In this document: positions 1 to 64,000 of the stretch, piece by piece | Layout of the letters: every line of letters starts with the position of its first letter | Numbering within the stretch: position 1 is the first letter of the stretch | From: Panicum virgatum | Taxonomy: Eukaryota > Streptophyta > Magnoliopsida > Poales > Poaceae | Reading direction: 5' to 3' | NCBI RefSeq assembly: GCF_016808335.1 | Contig: NC_053148.1 | Coordinates: 67,001 to 131,000, forward strand | Length of the DNA stretch: 64,000 nucleotides | The notes under the pieces: model-generated | The model's input: the letters and a program-made list of their open reading frames with translations, nothing else | Told to the model about the DNA's origin: nothing | Database searches by the model: none | Translations under genes and position numbers: made by a program

Positions 1-320
1 TAACCCCGGCCTAATTATTGGTCATTTTCACGTTTGCACATATATTTTGGAGGAACTTCGTTTTTGTAGGTTTTTGGCCTATTTTGGAGCATGAAACGAC
101 AAGGCCCGTGATCGAGCGCTAACACGGAGAAAGACGAAGGCCAAAGCCCAAAGGGAGGACCAAAGCCCATGTTAATTCGAAGCCCATTCACGCACATCCA
201 TCCTCCAAGAGAGCCCAAAGGACCGAGCCCACGAAGATGAGATCAAGATACTTTGGGATTAAGCAAAGCTAATGAAGATTTAAGGAAGGATTCCATATCC
301 TATCCTTTACTTGAAGATAT

Positions 321-548
321 CTCCAAGATAACGACGTCCAAAGGGGTGCAATCGTGAAGGACAGAAACTCTAGAAGATGCGAGGAGTCTACACACGAAAG
401 ATGAGACCGAGGCGAGCCCGAAACAGGGTAGGCCGCTCCAAGATAACGACGTCCAAAGGGGTGCAATCGTGAAGGACAGAAACTCTAGAAGATGCGAGGA
501 GTCTACACACGAAAGATGAGACCAAGGCGAGCCCGAAACAGGGTAGGC
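321..548 (+). repeat. 115-bp tandem duplication upstream of the LTR TATA box
   Basis: The block starting at 321 (CTCCAAGATAACGACG) starts again at 436, a period of 115 bp, and the two units differ by about one base over some 110 bp. The duplication ends about 60 bp upstream of the TATA box at 612. Near-identity points to a recent event. Its position suggests U3/enhancer duplication in the LTR (inference). Confidence 0.9.
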
Positions 549-611
549 CGGCCGGCCTAGCCCGTTTCTGAGGCGGTTTGGCCTCCCCTTCGACCGGTGG
601 CTTCCTCGGCT

Positions 612-619
612 TATAAATA
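612..619 (+). promoter_or_regulatory. Probable LTR TATA box
   Basis: TATAAATA lies just upstream of a GC-rich leader-like stretch, in a sequence that ends about 860 bp later at a primer binding site. This is the expected position for the U3/R promoter of the LTR. Confidence 0.5.
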
Positions 620-1476
620 GCTCGCACCTTATTCAACTCGAAGCATCCATCCACCCAGAACTCGACGAAAACCTAGGGCCAAGACCGGAGGGAGACGACG
701 GCCGCCGCAAGTCTTCGAAGTTGTCTAGGAGATGGCTTAGGCTGACCCTAGCCGTCGTGGCCTCCCTGCGTGGTTGTGCCATGGCGGAGTTCATGAGCTA
801 GTTGGATTCATCGATGGTGTGCACGTGGCGGTGATGATCCAAACAAATCTATAATGTGAGTAATGATAATCATGTCTTCCGAATCTATTAGCAATCATGT
901 TCTCTCTTTCGATTTCGTTCTTCTCTTTGGGTTTGCTTCATCTTAGATCTATTATCGAGATAGATCGCTTAGCATGATCTTGGAGTCATGGTGGCTAGAG
1001 GTTCATGGCGGAACTACCAAAGGGGGTTCGACTTGCTTCAGGGTACTTTTGTCAAAAGGGGTGGCGTCGTGACAGGGCGTTGCCACTAAGTAGGTGGGGT
1101 ATCGAGGGATCGGATTGGAGATTTTGGGTTTAAAGATGCTTTTGATTGAGATGCATGATTTATCCGCTTGTTAGCTTGAACTACAACTAGATGACGATGG
1201 ACCTAGTCATTTCTTTGGTTTTGCTATGATTAAGCCTATGTTCATGGATGAGATCAACCTTTACATATCACTCATATCTATTAAAGGTTTACCCTTTATA
1301 AGCAATCAATGCTTCATGTTAGGATAGATCCATTAGATTAGATGGAAAACCTTAGGTAGTTCTTTGTGGATCCATGGATTGATAAACCTTGGGGGAATAC
1401 TCTAAGGGAAAATCTACACGAACCGTGCGCTTGCGGTATACAAATCGGGGCGCTAAGGAGCGTCAACAAGCTTTTC

Positions 1477-1494
1477 TGGTGCCGTTGCCGGGGA
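1477..1494 (+). other. Primer binding site, tRNA-Asp type
   Basis: TGGTGCCGTTGCCGGGGA differs by one base from the sequence complementary to the 3' end of plant tRNA-Asp (TGGCGCCGTTGCCGGGGA), a primer site used by several plant Ty3 elements. It marks the end of the 5' LTR at about 1475. Confidence 0.65.
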
Positions 1495-1974
1495 TCGGCA
1501 ACACGAACCCTAGGGCGATCTATCTAGTTTTTGGACTAACCCTAATTTTATTATTGCATATATCCTGTGTTTCTTGTTTGTGTCCATGAATGTAGGTAAA
1601 ACCCTAGACACAAAGTGATTGAGAAGTTCTCAACGTCCGTACTTTGATAAGTTCAATCTCACTCAAGCAAGTTGATGGCTACGTGAAGACCCGCTCTTTA
1701 GTGGTAGGTGCTAACTTTTGTTAGTGGCCCAGCATCCGCTAGCGAGTCCCCACTCCCCAAAGCAAAAGATGATAAATAAGGTACGCCGCCGTGTCAATTG
1801 ATTTTAAAGACTAATGTTTTTGGAAAAAAATTATTTGTTCAAGCAATATGTAGGAAGCATGCTCGCGAAGAAAATCGTGCGATCGGATCATCATCATCTC
1901 CAAAGTGTTACTGTTGTAATGAATTTTTCGTCCAAGATTAGAGAAGTATCATGAGAAAATAATAGATTATTTTT

Positions 1975-2990
1975 AAGCTCCATTAAGTCTACTTTCCAAT
2001 GCATCAAGAATCGTGAATTTTGGAGATCGGTGTGAAGAGTTATGGTAAAATCTTTCAACGCTGCGCGTTCTAAAATGTCTCGGGACAGAGTGTAGTGCCG
2101 GAGTAAAACGACCATAACTTCTTCATCCGGAGTCCATTTGGGATCAATGACCACTCGTTAAAAAGGTAATTTCATAAGGCTTTCTATGGAGTAGAATTTT
2201 GGTACATGTTCTGTGCAGGATGATAAAGGAATTCAACGAAGAAAAGGCAGCAACAAACAATGGAGAAAGTGATGACGATGTCGCAAGATATTTGGAGAAC
2301 CTTGTGCACAAAAGTTGATGATTCGAAGTTGACCAACGCTAGAGGAAACAAGATTAGAGGAACCATGATGCCGCCCATCTTCTCCATGGGATGCTCAAGA
2401 AGCTTCTAGTCGAGTGCAATCAAAGAAAGAGACCGCTCTAATCATCGACACAAAGCACGGGAGCCTCCTTCGATCCCGACACCTTAGGCAAAGCCAGAAC
2501 CATGGAGATGACCATTGGAGCCATGCTACTCGCTGGTGAATCAATGGTGAAGACCTTGAAGCCAAGGATGCACAACAAGATGCTCTGAAGACCACAAGAT
2601 GAAGATCATCGACATCTTCGGATTGATTCGTAAGAAGTCATTGTTATCATCAATATTCTGCTCAACCTCAGAAGCAAATAACAGCATATTTTTGAATATT
2701 CAAAAGCTCCACGAAGTTCCCGTCCCAACGAATCAAGAACCAAGTCAATCGGAGATTCCTACAAGCGGGTATGGCCAAAACATTGAAGGTTGTGCACTCT
2801 GAAAATTTCTGGACAGCACGCAGCGCCAAAAGTGAAACGGGCATAACTCCCTCGTTTGGACTCCGTTTAAAGCGAATGACCACTCGTTCGAAAGGTAATT
2901 TCATAAACTTTTCAATAGAGCTATATTTTGGTATATGTTCTGTTGAGTATATAGGAGAGATTCTATGAAGAAGAGGCAGGAGCAACACGA
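1975..2990 (+). repeat. Two degenerate copies of a leader unit (period about 729 bp)
   Basis: The motif AATGACCACTCGTT occurs at 2146-2159 and 2875-2888. Related flanks surround both: a CATAACT...GGACTCCGTTT-like stretch before, then AAAGGTAATTTCATAA and a TTTTGGTA(C/T)ATGTTCTG stretch after. A third, more diverged relative lies beyond the Tekay insertion near 15800 (GGCATAACTCTCTCAATTGGA). No protein frame is conserved between the copies, so I read them as amplified non-coding leader sequence. Confidence 0.6.
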
Positions 2991-3773
2991 TGAGAACAAG
3001 ATAGAGAAGATGACGATGACAACAATGAAGGGGAGCTTGGGCGATGTTTTCATTAAGTGTACATGATAAAATTCAGAGGCTTGGAGCAGAGGAAGAACCC
3101 CAATGATATTGGCAAATGAAGGCACAAGTGGTCGACCTTAGACAAACAAAGATGTTACAAACAAACCACGACGGATTACAAGAGTGCAATATTCAACACA
3201 TGGAGACTTGAGAAGCAAATCACGACGGACCACGAAGAGTGCATCAAGATGACATCTCGCACAAAGCACCACGACTCCAATGAGTATGAAAAAGCTCCGA
3301 GGCTAAGGTATACAGTGAATTCTCAAGATTCTATTGGTTTTGTTGATAATCTTTAAAAATCTCATGCTCGAACCGATAGTCGGAATGAAAGTTTAAATTC
3401 TATGCCTTGATCTTTTCATGATGATAGGCTAGAGTTTCTTGAGAAGGTTGATTTCATGCTTAAAGAACCTCTGCCTAATAATGAGCTCCGCGCTATGCAA
3501 GAAACACATGCTGCATTTAATTACACTATGCCTTGTTGATGAAATTTAATTGAGGATGTGATTATGTTGCATATGTTTACAAATAATTGCAAATCTCGAT
3601 CTTACTTTGCGCTTGGTCAAGCCCATGACCGTAAAAGAGCACATGTCAGGAGAAGCCCCGAATTTCACTAACCATGCAGGACATGAAACTCAAATGATGA
3701 GGAGAAAAATTGTGCCCAAAATTTTGAACACCATCATTAACATCTTCAAGTTTCAAAAACGGACGTCGCTAAG

Positions 3774-6700
3774 TGTAACACCCTAATTTAAATTCCAGCT
3801 TTTTATAATAAATTTAATTAGCTTTATTTAATTTTCTAAGGTTTATTGTGTTAGACTTGCATTTAATCTAAAATTTTGTTCCTTAAGTAATTAAAATTTT
3901 ATCATAGGTTTAAATTTTGGTGTTGCATTCATGCTGGTGCATAGTTTTAATTATTTGAGTGTGGTTTGAATTCAAATTTGTATTTGAATTCAAACTTTGT
4001 TTGATTTAGAAATAGAAAAAGAAGAGGAAATAGAATAGAAAAGAAACCCAGAGAACCCAGCCCAAAACCCCAACAACCGGCCCAACCCATTCCCTCTTTC
4101 TCCCTCTCCCAGCGGCCCACTTTCCACCACGGCCCAGCCCTTCACTCTGCTGGCCCAGCGCCATTCCAGCTCAGCCCAGCGACGCGCCGGCCCAGCAACC
4201 GCGCAGCCCAACCCGAGCTAGGCCCAGCTCCCTCTCTCCCTTTTCTGCAGGCCCACTCCCCCGCGCTCGCCCCGCACGACCCGGCGACCAGCGCCCAGGC
4301 CCGCGTCGCCCTTCCCCTCGCTGCCAGCCGGGCCCACCTGTCAGCTCCGCCTTCCTCGCCGCGCAACTGCCGCGCCGCGTCACCGTGATCCCCGGCGGCC
4401 TTCCATGCCGAGCCCGGACGCCGAGATCCCCGCGCTAGCCCCTTTAAACCGCCCCGCGACCCCCTGCACCCTCCTCCTCTCCTCAGCCGCCACCACAAAC
4501 CCTAGAGCGCAGCCACGCCGAGCGCCGCCGCGCTGTAGCTCTGCGCCGCCGCCCCGGCCAAACCCCGCCACCGCTCTGCCTTGGCACCAGAAGACTCCTC
4601 GGCCCCGCTCTGCTCGACCTAGAGCCCTGCTCGCGCCGAATTTGCGCCGGAGACCACCATCGCAGGTAAGCGGGTTTCCGAGCAATCCCATGCCGCCGGC
4701 GTGATTCGGCCCTTCCTGACCCGGTTCCACCTCTGCAGCACCCTGATGCGTCGATTGGAGAGGATCCGAGGCTCGGAAGACCACTGCAGCGACCCGGAGC
4801 GCGAACTCCGTCCGTGCGCCTCCGCCCGTGCTCGCCGCCGGCTCGTCTGCGTCACGCCCCCGTCCACCTCGAGTCCCTGGTGAGCTTCGCCATGTTCCTC
4901 TCTCTCTTTTGCGCTAGAACCCGAGCCCTAGGACCACCAGACGCCCGCGCACCGGCGAGCCCTACACCGCCGAACCGCCATCCTCGGCGAGCTTCATTCT
5001 CGAAGCCTCGAACCCACCTCCTGACGCCACCAGTGGCTTACGCATACAGCGTAGGTGCCTCCCGACCCAGCCCCCATTCGAATCCGCCCCGGGAAGACCG
5101 AGTTCGGTATTCTCCGGTGCAGCGCCGCCACGGGAGCACGCCGCCGGCGCTGCCAGCGCCGCCGCCCGCGCCCCTTTCACCCTGAGCCGCCAGATCTTGG
5201 ATCAACGCACACGATTAGATCCAAAGGCCATCAAACCCGAACCATCCGATCCAGAACCAAGCGCCCAGATTCAAAGATACTGGTTCAGCCTGTCACATTT
5301 GCTAAATAGCCCCTTTGCTTTCCGAGATTCAACCCGCAGTCCAGGCTTATTCAAAAGTATTTACTCTAGGTCCTGTTTTTAATGTTTTTACCCCTGAGCT
5401 TCTTTAAAATAGAACCCGCCGTCCTGCTCTGGTAGATTTGCGAGTTAGACCCCGGATCTAGCTGTTAATTATGTTTTAGTCCTCGGTTTTTGTAGAAAAC
5501 CCCCTGGAACTTAGTTTTTCTCGCAGATAAGCCCCTAGAACTTGTTTTTAGCCTAGATTATGCGTTTTAGCTCCGTTTTAGACGTTCTTTATGTCCACGC
5601 GATCGTTGTAACGCGTAGAATAGTCTTAGATTAGTTTAGTGTGCTGTTTTTATGTATTGATGTACTGTTTCTTAGCTTTTGTTATTGTTTGCTTGTATGC
5701 TTATTGTTGTGCCTTGTTTTTAGCCATGTGTTCGTGAGTAGACGTTGAGCTACCGGAGAAGCCCCAGTACCAGTACCCGGAGCAGCCGTCTTCTGACCAC
5801 TTTGAGCAGCAGCAGGAGCAGTACGAGGAAGGCAAGTGTAACATGAACAACCTATCACTTTTATATACAATTTCATACTGCATTTTAATATTGTATGCCT
5901 ATAAGGATTTCCTAGCCACTTTATATCCTTTATATATATCCTTTGGGTTGCATTTTGGTTAGTTGTGCTAGGTGCCGCGCTATAACACACTTGGTCCTTT
6001 TTAATTAAATTGATTAATGGTTTACTTGAACTTAATTCTGAGAGTGGCCCTCTGTGTGGCTTGAGTGGCTCACATCTCGTTAAAATTGGTTTTTGTTAGA
6101 AACATGGTTTAGGGGGCCAACACGGTGCTTAGTGCTTGGTTGGCCACTCTCCATAAGGACCGGTTCATAGAGCGACAACCTGGGACAACAGCGCTACTAC
6201 AAGACTGGAATGTGACGGTCTTGGCTTACTAATTAGGTCTTTTTGGTTTGGAGTAACTTACCTACGGGGCAAAGGGTGGTAAGCTTCAATGGTCCCTGCT
6301 CCTCCGGCTGGTCTGTGCTTGGTTTGTGCACCTGTGCTTGTACCCTCATGAGGTGGGCCCCATCGTCGCCGATCCAACTCTTCGCGGTTACGCCTTACCA
6401 ACGAGATCCTTTGTAACGGCCTCGTAGGGAGTTTGCTAGTCATCTCACCTAAGGAAGTGTGATGAACCACTAGCGTAGCTCACGACTTGTGGGTAAAGAT
6501 GTGCAACCTCTGCAGAGTGTAAAACTGGTATACTAGCCGTGCTAACGGTCATGAGCGGCCCAGATCCTCCTTTTGATTAGTGGGGTTATCTCCTTCCGAC
6601 GAGGGAGGTGCCTCTCGGGGTTACCTTGGTGGTTTTGGTTTGGTTCTCAGTAGTAACATGGTTAATCTTGATTAATTACTATATAACTGGGTTAATGGTA

Positions 6701-7187
6701 ATTCATCAACTCGTAGTAGATTGCTTTAATAAAATTTTGCCAAGACTTAAAAGCTAATGCAGTCAGTCAGCCAACCTAGAGCCTCATAGTTTGTGTTATA
6801 CTTGTTGAGTACAAGTTGTGTACTCACTCTTGCCTCTTCTCTACTTTTTCCTCTTGTATACGCTACTGCTGCTCAGTTCCTGCCGACACGAGGGAGTTCG
6901 CTCAGTGCTACCAGGACTACGAGGACTTCTAGGCATTCGTCTCCCAGTCGACGTCCCTGTGGCGCCCTGCTCAGCTTCGGAGAGTTTTTATCGTATTTGA
7001 ACTTCGCTTCCGCTGTATCAGACATTTTTGTCATTTATGTAATAAATACATTCGTATTCACTTTATTATATCTTTTTACGTGATATGTGCTGTGATATAC
7101 TATTCATTCTATTGTATATACGTGTGACTTGATCCTGGCACGTATATGATTGCTCGGTTTATGTTCTTTTATAAACCGGGTGTTACA
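3774..7187 (+). repeat. 5' LTR of the Tekay element (3414 bp)
   Basis: The LTR is bounded by TG...CA within an inverted TGTAACACCC/GGGTGTTACA pair. A GC-rich block (about 4060-5190) resembles a grass housekeeping-gene promoter and 5' UTR. It has many GGCCCA/TGGGCC motifs between 4078 and 4340, CACCTGTCAG near 4340, AAACCCTAG at about 4498, and a canonical intron candidate with CAG/GTAAGC near 4665 and CTCTGCAG near 4738. Short open frames here (for example 4405-4704) are proline- and arginine-rich by composition and are not taken as genes. Confidence 0.95.
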
Positions 7188-7190
7188 GAG

Positions 7191-7203
7191 TGGTATCAGA
7201 GCC
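7191..7203 (+). other. Primer binding site, initiator tRNA-Met
   Basis: TGGTATCAGAGCC lies three bases after the 5' LTR end and is complementary to the 3' end of plant initiator tRNA-Met, the usual primer of Tekay and many copia elements. Confidence 0.95.
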
Positions 7204-7753
7204 ATATCGACTGTAGGACGAAGCCTAGATAGAACTGGTCGAGTTTTAGGACTTCTTCTCTCCAATCCTTACCTGCTGAAACTATTTTACTATTATACCC
7301 CTTGAATTCTATGACTTTTACCCGCCTTGATTTCTCTCTCTAAAGAATAGTTTTCGTAGATTTTGGCCTGAATCAGTTATCTGACCACCATGAGTATAAG
7401 CTAGGTGACCCTTTTATAATAATACGATAGCACGTTCCACGACGCGTTGTGTTAGTCAAGTCGTATGTTAAACTCGGCTAACTCGTGAAAATTGTCTGCT
7501 TGTTATTATGCTACATGTTTGATTTGGATTTTTGAATGATTGCATAGCTTAGTAGTTTAAATTTGTTTAAAGAAAATCACTCTTATGTAAAGTTAACTAA
7601 TTAATAAAATGAGTTAGATCGTTGGGGGTAAAATAGTCCACTCTATCCTGTCTACTTTATCATGGCTGAGTCTTTTTCCGCAAAGAGTTATCATATCCAT
7701 CTAAATTTATTCCTGCAATATCCTTACTCGTGAAATCTTTTGTTCAAAATCAG

Positions 7754-10700
7754 ATGGTGAACACCAGGCGTGGTTCTAAACAGCAGGGGCAGAACAACCA
7801 GGGTCAGAACACCCAGGGGACTGGGATCCCGATGCCTCCGCCTTTGACTCCAGAGCAGTACTTCCAGCTCCAGATGCAGATGATGGCTACCCTGAACAAC
7901 ATGGTTCAGGCACTTCAGTAGGCTCACACTCAGCCTCCGCCTCCTCCACCGCCGCAGCCTCGCGACAGGCGTGCTGAGTTTCTAAGGGGTCACCCGCCGA
8001 CGTTTTCTCACACGTCCGACCCTCTTCAGGCTGACGACTGGCTCCGTGCAGTGGAGCGCCAGCTGGACATCGCCCAGTGCGATGATCGTGAGCGTGTCTT
8101 GTACGCAGCAGGACAGCTGCGAGGGGCAGCTTTGGACTGGTGGGAGTCCCACATAGTTCAGGACCGCGCCTTATGAATCTTGAGTTAATCTTTCGATATC
8201 TGTCTGTCTTTTTTCACTTCAGGTGACTATGTCGGTCACGGAGTATCGTGATCGCTTTCTGCAGCTTGCTCGCTACGCCCCTGCCGATGTTGCGGATGAC
8301 CGCAAGAAGCAGGAGCACTTCATAGAGGGCCTTGAGGACTACCTCCAGTACGCGCTGCTCAACCTCCGCTTCGACGACTTCAACCATCTGGTTGACAGCG
8401 CGCTCAACACTGAGCGCAAGCACTTGGAGATGGAGGACAAGAAGAGGAAGATTGTCCCCGTTGCTTCCGGCAGCAACACTCGTCCTCGCCTCCAGCCGCC
8501 TCAGCAGTACCAGCAGCAGCAGTACCAGCAGAGGCCGCAGCAGTACCCGCCTCGACAGCAGCAGCAGGCAGGCCAGGGATCGAGGTTACCGGCACCTCCG
8601 GCTCGTGCTCCACCAGCTCCGCCAGCACCTCAGGCTCCACGGCAGGCAGCTCCCCCTGCCGGACAGCAGGCTCAGGGACCCCCTCGCGTCTGCTTTCACT
8701 ACGGCCAGCCGGGGCACTACGCCAACGCTTGCCCCCGGAAGGCGCAGGCGGGACAGCAGGGGCGCCCAGCTCAGCCCAGGGCGCCACTTCAGGGCAGAGT
8801 GAACCACGTGACGGCCGAGTCAGCAGCCGAGGCTCCCAATGTGGTTATTGGTACGTTCATGGTTAATTCATATCTAGCTACAATGCTTTTCGATACTGGT
8901 GCTACGCATTCCTTCATTACTCAGTCTTTTGTCGAGCATCATGGTATTCATACTAGCACATTAAAGAGGTGCCTGTTAGTATCTTCACTGGGAGGACAGT
9001 TGAGGTCTCACACTTACTGCCCGAGAGTCAGTGTTTCCTTGAGGGGAGTAGAGTTCTGTACTGATCTGATGGTGCTAGACACCAAGGGCATTGATGTCAT
9101 TCTGGGAATGGAGACTCTGGCCAAGTGGGGAGTCCGGATAGATTGTGCTCAGAGGACAGTCTTGCTATCAGCTTCCAGTGGCCAAGAGGTTGTTATCAGT
9201 GTAGTGGAGCCTTCGGGATTTCTTCATCAGATGAAGGCTAGACCCACGGACGGTATTCGCGTGGTGTCTGAATTCCTGGATGTCTTTCCGGATGATCTGC
9301 CAGGTATGCCGCCTGAACGCGCCATTGAGTTTTGTATTGATCTCTTGCCTGGCACAGCTCCTATTGCAAAGCGGCCCTACCGTATGACACCTATAGAGCA
9401 TGAAGAAGTCAAGAAAACTATTGATGAGTTGCTAGCCAAGGGCTATATCCGTCGCAGCTTCTCTCCTTGGGCTTTTCCATTATTGCTAGTAGATAAGAAG
9501 GATGGCTCAAAGAGGATGTGTGTCGATTATCGGGAGCTGAATGCAGTTACTATCAAAAACAAGCATCCACTGCCCCGTATTGAGGATCTCTTCGATCTGC
9601 TTCGAGGTGCTCGTATATTCTCGAAGATTGATCTTCGTTCGGGTTATTTCCAGCTGAGGATCCGTCCTGGGGATATTCTGAAGACGGCATTCACCTGCAA
9701 GTACGGGCTATATGAGTACACGGTCATGTCTTTCGGCTTGACTAATGCCCCGGCTTTCTTCATGCATCTGATGAACATGGTCTTCATGGATTATCTGGAT
9801 GTCTTTGTGGTGATTTTCATTGATGATATTCTGATCTTCTCCAAGACAGAGGAAGTGCATGAGGAGCATCTGAGACTCGTATTGCAGAGGCTGAGAGAGC
9901 ATCAGTTGTATGCCAAGTACAGCAAGTGCGAGTTCTGGATTGACGAGGTTCCATTCCTCGGTCATGTTATCTCTCAGGGAGGCATTGCTGTTGATCCGAG
10001 CAAGGTGAAGGATGTGCTCGAGTGGGAGACACCGCAGACAGTAAAGGAAGTCAGGTCATTCTTGGGCTTAGCTGGATATTATCGGAGGTTCATTGAGAAT
10101 TTCTCCAAGATTGCGAAGCCTTTGACTTCTTTGCTGGAGAAAAATGTGGCTTTCGTGTGGACTGATGAGCGTCAGAGGGCCTTTGATGAGCTGAAGAAAA
10201 GGTTGACTATGGCGCCAGTCCTGACTCTGCCAGACCAGACCAAGAGGTTCACGGTATATTGTGATGCTTCGAAGGATGGTCTTGGGTGTGTTCTGATGCA
10301 GGAAGGCAGAGTGATAGCTTATGCTTCACGGCAGCTACGCTGGCATGAGCTGAATTATCCCACTCATGATCTTGAGTTAGCCGCAGTTGTGCATGCTCTG
10401 AAAATTTGGAGGCATTACTTGTATGGGCAGCGGTGTGATATCTACACTGATCACAAGAGCCTCAAGTACATTTTCACGCAGAATGAGCTGAACATGCGGC
10501 AGAGGAGATGGTTAGAGTTGGTCAAGGACTATGACCTGGAGATTCACTATCATCCGGGTAAGGCCAATGTTGTAGCAGATGCTCTGAGCAGAAGAAGTTA
10601 TGTCAACATGGCCGTGGCTTTCCAGATGCCTCCAGAGTTATGCGAGGAGTTCGAGCAGTTGAGTCTGGGCTTCTTGCATCATACCTCCAGTGCAGCGTTT

Positions 10701-12156
10701 GAGGCAGTACCGACTCTAGAGTCAGAGATCAGGTAGCATCAGAAGGAAGATGAGAAGCTGCAGGAGATCCGTGAGTTGCTCAAGAAGGGCAAGGCTCCTC
10801 ATTTCAGAGAGGATGATCAGGGTACCTTGTGGTACAAGAACCGGATCTGTGTGCCAGATGTGAATGATCTCCGGAAGTTGATTCTGAGTGAGGCCCATGA
10901 TACAGCTTACTCTATTCATCCGGGCAGCATGAAGATGTACTATGATCTGAAGGAACGTTTCTGGTGGTATGGGATGAAGCATTCAGTGGCAGAGTATGTG
11001 GCTATTTGTGACACCTGTCAGCGTGTCAAGGCTGAGCATCAGAGGCCAGCAGGTCTGTTACAGCCTTTGAAGATTCCAGAGTGGAAATGAGAGGAAATCA
11101 CTATGGACTTCATTGTTGGATTGCCTCGTACTCAGAAAGGGTACAACTCCATATGGGTAGTAGTGGATCGTCTGACAAAGGTTGCTCACTTCATTCCAGT
11201 GAACAGTACTTACTCCAGTGCTAGACTTGCAGAGTTGTACATCTCTCGGATTGTCTGCTTGTATGGTGTGCCCAAGAAGATCATATCTGACAGAGGGTCT
11301 CAGTTCACTTCTCGGTTTTGGGAGCAGCTTCATGATTCATTGGATACGAAGCTGCGTTTCAGTACAGGCTTATCACCCTCAGACAGATGGGCAGACAGAG
11401 AGAACCAACCAAGTGTTGGAGGATATGCTGAGAGCTTGTGCTATTCAGTATGGTACTAGTTGGGATAAGTGCATGTCATATGCTGAGTTCTCATATAACA
11501 ACAGCTATCAGGCCAGTCTGAAGAAGTCCCCCTTTGAGGCATTGTATGGCAGAAAGTGCAGGACTCCTCTCTATTGGGATCAGATTGGTGAGAAGCAGCT
11601 CTTTGGCCCTGAGATCATAGATGATGCAGAGTAGATGGTTCAGGTTGTGCGAGAAAATCTGAGGATTGCATAGAGTAGGCAAAAGAGCTATGCAGATGGC
11701 AAATGGAGAGACCTGACTTTCAGTGTTGGTGATCATGTATACCTGAAGGTGTCTCCGATGAGAGGAATCCGCAGGTTTAATGTCAAGGGGAAGTTAGCAC
11801 CTCGGTATGTTGGTCCATTCAAGGTGCTAGAGAGGAAAGGCGAAGTTGCTTATCGCCTGGAGTTGCCCACCAGCCTCTCAAGAGTTCACGATGTCTTCCA
11901 TATATCTCAGCTGAAGAGGTGTCTGCGAGTACCCGAGGAGCAGGCACTACTAGATGGAGTAGATGTGCAGGAAGATCTGACTTATACTGAGCATCCGGTG
12001 AAGATTCTGGAGACATCAGAAAGGGTTACTCGGAACAAGCGCATCAAGATGTGCAGAGTTCAGTGGAGTCATCACAGTGAAGCTGAGGCTACATGGGAGC
12101 GAGAAGATGAGCTAAGGAAGACATATTCAAATCTCTTTGCTAGCCAGCCCAGCTAA
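7754..12156 (+). pseudogene. Tekay gag-pol polyprotein, inactivated
   Basis: The gag start is MVNTRRGSKQ at 7754. The largest intact stretch (8223-10736) holds late gag, a zinc knuckle reading [14 protein letters not shown], protease with [12 protein letters not shown] with the FIDD box, and RNase H. Integrase follows (10737-11640) and a chromodomain ends at 12156 (…FASQPS). Lesions seen: stop at 7919; about 60 bp of unrelated sequence replacing part of gag near 8165-8222; stops at 10734 and 11088; one extra base near 11370 before AYHPQTDGQTER; stops at 11632 and 11671. The second zinc-knuckle cysteine is tyrosine. A family member reads as one frame of about 1450-1550 codons, so this copy cannot make a full polyprotein. 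Confidence 0.93.
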
Positions 12157-12177
12157 ATCTCGGGGACGAAATTTCTT

Positions 12178-12190
12178 TAAGGGGGTAGGG
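12178..12190 (+). other. Polypurine tract of the Tekay element
   Basis: TAAGGGGGTAGGG lies directly before the 3' LTR start at 12193 and is the expected plus-strand priming site. The minus-strand Tekay remnant at 35216-35228 has the same tract. Confidence 0.85.
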
Positions 12191-12192
12191 TC

Positions 12193-15100
12193 TGTAACAC
12201 CCTAATTTAAATTCCAGCTTTTTATAATAAATTTAATTAGCTTTATTTAATTTTCTAATGTTTATTGTGTTAGACTTGCATTTAATCTAAAATTTTGTAA
12301 CCGAAGTAATTAAAATTTTATCATAGGTTTAAATTTTGGTGTTGCATTCATGCTGGTGCATAGTTTTAATTATTTGAGTGTGGTTTGAATTCAAATTTGT
12401 ATTTGAATTCATACTTTGTTTGATTTAGAAATAGAAAAGGAAGAGGAAATAGAATAGAAAAGAAACCCAGAGAACCCAGCCCAAAACCCCAACAACCGGC
12501 CCAACCCGTTCCCTCTTTCTCCCTCTCCCAGCGGCCCGCTTTCCACCACGGCCCAGCCCTTCACTCCGCTGGCCCAGCGCCATTCCCGCTCAGCCCAGCG
12601 ACGCGTCGGCCCAGCAACCGCGCAGCCCAACCCGAGCTAGGCCCAGCTCCCTCTCTCCCTTTTCCGCAGGCCCAATCCCCCGCGCTCGCCCCGCATGACC
12701 CGGCGACCAGCGCCCAGGCCCGCGTCGCCCTTCCCCTTGCTGCCAGCCAGGCCCACCTGTCAGCTCCGCCTTCCTCGCCGCGCAACTGCCGCGCCGCGTC
12801 ACCGTGATCCCCGGCGGCCTTCCATGCCGAGCCCGGACGCCGAGATCCCCGCGCTAGCCCCTTTAAACCGCCCCGCGACCCCCTGCACCCTCCTCCCCTC
12901 CTCAGCCGCCACCACAAACCCTAGAGCGCAGCCACGCCGAGCGCCGCTGCGCCGTAGCTCTGCGCTGCCGCCCTGTCCAGACCCCGCCACCGCTCCGCCT
13001 TGGCACCAGAAGACTCCTCGGCCCCGCTCTCCTCGACCTAGAGCCCTGCTCGCGCCGAATTTGCGCCGGAGACCACCACCGCAGGTAAGCGGGTTTCCGA
13101 GCAATCCCATGCCGCCGGCATGATTCGGCCCTTCCTGACCCGGTTCCACCTCTGCAGCACCCTGGTGCGTCGATTGGAGAGGATCCGAGGCTCGGAAGAC
13201 CACTGCAGCGACCCGGACCGCGAACTCCGTCCGTGCGCCTCCGCCCGTGCTCGCCGCCGGCTCGTCTGCGTCACGCCCCCGTCCACCTCGAGTCCCTGGT
13301 GAGCTTCGCCATGTTCCTCTCTCCCTTTTGCGCTAGAACCCGAGCCCCAGAACCACCAGACGCCCGCGCACCGGCGAGCCCTGCGCCGCCGAACCGCCAT
13401 CCTCGGCGAGCTTCACGCTCGAAGCCTCGAACCCACCTCCTGACGCCACCAGTGGCTTATGCATACAGCGTAGGTGCCTCCCGACCCAGCCCCCGTTCGA
13501 ATCCGCCCCGGGAAGACCGAGTTCGGTCTTCTCCGCTGCAGCACCGCCGCGGGAGCACGCCGCCGGCGCTGCCAGCGCCGCCGCCCGCGCCCCTTTCACC
13601 CTGAGCCGCCAGATCTTGGATCAACGCACACGATTAGATCCAAAGGCCATCAAACCCGAACCATCCGATCCAGAACCAAGCACCCAGATTCAAAGATATC
13701 GGTTCAACCTGTCACATTTGCTAAAGAGCCCCTTAGCTTTCCGAGATTCAACCCGCAGTCTAGGCTTATTCAAAAGTATTTACGTCTAGGTCCTGTTTTT
13801 AATGTTTTAACCCCTGAGCTTCTTTAAAATAGAACCCGCCGTCCTGCTCTGGTAGATTTGCGAGTTAGACCCCGGATCTAGCTGTTAATTATGTTTTAGT
13901 CCTCGGTTTTTGCAGAAAACCCCCTGGAACTTAGTTTTTCTCGCAGATAAGCCCCTAGAACTTGTTTTTAGCCTAGATTATGCGTTTTAGCTCCGTTTTA
14001 GACGTTCTTTATGTCCACGCGATCGTTGTAATGCTTAGAATAGTCTTAGACTAGTTTAGTGTTCTGTTTTTATGTATTGATGTACTGTTTCTTAGCTTTT
14101 GTTATTATTTGCTTGTATGCTTATTGTTGTGCCTTGTTTTTGGCCATGTGTTCGTGAGTAGACGTTGAGCTACCGAAGAAGCCCCTGTACCAGTACCCGG
14201 AGCAGCCGTCTTCTGACCACTTTGAGCAGCAGCAGGAGCAGTACGAGGAAGGCAAGTGTAACATGAACAACCTATCACTTTTATATACAATTTCATACTG
14301 CATTTTAATACTGTATGCCTATAAGGATTTCCTAGCCACTTTATATCCTTTATATATATCCTTTGGGTTGCATTTTGGTTAGTTGTGCTAGGTGCCGCGC
14401 TATAACACACTTGGTCCTTTTTAATTAAATTGATTAATGGTTTACTTGAACTTAATTCTGAGAGTGGCCCTCTGTGTGGCTTGAGTGGCTCACATCTCGT
14501 TAAAATTGGTTTTTGTTAGAAACATGGTTTAGGGGGCCAGCACGGTGCTTAGTGCTTGGTTGGCCACTCTCCATAAGGACCGGTTCATAGAGCGACAACC
14601 TGGGACAACAACGCTACCACAAGACTGGAATGGGACGGTCTTGGCTTACTAATTAGGTCTTTTTGGTTTGGAGTAACTTACCTGCGGGGCAAAGGGTGGT
14701 AAGCTTCAATGGTCCCTGCTCCTCCGGCTGGTCTGTGCTTGGTTTGCGCACCTGTGCTTGTACCCCCGTGAGGTGGGCCCCATCATCGCCGATCCAACTC
14801 TTTGCGGTTACGCCTTACCAACGAGATCCTTTGTAACGGCCTCCTAGTGAGTTTGCTAGTCATCTCACCTAAGGAAGTGTGATGAACCACTGGCGTAGCT
14901 CACGACTTGTGGGTAAAGAAGTGCAACCTCTGTAGAGTGTAAAACTGGTATACTAGCCGTGCTCACGGTCATGAGCGGCCCAGATCCTCCTTTTGATTAG
15001 TGGGGTTATCTCCTTCCGACGAGGGAGGTGCCTCTCGGGGTTACCTTGGTGGTTTTGGTTTGGTTCTCAGTAGTAACATGGTTAATCTTGATTAATTACT

Positions 15101-15607
15101 ATATAACTGGGTTAATGGTAATTCATCAACTCGTAGTAGATAGCTTTAATAAAATTTTGCCAAGACTTAAAAGCTAATGCAGTCAGTCAGCCAACCTAGA
15201 GCCTCATAGTTTGTGTTATACTTGTTGAGTACAAGTTGTGTACTCACTCTTGCCTCTTCTCTACTTTTTCCTCTTGTATACGCTACTGCTGCTCAGTTCC
15301 TGCCGACACGAGGGAGTTCGCTCAGTGCTACCAGGACTACGAGGACTTCTAGGCGTTCGTCTCCCAGTCGACGTCCCTGTGGCGCCCTGCTCAGCTTGAG
15401 AGAGTTTTTATCGTATTTGTACTTCGCTTCCGATGTATCAGACATTTTTGTCATTTATGTAATAAATACATTCGTATTCGCTTTATTATATCTTTTTACG
15501 TGATATGTGCTGTGATATACTATTCATTCTGTTGTATATACGTGTGACTTGATCCTGGCACGTATATGATTGCTCGGTTTATGTTCTTTTATAAACCGGG
15601 TGTTACA
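12193..15607 (+). repeat. 3' LTR of the Tekay element (3415 bp)
   Basis: This is nearly identical to the LTR at 3774-7187 along its whole length, including the GC-rich promoter-like block (about 12480-13610) and the intron candidate (near 13085 to 13158). It is followed by the target duplication CTAAG at 15608-15612. Confidence 0.95.
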
Positions 15608-15612
15608 CTAAG

Positions 15613-16837
15613 CCCCATCAATTTTGTGCACAAATCCCGAGATTTACAATGCAAGAAAGTTGAATATTCAGGATCTCCATCAAGTCCTCAGTTCAATGCA
15701 TCCATGATCGATACAATTGAAGACCCAAGGGAGGAGCTATGTCTCAAACATCGGAGATGCACGTGCTGAAATCTGCACGGTGCAGATTGCAGTAACGGGG
15801 AAAAAGGGGCATAACTCTCTCAATTGGAATGCGTTTTGGGCAAATGAAGACTTGTTGGAAAGAAGATTTCGTGCACCTTGCATTGGATCAATTGTTTGGA
15901 GCAATTCCCTATCTAGACAGAGAGGAAAATCCGTGAAAAGAAAGGTAGCGACGAAGGACAACAAAGAAGGAGGTGACCATGATGTGAGAGACGATTGGGC
16001 AAGTTTTCCATTAAGCGTGATTGATCATGTCCAACATGAGAAGTGGAATAAGAGCTGCATGGAACACCTTCACCTCTTGCATGAAGGACCATGGCTTCGC
16101 ATCAATGAGAAGGTGTGTAAGAAAGTCGAGCTCTATGACTCTAAATGAAACGCTTTGCGGGAGGCAACCTGATCTTTTATTTTATATATATTAATATGAC
16201 CGTCTACATTGCACTCTTTAATCGGAATATCAAGTAACATTGTACCATTGCTCTAATAAAAACCACAACTTCATATTGTTCATTCTAAATGTTATTGAGG
16301 GAGCACTTTGTTATTTGATCTTGGGAAACTTGTAAACCTTTTTGTGTGCCTATTAGTGTTTTGAGTCTTTTTCTTTGTGTCTTGTGGCTACATTGCACCA
16401 CCCTTTGATTCTAAACTTGTGGCAAATTAACTTAGACTAACTTTTTATTTTGTTTTAGACCACCTCATCATGTCATATCATTTTATTCACCCACCCCGTG
16501 TTGCATTGCATACCATGTTGTTCGTCTCACCCTTGCATTGCAATGCATGTTGCATTTAAAAAAAACCTTTTCTAAAAACATTGACTAGCCTCGCTTTTGA
16601 GATCCTAAAACTCTTAGGAAAACCACTCATAGAGCAATCCTAAAACCATAGGTTATGTTTTTCATTAAAAAAAAAATCTAATTTTTGTTTCTCTCTAGTT
16701 TTTTTTAAAAACCACCGTATATAGAATTTCTAAACCCAACACTCTCTCTTCAAAATTTTTGTTTTAAGCCAAAAAAATATAGGAAACCCATAAACCTACT
16801 TCTAAAACCTTGTTAGCTCGGTTATTTGGTCCTTTTT
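15613..16837 (+). mobile_element. Non-coding Ty3-type element, 3' half
   Basis: This continues the element interrupted at 3773. It holds a third diverged copy of the leader repeat (about 15780-15900) and a stretch GCTTTGCGGGAGGCAACC near 16152, which I associate with 3' ends of plant Ty3 elements. From 16160 to about 16837 it is AT-rich with short A-runs and no coding signal. No second LTR is recognisable, so the 3' end was probably lost before or with the arrival of the truncated Tat element. Confidence 0.45.
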
Positions 16838-16842
16838 GATAC

Positions 16843-17494
16843 ATACGCCCTGGCAATTCTTGGGACCTCAAGAATTACTAGCAGGAGACCGGCGAGTCCT
16901 TGCACGACTACATCCGGTGCTTCTCCAAGCAGTGTAACTCGCTCCCAGGCGTTGTTGATGCCGATGTCATCGGCGCGTTCCTCAGCGGGATGAACTGCGA
17001 GACCCTGGTCCACAAGCTGCGCACTACGCATGAGCTCCTGGAGACCGCCACCAACCACGCCTCCGACGAGGAGGCGATCGGGACCGTCTTCGAGCGCGAC
17101 CAGCACATGGCAAAGGTGAAGCGACACGACCGTGACAGGCCTTACTCAAGCTGTGAGGATAGGAAGATCAAGAAGAATCGTCGACCTCCCGCCGTCGGCG
17201 AGGTTGCGGCAATCGCGTGCCAAGATAAGCGCCTCCCCAAAAAATTACCACTTCAGCCAACTCCTAGAGAAGCCATGCACCAACCATGGCTATCCGGTGA
17301 ACCACAAGTTCAAGGATTGTGACATGATGAAGCGCCTCCTCCGCAGGACAGCCAAGACTGACGGCGACGGCCGCGACAAGCGGCCCGATGCCGACCAGGA
17401 CAAAGGGAAGCCGGTGGAAGGAGAGTTCTCGGACGTAGATCGGTGCTTGGTGATCATCGGCGCCCTGGAGGACGAGTGTTCCAGGCGATTGTAG
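16843..17494 (+). pseudogene. Tat-type gag fragment, frameshifted
   Basis: Translation gives RPGNSWDLKNY, a stop at 16879, then QETGESLHDYIRCFSKQC and a retrotransposon gag core (to about 17150). The conserved C-terminal part (LEKPCTNHGYPVNHKFKDCD) lies in another frame from about 17260 to 17494. The N-terminal half of gag is missing, so this is a truncated, frameshifted remnant with no expected function. Confidence 0.85.
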
Positions 17495-17529
17495 AACGTT
17501 CAGATTCGCGAGGTATGTGCTGCCACAAG

Positions 17530-20500
17530 TTCCATTCCTAGAAGGTTGAAGTGGGCATCCACGCCCATCATTTTCGATCAAGATGACCATCCGGTCAGCA
17601 TTCCTCGGCCTGGAAGCTACCCTCTCGTCGTCGACCCTGTCATCAGCAACATGTGGCTGTCCAAAGTGCTAATGGACGGGGGCAGCAGCCTTAACATCCT
17701 CTACATCGACACCCTGGAAGCCATGGGAATCCCGCGAGCCTGCTTGCGGGAGTCTCTCTTCCCCTTCTATGGCATCCTGCCGGGCATGAAGGCGTACCCG
17801 ATTGGCAACATCGACTTGCCGGTCACGTTCGGCAGCAAAGCCAACTTCCGCACTGAGACCCTCACGTTTGAGGTGGTGCACTGGAGGGGGCGTACCATGC
17901 CATTCTCGGGTGCCCCGCCTACGCCAAGTTCATGACGGTGCCCAACTACACCTACCTCAAGCTCAAGCTGCCAGGCCCGAACGGGGTCATCACCGTGAGC
18001 GGCTCCTTCGAGCAGGCCTACGTCAGCAGCCGCTAGTACTTCGACCTCGCCACCACTGCGGCAAACTCGGCTGAGCTTGGCCAGCTTTGCGCCACCACTC
18101 CTGAGTGCCGCCCTGACCCTGGCAAGCCCAGCCAGACACTGGCCTTCGTCTCAACCGATGAGACCAAGCCGGTCGTGGTCGATGATGCAGATCCAACCAA
18201 GACAGTGCGGGTCGGCTCCCAGCTGTCGGCCAAATAGGAACACGCGCTCGTCGACTTCCTCTGCGCCAACAAGGACACTTTTGCCTGGAAGCCGTCCGAT
18301 ATGCCGGGCATCCCAAGGGAGGTAGCCGAGCATGACCGCATTTTGTCGGGATCTAAGCCCAGCCAGCAACGACTATGCTACTTCGATGATGAGAGGCACA
18401 GGGCCATAGGAGTGGAAATAGCTAAGCTATTAGCTGCTGGTTTCATAAAAGAAGTCTACAACTCCGACTGGCTCTCTAACCCAGTCCTTGTAAAAAAGAA
18501 AACTGGTCAATGGAGGATGTGTGTTGATTACACCAGCCTAAACAAGGCTTGCCCCAAAGACCCTTTTCCTTTACCTAGAATAGATCAGATAATCGACTCC
18601 ACCTCACGATGCGAAATCATATCCTTCACCACGTCATTCGGCTCGTACTGTTATGTTTCAATGCCGTTCGGTCTCAGGAACACAGGAGCAACATAGCAGC
18701 GATGCATGCAAGCCTGCTTCTTCGACCAGATAAACCCGCCGATCGACCACGACCGGCCAGACCCGCCTCGGGCAATGGCCGCGGTCTATGTTGATGACAT
18801 CATCGTCAAGACGCCACGCGCGGACGATCTAGTCGCCACCCTGAGCACCACGTTCGCAAATCTCAAGAGGTTCAACATCAAACTAAACCCCGAGAAATGC
18901 ACGTTCGGTGTGCCTAAGGGCAAACTACTCGGGTACATGGTGTCCAAGCATAGCATTGAAGCCAACCGCGACAAAATTGCGGCCATCACCAACATGGGAC
19001 CCATCCGCGGCGTCAAGGGCGTCCAGAGGTTATCCGAGTGCCTAGCAGCGCTCAGCCGGTTCATTGCCCGGCTGGGAAAGCGAGGCTTGCCGCTATACAA
19101 ACTCCTCAAAAAATCCGACACGTTTGTCTGGACGGAGGAGGCACAGGCAGCCCTCGGCCGCCTCAAGGCTCTCTTATCCTCTCCACCAGTGCTCGTGGCA
19201 CCGGATCCCTGCGAACCCCTTTTGCTTTACCTGGCAGCCACTAACCATGTGGTCAGCGCCGCTCTGGTGGTTGAAAGGGAAGAACAGGGACACGCCCTTA
19301 AGGTCCAACGTCCCGTGTATTTCATGAGCGAGGTACTGACTGACACCAAGTTACAGTACCCGCAAACACAAAAACTCCTCTATGCCATCATCATGGCGGT
19401 CAAGAAACTGCAACACTACTTCACTGAGCATGAGGTGTCTGTCGTCACCTCATTCCCACTCGGCGAAGTGGTTCGCAACCGCGATGCCGTGGGACGGATA
19501 TCCAAATGGGCAGTTGAGCTGATGGGCTACGACGTCAAGTTCGTGCCACGCACGGTGATAAAGTCTCAGGCCCTGACTGACTTCATCGCCGAGTGGACAG
19601 AAGTCCAAGCTCCGACCCCAGAAATCTCTCACGAGTACTGGACCCTCTACTTCGACGGGTCGGTCATGGGACTTGGCGCGGGGGCCGGGGTCGTCCTAGT
19701 CTCCCCAGAAGGAGACAAGTTCCAGTACGTAGTCCGCCTCCACTTCCCCGCATCCAACAACGTTGCAGAGTATGAGGCGCTCACTAGCGGCCTCCGCATA
19801 GCCATCGACATCGGGGCAACCCGCCTGTACATCTATGGCGACTCCAAGCTGGTAATCGACCAGGTCATGAAGAACTCCAATTACGAAAGCCCTCTCATGG
19901 ATGCATACTACCAGGAAGTCCGCAAGCTAGAAGGAGGATTCCGGGGTCTGGAGCTCCACCACATCCCATGGAAGCAAAACCTAGATGCGGACGCTCTCGC
20001 AAAGATGGCCGCTGAGCGCAAGCCGGCGCCCAACCGCATTTTCGTCAATGACCTAAACACGCCGTCAGCGCGAGAGAAGCAACCGGCCGCGGACCAGACA
20101 AAAATAGGGAAAACAGAGCACGCTCCCTCCGACCCAGCCCACGACCAGGTACCCGGGGGCCCAACCTGTCTCGCTACGGGACAATCCGACCCAGGCCAGG
20201 CAGACAGCACAGATTGGAGAGCCGGCCTATTGGCTTATCTCCTCCACGAAGTCCTCCCTGAGGAATGCAATGCAGCCTGTCGGGTAGCCGGACGAGCCAA
20301 AACCTTCGTTGTAATCGACGCCAAACTCTACAAACGCAGCCCCTCCGAGACTGGCATTCTCATGAAGAGCATCCCTATTGCCCAGGGCAAGGAGCTCCTT
20401 CTCGAGATACACACCGGGATCTGCGGACACCACGCTGCGCCACGCTCCCTGGTCAGAAAAGCTTTCCGACAAGGATTTTACTGGCCAACAGCACTGCGCA

Positions 20501-21427
20501 ATGCGAAAGAAATTGTCCGTAAATGCAAAGGCTACCAGTTTTACGCCAAACAAACGCACCTGCCAGCCCAAACCCTTCAGACCATTCCCATAACATGGCC
20601 ATTCGTTGTATGGGGTCTAGACATGGTCGGGCCACTCAAAAAGGCACCAGGACAGTTCACCCACTTACTTGTCGCAATCGACAAGTTCACCAAATGGATA
20701 GAAGCAAAACCGACAATCACGATCGACTCCAAGGAGGTCGTCAAGTTCTTCCTAGACATCATTTACAGAATCGGCGTACCCAACTCCGTCATCACCGACA
20801 ACGGGACCAACTTCGCAGGTCACTACTTCCAAGTGTTTGCGGAAGGATACGGGATCCAGATCGACTGGGCATCGGTCGGACACCCGTGCACAAACAGGCA
20901 AGTAGAAAGAGCTAATGGCCTAATCCTTCAAGGGCTCAAACTGTGCATTTTTGACATGCTCAAAAAGTTCGCAGATCGCTGGGTGGAAAAGCTACCGGCA
21001 GTGCTCTGGAGCTTGCGAACCACACCTAACCGGTCCACAGGACTAACACCTTTCTTCCTAACATACGGCTCCGAGGCCGTGTTGCCTTCTAATCTCGACT
21101 ACGGCGTGCCAAGAGTCAAAGCCTTTGACCCAGAAATGGCAGCCGAAGCCCAGAGGCGTGCCAAGAGTCAAAGCAAGGCCGGCAACGCTACACCTATCGG
21201 CTCGCTACCGACAAACTTTACGCAGGTACCACGAGAGGCACATACGGGAGAGGACTCTGCAGGTCGGAGATCTGGTCTTGCAACGAGCCATGTCGAAGAA
21301 GGACAAGAACAAGCTATCGCCGCCATGGGAAGGCCCCTACAGCATCGCAGAGGTCATACGCCCAGGCACCTACAAGCTAAAAGACTCCGACGGTAACATT
21401 CTGACCAACTCTTGGAATGTAGAATAG
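17530..21427 (+). pseudogene. Tat-type pol (protease, RT, RNase H, archaeal-type RNase H, integrase), inactivated
   Basis: Protease shows VLMDGGSSLNIL (about 17670-17700). RT starts near 18240 and reads WRMCVDYTSLNKACPKDPF; it jumps from CEIISF to TTSFGSYCYVSMPFG, losing about two dozen residues that normally carry the first catalytic aspartate. The YVDD box is at about 18787-18800. The second RNase H (LYFDGSVMGLGAGAGVVL…) is archaeal-type. Integrase keeps DMVGP, ITDNGTNF and VERANG, but its zinc finger has CKGY where CxxC is usual. Stops lie at about 18035, 18236 and 18697; frameshifts near 17910 and 21190. The C-terminal LSPPWEGPY stretch ends at 21427. Confidence 0.9.
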
Positions 21428-21475
21428 TTACGGCATTTCTTCCCGTAAGAAGCACTAGTGGCTCAGTCCAAGTGC

Positions 21476-21727
21476 CCCGACCCGGCCACTTCTGGCTCGG
21501 AGCACTCGGGGGCCCGACACCTGTCGATTTTTTCTCCCCGCACAACACAGTGCACTCACCCGGCATCCCGAACCGGCCACTCCCGGCTCGGAATCACTCG
21601 GGGGCCGGACACTTGCATTTTTACATGCTCACACACACACGCACGCACACACACACACACACATGAGTCTTCTGGTTTCTAGCACCCCGACCCAACCACA
21701 TTTGGCTGGGTGCGCTCGGGGGCCAGA
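21476..21727 (+). repeat. Three repeats containing a polypurine-like CTCGGGGGCC core
   Basis: Diverged units of about 40 bp (CCCGACCCGGCCACTT…GGCTCGG…CTCGGGGGCC) end at 21514, 21606 and 21724. The same CTCGGGGGCC core is the polypurine tract before the LTR at 25562-25572. Confidence 0.75.
21636..21664. repeat. (CA)n microsatellite
   Basis: An interrupted CA/CG dinucleotide run lies within the 3' untranslated region of the Tat element. Confidence 0.9.
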
Positions 21728-22130
21728 CCATGGTCTTCGACCATCCCACTTTCTGTTGTTTCTCGCCTCTACAGCCCCTTGCTCTGAGCACTCTCAGGCC
21801 AAGGCACTCAGGGTCCTCACAAGGACTGACTGTGCAGCACGCGCACACCGGTCTCTCCTGCCACACAATACACAGAAACTCCCATAACCAAATCAAAAAG
21901 CAAATGCCAGAAAGTTTCCAAGAAAAACAAACCCGAGCGAGATGGAAAATGGAGCAAAAACACGAAATTAAACATAGTTAGGGGCGCCTCACACATGGTG
22001 AACACCCCAGATGTTCACCCAAGCCGCACGAACGGCTTGGGGCACAACACTTACACACATTTCAAAATTAAACAAAATAAAAAGTCGGCCGCCGACCGGC
22101 ACCACGCTCCGTCGCTGTCACACCGGGTCC

Positions 22131-23230
22131 CTACAGGTCGTCCAGCTCCGGGTCCATGCCGCGTCGCAGGAGGTCATCGATGTCCATCTCCGCCGCGACG
22201 ACCCGCCCGAACCCGGCAAAGTCTAGCATGGTCCGCCGACGAACCGTCGCGCTGGAGCTCTCTGGGAACCCGGGGTCGATTCCCCCGAGGTGCATCCTAG
22301 TGCGCAGCCGGACGGAGGCCAACGCAGCGGCGGCGCCACGACAGATCCCCAGCCTCACTGATGAGCGGATGATCTCGGGGAGGGCATGGAGCTGATCCAC
22401 CCGCATGGGCGCCTACGGCTCCACCACACGGAAGACAGCGAGCGAGCCGTCCACCAGGGCCTTGCGCTAGTCCTCCACCTCGCCGAGGTGGTGCTGCGAG
22501 TCCGTCACATCATGGAGGACGACCTCCAACTCTTCTTCCGAAAACAGGGGACGGAAGGCACGATCAAGAACAGAACTCACCAAAGGCACGGGCCTGGGCG
22601 TCCACGGTAGCATCCCTCGCCGCGCGCAACTCCTCCTTGGCAGAATCGCGAGCCACCTCGACCACCCGCAGGCTATCCCGCAGATGCTCGATCTCGACCG
22701 AGGCGGTCGAGTAGCGCCCACACGCCAAATCACAAACCACTGCAGCACTGGTATGTCTGGGTGGACTTCTGCAGGGTTGGACTTGGAGGATGCGGCAGAC
22801 GCTACAGGCGAACCCGGCGTGGGCAAGCCTGGCGCGGGTAGGCCCGGCCGGACGGCGGCAACGACCGACGGCGCCGCAACGACCGGCACCAGGGGCACGA
22901 CGGAGGATGACGCCGAACCACCAGCAACAGTAGCAGACATTCCAGTGCTGCCCTGCACCGGAGGTCCGCCAGACGAAGAGGAGCCGGAGGCAACGGGGCC
23001 GCCCGATGGCCCAACTGCACCCTACCCAGCGATCCACGCTCCGGGACCCGTCAACGGTACACTACCACCGCGCAGGAATCATCACAAACATAGCAAAGTA
23101 AAATGCAAGGACAGATGAGCGAGGACGGCGTCAAAAAATACCTTCCTCGGAAGATCTCGCGGCATACCCATGGCAGACCGCACGGCGGAGCACTGGACCC
23201 CTCATCGCGGGGACGCTTGCCGTCGGCCAT
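22131..23230 (-). pseudogene. Antisense ORF region of the Tat element
   Basis: On the strand opposite to pol, codon-like sequence runs from an ATG at 23230 (MADGKRPRDEGSSAPP…CREIFRGR). A proline/alanine/serine-rich part (from about 22990, GPPVQGSTGMSATV…) and an alanine-rich C-terminal part (…MDIDDLLRRGMDPELDDL, stop at 22131) follow in a different frame. In-frame stops at 22467 and about 22410 break it. Additional antisense ORFs between pol and the 3' LTR are reported for Tat-lineage elements, and position and composition fit. The frame change between the first and second parts could be an intron (donor-like GTATTT near 23143) or decay. No known domain is recognised. Confidence 0.55.
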
Positions 23231-23298
23231 CAGGAGAAGATCAACGATGACGATGATGGCGGTTAGCACTCCTCCCCCTTCTCCTTTGCTTGCGCCTT

Positions 23299-23300
23299 TC

Positions 23301-23335
<35 letters not shown>
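23299..23335. repeat. (CT)n microsatellite
   Basis: A pure CT run just upstream of the antisense ORF start (GA on its sense strand). Such runs are common in grass 5' leaders. Confidence 0.9.
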
Positions 23336-23339
<4 letters not shown>

Positions 23340-23599
23340 CCTCTGAGAACTAGCAGGCGACGATGTCGATGGAGATGAGGCGACAGGAGGCAGGGGGTTA
23401 AATAGGCCATCATCATCATCACTCCGCGGCGATTCCCGAGTGAAGTGACGCTTTGAGACACGAACTGATACAAACGGACCTCTCTACGGCAACTGGCATG
23501 ACGCATCGGCTCCACGGGTGCGTATTCCACAGTTTCAATTAAATCCATGTCGTCAATTCGTTTCCAATTGCAGGGAAGACGGCGAACCGTTTCCATGCC

Positions 23600-25574
23600 T
23601 CAAACGAATCACAACCGCATGATTCGATCTCAAGATTCGAAGGCCAGTCCGCCAAGGGCTCCATGCTGCCTTGACTCAAAGAGCCAGGGAAGAAAAACCG
23701 AGACGAGCACCAGGCGGCCCAAGCCCGACCTGCCCCGGCTGCAGTAGGGTCGTCTCAAATTTTCTTGTCCGATCCAGCCTCTACCGTCCCACGGAATCCC
23801 CTCCAGGGGGAGGCCAACTAGGCCCTCCAAGCTGGCTGACGGCTCGGGTATCTGACTGGGATGCGGGCTGTAGAGCAGTGGAGTGCTCCCAATGGGGCTC
23901 CGTCAACCCGGTCGTCCGCGGCAGGGTCAGACTTCACTCGAATTGTCCTTAAATGGGCTTACCCGCTATCGAGCTCACTGAACCCACCATTCCGGGCCAT
24001 CTAGGTCAAGTGATAGGGTTCACCTCCTCCGATCGCCACCGGTCACAGTGGAGTCATTCATCGTTGAGGCACGAAAACAGAGAGACAGTGCGGTAAAATA
24101 AACAAACAAGAACGCCCCAGGGCTAACTTTATTTCATCAATCATCTCCTTACAACAATCGGCTGGAAGCAGTTACAACAAACGAAAGCTGACCATTCTCG
24201 AGCCAGAGAAACAGCGGATACAATGGATCAAATCCATTTACACCCACTAAGGGAGTAACAAAAAGGGGCTAAGGCAACGGCTGCTACCTGGCAAGCTGGA
24301 GGACATGGCCAAAGAACGTCGCAAGACTTCTTGTAGCACCTCGCAAGCCTTCTTCCAGCACCGGCCACGCCAAGAGCCCCCCCGGCGGAGGTAGAGGCAG
24401 ATGATGCCAACGAAGGGGAGTTTAATGGAGCTGAGGTTAGCCCGAACTCCCCGTCGGCGCCGCTTCTGGGTATCCTCCTCGGGCACTGGAAGACGGGCCA
24501 TGATCTCCTTCCGTTGGCCACGGCACCTTCCAGTTGCACCACACTAACCGCTCGCCTCCGAAAGGAGGCGCGGAGACCCATCATGGCTGCAAGACCACCC
24601 TGCCTGATGAGAGAGGAGCCCGTGACTGTCCCCTGCTGCCACGAAGCACAGCACCAAGCTGTGCTACCTTCCAGCCGTAGCTAGAAGATGAGGCAGCAGA
24701 TTTACGGTTCCGCGTCGACGACGCGTGATGTGCCCACCCGAGATCTCGGGGGAGCAGCAACCGCAAGAAGGACGCAGAGGGGCGACCCTCGTCACAGGGA
24801 AGGTCCACACCACCACCAAGTCTCCAGACCGGTACCGAGGGGAGTCCAAGCAGGCCACCAGAAGCCAGGAGCCCCCCTCATCGAAAGGCAAGAGAGCTGG
24901 TGGACCAGTGGCCTGGCTTGCCTAACTCTGGCAGCAAGCCCTCGAACTCCTCGGCGCTGGGCAACGGTTGGCAGGATGAACTCGTCATGCCTGAGGAGGA
25001 TCCCCCATCGTTCGCAAGTATTCTTCTAGCACCAGAAACATAAGCCATGCCCACTCTCATCTGGAGGACGGGTGTGGGGTGTGGGGAAGATAACTACCAA
25101 AGGGATTTCCATGATCCGTTTTCTCGAGTGGAACCATGTGTCCACAATACCCCTATTTGTATACAAACACGGGCATGAACGGCCCCAGCAGTCAGCAGGC
25201 CAGCCAAATAGGGCACACCAAGAGCCCTTGCCTAATCGAACCCCCTCTTAAATGCCGATAGGACGGCGCCAGTTCGCCACGCAACCACCGCGCCACTCGG
25301 GGCACGATCACCGCACGACCCACCAATGGGAGGCGGCCCCGAACGGGAGAAAACAAGGCGTCCGTGGAACAATGATAAGACGTGATGACCGGCCTCAAGA
25401 TTCCACGGCACCTCAGCCAGCCATCAAGATAGGCCAGACCCCGTCACGCCATCACTGGTGCAAGCCAAACACTGAGAGCGCAGGCAGTTGGATGGGACGC
25501 CCCGATCAGGGGTCATCCAGACCGAGTCCATCGGCTCCGTGATTATTAAAATCGCCAAGCCGCTCGGGGGCCTC
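23600..25574 (+). other. Non-coding 3' region of the Tat element
   Basis: About 2 kb between the antisense ORF region and the LTR. It is moderately GC-rich with only short chance frames, and I see no conserved domain. It ends in the polypurine tract at 25561-25574 (CTCGGGGGCC core). Confidence 0.6.
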
Positions 25575-26688
25575 TGACGGGGGTTATAAACCCGGGACCC
25601 CTGTCGGGCCCGACTTGTGCAAAGGGAAGCCTAGCGAGTTCGCTGGGTCGAGAACGGGACGGCCCACTAACTGGCGTGGGGAGCTGCCTTCGTTTCTAAG
25701 CCAACGAGTCTGGAAGCCCGACCTCTCGGGACACGTGGCAGCCTCCCGACCTAGCACCCCAGGTCAGAGCCATGCCGGACGACCCGGGATGTGCGCTCCA
25801 AGAATGCCGTGCCTCAAGATAGGCGTGCCGGCCAAGACAGACCCTGTGCAGGCTCCAGGACGCCAGCTCTCCTTATCTTGCGGCGAGGGCTTAGGCAGCA
25901 GGACTCTCTGACAAGGGGACAGCGCCGCTCGCGCGGGCCCCGTGACGCAACGGGAGGGGGTGTCGACAGACGCTGCCTCCCCCTGCCGTAATGATGGTTG
26001 CCCCTGCGCGCCATCTCATTACTCCAGCGAGCGTGGCCGGACGCCCCCAGCCAGGCCTCAGTAAGGCACTCCTCGCCGAGTGCTCTGTCCAGCTGACAGG
26101 GGCTACACGGGAGAGGTGCAAGATAGCCCTGCAGGCAAGGAACGTAGGCTCAGGCGGACAAGACCGGAGGTGACCCCCGAGCGACCACCCGAGTGGTCGC
26201 CCCCCCCCCCCCCCGACTGAGCAGGATGAGACAAGACTGGGGCAACGCACTATCCAAGAAGATCGCCAGGATCATCCCTTGCCCAAGAAGATCGCCAGGA
26301 TCAAGCATGCCCACTCCCGACCGACCGAGTGGGCCCCGACAACTGACAAGAACGAAGGACACCCCAGTGGTGCCAAGACACAGTGCTAGATATATGTAAA
26401 TGGGGGGTTCCACCTTGGACTATAAAAGGAAAAGCCCCCCACGTAGGAAAGGGTTGGACTTCCAGAGGTTCAACACTGCTTGACCAACTTGTAACCTCCC
26501 CTCTGAACTTTGAGCACCTGGGCTCGAGGGCAATAGAGTAAGAACACCCCCCCCATACTGGATGTAGGGCACATTCGGCCCGAACCAATCTAAATCTTCG
26601 AGTCTTTGTATGCTAAACCATATCCGATCAAGCGCACAACAAACGATCAATCGAGTAGTTTAGTAGTCGCCCATTTCCCGCAGCGACA
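25575..26688 (+). repeat. LTR of the Tat-type element (1114 bp)
   Basis: The LTR starts TGACGGGGGTTATAAACC directly after the polypurine tract and ends GCAGCGACA directly before a primer site. A TATA box (TATAAAAGG, 26421-26429) lies 260 bp before the end. A poly-C run is at about 26200-26216. Because a polypurine tract is on the left and a primer site on the right, this one LTR serves both as the 3' end of one copy and the 5' end of another. Confidence 0.85.
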
Positions 26689-26691
26689 GTT

Positions 26692-26710
26692 TGGCGCCGT
26701 CCGTGGGGAG
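26692..26710 (+). other. Primer binding site of a second Tat-type copy
   Basis: TGGCGCCGTCCGTGGGGAG follows the LTR end after three bases. This motif is the usual primer site of RIRE2/Tat elements (tRNA-Arg type by my recollection). A gag leader-like sequence follows to about 26880. Confidence 0.75.
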
Positions 26711-26884
26711 CGCTTTGTGCGTTCACTGCTTCGGCGATCGGATGGTTTCGATCACCCCATTCACCGCCCCGGCGGCGAGCCGCGGCGAGACGACCCACTT
26801 CGGCTCCCTTGAGTTCCCCGCGATCCCCCGCGACGGGATGTGGGCGCCTCCGCCATTCCCACCTTCCCAGACATGCACTAGAGG

Positions 26885-27969
26885 AATCCGATGAGCAAGA
26901 GATGATTTCATTACAAATGAACTCCATAACTGCAAACTTGCGCTTTCTAGGAGCCATCTGTACTAACAAGTTCTTGGCCCTATGTGAGATGTTATCCGAG
27001 TCACCCCCTCTAGGAGTGAGAGTGAAACGAAACAAAGTGTTGAGCAATCTATAAAATGGAGTGAGGCCCTTGACTTGCCCAAGCATAATCTCACCATAAG
27101 CCCGATCATACATGAAGTGCATCTTGGAGGGGTCAAGTTCCTTACCTTAATGCAGATCCACTTTGGATTCATCACGATTCACAATATCCACCACCATAAC
27201 TAACTTGGTCTCCAGTGTGACCAAACAATGTACTAAACTGAGCCATGGTGTATGTGAACCTTTTTCCTCCAATAAGAAACTGAAAGATCCTTCCATATTC
27301 ACTAATATGAAGTGTGGCATAGAATTGGGCCACAATTTCATCATTCCAGTGGCAAGTGAAACTCATAATATCAATCAAATCCATCTCTTAACACCAGTCA
27401 TGAACAGCATCAACTACCTCCTTGAATGGTGAAGCTAGTCCCTTCAAATAGTTCCAATCAATCCACTTCATCTCTGTGGTGACATGCTTCTTGGTCATGG
27501 TGACTGACTCATACCAATCAGCCTGATGTGGGAACCAAAAGCGAGAATCACCATGAAAGCTATGCTCAACAATGGTTGGATCTTCACTGTATCTCAAATG
27601 ATCAACAGAGTTTCCACCCTTCTTATAATTAACCATAGGAGGATCACGACGGTCACGAGATGGGCGAGCAATAGTAGCCATGATATTCTCAAGATATGAA
27701 AGATCAATATCATTATCAAGCTCAATTCTAGGATTACTAGGATCAGCTAAAGCAGAGCTAGATTGCCCACTTGAAGTTCTCCTAGTACATCTGCCTTGTC
27801 CTGGAGGATTTGCTGCACCACGACCTCTCACATTTCGCTTGGTCGCGCCCTTCTTGGTGCTTTGCTTGGGCCTAGTGAAGACTTCCTCATCAGAGCTCCC
27901 CATATAATCATCATCACTGTCGGAATCAGTGGGAGGACCCTTCTTCTTTCTCACTTTAGTTTTCACCAT
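26885..27969 (-). pseudogene. Plant-transposon-type ORF of unknown function, truncated
   Basis: From ATG at 27969 the protein starts MVKTKVRKKKGPPTDSDSDD, an acidic/basic low-complexity region. A conserved region follows (WFPHQADWYESVTMTKKH…, about residues 140-190). A stop at 27388 interrupts it. The same protein continues in nearby frames (DIMSFTCHWNDEIVAQFYA…, 27384-27172; FMYDRAYGEIMLGQVKGLTP…, 27122-26885) and is cut off where Tat leader sequence begins. I recognise the pattern as the putative plant transposon protein domain found beside grass retrotransposons; its function is not known to me. Same strand as the copia pol, so it may be an extra ORF downstream of pol. Confidence 0.6.
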
Positions 27970-28039
27970 CTAGAACACAAGAGAAGTAGCCAAGATTTAG
28001 GATATGATGGAGAAGGAATTAAAAAATTCAATGAGCAAG

Positions 28040-28640
28040 TGATTCTTTCTGGGCATAGCCGGATCATCCGGGTATGGTCCGGATTATCCAGACCTGTCTA
28101 GGTCCGGATCATCCGGGCATACGCCGGATCATCCGGCTCTGCTCGGGAAGAACTCCAAATTCATGAGTCCGAGGATTTAGCCAATGAAATCTAATGAAAC
28201 TCTAGGTATAACATCTAGACAGATAAAGGAGATGATTCACCAGAGGAAATCGCCTAGAACTTCATACAATGAGAGATCGGGGCGAGAGGATTTTGAATGA
28301 AATACCTTTGAGATTCCCGCGTGATTCGAAGGAGTTCCGGAGGGGTCCGGATCTTCCGAGACAAGGAGAATCAAAGGAGCAAGAGAGCTCAACAAATCCT
28401 TGGTCCAAAAACAAGATCGCCATGCGGAGCTCTTAGGGAGAAAAAGGTGGCGGCGGTGAAAAAGAAAGAGGGGTTAGGGCAACCCAGCCGCCGGCCCTAT
28501 TTATACTGGAACTGCCAGGGCCGGATGATCTGGGGTTAGGCCGGATCATCCGGACATGACCAGAGAGGTGTGGGCGCATGGGCCGGATGATCCGAAGTTG
28601 GGCCGGATCATCCGGGTTCTACCAGAGAGATTTGCCAATT
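28040..28640 (-). promoter_or_regulatory. Promoter and 5' leader of the plant-transposon-type ORF
   Basis: Read on the minus strand, TATAAATAGGG (about 28496-28506) is followed by a GC-rich leader with CT-rich stretches, then 500 bp of leader to the ATG at 27969. The leader may contain an intron: GGTATTTC near 28304, and CTTGTGTTCTAG directly before the ATG. Eight copies of a near-palindromic 13-mer (CCGGATCATCCGG and variants) lie at 28059-28136 and 28521-28615. The promoter reading is inference from the TATA box and composition. Confidence 0.45.
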
Positions 28641-28864
28641 TAGATAAATTTGATGAGAGACATTTGATCCGAAGTGATAGAGAATAATGTATGGACATAT
28701 AAAATCTTTAACTCAAAAATAATCAGGCACAAACAACAATACATAACAATGATCATTTGAGGCAAGGGATGATCCAATGATCACAACATCAAAATTTTTG
28801 GAAAAACTCACACAAATAACATTTTTCTCTAGTCTAGGCATCAATACAAGATATGTGCAACATG

Positions 28865-31800
28865 TCAAGCCAAGTTACAAGAATCCAAGATATTTAGCTC
28901 ACTCCTAAGAAAACAAAACCATTGCTCATCGAGGGGCTTTGTGAAGATATTGGCTAGTTGCTTATCGGTACTCACATGACTTAAAGCGATATCTCCTTTG
29001 GTGTTGTGGTCTCTTAGGAAGTGATGTCTTATGTCAATGTGCTTGGTTCTTGAGTGTTGGACGGGATTGTTTGCTAGTTTGGTGGCACTCTCATTGTCAC
29101 ACAAGAGAGGTATCTTTTTATACTCACAACAAAAAAGGTTTGCCTCATCCAAAGTAGTTGAGCACATCAAGCACCGGCTGCAACATACTCGGCCTCGGCG
29201 GTGGATAGTGCAATAGAATTTTGTTTCTTAGAGCTCCAAGACACCAAGGACCGACCAAGAAATTGGCAAGTCCCTGTTGTACTCTTTTGATCAACTTTGC
29301 AACCGGCGTAATCCGAATCGGAATAGCCAAGTAAATCAAAAGTGGAGCCCTTGGGATACCACAAGCCAAGGTTTGGAGTTAACACTAAATATCTTAAGAT
29401 TCTTTTAACAGCTACCAAATGGCATTCCTTAGGATTAGCTTGAAATCTTGCACACATGCACACACTAAGCATAATATCCGGCCTAGATGCACAAAGGTAA
29501 AGCAAAGAACCAATCATGGAGCGATATACCTTTTGATCCACGGATTTTCCATTTTCATTTAGATCAAGATGTCGATTCACGGCCGTGGGAGTATTGATGG
29601 GTTTAGCATCAGCCATGTCAAACTTCTTGAGCATATCATTTGTATATTACGTCCCTTCCTTCATTTGCTTGATATGAAAACCAAGGAAGAACTTCAATTA
29701 ATCCATCAAGGACATCTCGAATCTCTTGGTCATGATCCTACTAAACTCTTCACAAAACTTTTCATTAGTAGAACCAAAGATAATGTCATCAATATAGATT
29801 CTACAAACAAAGAGATATTTATCTACTTTTTGAGTAAAGAGAGTAGAATCGACTTTACCCATTACAAAACCGTTCTTGAGAAAAAATTCCCTAAGGCATT
29901 CATACCATGATCTAGGAGCTTCCTTAAGCCCATAGAGCGCCTTATGGAGATTGAAGACATGGTTTGGAAACTTGAGATCTTCAAAGCCCGATGGTTGCTC
30001 AACATATACCAATTCGGAGATTGGTCCATTTAGAAATACACTTTTCATATCCATTTGATATAGCTTGAAATCATGATGAGTAGCATAGGCAAGTAAAATA
30101 CGAATTGACTCAAGCCTAGCTATGGGAGCATAAGTCTCACCAAAATCCAAACCTTCGATTTGCGTGAATCCTTGAGCAACCAACCTTGCCTTGTTTCTTG
30201 TTACCACGCCATTTTCATCTTGCTTGTTTCGAAAGACCCACTTGTTTCCTATGACATTTTGCTTGGGTCTTTCTACTAAGGACCAGACTTCATTCTGTGT
30301 GAAGTTGTTCAACTCCTCTTCCATGGTCATCATCCAATCCGGATCATCCAAGGCTTCCTCTACCATTAATGGCTCCAAGGAAGAAACAAACGAGTAATGT
30401 TCACAAAAGGTAGCCAAACGAGAACGAGTGGTTACCCCTTTAGTTATGCTTCCAAGGATGTTGTCCACCGGATAATCCTTTTGGATACTTTGATGTACTC
30501 TTGGATGAGGAACTTGTGTTTGTTGTTGAACTTGTTGAGTCTCTTCTTCACCTTGAGGTTGATCTTGATGATCGGATGATGGTTCTTGATCCATGTCCCG
30601 GATACTCCGGTCCTCTTTCCGGGTAGACCGGACTTGAGACCCGAAGTCTCCGGCTTGATTTTTAGAGTTTCTGGAATGCGCTGCGGAATGTGTTCTTGAT
30701 GGACTTGGAAACACCATCCCATCCTCATCTTGATCCTCTTGTTCTTGAGGCTTTATCTCTCCAATGGCTTGCTTCTTGATTGCCTTGCTTGACAGTTCCT
30801 CCAATCCTACAACATCATCAACTTGTTCTCATTGAGAGCCATTAGATTCATCAAATGTCACGCCACACGCAATCTCAACGCAACCGGAGGTTTTGTTAAA
30901 GACGCGATAGCCGTGAGCATTTGAGGCATAACTAAGAAGAAACCCTTCATCTATTTTAGGAGCAAACTTAGAAGTTTTGTTATTCTTGTTTAGAATGAAA
31001 CGCTTACTCCCGAAGACCCTAAAGTATGATATATTTGGCTTTTTACCAAGAAGTAGCTCATATGCCGTCTTGTTCAAGATCTTGTGAAGATATAGGCGGT
31101 TGATTGCATGACATGCCGTATTGATTGCTTCCCCCCAAAATTGATCCGGGACCTTGTATTCATCAAGCATTGTTCTTGCGATTTCTATGAGAGTTCTAAT
31201 CTTTCTCTCAACAATTCCATTTTATTGAGGTATGTACGGTATGGAGAACTCATGACCAATCCACTCTTCATCAAGATACTCTTCTATGTTGGTGTTCTTG
31301 AACTCGGTGTCATTGTCGATTCTTACTTTCTTGATCTTGGTTTCAAACTCATTTTGGGCTCTTTTTGCAAATCTCTTGAAGGTTTCTTGTACTACACTTT
31401 TGTCATGCAAAAAGAATACTTAAGTGAAACGAGAATAATTATCAATAATGATAAAACCATATTTGTCACCACCAATGCTAATGTAAGCCACCGGCCCAAA
31501 GAGATCCATGTGGAGAAGCTCGAATGGCTTGATGGTGGTGACGATGCTCTTTGAAGGATGAGGAACACCAACTTGTTTTCCCGCTTGGCATGCACTATAC
31601 ACATGATCATTTTCAAAGGAAACATTTGTTAGTCCTAGGATGTGATCCCCCTTTAGAAGCTTGTTGAGATTTCTCATCCCAACGTGAGCTAGTCAATGAT
31701 GCCATAACCAACCCAAGCTAGACTTTGCCACCAAACATGTGTCAAGTTGAGTTTTTTCTTGTGAAAAGTCCACAAGATATAGCTTTCCCTTTAGCACACC

Positions 31801-31900
31801 CTTGAAAGCAACGGATTCATCGCTTCTTCTAATGACGGATACACCCTCATTAGTAAAAAGACAATTGAAGCCCGAGTCACAAAATTGTGAAATGGACAAC
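28865..31900 (-). pseudogene. Copia pol (integrase, RT, RNase H), inactivated
   Basis: Integrase shows LAHVGMRNLNKLLKGDHI, HMDLFGP, a D in RIDNDTEFKN and E in NGIVERK. RT shows WVFRNKQDENG, KALYGLKEAPRSWYECL and the YIDDIIFGSTN box (about 29770-29800). RNase H shows GYSDSDYAGCKVDQ and ends TKPLDEQWF…CNLA at 28865. Stops interrupt it at several points (near 31690, 31221, 30828 and 29697), with at least one frame change near 29165. The linker between integrase and RT is acidic and glutamine-rich. It cannot give a full protein. Confidence 0.92.
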
Positions 31901-34900
31901 TGTAACACCCGGTTTATAAAAGGACATAAACCGAGCAATCATATACGTGCCAGGATCAAGTCACACATATATACAGCAGAATGAACAGTATATCACAGCA
32001 TATATCACGTAAAAAGATATAATAAAGTGAGTACGAATGTTATTTATTACAATAATAACAAAATATCTGATACAGAGTATGCGGAAGCGTAAAACATATA
32101 CGATAACTCTCGTCGGAAGCTGAGCAGGGCGCCACAGGGATGTCGACTGGGAGACGAACACCTAGAAGTCCTCGTACTCCTGGTAGCTCTAGGTGAACTC
32201 CCTCACGTCGGCAAGAACTGAGCAGCAGTAGAGTATCCCCAAGAGGAAAAAGAGTAGAGTAGTCAAGAGTGAGTACACAACTTGTACTCAACAAGTATAA
32301 CACAAACTATGAGGCTCTAAGGTTGGCTGACTCAATTGCATTAGCTTTTAAGTCCTGGCAAAGTTTTTTTACAGCTATTTACTACAAGTTGATGATTTAC
32401 CATAACCCAGTTATATAGTAATTAATCAAAATTAAATTATGATACTACTGAGAACCAAACCGAAACCACCAAGGTAACCCCACAAGTCGTGGGCTATGCT
32501 AGTTGTTCATCACACTTCCTTAGGTGAGATGGCTAGCAAGCACACTACGAGGCCTTTACAAAGAATCTCGTTGGTAAGGAGTAACCGCGAGGGTGGATCG
32601 GTGACTATGGAGCAGATCTAGTGGGCGTCAAGACACAGGTGCACAGACCAAGCACAGACGAGGCCACTCAGTATGAGGGCCACAGAAGGTTACCTCACCT
32701 GCCCCACAGGTAAGTTACTTCAAACCAAAAAGACCTAATTATTACGCCAAGAATGTCCCATTCCAGTCTTGTAGTTGCGCGGTTGTCCCAGGTTGTCGCT
32801 CTAATGATGTACGGTCCTTATGGAGAGTAGCTAGCACAAAACACAGTGCGAGCCCCCTAAACCAAGTTTTTAGAAAAACCAATTTTTAACGAGATGTGAG
32901 CCACTCAAACGGGCCACTCCCAGAATTAAGTTGCATATACCATTAATCAAATTAATTAAAAAGGACCAAGTGTGTTATAGCGTGGCACCTAGCACAACTA
33001 ACCAAAATACAACCCAAGGGATATTTATAAAGGATATAAAGTGGCTAGGAAAGTCCTTATAGGCATACACTATTAAAATGCAATATGAAAATGTATTTAC
33101 AAGTGATAGGTGTTGTTCATGTTATACTTGCCTTCCTCAAACTGTTCCTGCTGCTCAAACTGCTCAAAAGGTGGTGGCTGCTCCGGGTACTGATACTGGG
33201 CTCCTTCGGTAGCTCAATGTCTACTCACGAACACATGGCCAAAAACAAGGCAACAATATAAACATACATGCAAACAAGAGCAAACACTAAGAAACAGTAC
33301 AACAATAACAAAACTAAGCTAGAACTATACTACGCGTTACAACGATCGCATGAACATAAAGAACGCCTAAAATGGAGCTAAAACGCAAAAACTAGGCCTA
33401 AAACAAGATCTAGGGGCTTAACTGCAAGAAAAACAGAGTTCCTGGGGGTTTTCTGCAAAAACCGAAGGCCAAAACGTAATTAAAGGATAGACACGGGGTC
33501 TAACTCGCAAAAGGATAGGGGCTGGATGGCGGGTTCAAAAAGGGAAAAGATCAGGGGTATAAGTGCTAAAAACTGGGCCTTAGTTAAATACTTTTGCACT
33601 ATATAGGAGCGCGGGTTGATTTCAAATAAGACCAAGGGCTTTTGTGCAAGAGCGGTGGCGCAGAAAGTTTTTTTGGTCTGGTTGACCTCGGGTCGAACAG
33701 ATCTGGGCCGCAGATCTGGGATTGGACGGCCTCGGGAGTTTGGGCGCGCGGGGCGGCGGCGCGAGTCGCCGGAGACGCGTTCCCGCGGCGGAGCAGCACC
33801 GGAGCTGGCCGAACTCGGCCCTCCGGGCTGGGATTTGAGCGAGCTTTGGGTCAGGAAGGATCTACGCGTCATGCGTGATCCACCCGTGGCGTTAGCTAGG
33901 CTTGGGGTGGCCCAAGGGTATGGATGCGACGGCGATGGCGGGTTTGCGCAGCGGGACATTGCCGGCGTGCGATGTTCCAAGGGTTCCAGAGGCTACGATC
34001 TACGGAAACATGCGCAAAAGGTACAGGAGATCAGACAGTTGCTCACCGAGGGTCTGTTCCGGGCGGAGCTGCAGCGTAGGTGCGTCGACGGCGAGGTCGG
34101 GCGGCGGCGCTCGGCGCTGAGCTCGGAGGCGGGTTGATGCAGGGGTCCTCTGGGTCTCTGGGCGGCACGGCTCGACTCATGGCTTCGCTGCGAAGGTACA
34201 GAGGGGTTTAAGGGGGTCCGGCGTTCAATGGCGGCGAGGAATCGCGCTGGCGGAGGTGCTCACCGGCGGCGGGTCTCGGGTGCGATTCCGGCGCTGCAGA
34301 GGTCGGAGCAGAGGAAGGCCGGATTGGGAAACTTCCTGGCGGCACGGCGGATCTTCTGCGGGGGGTTCGCAGGGGCAGCGGGGTGGCGTGGCCGCGGCGG
34401 CGTACGAGCTCTGCGCGGTGGAGTAGAGGCGGGGCATGGCGAGTTTGGGTTTGTGGCGGCGCTGGCGTGTAGGATGGGGAGCAGGGGGTCCGCGGGGGCC
34501 AATTAAAGGCCGGGCGGTGATCCTGGGCAGGTGTGCCCAAGGAAAGTCGCGCGCGGGGAGCACGGAGGGATTGGCGTTGGTTGTTGCACGGCGCGGGGGA
34601 AACGGAGGAGATGGATCTGCCAGGTGGGGTCGCGGTGTCAGCGACGGGGGAGTGAGCGACGCGGGGTCTGCGCGGGCTGCCTGGGTCGGGAGCGTGGGAG
34701 AGGGTGGGCCGTGGCGCTGGGCCTTGCGTAGAGGGGTGAGGGAGGGAGTGGAGTGCGGGTTGGGCCGGACGCGGGATGAGGAAGCGGGCCGGCTGGGGAG
34801 AAGAGAGAAAGAGGGAGCACGTTGGGCTGCCGGGTTGGGGAAGTGGGTCGGACGCGGGAGAGAGGAAAAGGGAAAACTGGGCCGACCGGGTTTGGGGTTT

Positions 34901-35213
34901 TGGGCTGGATTGGGTTTCCTATTTTCCTGGTTTTCTCCTCCTTTTCTATTTCCTTTGCTTTTCTATTTCTAATACAACCCAAACTAAACCTATTTGAATT
35001 CAAATTTGAATTTGAATTTGAATTCAAACCATACTCAAACAAATAAAATTATGCACCAGCATGAATGCACAAACATATTTATCCTAGAAAAATTTTATTT
35101 ACTTGTGACCCAACATTAGATTAAATGCAAGTCTAAGCATATAAAACCTTAGAAAATTAAATAAAGCCAATTAAATTTATTACTAAATAGGAAAATTAAA
35201 TTAGGGTGTTACA
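31901..35213 (-). repeat. Tekay-family LTR inserted in the copia pol (3313 bp)
   Basis: On the minus strand it starts TGTAACACCC (35213) and ends GGGTGTTACA (31901), and it is clearly related to, but more diverged than, the LTRs at 3774 and 12193. On its right is a Tekay polypurine tract and pol 3' end, so this is a 3' LTR. On its left the copia integrase-side coding sequence starts immediately. The GC-rich promoter-like block is present (about 33700-34900). Confidence 0.9.
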
Positions 35214-35640
35214 AATCCTACCCCCTTACAGGAATCTCATCCCGAGATTCCGGGCTGGCTAGCAAAGAGAAACAAGGATGGGATTAAGTTCTACTCACTC
35301 CTGAGTCGGGATCTCATACCCACATGTCTTAGAGTTGGCAGTATGTTGAATCTCATGCTCAATTTGCTCTCCTGACAAGGTCTGGACCTTTACCACTCTT
35401 TTGGTAGGCTGCATCACAAGTTTGTTTCGAACTGACCAATTTTGACCAAGAATGATGTCGATTCCTGTTGACTCCATTACATTTTGCACGTCTTGATCTT
35501 CTTGTCCCAAGTAACTCTCTCAGATGTCTCCAAAATCTTCACCGGATGCTCGGTGTAGGTCAGATCTCCTGCACATTCAACCCTTCCAACGGTGCTTATT
35601 CTTCTGGCACTCTCAGGCACTTCTTCAACTTAGATCTGCA
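35214..35640 (-). pseudogene. Tekay pol 3' remnant with a foreign protease-like piece
   Basis: Between about 35640 and 35480 the minus strand matches the Tekay integrase/chromodomain region at 11905-12065. From about 35475 to 35300 it instead encodes STGIDIILGQNWSVRNK and following residues, which look like the C-terminal part of a Ty3 aspartic protease (compare [15 protein letters not shown] in the intact copy). The last 50 bp return to the Tekay end (TTTGCTAGCCAGCCC, then the polypurine tract 35216-35228). The rest of this element upstream of 35640 is missing. Confidence 0.7.
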
Positions 35641-35753
35641 TAAAAGAATACATGTGAAGACGATTCTTGTGTTTGTGACTTGCTTGAGGTCTCGAGTTTG
35701 TTTTGCTTTGATGAGGATGCAACAATCTTCGCACCCTCATCACATATAGTTCC

Positions 35754-38224
35754 TCACTTGATGAACTTAACATGACTTGATGCTTGATTCTTCTTTTCTC
35801 CCTTGCGGAGGGGAGTAATCATGTTCATAAGACCCCCATTTGCTCCCAAAGCGGCGGTCTTGTTGTTCTTGACATATGGAATGGATTGTGGAATGCCTTG
35901 CTCATTCTTCCCAAGGCTTTTGGCTTTCTCAAATCCAAACTTGCTCATGTACCTTGAGCCAAATCCCTTGGTATGCTTCTCAAACTCACCTACCATTGAA
36001 TCTGGATTTGTTTTGGATGATTGCTCATTTGGAGATATTTCTTCTTGCAACAATTGAGTGAGCCTACTAATTTCCTTCTTCATGGCATTCATCTCAATAT
36101 GGTTAGTAGCACAAGTTTGAATATCAACGTTATAACAACGTACACAACCATTACTTGTTGATGGAATGGATGAACTAGATTTCTCACTAGCTTTTGAGTT
36201 GCTTTCTCGAGTAGTGTTGTGCTCAACCTCAAGTGCCTTGTGAATGGCTTGCAAGCTTGTGAAGCTTTCTTGGAGTTTAGCATTTTCACTTCTCAAATTA
36301 GCATTTGTGTCCTCTACCAGGGAGTATTTCTTGGTTAAGTCATTCACCTTTTCATTTTCACTAGTGAGCAACTCTCTTATCTCAAGAAGTATGTTATCAT
36401 TGGTTTTGAGAGAGTCCTTAATCCTCTTGTTCTCCTTCCTTTCATAGGCAAGATCCTTGTCAAGAGTTTTAGAGGTTTCTCTCTCAAGCCTAAGCAATTC
36501 CTTTTGAGATTCAAGAGTTTCTTCTAACTCATCCATTTTCATCATTAGTTTTATTATTTTAGTTGTACCCTTTTTACCATATTAGCTAATTAGACTAGCA
36601 ACTTCATCTTCCGCATCTAGTTCATCATCCGATGAGTTTAGAGAGTTTACCTTCACATTCTTGGTCATAAGACATATGATTTGATCTTGATCCTCATCAT
36701 CGGTGAGATCTTCAAATAATGTAGTGGAATGATGAGGAGAAGTCTTAAATGCCATGGTGGCAACATCTTCATTCTCGGATTCACTTTCTTCTTGAGAATC
36801 TCATTCTTGACCAAGGTGAGCTTCACCGGCTTGTTTCTTTTATCTTGGTCTTTCTTTCTTGGAAGAACCTTACTTGTTATCTTTGTTCTTTTTCTTCCCT
36901 TCTAGACAATCCGCAATAAAATGTCTAAGTTTCTTGCACCCAAAACAAGGCTTGTTGGATCTTCTTTTTAGTTCATACTTGCCCTTGTTCTTGCCATAAT
37001 TCCGGAAGTTGCCCTTTCTAAAGACTCTTCTAAAATTCTTGATAAACAGGGCCATTTGCTCATCATCAAGCCCATCATCATCATCATGACAAGATTCTTC
37101 ATTCTTGGATGATTAATTTTCTTTTTTTTTTGCCCTTAGAGCTAGCTTGTAGTGCTATGCCATTGTTCATTGCCACTTGCTCTTGAAGCTCGGCCAAATT
37201 TTGATTTATTTTGACTCTTCTTAATTGATCATGATGAGCCTCAATTCTTCCAAGAATATTTTTGGCGGTGAAGTGCTTGAATCCTCTTTCGGCTCTAATC
37301 AGCTAGGTAAAGTGATATCCCTAGCCATATACACGGTCAAGAGCTTGTCCACAATCTCACGATCACCCCATTTATCACCTCCAAGTGATTTGATTTGATT
37401 GGTGATCTTCTTTATCCTATTATACATTTCCTTGACACTCTCATCCTTTTTCATAGAGAAAAGGCTTAGCTCATCTTCCAATGTCTTGATTCTTGACTCA
37501 CGAACTTTTCTTGAGCCTTGGTGGTTGACTTGGAGAGTGTCCCAAGCATCCTTGGCGGTTGGTGCATCCTCTATCTTGTCAAACTCTTCCGGGCTCACGG
37601 ATGTGTGAAGGATGTTCAAGGCTTGAAAGTTTCTTTGTAGCACATATTGTTGCAATGTTGTTGGAGTCTCATCTTCATCCAAAATTTCACATCCAACTTC
37701 TACAACTTTCCATAAATCCTTGTGAATTGCATTCAAATACCCAAACATCTTGGTTTTCCATTGATTGTATCTAGTTCCATCAAAGAACGGTGGTTTTTCC
37801 ATATGAATAGATGCGCCATGGTCACTAGAAAGTTGAAATGTGTAGTCATGAGACACACGGTGATACTCAAGTTCTTCTTGCCTTTTGATGACTCACTCTT
37901 ACTAGAGTTTTGAAATGATCTTCGTTTGTGGTCGGAGTCCGAGTCATCACTTGAGTAAATCAAGATCTTGGAGCTACCTTTCTTCTTCTTTTTGCTCTTC
38001 AACTTTTGCTACTTCTTCCATGCCTTCCATTCTCTATATGACATCTCGTCATCACTTGATTCCGAGTCGTCGTCATCATTCTTGTTTTTCTTTTCCTTGC
38101 CTTTTGAGCTACTTGACTCATCTTGTTTCTCATTTTCAGGTTTTTCATCATCATTCTTGTTCGTGTCCTTGTCCTCTTCACCCGTCGGATTAACGAGACT
38201 CTTGGGAGAGTGTTCGCCCGACAT
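35754..38224 (-). pseudogene. Copia gag with coiled-coil extension, inactivated
   Basis: The start MSGEHSPKSLVNPTGEED is at 38224, followed by an acidic/lysine-rich stretch. The gag core (37856-37299: HMEKPPFFDGTRYNQWKTKM…) is of the UBN2/DUF4219 type. The zinc knuckle CFGCKKLRHFIADC (about 36950) has canonical CX2CX4HX4C spacing. The 263-residue C-terminal part (36545-35754) is heptad-rich and likely coiled coil, as in other SIRE-like grass elements. Stops and frameshifts at about 38008, 37860, 37298 and 36860 break it. It ends shortly before the Tekay junction. Confidence 0.88.
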
Positions 38225-38264
38225 CTTCTTTTGTTCTCCAAGCGGTTAAGCTCAACACGGAGAT

Positions 38265-38280
38265 CCAAGCTCTGATACCA
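38265..38280 (-). other. Copia primer binding site, initiator tRNA-Met
   Basis: On the minus strand TGGTATCAGAGCTTGG lies two bases after the LTR end at 38283. Confidence 0.85.
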
Positions 38281-38282
38281 AT

Positions 38283-39110
38283 TGAAAGGATCGACACTAG
38301 GCCTAGAGGGGGGTGAATAGACCTGCTTAAAAATTTCCTGAAAAACTTGGCAGAAACACGTCAGGTCCGGATGATCCGGCCCTATGTCGGATGATCCGGT
38401 CCTTGTCAGGCCCAGATGATCCGGCATAGGTTCGGATGATCCGACAAGGGAAAAGAATCTTGCACGAGATTTGAAATTTACTTTGCTTTTGACGATTCCC
38501 TTTGAATACAATGTTGACAAATAAAGTAACTAAGCCTGTGAACCAATTTAGCACAAGAGGAATGCAACTGACGAGTAGATCAAGTGAAGATTAGCTCAAG
38601 AACAATAAATACAACAATAAATGAAATGGACACAAGATTTATCCCGAAGTTCACTCCACAAAGGAAGTACGTCTCCGTTGAAGTGCACACAAAGAGCAGG
38701 GTTGCCCTATAACCCTTTCCCTCACTCAATCAACCACACAAGAGGATTGAATAGCTTACCAGTAAATGTCCACGAAGGACGGGATAATACAAACTTCCAG
38801 GGCTCAACCACAAAGGAATGGAAGCTCACCGGCACCTCTAACCATCTAGGAGCCAAACACCAAGAGTAACAAATGCGAATCGATGAATCAAAGGTTGTTT
38901 CAAGTGCTTCTTGAGATGAATAAGTGCTAGCCCACGGAGTGCTCTCAAATCACACATCGAATCTCACTTCTTCTCAATCCCTAGGTGTTTCCTTGCAAGA
39001 ATCAAGCTCTAAGATGGAGAGAAGTGAAGGAATGAATGTTTTGGAGGCGTGGTTGGTCGGAGAGTCAGAGAGAGAAGTAAATGAAGGGGGTGAAGGGGTA
39101 TGTATACACA
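38283..39110 (-). repeat. 5' LTR of the copia element (828 bp)
   Basis: On the minus strand it runs from TGTGTATACATACCCC (39110) to CCTAGTGTCGATCCTTTCA (38283), a TG...CA LTR whose 3' end matches the SIRE-like pattern. Four near-palindromic 13-mers (CCGGATGATCCGG type) sit at 38367-38444. The outer boundary at 39110 is inferred, since the second LTR is absent. Confidence 0.75.
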
Positions 39111-39270
39111 CTATGTTTGACTAGTTTGCAGAAAAAAAATTTCTCGCACAAACTTAAAAATTTTTCCAGAGGCTAATTATGAAAATTAGTAATCGAACGA
39201 GAAGGCGTTGACCAAATTTCACACTATGTTTGACTAGTTTGCAGAAAAAAATTTTCCCGCACAAACTTAA
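39106..39270 (+). repeat. Direct repeat of about 50 bp upstream of the PHD-GNAT gene
   Basis: CACTATGTTTGACTAGTTTG followed by GCAGAAAAAAA and a CGCACAAACTTAA end occurs at about 39106-39155 and again at about 39221-39270, period about 115 bp. The left copy touches the copia LTR end. Confidence 0.8.
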
Positions 39271-39590
39271 GAATAGTAGCGAGAAAAGTAATGCAGGCGA
39301 GAGAGGGGGGACCACCAAGTAAAAAAATAGAAAGAAATAATTAAAAAGGAAAAAGGTGCAGTAATTACCTCGACGCGATTAATTGGTTTGCCTCATCGTC
39401 TTCTTCTCCGATCCCTCCCCTCCCCTGCCCCGTGCTCCAAACCCTAGCAAGCAGCCTCCCAGACATGGAATTGTAATCGTCTCTCTGGCCACAATCCCCT
39501 CTCTGATCTCATCCGATGCCCGCGTCCTCCTCCCCAAGTGGCAACACCTGTGCATCATCCCCGCCGCCGCCGCCGCCGCCGCCGCGGGCC

Positions 39591-42500
39591 ATGAAGCGCG
39601 AGCTCGCGTTCGCGCTTCGGTCCCTCTCCGAGATCTCCGCCTCCCCCGGCCGCACGCGCTCCGGCCGCCCCATCTCTTCCCTACCTGACCCATCAGCATC
39701 AGCATCTCTCAAGCGGCGCAAGAGATCCGATCCACCACCCGCCGCCGCCGCCGCCGATCTCGTCTCCCCGCCCACGCCGCCCATAGACGCCGAGCCGCCC
39801 ACCCAGCCCCTTCGCGACATCATCGAACCGGTCGATGGATCCAATCCTCCCACCGCCGCTCATCAATCCAATTCCAATGCCGCCCAAGAGGTCATTGCAC
39901 AAAAGATGCTAGAAGCCCCACAACCATCGCACGCTCAGGCTGAGGACTCGCTGATTGCAAAGCCGAATGTGCCCATGGAGGAATGTGCTGCTGCGCTGAA
40001 TGCAGCACCAACTCTGCTGGAATCCACCGGTGCAGCTGGAAACGACCAGTGTAATAATAGCTCTAACTCAGAGGGAGGAAGTCTACAGCCGCAGGCCGCG
40101 GACAATGCATTAGCCCCCGCTCCTCTGCTAGTTGAAGAAACTACCACACCATTGCCCGCCGCCGAGCTCAAACCTGCAAGGCGCTTAACTCGATCCCTGC
40201 TCAAGAATAAACAAGACAAAGAAGACTCTGCAGCTAGTACAAGTCAGGCGACACCAGATGGCAGCCAGGAGGCCTCATTTGATTTGGCTTTGCTGGTGGA
40301 GAAGCCTCAAAGAAGGTTCACAAGGTCTCTGCTCAAGACAAATGTTGAGAGCAGTTCGGTTGGATCTGATGACGTGCATGACAGTGCATCCGACTCCCCT
40401 CCATCAGTGAAGAAGATGGAGATGAAGATGTCAAAGAAAGTTGCCTGCCTCACAAAGCACCCTGGAAACATTAGGGAGCTGCTCAACACTGGCCTGCTTG
40501 AGGGAATGCCAGTTATGTACATCATTCCTTATAGCAAGGTAGGTATGAGAGAATCAGCTGTAATGTTTTATGAGCAGTTCTTTTAAATCTGTGGCTACTG
40601 CCACGTTATGCTCACAGATTCATGTGATTCACTCTTTTGATTGATTAGTAGAGTCTAGTAATATTTAGATAGAGTTTTCCTTTGTTTATGCAGTATGAGT
40701 AATTGCATTTGCTAGAACTTAAACTGGATCATGACAAAATGAATGCAGTGCAAGGGCTGCTTTCAGTTAGTATTTTGTTATCTTCCTAAGAAAAATAGGA
40801 AGAATTGAAGTTGCTTTGATGACAGATTACTCTGGATTGTAGCCTATCTTGTTTTTGTATCTCATGCAATTAACTTAGGTTCTACTTGCAAGTTGCAGAA
40901 GGCTGTGCTAAAAGGAGTGATTACTGGTTGCAATATACGTTGCTTTTGTCCATCCTGTAATGGCTCAAAGGTGTGTTCCCTAGTCTACAAACTATTAAAG
41001 GACACAGACTGTTTACATTTTGCCATTCTCCGTCTTTTTTACAGGCTGTTTCGGCTTATTACTTCGAACAACATGCTGGAAGCACCAAAAAACACCCTGC
41101 CGACTACATTTACTTAGGGAATGGCAATAGTTTGCGTGATGTGCTGCGTGCATCAGAAAGATCTCCGTTGGAGGCTCTGGAAAAAACAATTCGTTCCTCC
41201 ATTGGTCCAGTGGTTAATGGGAGCCACACTAATTGCCTGAATTGCAACGGTGAGGACTTCATGTTAGAGCATTTTCTCGAAGCACAAGATCTCTATGTAC
41301 ATTTGACTAATCTCCTAATGCTGCAGAGCATGTTCTTACGTCATCACAAACTGAACATGTATTGTGTCGACGTTGCCTCGACTCAAAGCAACCTCAAGAT
41401 CATACCACCCCATCATATCCATGTAAGAGCAATTCCAGGTAAGCAGTTTGAGCAAATAATGTGCTAATCTTCTCTTGTGCCCAATCAACTATGGCCTCAC
41501 CACTGGTTAGATAATTAATTTGTCCAAGAGATATCTGCCTGATATGGTTAGATGCTACTTTTTGTTGTTCTGTCTAGGTTGTAGATAGGTTGTAGTTTTG
41601 TTGAGTTATGATTACAAAATTTTTGCCTTTTACGTAAATCATCTTTAGTTTCTCGTATTTAGATTTTAGCTCCTTACCTTCTTTTCGGGTGGCTGTAGTT
41701 TAACTCCAAGTTCCAAGGAGGCTTTTCTAAAGAAGATATCATCAAGCAAGAAGGGTGGAAGTGCTGGCAAAGTAACAAACAAGTTGGTACACTATAAGTG
41801 TGTTATCTTACCTTCTCTAATATGTGTGCACGAGCTCATTGGTATTGGTTTGGTTTGGTACTCTCTTCAGGGATAATGGGCTACACAAATTGGTCTTTAA
41901 TGTCTTGCTTGATGGCACAGAAGTAGCTTACTATGTTGATGGGCAGGTTGTTAGGCAGGCCAAGAGCTATCTCCTGATTTTTTTTCAATTCATCTTTTAT
42001 TTTCTTTCATTTATACTTTACATTGTACGATGCAGAGAAAGGTTGATGGGTATATAAAGGATCAAAGAATCTACTGTAATCACTGCAACAGAGTGGTCTG
42101 ACTCTTCTCTCACCCAAGCTATTTCTTCAGGTTCATCATATATGTTATGAAACAATTAATCTTTTTTTGTGTGTGAAATATTCAGGTTAGCCCATCAGCA
42201 TTTGAAGCTCATGCGGGTGAGGGATCAAGGCGCAAGCCGTAAGTATTTACATTCTCCTGTTTAACTTATGCCAACGCTATCATGGTTGTCCTTACTGTGT
42301 TACATGCTGTCAGGTATGATAACATCTTCACATCAAATGGAGTATCATTGCATGAGCTGGCAATGAAAATATCAAAGGATATGGAACGGTCAGAACGCGA
42401 AACGGATGATCTGTGCAAAGAATGCGGTCATGGGGGTGATATTTTCCCATGCAAAATCTGTCCAAGGTCATTTCATCCAGGTAGTTTTGCAAGTCCTTGA

Positions 42501-45365
42501 AATTAATTACAACGAAAATTTCAGAATGGTCTTGTTTAGTTTTTTATTTGTAAAGTGTTAACAGCCAGATCACTTGTACCCATTGCAGCTTGCGTTGGAC
42601 TGCCTGAAGCACCCTCAGAATGGTATTGTGATAATTGCAGGAATCTTTTACAAAAAGAAAAGGCTTTGGCAGAGAACAAAAATGCTAAAGCTGCTGGGAG
42701 GCAAGCTGGAGTTGATTCCATTGAACAGATAATGAAGAGGGCTATACGAATTGTCCCCATATCTGATGATCTTGGAGGCTGTGCTTTATGCAAGTGAGTA
42801 CTTAGTACTGTTTGTCATAGCTGGTTCTCATGTTTGCTCATTTTCTTGATTTGAATAACTGCTAATGCCGGTATGTAATGATTTGAATCAACAAGCACAT
42901 TTTAGTGTCTTTTTGCTGACTTGTTGATGTGGCAAAATGATGAAACCCTTTGCATGATTCTTCCACTTGGTTTCTGTACTTTGCTTGAAAACCTACAAAA
43001 CTGAAAACTGAAGTTGGTTTTTGTGTTCTTTGTGCCTTACGGGAACTTCAGTTCCTAGTTTCTGAGCACCAAAAGTATCCATACACTGAATACAGTCAAC
43101 TGATGAAACCGAACTTACCAATTGTCCAGGCCTATGCCTCTAAGCGACTAAGCCTGGATGCTGGTACAGCGTTACCTAGTACATATAGCTATCTGGGTTA
43201 GCTAGGTGGTTTTTAGGCAGGATGGTGTGGTGGCTGAAGCGTAGGCATTCTTTGCAGTTATCTCTTAGAACAGTGAAATATGTCATCTTGTTTTTTAATG
43301 TTGTTGTAATCAGTAGACTAGCCTCCAGAACTGCCTGCTGTGCCCTTTTCTTCATGCCTGTTGCATTCTTGCAGCATTCTTAAAATTTCTTTTTGCAGAA
43401 AGAAAGACTTCAACAATGCTGTATTTGATGAGCGCACTGTGATACTCTGTGACCAAGTATGCTATTTCTGCGATGGCTAGATATTTCTGCTTGGACATTG
43501 CAATCTATAATCCAAATACTCTTCAGCTGGTTCAATTTCCTCCTATTTTTTAGCACTAGGCTAAAGTGCAATATACACGTGCAAGTTTACTGTTATGCTT
43601 GGCTGACATACTTCTGTTTTGTGCTCCTTAGTGTGAGAAAGAATATCATGTAGGATGTTTGCAGAGCCAATGGCAGGTAGAACTAAAGGTTAGTGCAAAA
43701 CAACCTTATTATTTGATTGAAATCTGTCATTATTCCTTCAAGTTTGATGTGCATGATATACTCACTTCAGATGAAGAATGATGTCTTTTGCCTGGGTGAA
43801 TGCTAACACAATACAATGGATTTTCTTTTTCTACAGGAATTGCCAGAGGGGGAGTGGTTCTGTTGCGGTAGTTGCTCTGGGACACGACTGTCATTGGAAA
43901 AGATAATCTCTGATGGAGCTCAACCATTGGCGGAGCCAGATATTGAAATAATAAGGATGAAACATGAGATAAGAGGTTTATGCATGGACACCAGTACAGA
44001 TCTCAAATGGCAGTTACTTTCTGGTAAAAGAGCTACTGAAGATGGAAGGATATTGCTGTCAGCTGCAGTGCCGATTTTTCATGTAGGTCCTGTATTATTT
44101 GATCTAATTTGTTCATCTTCTGCATTATTTTCTGGGTTAAGTATCTTTGTTTTGTTTCCTCCTTTTAATGCCTTTTCATATGGTCATCTGATGATAATTG
44201 GGGTGGATGTTTTGGGGGTGCATTTTCTAAAGTAGCGAAGGTTTGCTCTGTTGCTAAGAAATTATGGCTGGATTCGGATTTGGATACAGTTTGGTTCACA
44301 CTAGTTATGGGTGTGTGGACAGTGTAGTGTCAGAGAAATGTAACAGTGGCCTTATGATCTGTACACCAAACATAAAAAAAGCCTGATGATATGCAAGTTC
44401 AGAAATTTAGTTGCAAGGATGGTATTATTTGGAGGTGCATTAAGACTTCTTAGCAAACTATCTTAGCATTGAGACTTTGGTTTCTCAATAAGTGTTGTCT
44501 TGCAGCAATCCTTTGATCCAATTGTTGAAGCTCACACCTCTAGAGATCTCATTCCTGAGATGGTTCATGGGTAAGATAACCAAACAGCTATTTGCTTTAG
44601 AGGTATGTAACCGCCTCTGTTAAGATTCTCATCCCGTTTTGATCTACCAGGAGGGGGCCTAAGGAGGGAATGGCCGGCCAAGATTACAGCGGAATGTACT
44701 GTGCATTGTTGATCGTGGGGTAAGAGTTGTTTCAATAAATTGAAAATTTTGCCTCGACTTTTGCATCCAATCATACCGAATCCTAGTTATTTGAGAAAAC
44801 AATACTGAATCCTAGTTGCTTGTTGCAGCTCTACTGTGGTGTCAGCAGCACTTTTGCGTGTCATGGGAGGTGATGTGGCTGAACTACCCCTAGTTGCTAC
44901 AAGTCGAGATGTTCAAGGGCTGGTGGGTATTAAAGGGTTGGCTGAGCTGCACCAGATTTTGATCCTTGGCCATCCTGGTTGCTGTTTTTATTGTTGGATT
45001 GATGTTTGACCTGTTACTCTGATGCAGGGCTACTTCCAGGCATTGTTCTCATGCATAGAGAGGGTGCTAATCTCGCTGAAGGTCAAGCACTTTGTGCTTC
45101 CAGCTGCCCATGAAGCTGAAGGGATATGGATGAATAAATTTGGCTTCTCTCGGATCCCTCCAGAAGAGGTCAGCTATGAGTCAGCCACTGTGGTGATGGT
45201 CAGGGCTGAATGCTGTATAATGTAATTCTGATTGACCTCTCTGTGTTGCAGCTGGAAGCTCATCTTAAGGGGGCGCACCTGACTATATTCCAGGGGACAT
45301 CGTACCTGTACAAGGCTGTTCCTCTGCCATCATCCCAGGGAAAAGAGAGATCAGAGCTGGAGTAA
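39591..45365 (+). CDS. TDBD/PHD-finger/GNAT-like chromatin protein (IDM1/ROS4-related family)
   Basis: I read 18 exons: 39591-40538, 40899-40970, 41045-41249, 41327-41438, 41699-41782, 41871-41946, 42036-42095, 42186-42238, 42314-42480, 42589-42793, 43399-43456, 43632-43688, 43837-44082, 44506-44570, 44651-44719, 44829-44922, 45028-45168, 45252-45365. All introns are GT-AG, phases agree, and the product is 941 aa. Residues 292-365 are a Tify-binding-type (TDBD) domain with repeated cysteines. Residues about 570-608 are a C4HC3 PHD finger (CKECGHGGDIFPCKIC…), residues 660-715 a second PHD-like finger, and about 795-920 a GNAT fold with a QGLGYF acetyl-CoA loop. Related Arabidopsis proteins are nuclear histone acetyltransferase-like factors. 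An upstream in-frame ATG at 39516 is possible; 39591 has the better context. Exact function is inferred only. Confidence 0.9.
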
Positions 45366-46218
45366 CTAAACTAGCAGGATTTGTCTGTGTTTTGAGGTCG
45401 CGCGATGTACATAAGATGATGAAGCATGTCAAGACAATGGATGGTATACAATAGCAAGGGGAAGAAAGGAGGAGGATACTATACAAGTAAGCTGGGTAAT
45501 TGATTTTGGATGGTGCAGTGCAGAGACATGATGCCGCTGTCTTTTGTTTGTTTCTCACTCTCTCTTCCTTGATGACTTGATTCAGTCGCGCTGTGGTTGA
45601 CAAGTGGTGGCACACCTGTTTTCGAAGTAGATGCAAGCCCCATTGGGAGACGAACTAGCCAAATTTTGATCTGTTTGACTGGCAAGTTTTGGGGTGTGGG
45701 GGCGCGCTTGCAATTGGTGTTGGTTGAAGTTGAAATGTCCAAACGATATTCTTCCTTTGATTGAACACATATCGTATCCTTTGATTGGACACATATCTTT
45801 TCCTTTGATTGCAGAAGTGCAGGGATATGCTTTCTGTTCGTTTGCTTGAAAGTACTGTTTTTCGATAGTAATTTATTGACATTACATGCCGTCTCCGACT
45901 AATGATGCAGGCTTATTCTGATTTGTTAGTATATTTATATAATTTTATACAAATTCGCTATTATGTACTGTATTAGTAGATTAGATTGGTGTTAAAAAAG
46001 CAACGCATTTTTCTTTTGTAAAAATAAACACACGCGCAAAAGTTGACCTTGTCTCCGGAGGAAGGGAATGCCGGCCCGGAATAGGGATGTCTTCCTCCAA
46101 CTCGTTGGGTTGGTGGGGGCGGCGGCCGCTTCGTTCAATTGCATCGGATCTGATCTCGATTCGCTCCCGCCCCGCCGTCCATCTATCACCCACCACCACG
46201 GCTGTTGCGGCAAAGGCC
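45366..46218 (+). other. Intergenic region and 5' UTR between the PHD-GNAT and U-box genes
   Basis: This holds the 3' UTR of the PHD-GNAT gene and the leader of the U-box gene. A 24-bp unit starting CCTTTGATTG occurs three times, at 45754, 45778 and 45802. An in-frame upstream ATG at 46087 would extend the U-box protein by 44 residues, but the family start is better met at 46219. Confidence 0.7.
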
Positions 46219-48280
46219 ATGCCTGCGCGCGTGGCGGCGGAGATCGCCGCGCTCCCGGAGCCGCGCGGGCCCATGCGCCGCCTCTGCGGCGACCTCGCGC
46301 GCCGCATCCGCCTCCTCGCGCCCCTCCTCCAGCAGCTCCAGGGCGCCTTGCCTCTCGCCGACGCACTCGGGGCAGCGCGCGACCTCCTCCGCGCAGTTCA
46401 CGACGGCAGCAAGATCTACCAGGTACTTTACCTTGCTCGTCTCGTCTCTCACCGACAAACCAAACTATGCTATGCTATGATTGAAATTGAATGGACCAGG
46501 CAATGCGAGGGGATGGCCTGCTCGACCGCTTCGCAAGCGTCAACAGGCAGATTCAGCTGGCCCTGGATGCCTTGCCTTACCACACCTTCGACATGCCTGA
46601 AGAAGTGCAGGAGCAGGTGGGCTGGCTGATCAACTCCTCTTCCTTCCTCCCTCCCTCTTGCCCTGACTCGCTAATAACGCCCATTTCGACTCTATGCAAG
46701 CATTCAGGTCGCGCTTGTGCATTCTCAGTTCAAAAGGGCTGCCACCAGAACGGATCCACCAGACGCGCAGCTAGCAAAGGATATATCCTCCGCCCTCGCT
46801 GACAAGACCTTTGACCCTCTGGCTTTCACAAGGATCTCAGAGAAGCTGCAACTGCAGACCATGGCCGATATCAAGAAAGAATCTGTCGCCCTGCACGAGA
46901 TGGTCATCTCCAGTGGCGGCGAACCTGATGGCTGCGTCGAGGAGATGTCTTCCTTGCTCATGAAGCTCAAAGACTGTGTCATCACTGAAAAAGCTCCCGC
47001 ACCAGAGACACTCACCGCCAGGTCTGCCTCCATAAAGCACAGATCTCCAATCATCCCTGATGAATTCAGATGCCCGATATCCCTTGAGCTCATGCAAGAC
47101 CCTGTCATCGTTTCCAGCGGACAGGTATGCATTCACAGTGCAAAGTTCCAAATTATGGCTCTACTCCTTAAATACATCATCACTTTTGTTATTAAGACTT
47201 CCCTTGTCTTCTTTTCAGACATATGAGCGATCGTGCATCCAGAAATGGCTTGATTCTGGACACAAGACGTGCCCTAAGACACAGCAGCCTCTCTCACATA
47301 CCTCACTGACACCAAACTTCGTCCTCAAAAGCCTAATAGCTCAGTGGTGTGAAGCCAACGGCATTGAGCTTCCGAAGAACAAGGCAAATTCCAGGGATAA
47401 GAAATCAGCAAAAAGCTCTGACTATGACCATGCTGGTCTAGTCTCGCTAATGACCAGGCTGAGGGGTGGGAACCAAGATGAGCAGCGGGCTGCTGCTGGT
47501 GAGATCCGTTTGCTTGCAAAGAGAAATGTCAACAACCGGATATGCATTGCTGAAGCAGGAGCAATTCCCTTGCTTGTCAATCTACTCTCCTCTTCGGATC
47601 CAAGAACGCAGGAACATGCTGTCACAGCGCTTCTTAACCTCTCCATCCATGAGAACAACAAGGCAAGCATTGTGGGCTCTCATGCTATCCCTAAAATTGT
47701 GGAAGTGCTGAAAACTGGGAGCATGGAAGCCAGAGAGAATGCAGCCGCCACATTATTCAGCTTGTCAGTTGTCGATGAAAACAAGGTTACAATTGGTGGT
47801 GCTGGCGCAATACCTCCACTCATTAATCTTCTGTGTGATGGGAGCCCAAGAGGCAAGAAAGATGCAGCAACAGCAATTTTTAATCTGTGCATATATCAGG
47901 GAAATAAGACCCGAGCAGTCAAAGCTGGAATCGTCATCCATCTGATGAACTTCTTGGTGGATCCTACCGGGGGAATGACTGATGAGGCACTCACTCTTCT
48001 GGCTATCCTTGCTGGTAATCCTGAAGCCAGGGCTGTAATTGCACAGTCGGATCCGATTCCCCCACTTGTAGAGGTAATTAAAACAGGGTCTCCTCGCAAC
48101 AGAGAAAACGCTGCAGCCATTCTGTGGTCGCTTTGTTGTGCTGATGTTGAGCAAACGAGGGCTGCAAAAGCTGCTGGAGCGGAGGATGCACTCAAGGAAC
48201 TGTTGGAGTCTGGCACGGACCGTGCAAAGAGAAAATCTTCTAGCATTCTGGAACTCATGCGGCAAGCTGAAGAAGCTTGA
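46219..48280 (+). CDS. U-box/ARM-repeat E3 ubiquitin ligase (PUB13/PUB14 class)
   Basis: Four exons (46219-46422, 46500-46616, 46708-47124, 47219-48280), all phase 0 and GT-AG, give 599 aa. Residues 1-200 are the helical U-box N-terminal domain (…[15 protein letters not shown]…, …HSQFKRA…). Residues about 224-297 are the U-box, with [20 protein letters not shown] and [19 protein letters not shown]. Residues about 325-599 are armadillo repeats ([33 protein letters not shown], and so on). The U-box recruits ubiquitin-loaded E2 and the ARM repeats bind substrate. Class members act in immunity, cell death and hormone signalling; the target here is unknown. Length and exon pattern are normal and no lesion is seen. 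Confidence 0.95.
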
Positions 48281-50786
48281 ACCTGGCCCTTGTAGATTTT
48301 CTGAATTGAGGTTGTGGCTTTGCTATATTGTACACAAAAATACTAAATGCCTCTTAATAGTGTTGACATTTGAGATATATCTGTAGGCAGGAGTGTTAAG
48401 ATTTTAAGAATTTTCTGTAAACATGTAAATTGGTTGTATAATATTGAAAGTCAGCCCAAGATGTACTTTTGATTTGAAAAAAGGATACTGTAGACATCTG
48501 TATGTGATTCAACTTGGTGGTTATTATTGTTTCAGGTTCCATGCATGCAAATCCATTCCCCTTTATGGAACATTTCAATACGTTTAGAACCAGGAAATCT
48601 GGATTGAAGCTTCAGTTGCATAATAAGAGAAAGGAAACCATTAAGGCTTTTTATGGCTCTGCTCATTGGTTGGTACTTTTGGTGGCTTCATTTGAAGTAA
48701 GTTTGCTCTCAGCAAATTGTTACTGAGTTTTGAATTCTTTTTAAATTGTTTCTTGAATGTTTAAGCATTCATTACAAGGATTAATCTAGCTTGGTTTCCT
48801 TTGAGGCCCACATCGTTCTGCTATTATCAGAATATCTGATTTGTTGGGAAAAAATTGTGCTCATTTTCTCAATTGATTTCTAGATTACAGTAAGATTAAC
48901 ATGATATCTCTTATTATCTGTCCTTTTGTGGTACCTTCCATCCCTTTTTGAATGTCGTCTCTGAACTCCTTTTATGCCATGGGAATATGCATATAACCAA
49001 CAAGGAGCTCAGTACCATTGCTGTTGATGATACTCTTTACTTGAGGGAGTCAAACAAGATTTGGATGGAAGCTAAATGCTTAAGCATTGATTACTTGAGG
49101 TTGAGGGAATATGCAGCTAAATGCTAAAAATCTATTTTGCAATCAGAAGATTCAGAAAGTTGTTGGTAACTATGACGGCTATGCTGAAAGAATAAGAAAA
49201 ATAAAAGTAAACAATCCAGAAACTCAAATCATTGTTGCACTTGTTTATGGTTCTAATTTCCACGTCACTAGGCCACATACAAAGTTTAGATGCAAAATGG
49301 AAAAGCAGATGGCAAACCAAGTAGACAAGATGGTTATGCTGCACGTGGATCATATCACTTGTTGGCAGCTACTTGCATGCTAGTATTATTCTGGAACAAA
49401 CTATAAACATACACACTGACCATTTTGATTGAAGATGACAAGGGAAAAGGTATAAAGAAATATTTTAATGGCAAAGCTGAGCCCACTGGACCAGTAGGTC
49501 ATGAACCATCACTACATTGTGGTATGCCAAACGCACAACATGTTGATACCATAACTAGATGTCGAGAAAGTGCTGTTCACAAATTCTGGTCGTTTTAGAC
49601 CATGTCAGTCATGTCTTGATATCTTTTTTCTTTTTCTTTTTGGGGGACTTAAGAAGATCTGGTGCTGTTGCGGACAATTGAGATTAGGTAGAGTACATCA
49701 CAGGCATGACGCTGCTCATCAGCTCGTGTGATGGCAAGTGTCCCTGTGTTGTGGATTCGTTTGCATTTCTGACTAACTCAACTCTAGCACAAAGCCATTT
49801 CCACAACCTAAAACTATTTATAATAGATTCATGTGTCGCTCTCAATGGGCCAGATAACTTCAGCTTCACGAGCCACCATGTGTTCTATGATGAGAAATTC
49901 ACCTGGATGGACTAGTTAGCATTTGGCAATACAATTCGTGTTCTACTGAAATGTCTGACACATTTTATTTCAGAGAGGGTCTCCTTTTTTGTTTTCTACT
50001 TTCCTGGGATGAGGTCTGGGTAATGCCTTTGGTAATATATACTTTTAATGTTAGAATAAGTCAGGGATTGGTATATCTCTTGTTTCTTGATCCATGAACT
50101 ATCGGTGTACTTTTTGGTTCAATAAGATATCTATGCACCACGCATGGTAAATAGCAAATATGATATAAAGTAGCTAGTGAGACAAAAGGTACAGAAGTAT
50201 AACTATAAAAATAAGCCTTCTCCTGAGTATGTCAGTACACAGTAACATGCCGCAGCTCAGGGACACCGTTCCTCTGCATGCATCACATGGCCAACCTAAG
50301 CGGCGCGAAGGACAGCATTCCAACTAATCATGCATGCTCATATCATTTGCTTGCTTAATCTGTCTCATCTCATCTGTCTTTGATCCCTCTAAATTAATAA
50401 TCAATAGGTGCATCTAGCTAATGTGATGACACAGCTTCTATCTAATCCTTTTGCTTAAACTGCTAAACAAATATGCAAGTTGGTTGAGATCTAAAATGCT
50501 ACTGCTCTGTAGTAGTAGTAGTGTCCAACTTTGACCGCAACTGCACGCACCTAATCACGATTCTTATACTTGTTACAACCAGAACATCCATTGTGATATT
50601 ATTCTATCTCCACATGTGATATGATGTTGCCCACCATGTTGCTACAATCATATGATAGATGATACTGATCCATCTCTTGGGATCCTATGTCTGATACGAT
50701 CACAAGCGTTGGTTCATTCCCACTTGTTTGATCTCAGCCATTGATTGCCTAACTAAATCGACCTGCTTCTGCTTGTAATGAACCCT
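48281..50786. other. Gene-free stretch downstream of the U-box gene
   Basis: About 2.5 kb of AT-rich sequence. The first 200-300 bp is probably U-box gene 3' UTR. Short frames (for example 49111-49383) match no family I know. I see no terminal inverted repeats or LTR ends. Confidence 0.5.
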
Positions 50787-50796
50787 TATAAACACT
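50786..50796 (+). promoter_or_regulatory. Probable TATA box of the small plant-specific gene
   Basis: CTTATAAACAC lies about 88 bp before the ATG at 50875, a normal distance for a plant promoter with a short 5' UTR. Confidence 0.5.
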
Positions 50797-50874
50797 GCCC
50801 ATCTGCAGAGGATGCAATAAAAGTGAGGTGTTTGGGGTTGCTGCAACGAGTCTCAGCCCTGAGGAGGCATTAGG

Positions 50875-51728
50875 ATGGGTCATATTGCCGAGCCTGCCGG
50901 CCCTGTACTGATTGGCTGCAAAGTGCTGCCGATCTTCAATGAGCATGGCATAGTTGAGGGTGCAATGAAGAAGATGGTGCACAGGATCGACGGCAAGAAG
51001 GCAGTTGCACGGGTGAAGGAGCTTGTGAAGCTGGCTGCTCAGGCCAGACCTCACGGCGCCACTGTTAGTGGCAAGAAATGGAAGGTATATATAGGTTCAA
51101 TTTGTTGATTATCTCCCCACGCTGGACTCAGATTAGGAGCTAAATCATGATTTGAAGGTTTAGATCCAGCAAATACGTAGATGATTGTATGCTGAAATAA
51201 TGTGTTTTTGCAGAAGGTTCTGAGCTTCTACGGAAGGGATGGCGCTGCAGCCGGAACAGCTGCAAAGGGAGGGCGCCAGCAGAAACAGAAGCACGAGGAG
51301 GCGAGTGATGAGATGAGCTGCAGCTCGAGCAAGCTGAGCTTCAAGTGGGACGTGGGCAGCTGCTCGTCAGCGTCGGTTGCATATTCACCGTTGTCGTTGA
51401 TGTCGGCGCCGGCAAAGGTGTCAGAGCAGACGCCATCGAGGAAGGACTACTACTACATGTCGAGGTTGTCATCCATGAGCCAGCAGAGTATGCTGTGCAG
51501 CGGTGGCGGCGGCGGCAGTCCAAATAGCATGAAGAACATGGAAGGAGAGGAGGGCAGCTGCAGGATGGGACAGTGGATCACCACGGATTCAGATTGTAAG
51601 TTGTGTCTGCATTATTCGTTTGCTTATTGTCTGCTAGTAGTCTTAATCATATATAGCTGAACCTGTGATATGCATTTACACCTCACCTGCTTCTCGATTG
51701 ACTTGCAGTTGTGGTGTTAGAGCTGTAA
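50875..51728 (+). CDS. Small plant-specific protein with C-terminal TDSDFVVLEL motif, function unknown
   Basis: Three exons (50875-51084, 51214-51595, 51709-51728) with GT-AG introns give 203 aa. The last exon codes only for the end of the FVVLEL tail. The N-terminal part has MKKMVHRIDGKKAVARVKEL, a basic helix-like stretch, then KKVLSFYGR, a serine-rich middle with SKLSFKWDVGSCSSASVAYS, a glycine run, and the tail GQWITTDSDFVVLEL. I recall Arabidopsis proteins of about 180 residues with the same order (KAVARMKELLR, SFRW(D/E)VESCS, WITTDSEFVVLEL); none has a function known to me. No signal peptide or membrane segment is visible. The start could lie further upstream; 50875 fits the TATA position. 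Confidence 0.75.
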
Positions 51729-52755
51729 TGGCATAATCTCATTAATGTTGATCCATCAAGGAAGATGTGAGTAGAGGCGACGATGGTTGGCTCAGCAACA
51801 GCAAGCGCCTCTCTTTCTCAGTTTCTCGTGAAGAAGATGGATTGGGTGGATTCAACGGCTAGCTGCCGGGCAGCCCAGTGCTCAAGTTTTTGTTTCGCTG
51901 CCCCATTCATTTTCCATCTATTGATAGGGCCGGGGGATTTGATTGAGTGAACATGCAACAGCAACGCAAAATTGTGACGTACGGATAATACTATATATGT
52001 TGTTGCCTTGCTAGCTAGCTCTTTCCATGGATGAAACCGAGATTGGGATGGTGGTTGGTGTGTGTAGGGATGCATTGTATGGTGGTTGGTTCATGACACA
52101 TGACTGTTTGTTAACAGACTCATATTGAATACATTCACTATTAGAAAACAGACCAAAAGTACTAACTGATATTGCAGTTGGTACTCTTGGTCTGTGGAGC
52201 CCAGCATATGGCATTTGGCACCGGATCGCGGCAGATCCGGATCCGGTGTCTATGCTGGTGCATAGGCACCGGGTCCTTCCTCGACCCGATGCCAAATGCC
52301 CTCGGCTAAGCACCAGGTCGTTACACGATCTGGAGCTAATGATGCAGACATTAGCATCGGGTCTTGCCACGAGCCGATGCCAGTAGTTACAGTAGTCAAA
52401 GGCACCGGTTGTTACCTTGAACCGGTGCTAATGAACGAGAATTTTTATAAAAAGGTTAGGAATTTTTGATAAAAAGGTTAGCAATTTTTACCATGACTTA
52501 GCAATTAATTTTTTTAATATAGTTAGCACCTGATGTAGTTTATATATGTGATAATTTTTTTAGATGTAGTTTGCAAGTAATTTAGTTTGTAATTGTTATA
52601 TTAACTATTAGGTATACAATAATTATTTATTTAGATGTAGTTAGAAATTGGGTCAATTTAGTATTGCTTTATATATGTTATATTATTTTTAGATGTAGTT
52701 AGCAAGTGAGTTAGTGATTTTAGTGATCTTGTAAATATGATGTGTCCTTGATTCG

Positions 52756-52883
52756 ATTATAAGGAATCCACAATGTGTACATTCTTTCTCTCTTTCATTC
52801 GCGAGAGACAAATACATAGACACATAGATAGAGAGATACATACTGAGAATGATAATGTGAACATTGTGGATTCCTTTTTATAA
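52756..52883. repeat. Hairpin-forming inverted repeat inside the CACTA element
   Basis: AAGGAATCCACAATGT (52761-52776) pairs with ACATTGTGGATTCCTT (52861-52876). The arms are separated by about 85 bp containing a purine-rich stretch. Confidence 0.8.
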
Positions 52884-53144
52884 CAAAGTTCAAGGTCTGA
52901 CTGTTAACTTTCATATTCGATGAACACATGAAATTTGTTATTTTGTATGAATTAGCTAGTGAATTTGACACTCTAATGATGTATGCATATAATAATTATT
53001 TATTTAGATATAGTTAGTGATTTAGTTTACAATTATTTTATATGTGTGATAATTTTTTTAGCTGTAGTTAGCAAGTGATTAAATTTATATGAATGAATTA
53101 TTTTGGCACTCTAATAATGTATATAAAAGAATTGTGAACCCCAA

Positions 53145-53214
53145 CTGTTCTAGGATAAGGGACTAATTGTGAATGTGGCAATTCATTCTAAATTAATCCC
53201 TTATCCTGGAATAG
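53145..53214. repeat. Second hairpin-forming inverted repeat inside the CACTA element
   Basis: CTAGGATAAGGGACTAAT and ATTAATCCCTTATCCTGG are near-complementary arms around a short loop of about 25 bp. Confidence 0.75.
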
Positions 53215-53278
53215 TCGAGTTTCTCTGATAGTCTAAACAAACTGAAGAGTGTCAAAATAATTATTTCTGGATGACTTT

Positions 53279-53363
53279 GCTGCAGGACATGCTGCAGAAG
53301 ATGACTTTGGTCAAAACAAACTGAAGATGCTGCAGGACATGCTGCAGAAGATGACTTTGGTCA
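53279..53363 (+). repeat. 50-bp tandem duplication inside the CACTA element
   Basis: A 35-bp block beginning GCTGCAGGACATGCTGCAGA at 53279 is repeated exactly at 53329. The unit also contains an internal GCTGCAG doublet. Confidence 0.9.
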
Positions 53364-53504
53364 GATACTATGCGAAGCAGAGGAAGTCTGCGAAACTGAA
53401 AAGGAATCAAGAGATCTGAAGTATATGTCAGAGGACAACAGAACATTTATTGTAGCCATATTGTAAACAAGTGCACAAAAAGTTGGGTACCATATTGTAA
53501 TTGT

Positions 53505-53853
53505 TGCAATGGAAGGCAACAAATGGTTTGTCTGACAAGGGATTCGAGGAGTTGCTGAAACTTATAAAAACCTACTCCTCGAGGGTATACACATTGTCCG
53601 AAACAACATATGAGACAAGAAAGACTGTTTGTCCTCTAGGATTGGAAGCACACAAAAAATGCATGCATGTCCTAACGACTATATCCTCTATCGTGGTGAG
53701 GAGTATAAAAATTTGGATGCCTATCCAATATACAAAGCTTGTCGGTATAAGATCCCTCACGATGATCCAGACGACATTGAGAGGGTGCATACCAAGAAGA
53801 AGTTGCTTGCCAAGGTGATGTGGTATAGTCTTCGAGACAAAAAAAACAAGTAA
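53505..53853 (+). pseudogene. TNP2-like CACTA transposase fragment
   Basis: WKATNGLSDKGFEELLKLIK and TYETRKTVCPLGLE lie in one frame. HACPNDYILYRGEEYKNLDA and CRYKIPHDDPDD follow in another, from about 53645. These are recognisable pieces of the N-terminal part of En/Spm TNP2 transposase. A frameshift near 53640 and loss of the catalytic region make it inactive. Confidence 0.85.
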
Positions 53854-54625
53854 ATAATTGGTGTGAGTACGACATATGCGAGTTCATGCACAATCTATCT
53901 AAATGCGGGAGGATTACGACGGAGGACCTCGACTATATTTTCCTAATTATACTAACACGATGAATTAATATTTTTTTTGTAAAATGATATATGATGCAAA
54001 ATAAGAGATGAAGTTTACGATGTGGATAGGATTAACACCATGGGCGAGCAGCTCATATGATTCATTATGAGGAAGATCTTGGATTCTAAAGGCGAGTTCT
54101 ACTACAACTGTCACATCAATAGGCTTTCCGCATCGACATCGTGAGGGGACCTAGTACTTGCACTATAAACATGACATGCATGTTTGTTTGTAAACATGAC
54201 GTCGAGTTATTTGCATATTTGTAATTATGTTATTATAGCTAAATAACTTAATTACATGATTGACATTAGCTTTCAATTATTTTCATACATCATTTTAATT
54301 TGAACGTGATGAATGGACGTATAGTAGTGTAGAGCTCAAGTACGTGTAGCATTTTAAAAGAATAAATAGTAAATAAAAACAATTGAAATAAAATATGATT
54401 TGAAAAAAAGGAGAAAGCCAACCGATACCTAAGGGATACCTAAGGGGCCGGCAGCTTGCGTCAGAGAGGCATTCTTTGAGCTACTGGTTGGTTTTTCCAA
54501 TCAGTACCTAAGGAGGCTTTGGGTACCATGTATAATACCCGATGTCTAAGGCCGAGACTTTCAGTCTCGGTTGAAGAACCGAGACCTATGCTTGTTTTCA
54601 ATCGGACCGTTTCCTAGTAGTGATT

Positions 54626-55505
54626 GTGTTACGTTGTTTTGATAAGCAATGTTTGACAATCTTAATTATTTTTGCTTATGAGAAACGCGGAGGATGAACA
54701 CCCGGCCCGTTGTTTTATTTCCTGCATGCTTCTATATATGCTAAGCGGCTTTATTTTGTGGTAAGAAAAAAAAACAAACTATATATTTGGGTTTATGCTC
54801 GTAGGGAGCCGTGCCAAACGAGGACATGCATGGTCATATATTCAGCCGGGTGAGGATCTAGCTATAGCTGTTCCACTTACCAATATATAATTTGGAACGA
54901 ACGATATATGCATGGTGGTATCTTCCATGTCGTCTGCATGCTCTCTTTATTTGGAGGTATGTGTGTGTATGAATCACTTATATTATTCTATTAGCTTAAC
55001 TTTTTGGTTGGATGAATTTATAACTGGAACTAGCTAGATAGTCATATTCATCACTTCAAGCGAACCGCGAATAGTTTAGCTGGTAAGATTTTGTTATGGT
55101 GGAATCTGCCTACCCAAAGTCCAGTGATGCCGGTTGCAAACGGAACCAGAGCCCCAATTATGAATCTACGGTTGACGGTAAGTTACCATACTTACAGTCG
55201 ATCCCACTCCTGAGCACGTCCCTCATGAGTCTCCTCCTCCCGTTTCCCTTTCCCCTTCCCCTTTTCTCTTTCCTCTGGATGATCCAGGCAGAAACTTGAC
55301 AGCGCGCTCGAGGCGGCTGCATGGGGCGGTGACTAGCGCTGGTCGGTGATGGGAGGCACGGCGGCGTTGGAGTGGCGCGGTGCGGCGGCGGTGGGGAGAC
55401 GCGGCGTGGTGGCCTGACGCGGGGGGAGGGAGGGGGTGCGCCGTCAATGGGGTGGCGCGGTGCCGGTGGGGAGGTGCGGTGGCTCCAGATTTTACCTTTT
55501 TCTTT
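54626..55505. other. Gene-free stretch between CACTA and foldback element
   Basis: AT-rich to 55200, then a GC-rich segment (55300-55500) with low-complexity GGCGG/GGTGCGG repeats. Frames there are compositional, and I see no domain. Confidence 0.5.
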
Positions 55506-56413
55506 AGAGTAAAATGCACCAGAGATCCTTCAACCTGTAAGAGGGTGTCACTTAGGTTCATCAACTTCGAAATTGCATTTCTGGGCCCATAAACTTGTAA
55601 TCTCTATCACTTAGGTCCACAAACTCTGAAAGTCCATAAACTTATAATTTGTGTCACCTAGGCCCATCCCTCCACCTAACCTTAATGCACTGATACTGCA
55701 CCAACTTGAATCTACACGGTGCCCACACATTGCTGGAGTTAGAAGGGTGAAATTTGAGCCTCTATTTTGAATCAAGAGCATAGGGAGAGGAGACAGGAGG
55801 GATGAAAAGCTTATTTTGGAGGTTATTGACATGTACTAGGATTCAAAGGGAAGCTTACAAACTGTCATTGGTGAGTTATGGAGCTTAAATCTAGATATGA
55901 CCCAATAATATGGGTGGAGAGGATGGAGTGGTGACTTGGGAAAGGTGGAGGATGTCACAGAGAGACTCAACAATATGGGTACCGTGGTTAGGGATATTGT
56001 ATCCTCCATGGAGCGAGTAGCCGGATATGGTGGCACCAGATGTTGTGGCAAAAAATCTCATGACGACGTTAGATTTAGGTCAATCCAGAGTGGTTCTCGG
56101 TGGTTGAAAGATATTCATGGACAACGATATTGGTGCGACCTTTGTAGGCGCGCCTGTGGCCGCACGACTGCTCATGGATGGAGTTTATGGATCTAAAAAT
56201 GCACTTTTAGAGTTTATGGACCTAAGTGGCACAAATTACAAGTTTATGGACCAAAAAATGCACCATTAGAGTTTATAGACCAATGTTTTCTAAGTTTATG
56301 GACCTAAGTGACACAGATTACAAGTTGATGGACCTAGAAATATTATTTTTGGAGTTTGTGGACCTAAATAACACACCCTTCCAAATTGGTGGACCTTTGG
56401 TGCATTTTACTCT
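55506..56413. mobile_element. Foldback/long-TIR element (about 908 bp)
   Basis: The left end AGAGTAAAATGCACCAGAGA is the inverted match of the right end (…GGTGCATTTTACTCT). Each arm carries several copies of a 40-60-bp subunit of the type GTTTATGGACCTAAGTGACAC (right arm) and its complement (left arm, TTAGGTCCACAAACT). No transposase is present. A clear target duplication could not be fixed, so the superfamily (Mutator-like or other) stays open. Confidence 0.7.
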
Positions 56414-56769
56414 TATTTCCACCCAAATTCATCTTTGGTTTTGAATGCAAAATTTTTCCCAAAAATTTTCCCTTTCAAATTTTTATAATTGATTTTTCTT
56501 TCAATTTTTTCACAATTTCTCTTTCAAAAATTTTCTTGTCAAAATTTTTCCATTTCTCTTCAATTTTTTTTAAAAAAAATCGAAGAAAATTTATTAGAAA
56601 CTAATAAAAACATACCATAAAAAGGAAAAAAACAATGAGAAGATTGATCGTACGGAACCCTTCCCTACGGTCGACCAAAAATTAGCTTCCCCCACCGAGA
56701 GCATGCATGTATTTATTAATTTGTGGCAGCAAGAAATCAAACGAGCATCTATGGATCGATGTTTTAATC

Positions 56770-56801
<32 letters not shown>

Positions 56802-57347
56802 TCCTATGTACATAATTAATTAATAAGCAGATCGAAGAGGAAAGGAAATTACGCAGCAGGTACCACGAAGTTGTAGTTGCTTTCACAGCAGGTAGGTATG
56901 TAGCCAGCATTGCATTGCAATGCATCATTTGGACCGATGGGTATGATGGGTTTCTTGTCTGGTATGGTGGTCGTCGGTGCAGACGAGGGATGCAGACTGC
57001 ATTGCACGCACGCCTTGTTGCTGCTGCAGCAAGCAGTAATTCCTTGGTTTTTTAGTTAAAGAATTGCAGTAACTAACAAGGACTCAAGGAGGAATTCTAG
57101 TTTGCGACGGATGGGATGTATATTATTTGGGCATCGATAGATCCATCGATCTCTTGCTTGCTATTGCTAGCTAGCTAGTATATATATAGCTACCAATAAG
57201 CAAAAGCCATCCCTGATCGCCATCCCATACATCTTGGTTCAATTCGGCCTAGATCTTGCTTGCTTATTAGCCAGCTAGCTTTGCTTTGAGGAAGAGCTGG
57301 AATCCATATCCATCCATCTATTCTCCGGCGGTCGACCGATTAATTCC
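56414..57347. other. Upstream region of the kinase gene
   Basis: AT-rich, with an (AT)n run at about 56774-56802. TATATATATAG near 57180 could serve as a TATA box for the kinase gene. An ATG at 57348 (MAVRY, then GTAGGT) could be a tiny first exon spliced to the CTTGCAG/AGG site at about 57471. Confidence 0.4.
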
Positions 57348-57443
57348 ATGGCTGTACGCTACGTAGGTGCAGCCTGCAAGATACAAGCAGCAAGCACTTG
57401 CTCCAGCTAGCAAGATACATACAAGTACTATACTGAACAATAT

Positions 57444-58968
57444 ATGAATTGTATACCCATGCACTTGCAGAGGTCGCAGCAGCAGCAGGAGCAGGACGGC
57501 GGCTCATCGACGACATGCACACCACCACCACCGGTACCATCATCTGCAGGCAGCAAGCGACCAATAAGGACGACGACGTCGAAGCCGTCGCTGCCAGCGG
57601 CGCTTCGTGGGAGGTACGAGCTGCACAGCCTGAGAGGGCAGGGCGAGTTCGCGGAGGTGTGGGAGGTAGGGTTGAAAACGGACGGAAATATTCCCGTTCC
57701 GACTTGTTTCGTTTTTTATTTTTGTCCGTTCGTTTCCATATTTGTGGGATCCCGTTTTCGTATTTACGGAAGTAGAAATGAGATTTCTCCGTCCGTTTTT
57801 GAGGAATCCCGTTTTTACATGGAATTGACCCGTATTTATTCTGTTCTTCATCCCATTTTTAATCTACATAAGATATGTCTAAAAATTGATATGTTCAAAA
57901 ACATACCAATCACTAAGTATGCATGTTAACATGTTAACACATGACATACTAGTGAATATTGGACTAATAACTTCGTAGGTGTATATTATTTTGTGACTTT
58001 GTTAATGTATACTCGAGAATATTTGATCGCGTTATTCTTTCCGGCTCAACGTCCGTATTGGTTCGTTTCTGTACTTCCGCGTAACTCGATTCCGTTTTCG
58101 TACCCGTATTTTTTGAACCCAATCCCATTTCTGCCAAAAAATATAGAAACGAAAGTAGAAATGAGGTTGTTCCGTCCGTTTCCGTCGCTAGTGGGAGGCC
58201 AGGCATCTCCGCACGGGCCACTGGGTGGCCATCAAGATCATAGCTCCTCACAGCCAGAGCTGCTTTGAGGTTTTCGTCATGCGCCTGCTCAGCCTCCGGC
58301 AGCCGCAGCACCCCCACATCGTCCGCTTCTACGAGGCCGCCCGCTCCAGCGACCACACCTACATCGTCATGGAGCTCGCCGAGGGCGGCCAGCTCCACGA
58401 CCACGTCGCCGTCCGGGAGAGGCTGCCGGAGGCCCAGGCCCGCGCGCTCTTCCAGCAGCTGGTCGCCGGCGTCGCCTACTGCCACCGCAGCATGGTCGTC
58501 CACCGCGACCTCAAGATGGAGAACGTCCTGCTCGACTCCCGGGGCCACCTCAAGATCGCCGACTTCGGCTTCAGCAATCTGTGGGCCCCAGGGAGGCTGC
58601 AGGCGGAGAGCTGCGGGAACCCGCAGTACGCGGTGCCGGAGCTGCTGGATGGCCGCCCCTACGAGGGCCCCGAGGTCGACGTGTGGAGCTGCGGCGTCAT
58701 CCTTTACGCCATGTTCTGCGGCCGCTTGCCCTTCGACGCCGGCACCGACGACATCTCCGACCTGCGCAGGAACGTCAGGCGCGGAGACTTCCGCCGCCTG
58801 CCGTCCTGGGTCTCCGACGACGCCCGGGACCTCATCTCCAGCATGCTCATCGTCCGCCCGCAGAAGCGAGCCACCATCACCGAGGTCAGGGCGCACCGAT
58901 GGCTTGAGCCGGACATGCCGCCGTACCTGGCCCTGCTGCCGACCACTAGTCCCGACGCCACTCTGTGA
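57444..58968 (+). CDS. SnRK1-like serine/threonine kinase, glycine-rich-loop exon split by a MITE
   Basis: The reading is exon 57444-57665, intron 57666-58191 (GT-AG), exon 58192-58968, giving 332 aa. The glutamine-rich N-terminus leads to RYELHSLRGQGEFAEVWE, the glycine-rich loop. After the splice come VAIK (lysine about residue 89), EVFVMRLLS (helix C glutamate), HRDLKMENVLL (aspartate about 180), DFGFSN (about 198) and GNPQYAVPELL, with VPE where most kinases have APE. DVWSCGVILYAMFCGRLPFD and the C-terminal MPPYLALLP resemble SnRK1 catalytic subunits, which sense energy status. The protein stops at 58966, while UBA-like sequence continues downstream. Whether it is expressed and active is open. 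Confidence 0.7.
57667..58190. mobile_element. hAT-type MITE (524 bp) inside the kinase gene
   Basis: It starts TAGGGTTGAAAACGGACGGA and ends TCCGTCCGTTTCCGTCGCTA; the ends are imperfect inverted repeats. The 8-bp target duplication GTGGGAGG is exact at 57659-57666 and 58191-58198, the hAT signature. No transposase is present. The interior is AT-rich with repeated TTTCCGTT/CCGTTTTCGT-type motifs. The element interrupts the codons between VWE and ARHLRTGHWVAIK. Confidence 0.92.
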
Positions 58969-59263
58969 CGGCCAAGACCAGCCGCGGTCGACGCTGCCAC
59001 CGTGGAGCTGCTAGTCACGCGCCACGGGGTTCGAGAGGGCCAGCCTGCTCCACCACCTGGACCACGAGGCGGCGGTCGCGTACCAGCTGGTCCTCAACGA
59101 GCAGCACGACGCCGCGACCCGTTACTACCAGCAGCTCGCCATGCCGCCGCCGCCGCAGCGGGCGCTGGGAGGAGGAGGCTTGGACGGCGCTGGGGCAGCT
59201 GGGCGTATGCATCCTCATCAGCTTCTACCACAGCCGCCGCCGCCGCCGCCGCTGCCTGATGAT
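58969..59263 (+). pseudogene. Decayed UBA-like tail of the SnRK1-like kinase
   Basis: Directly after the TGA at 58966 the same frame continues RPRPAAVDAATVELLVTRHG, and one base shift within GGGG (59027-59030) gives FERASLLHHLDHEAAVAYQL and VLNEQHDAATRYYQQL. This resembles the ubiquitin-associated segment that follows the kinase domain in SnRK1 (a V-D-E…V-V-x-M-G-F…A-V-A-Y-x-L-L-L pattern). It ends in a proline-rich stretch and TAG at 59261. Thus one nonsense change and one frameshift separate it from the kinase. An alternative intron was looked for but no phase-compatible GT-AG pair was found. Confidence 0.55.
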
Positions 59264-59469
59264 TAGTTCGGATGCATGCTGGCATCGAAGCATCTATAGT
59301 CCAGCTAATAATATATATAAATTCCATCATCACTCATCATTGACAACAATATAATGCAAGTTTTCTTGAGTACATTTATCCGATCATTTCTTAATTTGCC
59401 ATCGAAGATTGAGCTGCAGCCCTTGTGCATGAGGTCCGGCACGAAGTTCTCTTGCTTGCTAGGGGTGAT

Positions 59470-60362
59470 TCTCAAGTCACACTCTTCCACGTGGAGTGCT
59501 CACACGAGCTCTCGAACTCGACTCAGTCGGACCACTTGATGCTTTTCACACCTCGATTCAACTAGAGTTACTCTTTACATCGAGCGCTACACCCCTCACA
59601 ATCACAGTCCCGGAGCCTTGCACAATCTTCTTGCAAACTTCACGAAAACACACCACCACTAAACCTCCAAGAGTTACAAGTATCACCGGCTTGCAACTCG
59701 ATCACCTAGTGTCAATCTCTCGCAAACTCTCAATGCAATGCACTAGAATCACTCTCTCACTTGGAAGATATGATTTGCTCTAATCACATGTGAGTTACAG
59801 GGCTCCCAAGCAACTCACACAAGGACAGTAAAGTCCCCAAGGTGCTCAGCACTTCAAATGGCCGGCCACCACCTCTATTTATAGAGAAAAGTCTCAAACT
59901 AGCCATTATACTCAATTCAGTCAAAACAGAGCTATTGCGGACTGTCCACCTCACAGAGACCAGATCGTTTGCTATTCAAACCCAATGTCTAGAACGATAA
60001 AGATTGTGTGTTAGAGTCGACCGTTAGAGCCCGGGCGGACCATCCGCAGTTCAAAACTCCAAGCACACCGAGTTACAAATGTGTCTGACTAAGACTGGAA
60101 GTGATCGGCGGACCGTCCGCAGTTCAACCTGCGCGCCACACCAAAAACCGCCGAATTTCTGTCTAAAAATTTTTAATAGAAGGCGGACCGTCCACCCCCA
60201 AGGGCATGACTATTTGCGGTACAAATGGAACACCACTCAAAGCCCAAAACGATTTAGTTCGAACTCAAACTAGAAACCAGCGGACTGTCCACCCCTAGTA
60301 GCGGACGGTCCGCTGGTTAATTTCTAGAGAAACCGGTACTTAGTAAAATGCTCATAACTTTA
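59470..60362 (-). repeat. Copia LTR fragment, part 1
   Basis: Minus-strand copia-type LTR sequence with six near-palindromic 13-mers of the GCGGACCGTCCGC type, at about 59936, 60034, 60105, 60183, 60280 and 60301. Left boundary uncertain. It is interrupted at about 60363 by a LINE and continues at about 61626. Confidence 0.6.
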
Positions 60363-61567
60363 AATCAGTTTGGGTTCATGCCTAGAAGGTCGACCATAGA
60401 GGCGATTTTACTAATACGACAATTGATGGAGAGATATAGGGAGTAAAAGAAGGACTTGCACATGGTCTTTATTAACCTCGAGAAGGCGTATGACAAAGTA
60501 CCAAGAAATGTCATGTGGTGGGCCTTGGAGAAGCACAAAGTCCCAACTAAGTACATTTCCCTCATCAAGGATATGTACAAGAATGCAATGACGTTTGTTC
60601 GGACATGTGGTGGCGACACCACTGACTTTCCTATTAACATAGGCCTACATCAGGGGTCGGCATTGAGCCCTTATTTATTTGCTTTGGTGATGGATAAGGT
60701 CACAAGGGAATACAAGGTGATATCCCTTGGTGTATGCTCTTTGCTGATGATGTGGTGCTGGTGGACGAGAGTAGAGCAGGGGTAAATAGGAAGTTAAAGC
60801 TGTGGAGACGCACATTAGAGTCAAAAGGGTTCAGACTTAGTAGGACCAAGACCGAGTATATGATGTGCGATTTCAGCGCATCTAGGCATGAGGGTGGTGA
60901 TGTTAGTCTCGATGGGCAAGTGGTGGCCCATAAGGACACTTTTCGGTATTTAAGTTCGATGCTACAAAAGGATGGCGGCATTGATGAAGATGTTAGGCAT
61001 AGAATCTCAGCTAGCTGGTTGAAATGTCATCAAACTTCTGGTGTTCTCTATGACAGGAGGGTGCCACAAAAGCTATTAGATAAGTTCTATAGGATAGCGA
61101 TCCGCCCGGTGATGTTATACGGTGCTGAATGTTGGCCTACAAAAAGACGACATGTCCAGCAACTGAGTGTAGCAGAGATGCGGATGTTACGGTGATTTTG
61201 CGGGCACACAAGGAGGGATAGAGTCCGGAACGAAGCTATTCGGGAAAGGGTAGGGGTGGCATCAATTGAGGAGAAGCTTACCCAACATCAATTAAGATGG
61301 TTTGGACATGTCCAACGGAGGCCTCCGGAGGCGCTGGTACGTAGTGAGGTGCTAAAGCATGTTGACAAGGTAAAGAGGGGTAGAGGTAGACCTAAACTGA
61401 CTTGGGACGAGTCGGTTAAGAGAGACCTTAAAGATTGGGATATCTCTGAGGAGTTAGCTTTGGATAGGAGCGCTTGGAGACTAGCTATCAACGTGCCTGA
61501 ACCATAACATTTATGTCTTTTGGGTTTTATCTCTAGTCTACCCCAACTCGCTTGGGACAAAAGGCTA

Positions 61568-61604
<37 letters not shown>

Positions 61605-61625
61605 ATTGTTGTTGTTGTTGAACTC
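60363..61625 (+). mobile_element. RTE-type LINE, 5'-truncated, with (TTG)n tail
   Basis: Coding sequence starts inside [51 protein letters not shown], then [10 protein letters not shown] (catalytic FADD), [12 protein letters not shown], and the C-terminal HQLRWFGHVQRRP and RGRGRPKLTWDE. Lesions: stop near 60447, frameshift near 60720, stop at 61193. The 3' end LACTCGCTTGGGACAAAAGG-like tail runs into (TTG)n at 61568-61620, which is how plant RTE-clade LINEs end. No endonuclease domain is present, so this is a normal 5'-truncated copy. Confidence 0.88.
61568..61620 (+). repeat. (TTG)n tail of the LINE
   Basis: About 17 TTG units with one ATT interruption, directly after the LINE 3' end. Confidence 0.95.
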
Positions 61626-62592
61626 TATGAAAAACTTATTCAGAGAGCTACACAACCCAACTGAATAAAAGATCTAAAAAAATGGATCAATCTAGAAATC
61701 TATTCCAAGATCCCACCCATAGTTAGGAGCATAACAAAAGTCCTTTTTACAAAGCATGCCAACTCCAAATGATCTCCCACGGGATGATCAAGACCTTTAA
61801 GCCTTAGTTAGCATTTTAAAAATATTTTTTGTATAACTTTCAAAGTCGCTTAATTCTAGCAATGTATACAAAGTTAAATCAATCAAGTGGCACTAGAGGA
61901 CCGATATGCAAACAAATTTGCCCTTTTGATAGTACGACCACCTATCGTAAATCCGGTTATACACTTCTCTACACACCTATGACCGGTAAAATTAAATGCC
62001 CTATAAGTTATACATTTGCCTTACGCATTCCATCTCATCTTCTCAAATATTGATGCCACACAAGCACCAACCTCCATCAAGCTTTTTCATCATCATCATG
62101 AGTCAACACTTGGCTTGATCTTTCTTGAATGATATGATCTACTTTATATTATCATGTGACCTTATTGGTTTATTGATCTCAACTTAACTTGCTCTTTAGC
62201 GTTACTTTGGTCTATCGGCGCCAAATCTTTGCTCAAGCTTCCCCGCCACATGCTGTTTGTTGCTTCGAAGCCTCCAACTTACCCGTCACAATTCCAACCA
62301 GTCCACAGACGCAAAGCATTGTCTCAATCTTCTCCATCTTGCCACAAAACTCTATGTCATGTCTCATATGCAATGAGTTCCTTTATCACACTATATGAGC
62401 ATAGCATCAACACTTAGCTATTTCTCCATAATAGCACATGTTGCTTATACTAGTGTCTCGTTTCTTCATAATGGCACATGTTGCTCATACTAGTATCTTT
62501 GTGTGGACTAATTATCTGTGTATCTCAACATAAACACTTATTAGTCCACCTAAGTTGTCACCCAATTACCAAAACCAAACAAGAACCTTTTA
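61626..62592 (-). repeat. Copia LTR fragment, part 2
   Basis: Continues part 1 after the LINE. The right end (TTAGTCCACCTAAGTTGTCA, then CCAATTACCAAAACCAAAC) matches, as I recall it, the start of grass SIRE-like LTRs read on the minus strand. A 47-bp near-tandem repeat (GCACATGTTGCT(T/C)ATACTAGT) lies at 62430-62495. Confidence 0.55.
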
Positions 62593-62593
62593 G

Positions 62594-62985
62594 CAGTGCC
62601 TTCTCGGGCCCCAGCCCCACCATAGCACCGCCGAGCTCCAGCCCGTTCGCGCTACACAAGAACTACACGGTGGCCAGGGGCAGGGCCGTACCTACGTCGG
62701 TGGTCGCCTTCACGACCTGTGACGTGCGTGTGCCCCTGTCGATCTAAATCGTCACCCTGCTTGCCCCACGTGGACCCGCGAAAGCCGCGTGGCCGAGATG
62801 GAACTCCACGCGCGGCACATGACCGGTAAGGGCTGACCACACGCCGGCGAACGCCGCGGACAAGTCTATCCTGTCGTTGGGCCTTGCTCCGAAACCGTCA
62901 ATGTCATACATCACTGCCGCTTCCACCACACCCAACAGAACTCTAGGGAATGTGTGTGTTCTCGGTGCATTTTCTCGGACCAAAG
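62594..62985 (-). pseudogene. Polygalacturonase-like gene fragment
   Basis: On the minus strand the frame from 62983 reads …LLGVVEAAVMYDIDGFGARP, NDRIDLSAAFAGVWSALTG and RVEFHLGHAAFAGPRGASRV, then a stop at 62744 and IDRGT. This order resembles the N-terminus of plant glycoside hydrolase family 28 proteins (hydrophobic leader, Y-(D/N)-V-x-x-F-G-A-x-P-D-G-x-x-D-x-x-x-A-F, then V-P-x-G). The block is GC-rich in an AT-rich surrounding and stops abruptly at the copia LTR. Only the N-terminal part is present. Confidence 0.5.
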
Positions 62986-64000
62986 GTCATACATGATTTT
63001 GTATATTTGGTACCTTTTTGTTCAACATCTATAGAAATCTTCCACTCATGCTATCCAAATTCTTTCTCATGAGTCATCTAACTTTCTTATGCTATCAATA
63101 ACTAGATATCTTACCAATTTGTATTCCGTAGATTGCCTACTAAATTGCTCACCTCCTTGTTGTCCAAAACATTAGAAAATATGTTCTTTGGTGATATGTG
63201 CCCTTTAGTTGCTATTGGTGGCTTGCTTGTGGTTGTGCCATTCCATGTGACCCATAGTGCCGCGACGGAACCTAGGGCCCCCATGTGTGCTGCAGCCACA
63301 TGGTTGTGCCACTAGGCGCGCGCTAGTGCTCGGGCATATGGTTTTGACATGCTACAAAAGCCTCCCGGTGCACTACCTTGATCTTCAAAATTGCCTAGTG
63401 CTCTTATTCTTGATGCCCAATCACATCCTATAGCTCCAATCCTATCTAACAAAGTAAGTCATTCCCATGGTAATAGTAGCTTCCAATTTAGATCCCCTCT
63501 ACTCTATTCCATCTTATAAACACCAATCCCTCTAATATTTTGCCAAGCCAACCCTTCCTAATGCTTTGTAGGCTATGAGCATTGTGATGACCTTCTAGGT
63601 TAAAATCAATCATTATTGACCCCGAAAAAGCCTATCTATCATCTCAAAAATAGCTCCCACTCACCATGATCCTACCTAGTTCGAACCATAGTGTGCCTTA
63701 AGCAAGTGAACTTGGTTCATAACTAACTATCCTTGTGCTAGGTGTCAGATAGAAGTAACACCATGACAACCCCTCTAGCAAGTTGTAGGTATGCCACATA
63801 TGTCCTAGTCAATGTGTTCCCATTCTTCAAAAAAAAAATTGCAATCATGTAATTATGTGCACTATAAGAACCATTATGAGCATGTGCATCCTTGCATAAT
63901 CTGCACTATTGCACTTGCACCATCTCACATGTGCATTGCACCATTACAATCATGTGATGCACCATGAATCGCATTATGTCATGCATTGTGTTTTCATGTT
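62986..64000. other. Gene-free AT-rich sequence at the right end
   Basis: I see no coding region, LTR end or terminal inverted repeat. Near the end there are loose repeats of CATGTGCATTGCACC/ATCATGTGATGCACC type (63880-63990). Confidence 0.5.

Follow-up and report, generated by a model that had tools for sequence, protein, structure and literature searches.

A hAT MITE in a switchgrass SnRK1-like kinase exon as a putative intron

The window, the whole 64-kb stretch of switchgrass DNA that we analysed, carries on its forward strand an interrupted SnRK1-like kinase gene of chromosome 4N, whose public protein is PVAP13_4NG001900 (P0001). We could reproduce P0001 letter for letter by beginning at the ATG at 57459, removing 57666-58191 and 58965-59037 and ending with the stop codon at 59264-59266. 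The public gene model already contains the intron 57666-58191, with borders identical to those proposed in the preliminary description of this DNA and with a Trp-Glu pair duplicated across the junction. The first coding part occupies 57459-57665, with a further in-frame ATG at 57444, the remainder of the kinase domain runs without interruption from 58192 to 58965, up to the TGA at 58966, and a decaying C-terminal tail of the model follows at 59038-59266; compared with Panicum miliaceum, the frame changes near 59027 and again near 59184. The original statement that the frame stays open from 57444 to the TGA at 58966 once 57666-58191 is removed, at the cost of six added bases (TGG GAG), stands, with the amendment that the annotated start is at 57459. 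The second "intron" of the model, 73 nt at 58965-59037, skips the TGA (58966-58968) together with a frame change, has a very weak donor (U1 duplex of only -1.4 kcal/mol) and is probably an annotation device. For this reason the public gene model as a whole may be homology-driven or predicted and is not readable as transcript evidence. The switchgrass annotation drew on RNA-seq, Iso-Seq and protein homology, as outlined in excerpts of PMC7886653, and the 90% cluster of P0001, of which it is the sole member in that database, holds no second spliced sequence.

The predicted spliced product has a complete kinase domain (Pfam Pkinase 2-263 of 263), and its membership of the SnRK1/AMPK/SNF1 group is borne out by its best solved-structure matches, which are AMPK alpha followed by SNF1 and MARK, and by its SnRK1-like relatives. 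At conserved kinase columns the window copy is changed at 6 of 125, compared with 2 to 5 of 119-125 in the six relatives counted. In the activation loop (about 58590-58640) the window gene has Glu where ordinary SnRK1 has its threonine (LKTSCG, P0025). Glu also stands in this column in the C4 homeologue and in P. miliaceum and Dichanthelium, and other members of the divergent clade have Arg, Lys, Ala or Gly; control by phosphorylation at this position may have been lost or mimicked. The insertion had been placed in the glycine-rich loop; it falls instead in the predicted strand beta-2, just past the conserved valine of the loop. In a structure model from 16 sequences (overall pLDDT 64.9) the strand at residues 67-74 includes the duplication, with block means of 63 for residues 61-70 and 90 for residues 71-80, and the confidence of this predicted position is mixed. 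Downstream of the gene, an open frame at 60447-60785 resembles by eye a non-LTR retrotransposon reverse transcriptase.

The interruption itself is an element of 524 bp (57667-58190, forward strand) lying between direct copies of GTGGGAGG at 57659-57666, the left target-site duplication, and 58191-58198, the right one; these coordinates, and the exactness of the 8-bp duplication, agree fully with what had been described. The element starts with TAGGG (TAGGGTTGAAAACGG) and terminates in CGCTA, and its terminal inverted repeats, at 57667-57687 on the forward strand and 58170-58190 on the reverse, match at 17 of 21 positions between the ends and at just 7 of 11 across the outermost 11. The window contains a single case of an exact 8-bp repeat abutting an inverted repeat of 17/21 or better at a spacing of 100-3000 bases, 20 dinucleotide shuffles contained none, and the repeat and duplication structure of the insert is not due to chance. 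The exact (8/8) target-site duplication and the short terminal inverted repeats are those of the hAT superfamily. AAACGG hexamers number six in the 524 bp with both strands counted (four and two in the outer 200 bp), compared with a mean of 0.95 in the shuffled element, where six were reached in 0 of 2000 trials. For maize Ac/Ds, excerpts of PMC3260210 give an 11-bp terminal repeat C/TAGGGATGAAA at each end, with up to two differences tolerated, and subterminal AAACGG hexamers. Counted by eye, the 5' end of the window element (TAGGGTTGAAA) matches this repeat at 10/11 and its 3' end (TAGCGACGGAA) at 8/11, and the 3' end of the family consensus (TAGCGATGAAA) at 10/11. Because the window 3' end reaches only 8/11, the element was not assigned to Ds or to the maize Ac/Ds family proper, although the hexamers are those of that family, and the label "Ac/Ds-like" is used; judged by its sequence, the element is an Ac/Ds-like hAT MITE. 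GTGGGAGG occurs once more at 57607-57614, with TA directly after it, 52 bp upstream of the duplication, and since the C4 homeologue has this additional copy too (185403), it is ancestral and unrelated to the insertion.

From 111 first-look candidates, 40 copies were scored in the switchgrass genome, namely the window copy and 39 relatives at 90-94% identity, with three partial, and the family is short (524 bp), multicopy, homogeneous and without transposase, as a MITE family is defined. In 25 of the 39, with ends picked by searching nearby positions, the element runs TA...TA and is flanked by an 8-bp duplication with no more than one mismatch; the consensus ends are TTTTCATCGCTA. Against the family consensus, the window copy shows 26 differing positions out of 524 and, at its 3' end, a 10-bp gap; the 25 others differ by 3.9% on average. 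The 3' ends of the copies (L009-L047) fall into two size classes 10 bp apart, and the window copy has the short length with a divergent 3' end. Three copies (L037, L038 and L039; C12, 60.30-60.37 Mb) share the same identity and ends, with a TAGGGATGAAA start, are spaced 30 and 38 kb apart and match positions 1-484 only; they are probably one element multiplied through local duplication. No coding-exon insertion was recognised among the 39 other copies in a weak test that covered 200-bp flanks for open frames, with 10 of the 39 translated and five frames compared with Pfam.

The preliminary description had called for an uninterrupted orthologous exon, and the homeologue supplies it: at C4:185282-186598 there is a single open frame of 444 aa from its ATG, continuous over the insertion site and with no intron there. 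The locus codes for P0122 (PVAP13_4KG013605), with a 100% match over residues 17-455, and on that ground we take C4 as chromosome 4K; at the first guessed homeologue position, 200 kb of C4 did not contain the kinase. When the window flanks are joined and set against C4, the octamer differs at its first base, C4 having CTGGGAGG in place of GTGGGAGG, and since both window copies have G this difference is most simply older than the insertion. Without a G at that base, the acceptor AG would be impossible. Among the 15 other rows of alignment A1, one has no residues at the site; of the remaining 14, V-W-E-A-R stands in 13 and V-K-I-A in the last, which is an ordinary SnRK1; four of five further relatives have residues there, and all four, including a second P. 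miliaceum protein, read V-W-E-A-R. The extra Trp-Glu is absent from all 14 of these rows and from those four, and is found in 0 of 17 relatives within the clade, which were compared as proteins, so that introns are possible there, and some of which come from environmental or raw-read assemblies. These comparisons show that the insertion is derived and entered a formerly uninterrupted exon.

Over 257 codons the window copy and C4 give a dS of 0.105, a dN of 0.042 and an omega of 0.40 (bootstrap 0.20-0.76), values that average both branches, before and after the insertion; every indel between the two copies keeps the frame. The kinase domain is free of stops and frameshifts in both homeologues. 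Compared by eye with P0002, the C4 tail is also frame-changed, and the tail of the gene appears to be eroding in both copies. P0003, the protein of a 2278-bp ENA contig, joins an N-terminus like that of the C4 homeologue to the C-terminus of a different SNF1-type kinase and looks like an assembly chimera, its second half being fungal by eye.

With the MITE retained, the first in-frame stop lies at 57927-57929, giving a 156-aa product from the ATG at 57459, and a second sequence carrying the insertion in this unspliced frame came to light in P0227, the protein of an independent 945-bp ENA contig. It matches the window frame end to end (144 of 156 residues identical) through the same junction and covers the 5' junction of the insertion, not its 3' end; the donor is kept in it, because a valine codon must begin with GT. 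The insertion, being shared with P0227, is probably not private to the reference haplotype. Two of 69 residues differ in the exon part and 10 of 87 in the MITE part (Fisher p 0.067), a contrast that is only suggestive as to selection in the MITE-bearing copy after insertion. To account for the 10 residues that differ in the MITE part (window 57667-57926), no fewer than 10 changes in 261 nt are required, and each of the 10 can be explained by a single transition, which fits the expectation for a methylated element. Of the 43 other matches in the same search, we read six, which have the MITE frame behind unrelated starts; this suggests plant DNA in environmental assemblies.

We examined the borders of the insert as splice sites. 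As the preliminary description had stated, a GT at 57666-57667 and an AG at 58190-58191 can be read in the sequence, each part duplication and part element: the last G of the left duplication serves as intron base +1 and the preceding AG as exon bases -2 and -1, and the first G of the right duplication completes the AG. The putative 526-nt intron GAG/GTAGGG ... GTCGCTAG/TGG (57666-58191) matches the public gene model and leaves Trp-Glu duplicated, and an alternative 532-nt intron (57666-58197), whose closing AG lies in the right duplication, would recover the ancestral codons without any change; both acceptors keep the frame, and alternative use alters two residues only. The donor GAG/GTAGGG has a U1 duplex of -9.8 kcal/mol, the strongest of 59 GTs in 57444-58299, and this value is reached by 0.43% of the 3266 GTs on the same strand of the window. 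The runner-up value is -5.7 kcal/mol, shared by two weaker upstream donors: the one at 57657 lies 9 nt ahead of 57666 and keeps the frame, and the one at 57614, formed by the additional GTGGGAGG copy and the TA after it, lies 52 nt ahead and shifts the frame. The acceptor GTTGTTCCGTCCGTTTCCGTCGCTAG (58191), for which the 3' terminal inverted repeat doubles as pyrimidine tract, has the highest pyrimidine fraction among 21 AGs in 57700-58259, and the second AG (58196-58197) ranks sixth of the 21 by this measure. No yTnAy branch-point motif is present in 58120-58185, and a weak TnA-type candidate at 58164, 26 nt from the acceptor, is the sole one in 58130-58185. The insert thus has the GT-AG borders and competent signals of an intron, with a weak branch point. 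Its GC content is 36.6%, compared with 67.1% for the exon. Plant splicing exploits a GC contrast between intron and exon. The titles in the reference list of PMC2586383 agree with such a use.

The geometry of the borders deserves less weight than it had been given. A GT-AG insert that leaves six extra nucleotides follows automatically from an 8-bp duplication of the form G......G around an element of the form T...A, and a genome search for copies with such ends, as had been suggested, found the same geometry in 5 of the 25 other copies. Hence neither the GT/AG geometry nor the kept frame was accepted as special evidence. The initial characterisation of the locus as a clean case of intron birth is sound as regards the MITE, the formerly uninterrupted exon, the strong signals and the matching gene model, and overstated as regards this geometry.

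In the origin that we propose, a non-autonomous Ac/Ds-like hAT element would have entered the N-subgenome copy of the kinase gene, in an exon until then uninterrupted, at a target that by chance gave a duplication starting with G and ending in AGG; the simplest timing is later than the separation of the K and N lineages. The TAGGG start of the element, joined to the AG/G of the duplication, would form the strong donor GAG/GTAGGG, and the pyrimidine-rich CGCTA end, with the first G of the right duplication, would form the acceptor CTAG. Upon transcription, the U-rich 526-nt insert would most likely be removed as an intron, to give a kinase with one added Trp-Glu pair in strand beta-2, and a minor form that restores the ancestral protein could arise via the AG 6 nt downstream. 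We consider it reasonably probable that the MITE is used as the intron 57666-58191 in kinase transcripts, where we infer transcription, splicing, its efficiency and the function of the protein from the DNA. The larger proposition, a naturally established hAT-MITE intron in a land plant, in which the insertion persists in diverged sequences, is efficiently spliced at its hybrid junctions and yields through two acceptors both the ancestral kinase and a longer beta-2 form, is put forward tentatively, as something that may well prove not to hold in full.

The same insertion could have been a plain disruption, in which the MITE hit a working or already dying kinase copy and the intron is only a software join of homologous pieces, and we regard this as a rather unlikely but serious alternative. 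In its favour are the TGA at 58966, the frame changes near 59027 and 59184, the implausible second intron of the same model and a read-through stop after 156 aa. Gene models with transposons in coding sequence are, according to excerpts of PMC4256211, mostly mis-annotations, especially of pseudogenes. However, the C4 tail is eroded too, so that the damage to the tail is not specific to the MITE-bearing copy, and neither homeologue has a stop or a frameshift in its kinase domain. A homology-driven join would also not gain from the extra Trp-Glu, as the AG at 58197 gives the sequence of the relatives exactly, unless splice-site scoring disfavoured that AG, and the donor and acceptor of the modelled intron rank best in the region.

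How cleanly the MITE would be spliced is a related question, since partial or alternative splicing, as with Ds1 in maize exons, would bring in several sites, including 58197, 57657 and 57614, and much retention. This possibility refines the preferred explanation and shares some of its probability, and we hold it to be doubtful as the main outcome. The second AG only 6 nt downstream and the two donors at -5.7 kcal/mol are consistent with it, as is the finding, in excerpts of PMC5432752, that exonic Ds1 supplies three donors and two acceptors; against it, the donor at 57666 is ahead of all others by about 4 kcal/mol, and the TAG at 58191 comes first and has a better pyrimidine tract than the GAG at 58197. 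Finally, an older intron at this site, later invaded or replaced by the MITE, is very improbable: the C4 homeologue has no intron in its 444-aa frame, which led us to reject an old intron for the K lineage, the MITE and its two 8-bp duplications explain every base of the insert, and we found no supporting point for it.

The origin of new introns has been a question for a long time, and at this switchgrass locus the element, both copies of the duplication, the empty homeologous exon and a second insertion-bearing sequence are all still legible. Transposon insertion is the only intron-gain model with in vivo support in plants according to excerpts of PMC4256211, on five grass genomes, and in the same parts of that 2014 survey no proposed gain fixed in a species is tied to a transposon structure. 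Among the entries listed in our literature search, no paper deals with this locus or with a hAT-MITE intron that became fixed naturally in a grass. If the proposed reading is true, the locus would be a natural repeat of what maize mutants showed decades ago, and Ac-type ends (TAGGG...CTA) would be pre-adapted, such that an 8-bp duplication of the form G...AGG gives an in-frame intron at once. It would also provide a countable rule, in which T...A ends and an 8-bp G......G duplication make a GT-AG, +6-nt, in-frame insert, and exonic copies of this kind can be listed. Splicing of Ds from maize exons is already established, and a naturally established grass case would be new.

The closest known systems are those of maize. 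The Ds1 element in Adh1-Fm335, described by Dennis in 1988, is said to be an exonic element spliced from the mRNA, Wessler reportedly described Ds and Ds1 spliced out of maize exons in 1991, and a 1987 paper in Science is said to have dealt with a Ds spliced from an exon of a waxy allele. Common to these cases and ours is an Ac/Ds-type hAT element in an exon, and in maize it is spliced out of the mRNA. The maize examples are mutant alleles with RNA evidence, whereas the switchgrass allele is that of a reference genome, known from DNA, with junctions split between element and duplication, a comparison made without the exact maize junctions. In one precisely processed mutant allele, the element and one copy of the duplication are reportedly removed and the wild-type message restored, at low efficiency. 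This resembles what the switchgrass acceptor at 58197 would do, but the preferred predicted switchgrass product retains six extra bases. Excerpts of PMC4256211 cite this allele as one case of precise processing. Introners (Gozashti 2022), in excerpts of PMC9860276, are derived from DNA transposons with duplications and inverted repeats, take their splice sites wholly or partly from the duplication, and in some cases add codons, as in Aureococcus (12 bp) among the algal cases; those excerpts report none in land plants. Unlike Introners, which are families that create many introns, the switchgrass MITE had no other coding-exon copy recognised among 39 in the weak test described above. In the AGGT-type model of transposon introns, as given in excerpts of PMC3443670, a duplicated target yields splice sites on both sides. 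There both sites lie within the duplicated AGGT, whereas each of the switchgrass sites is part duplication and part element.
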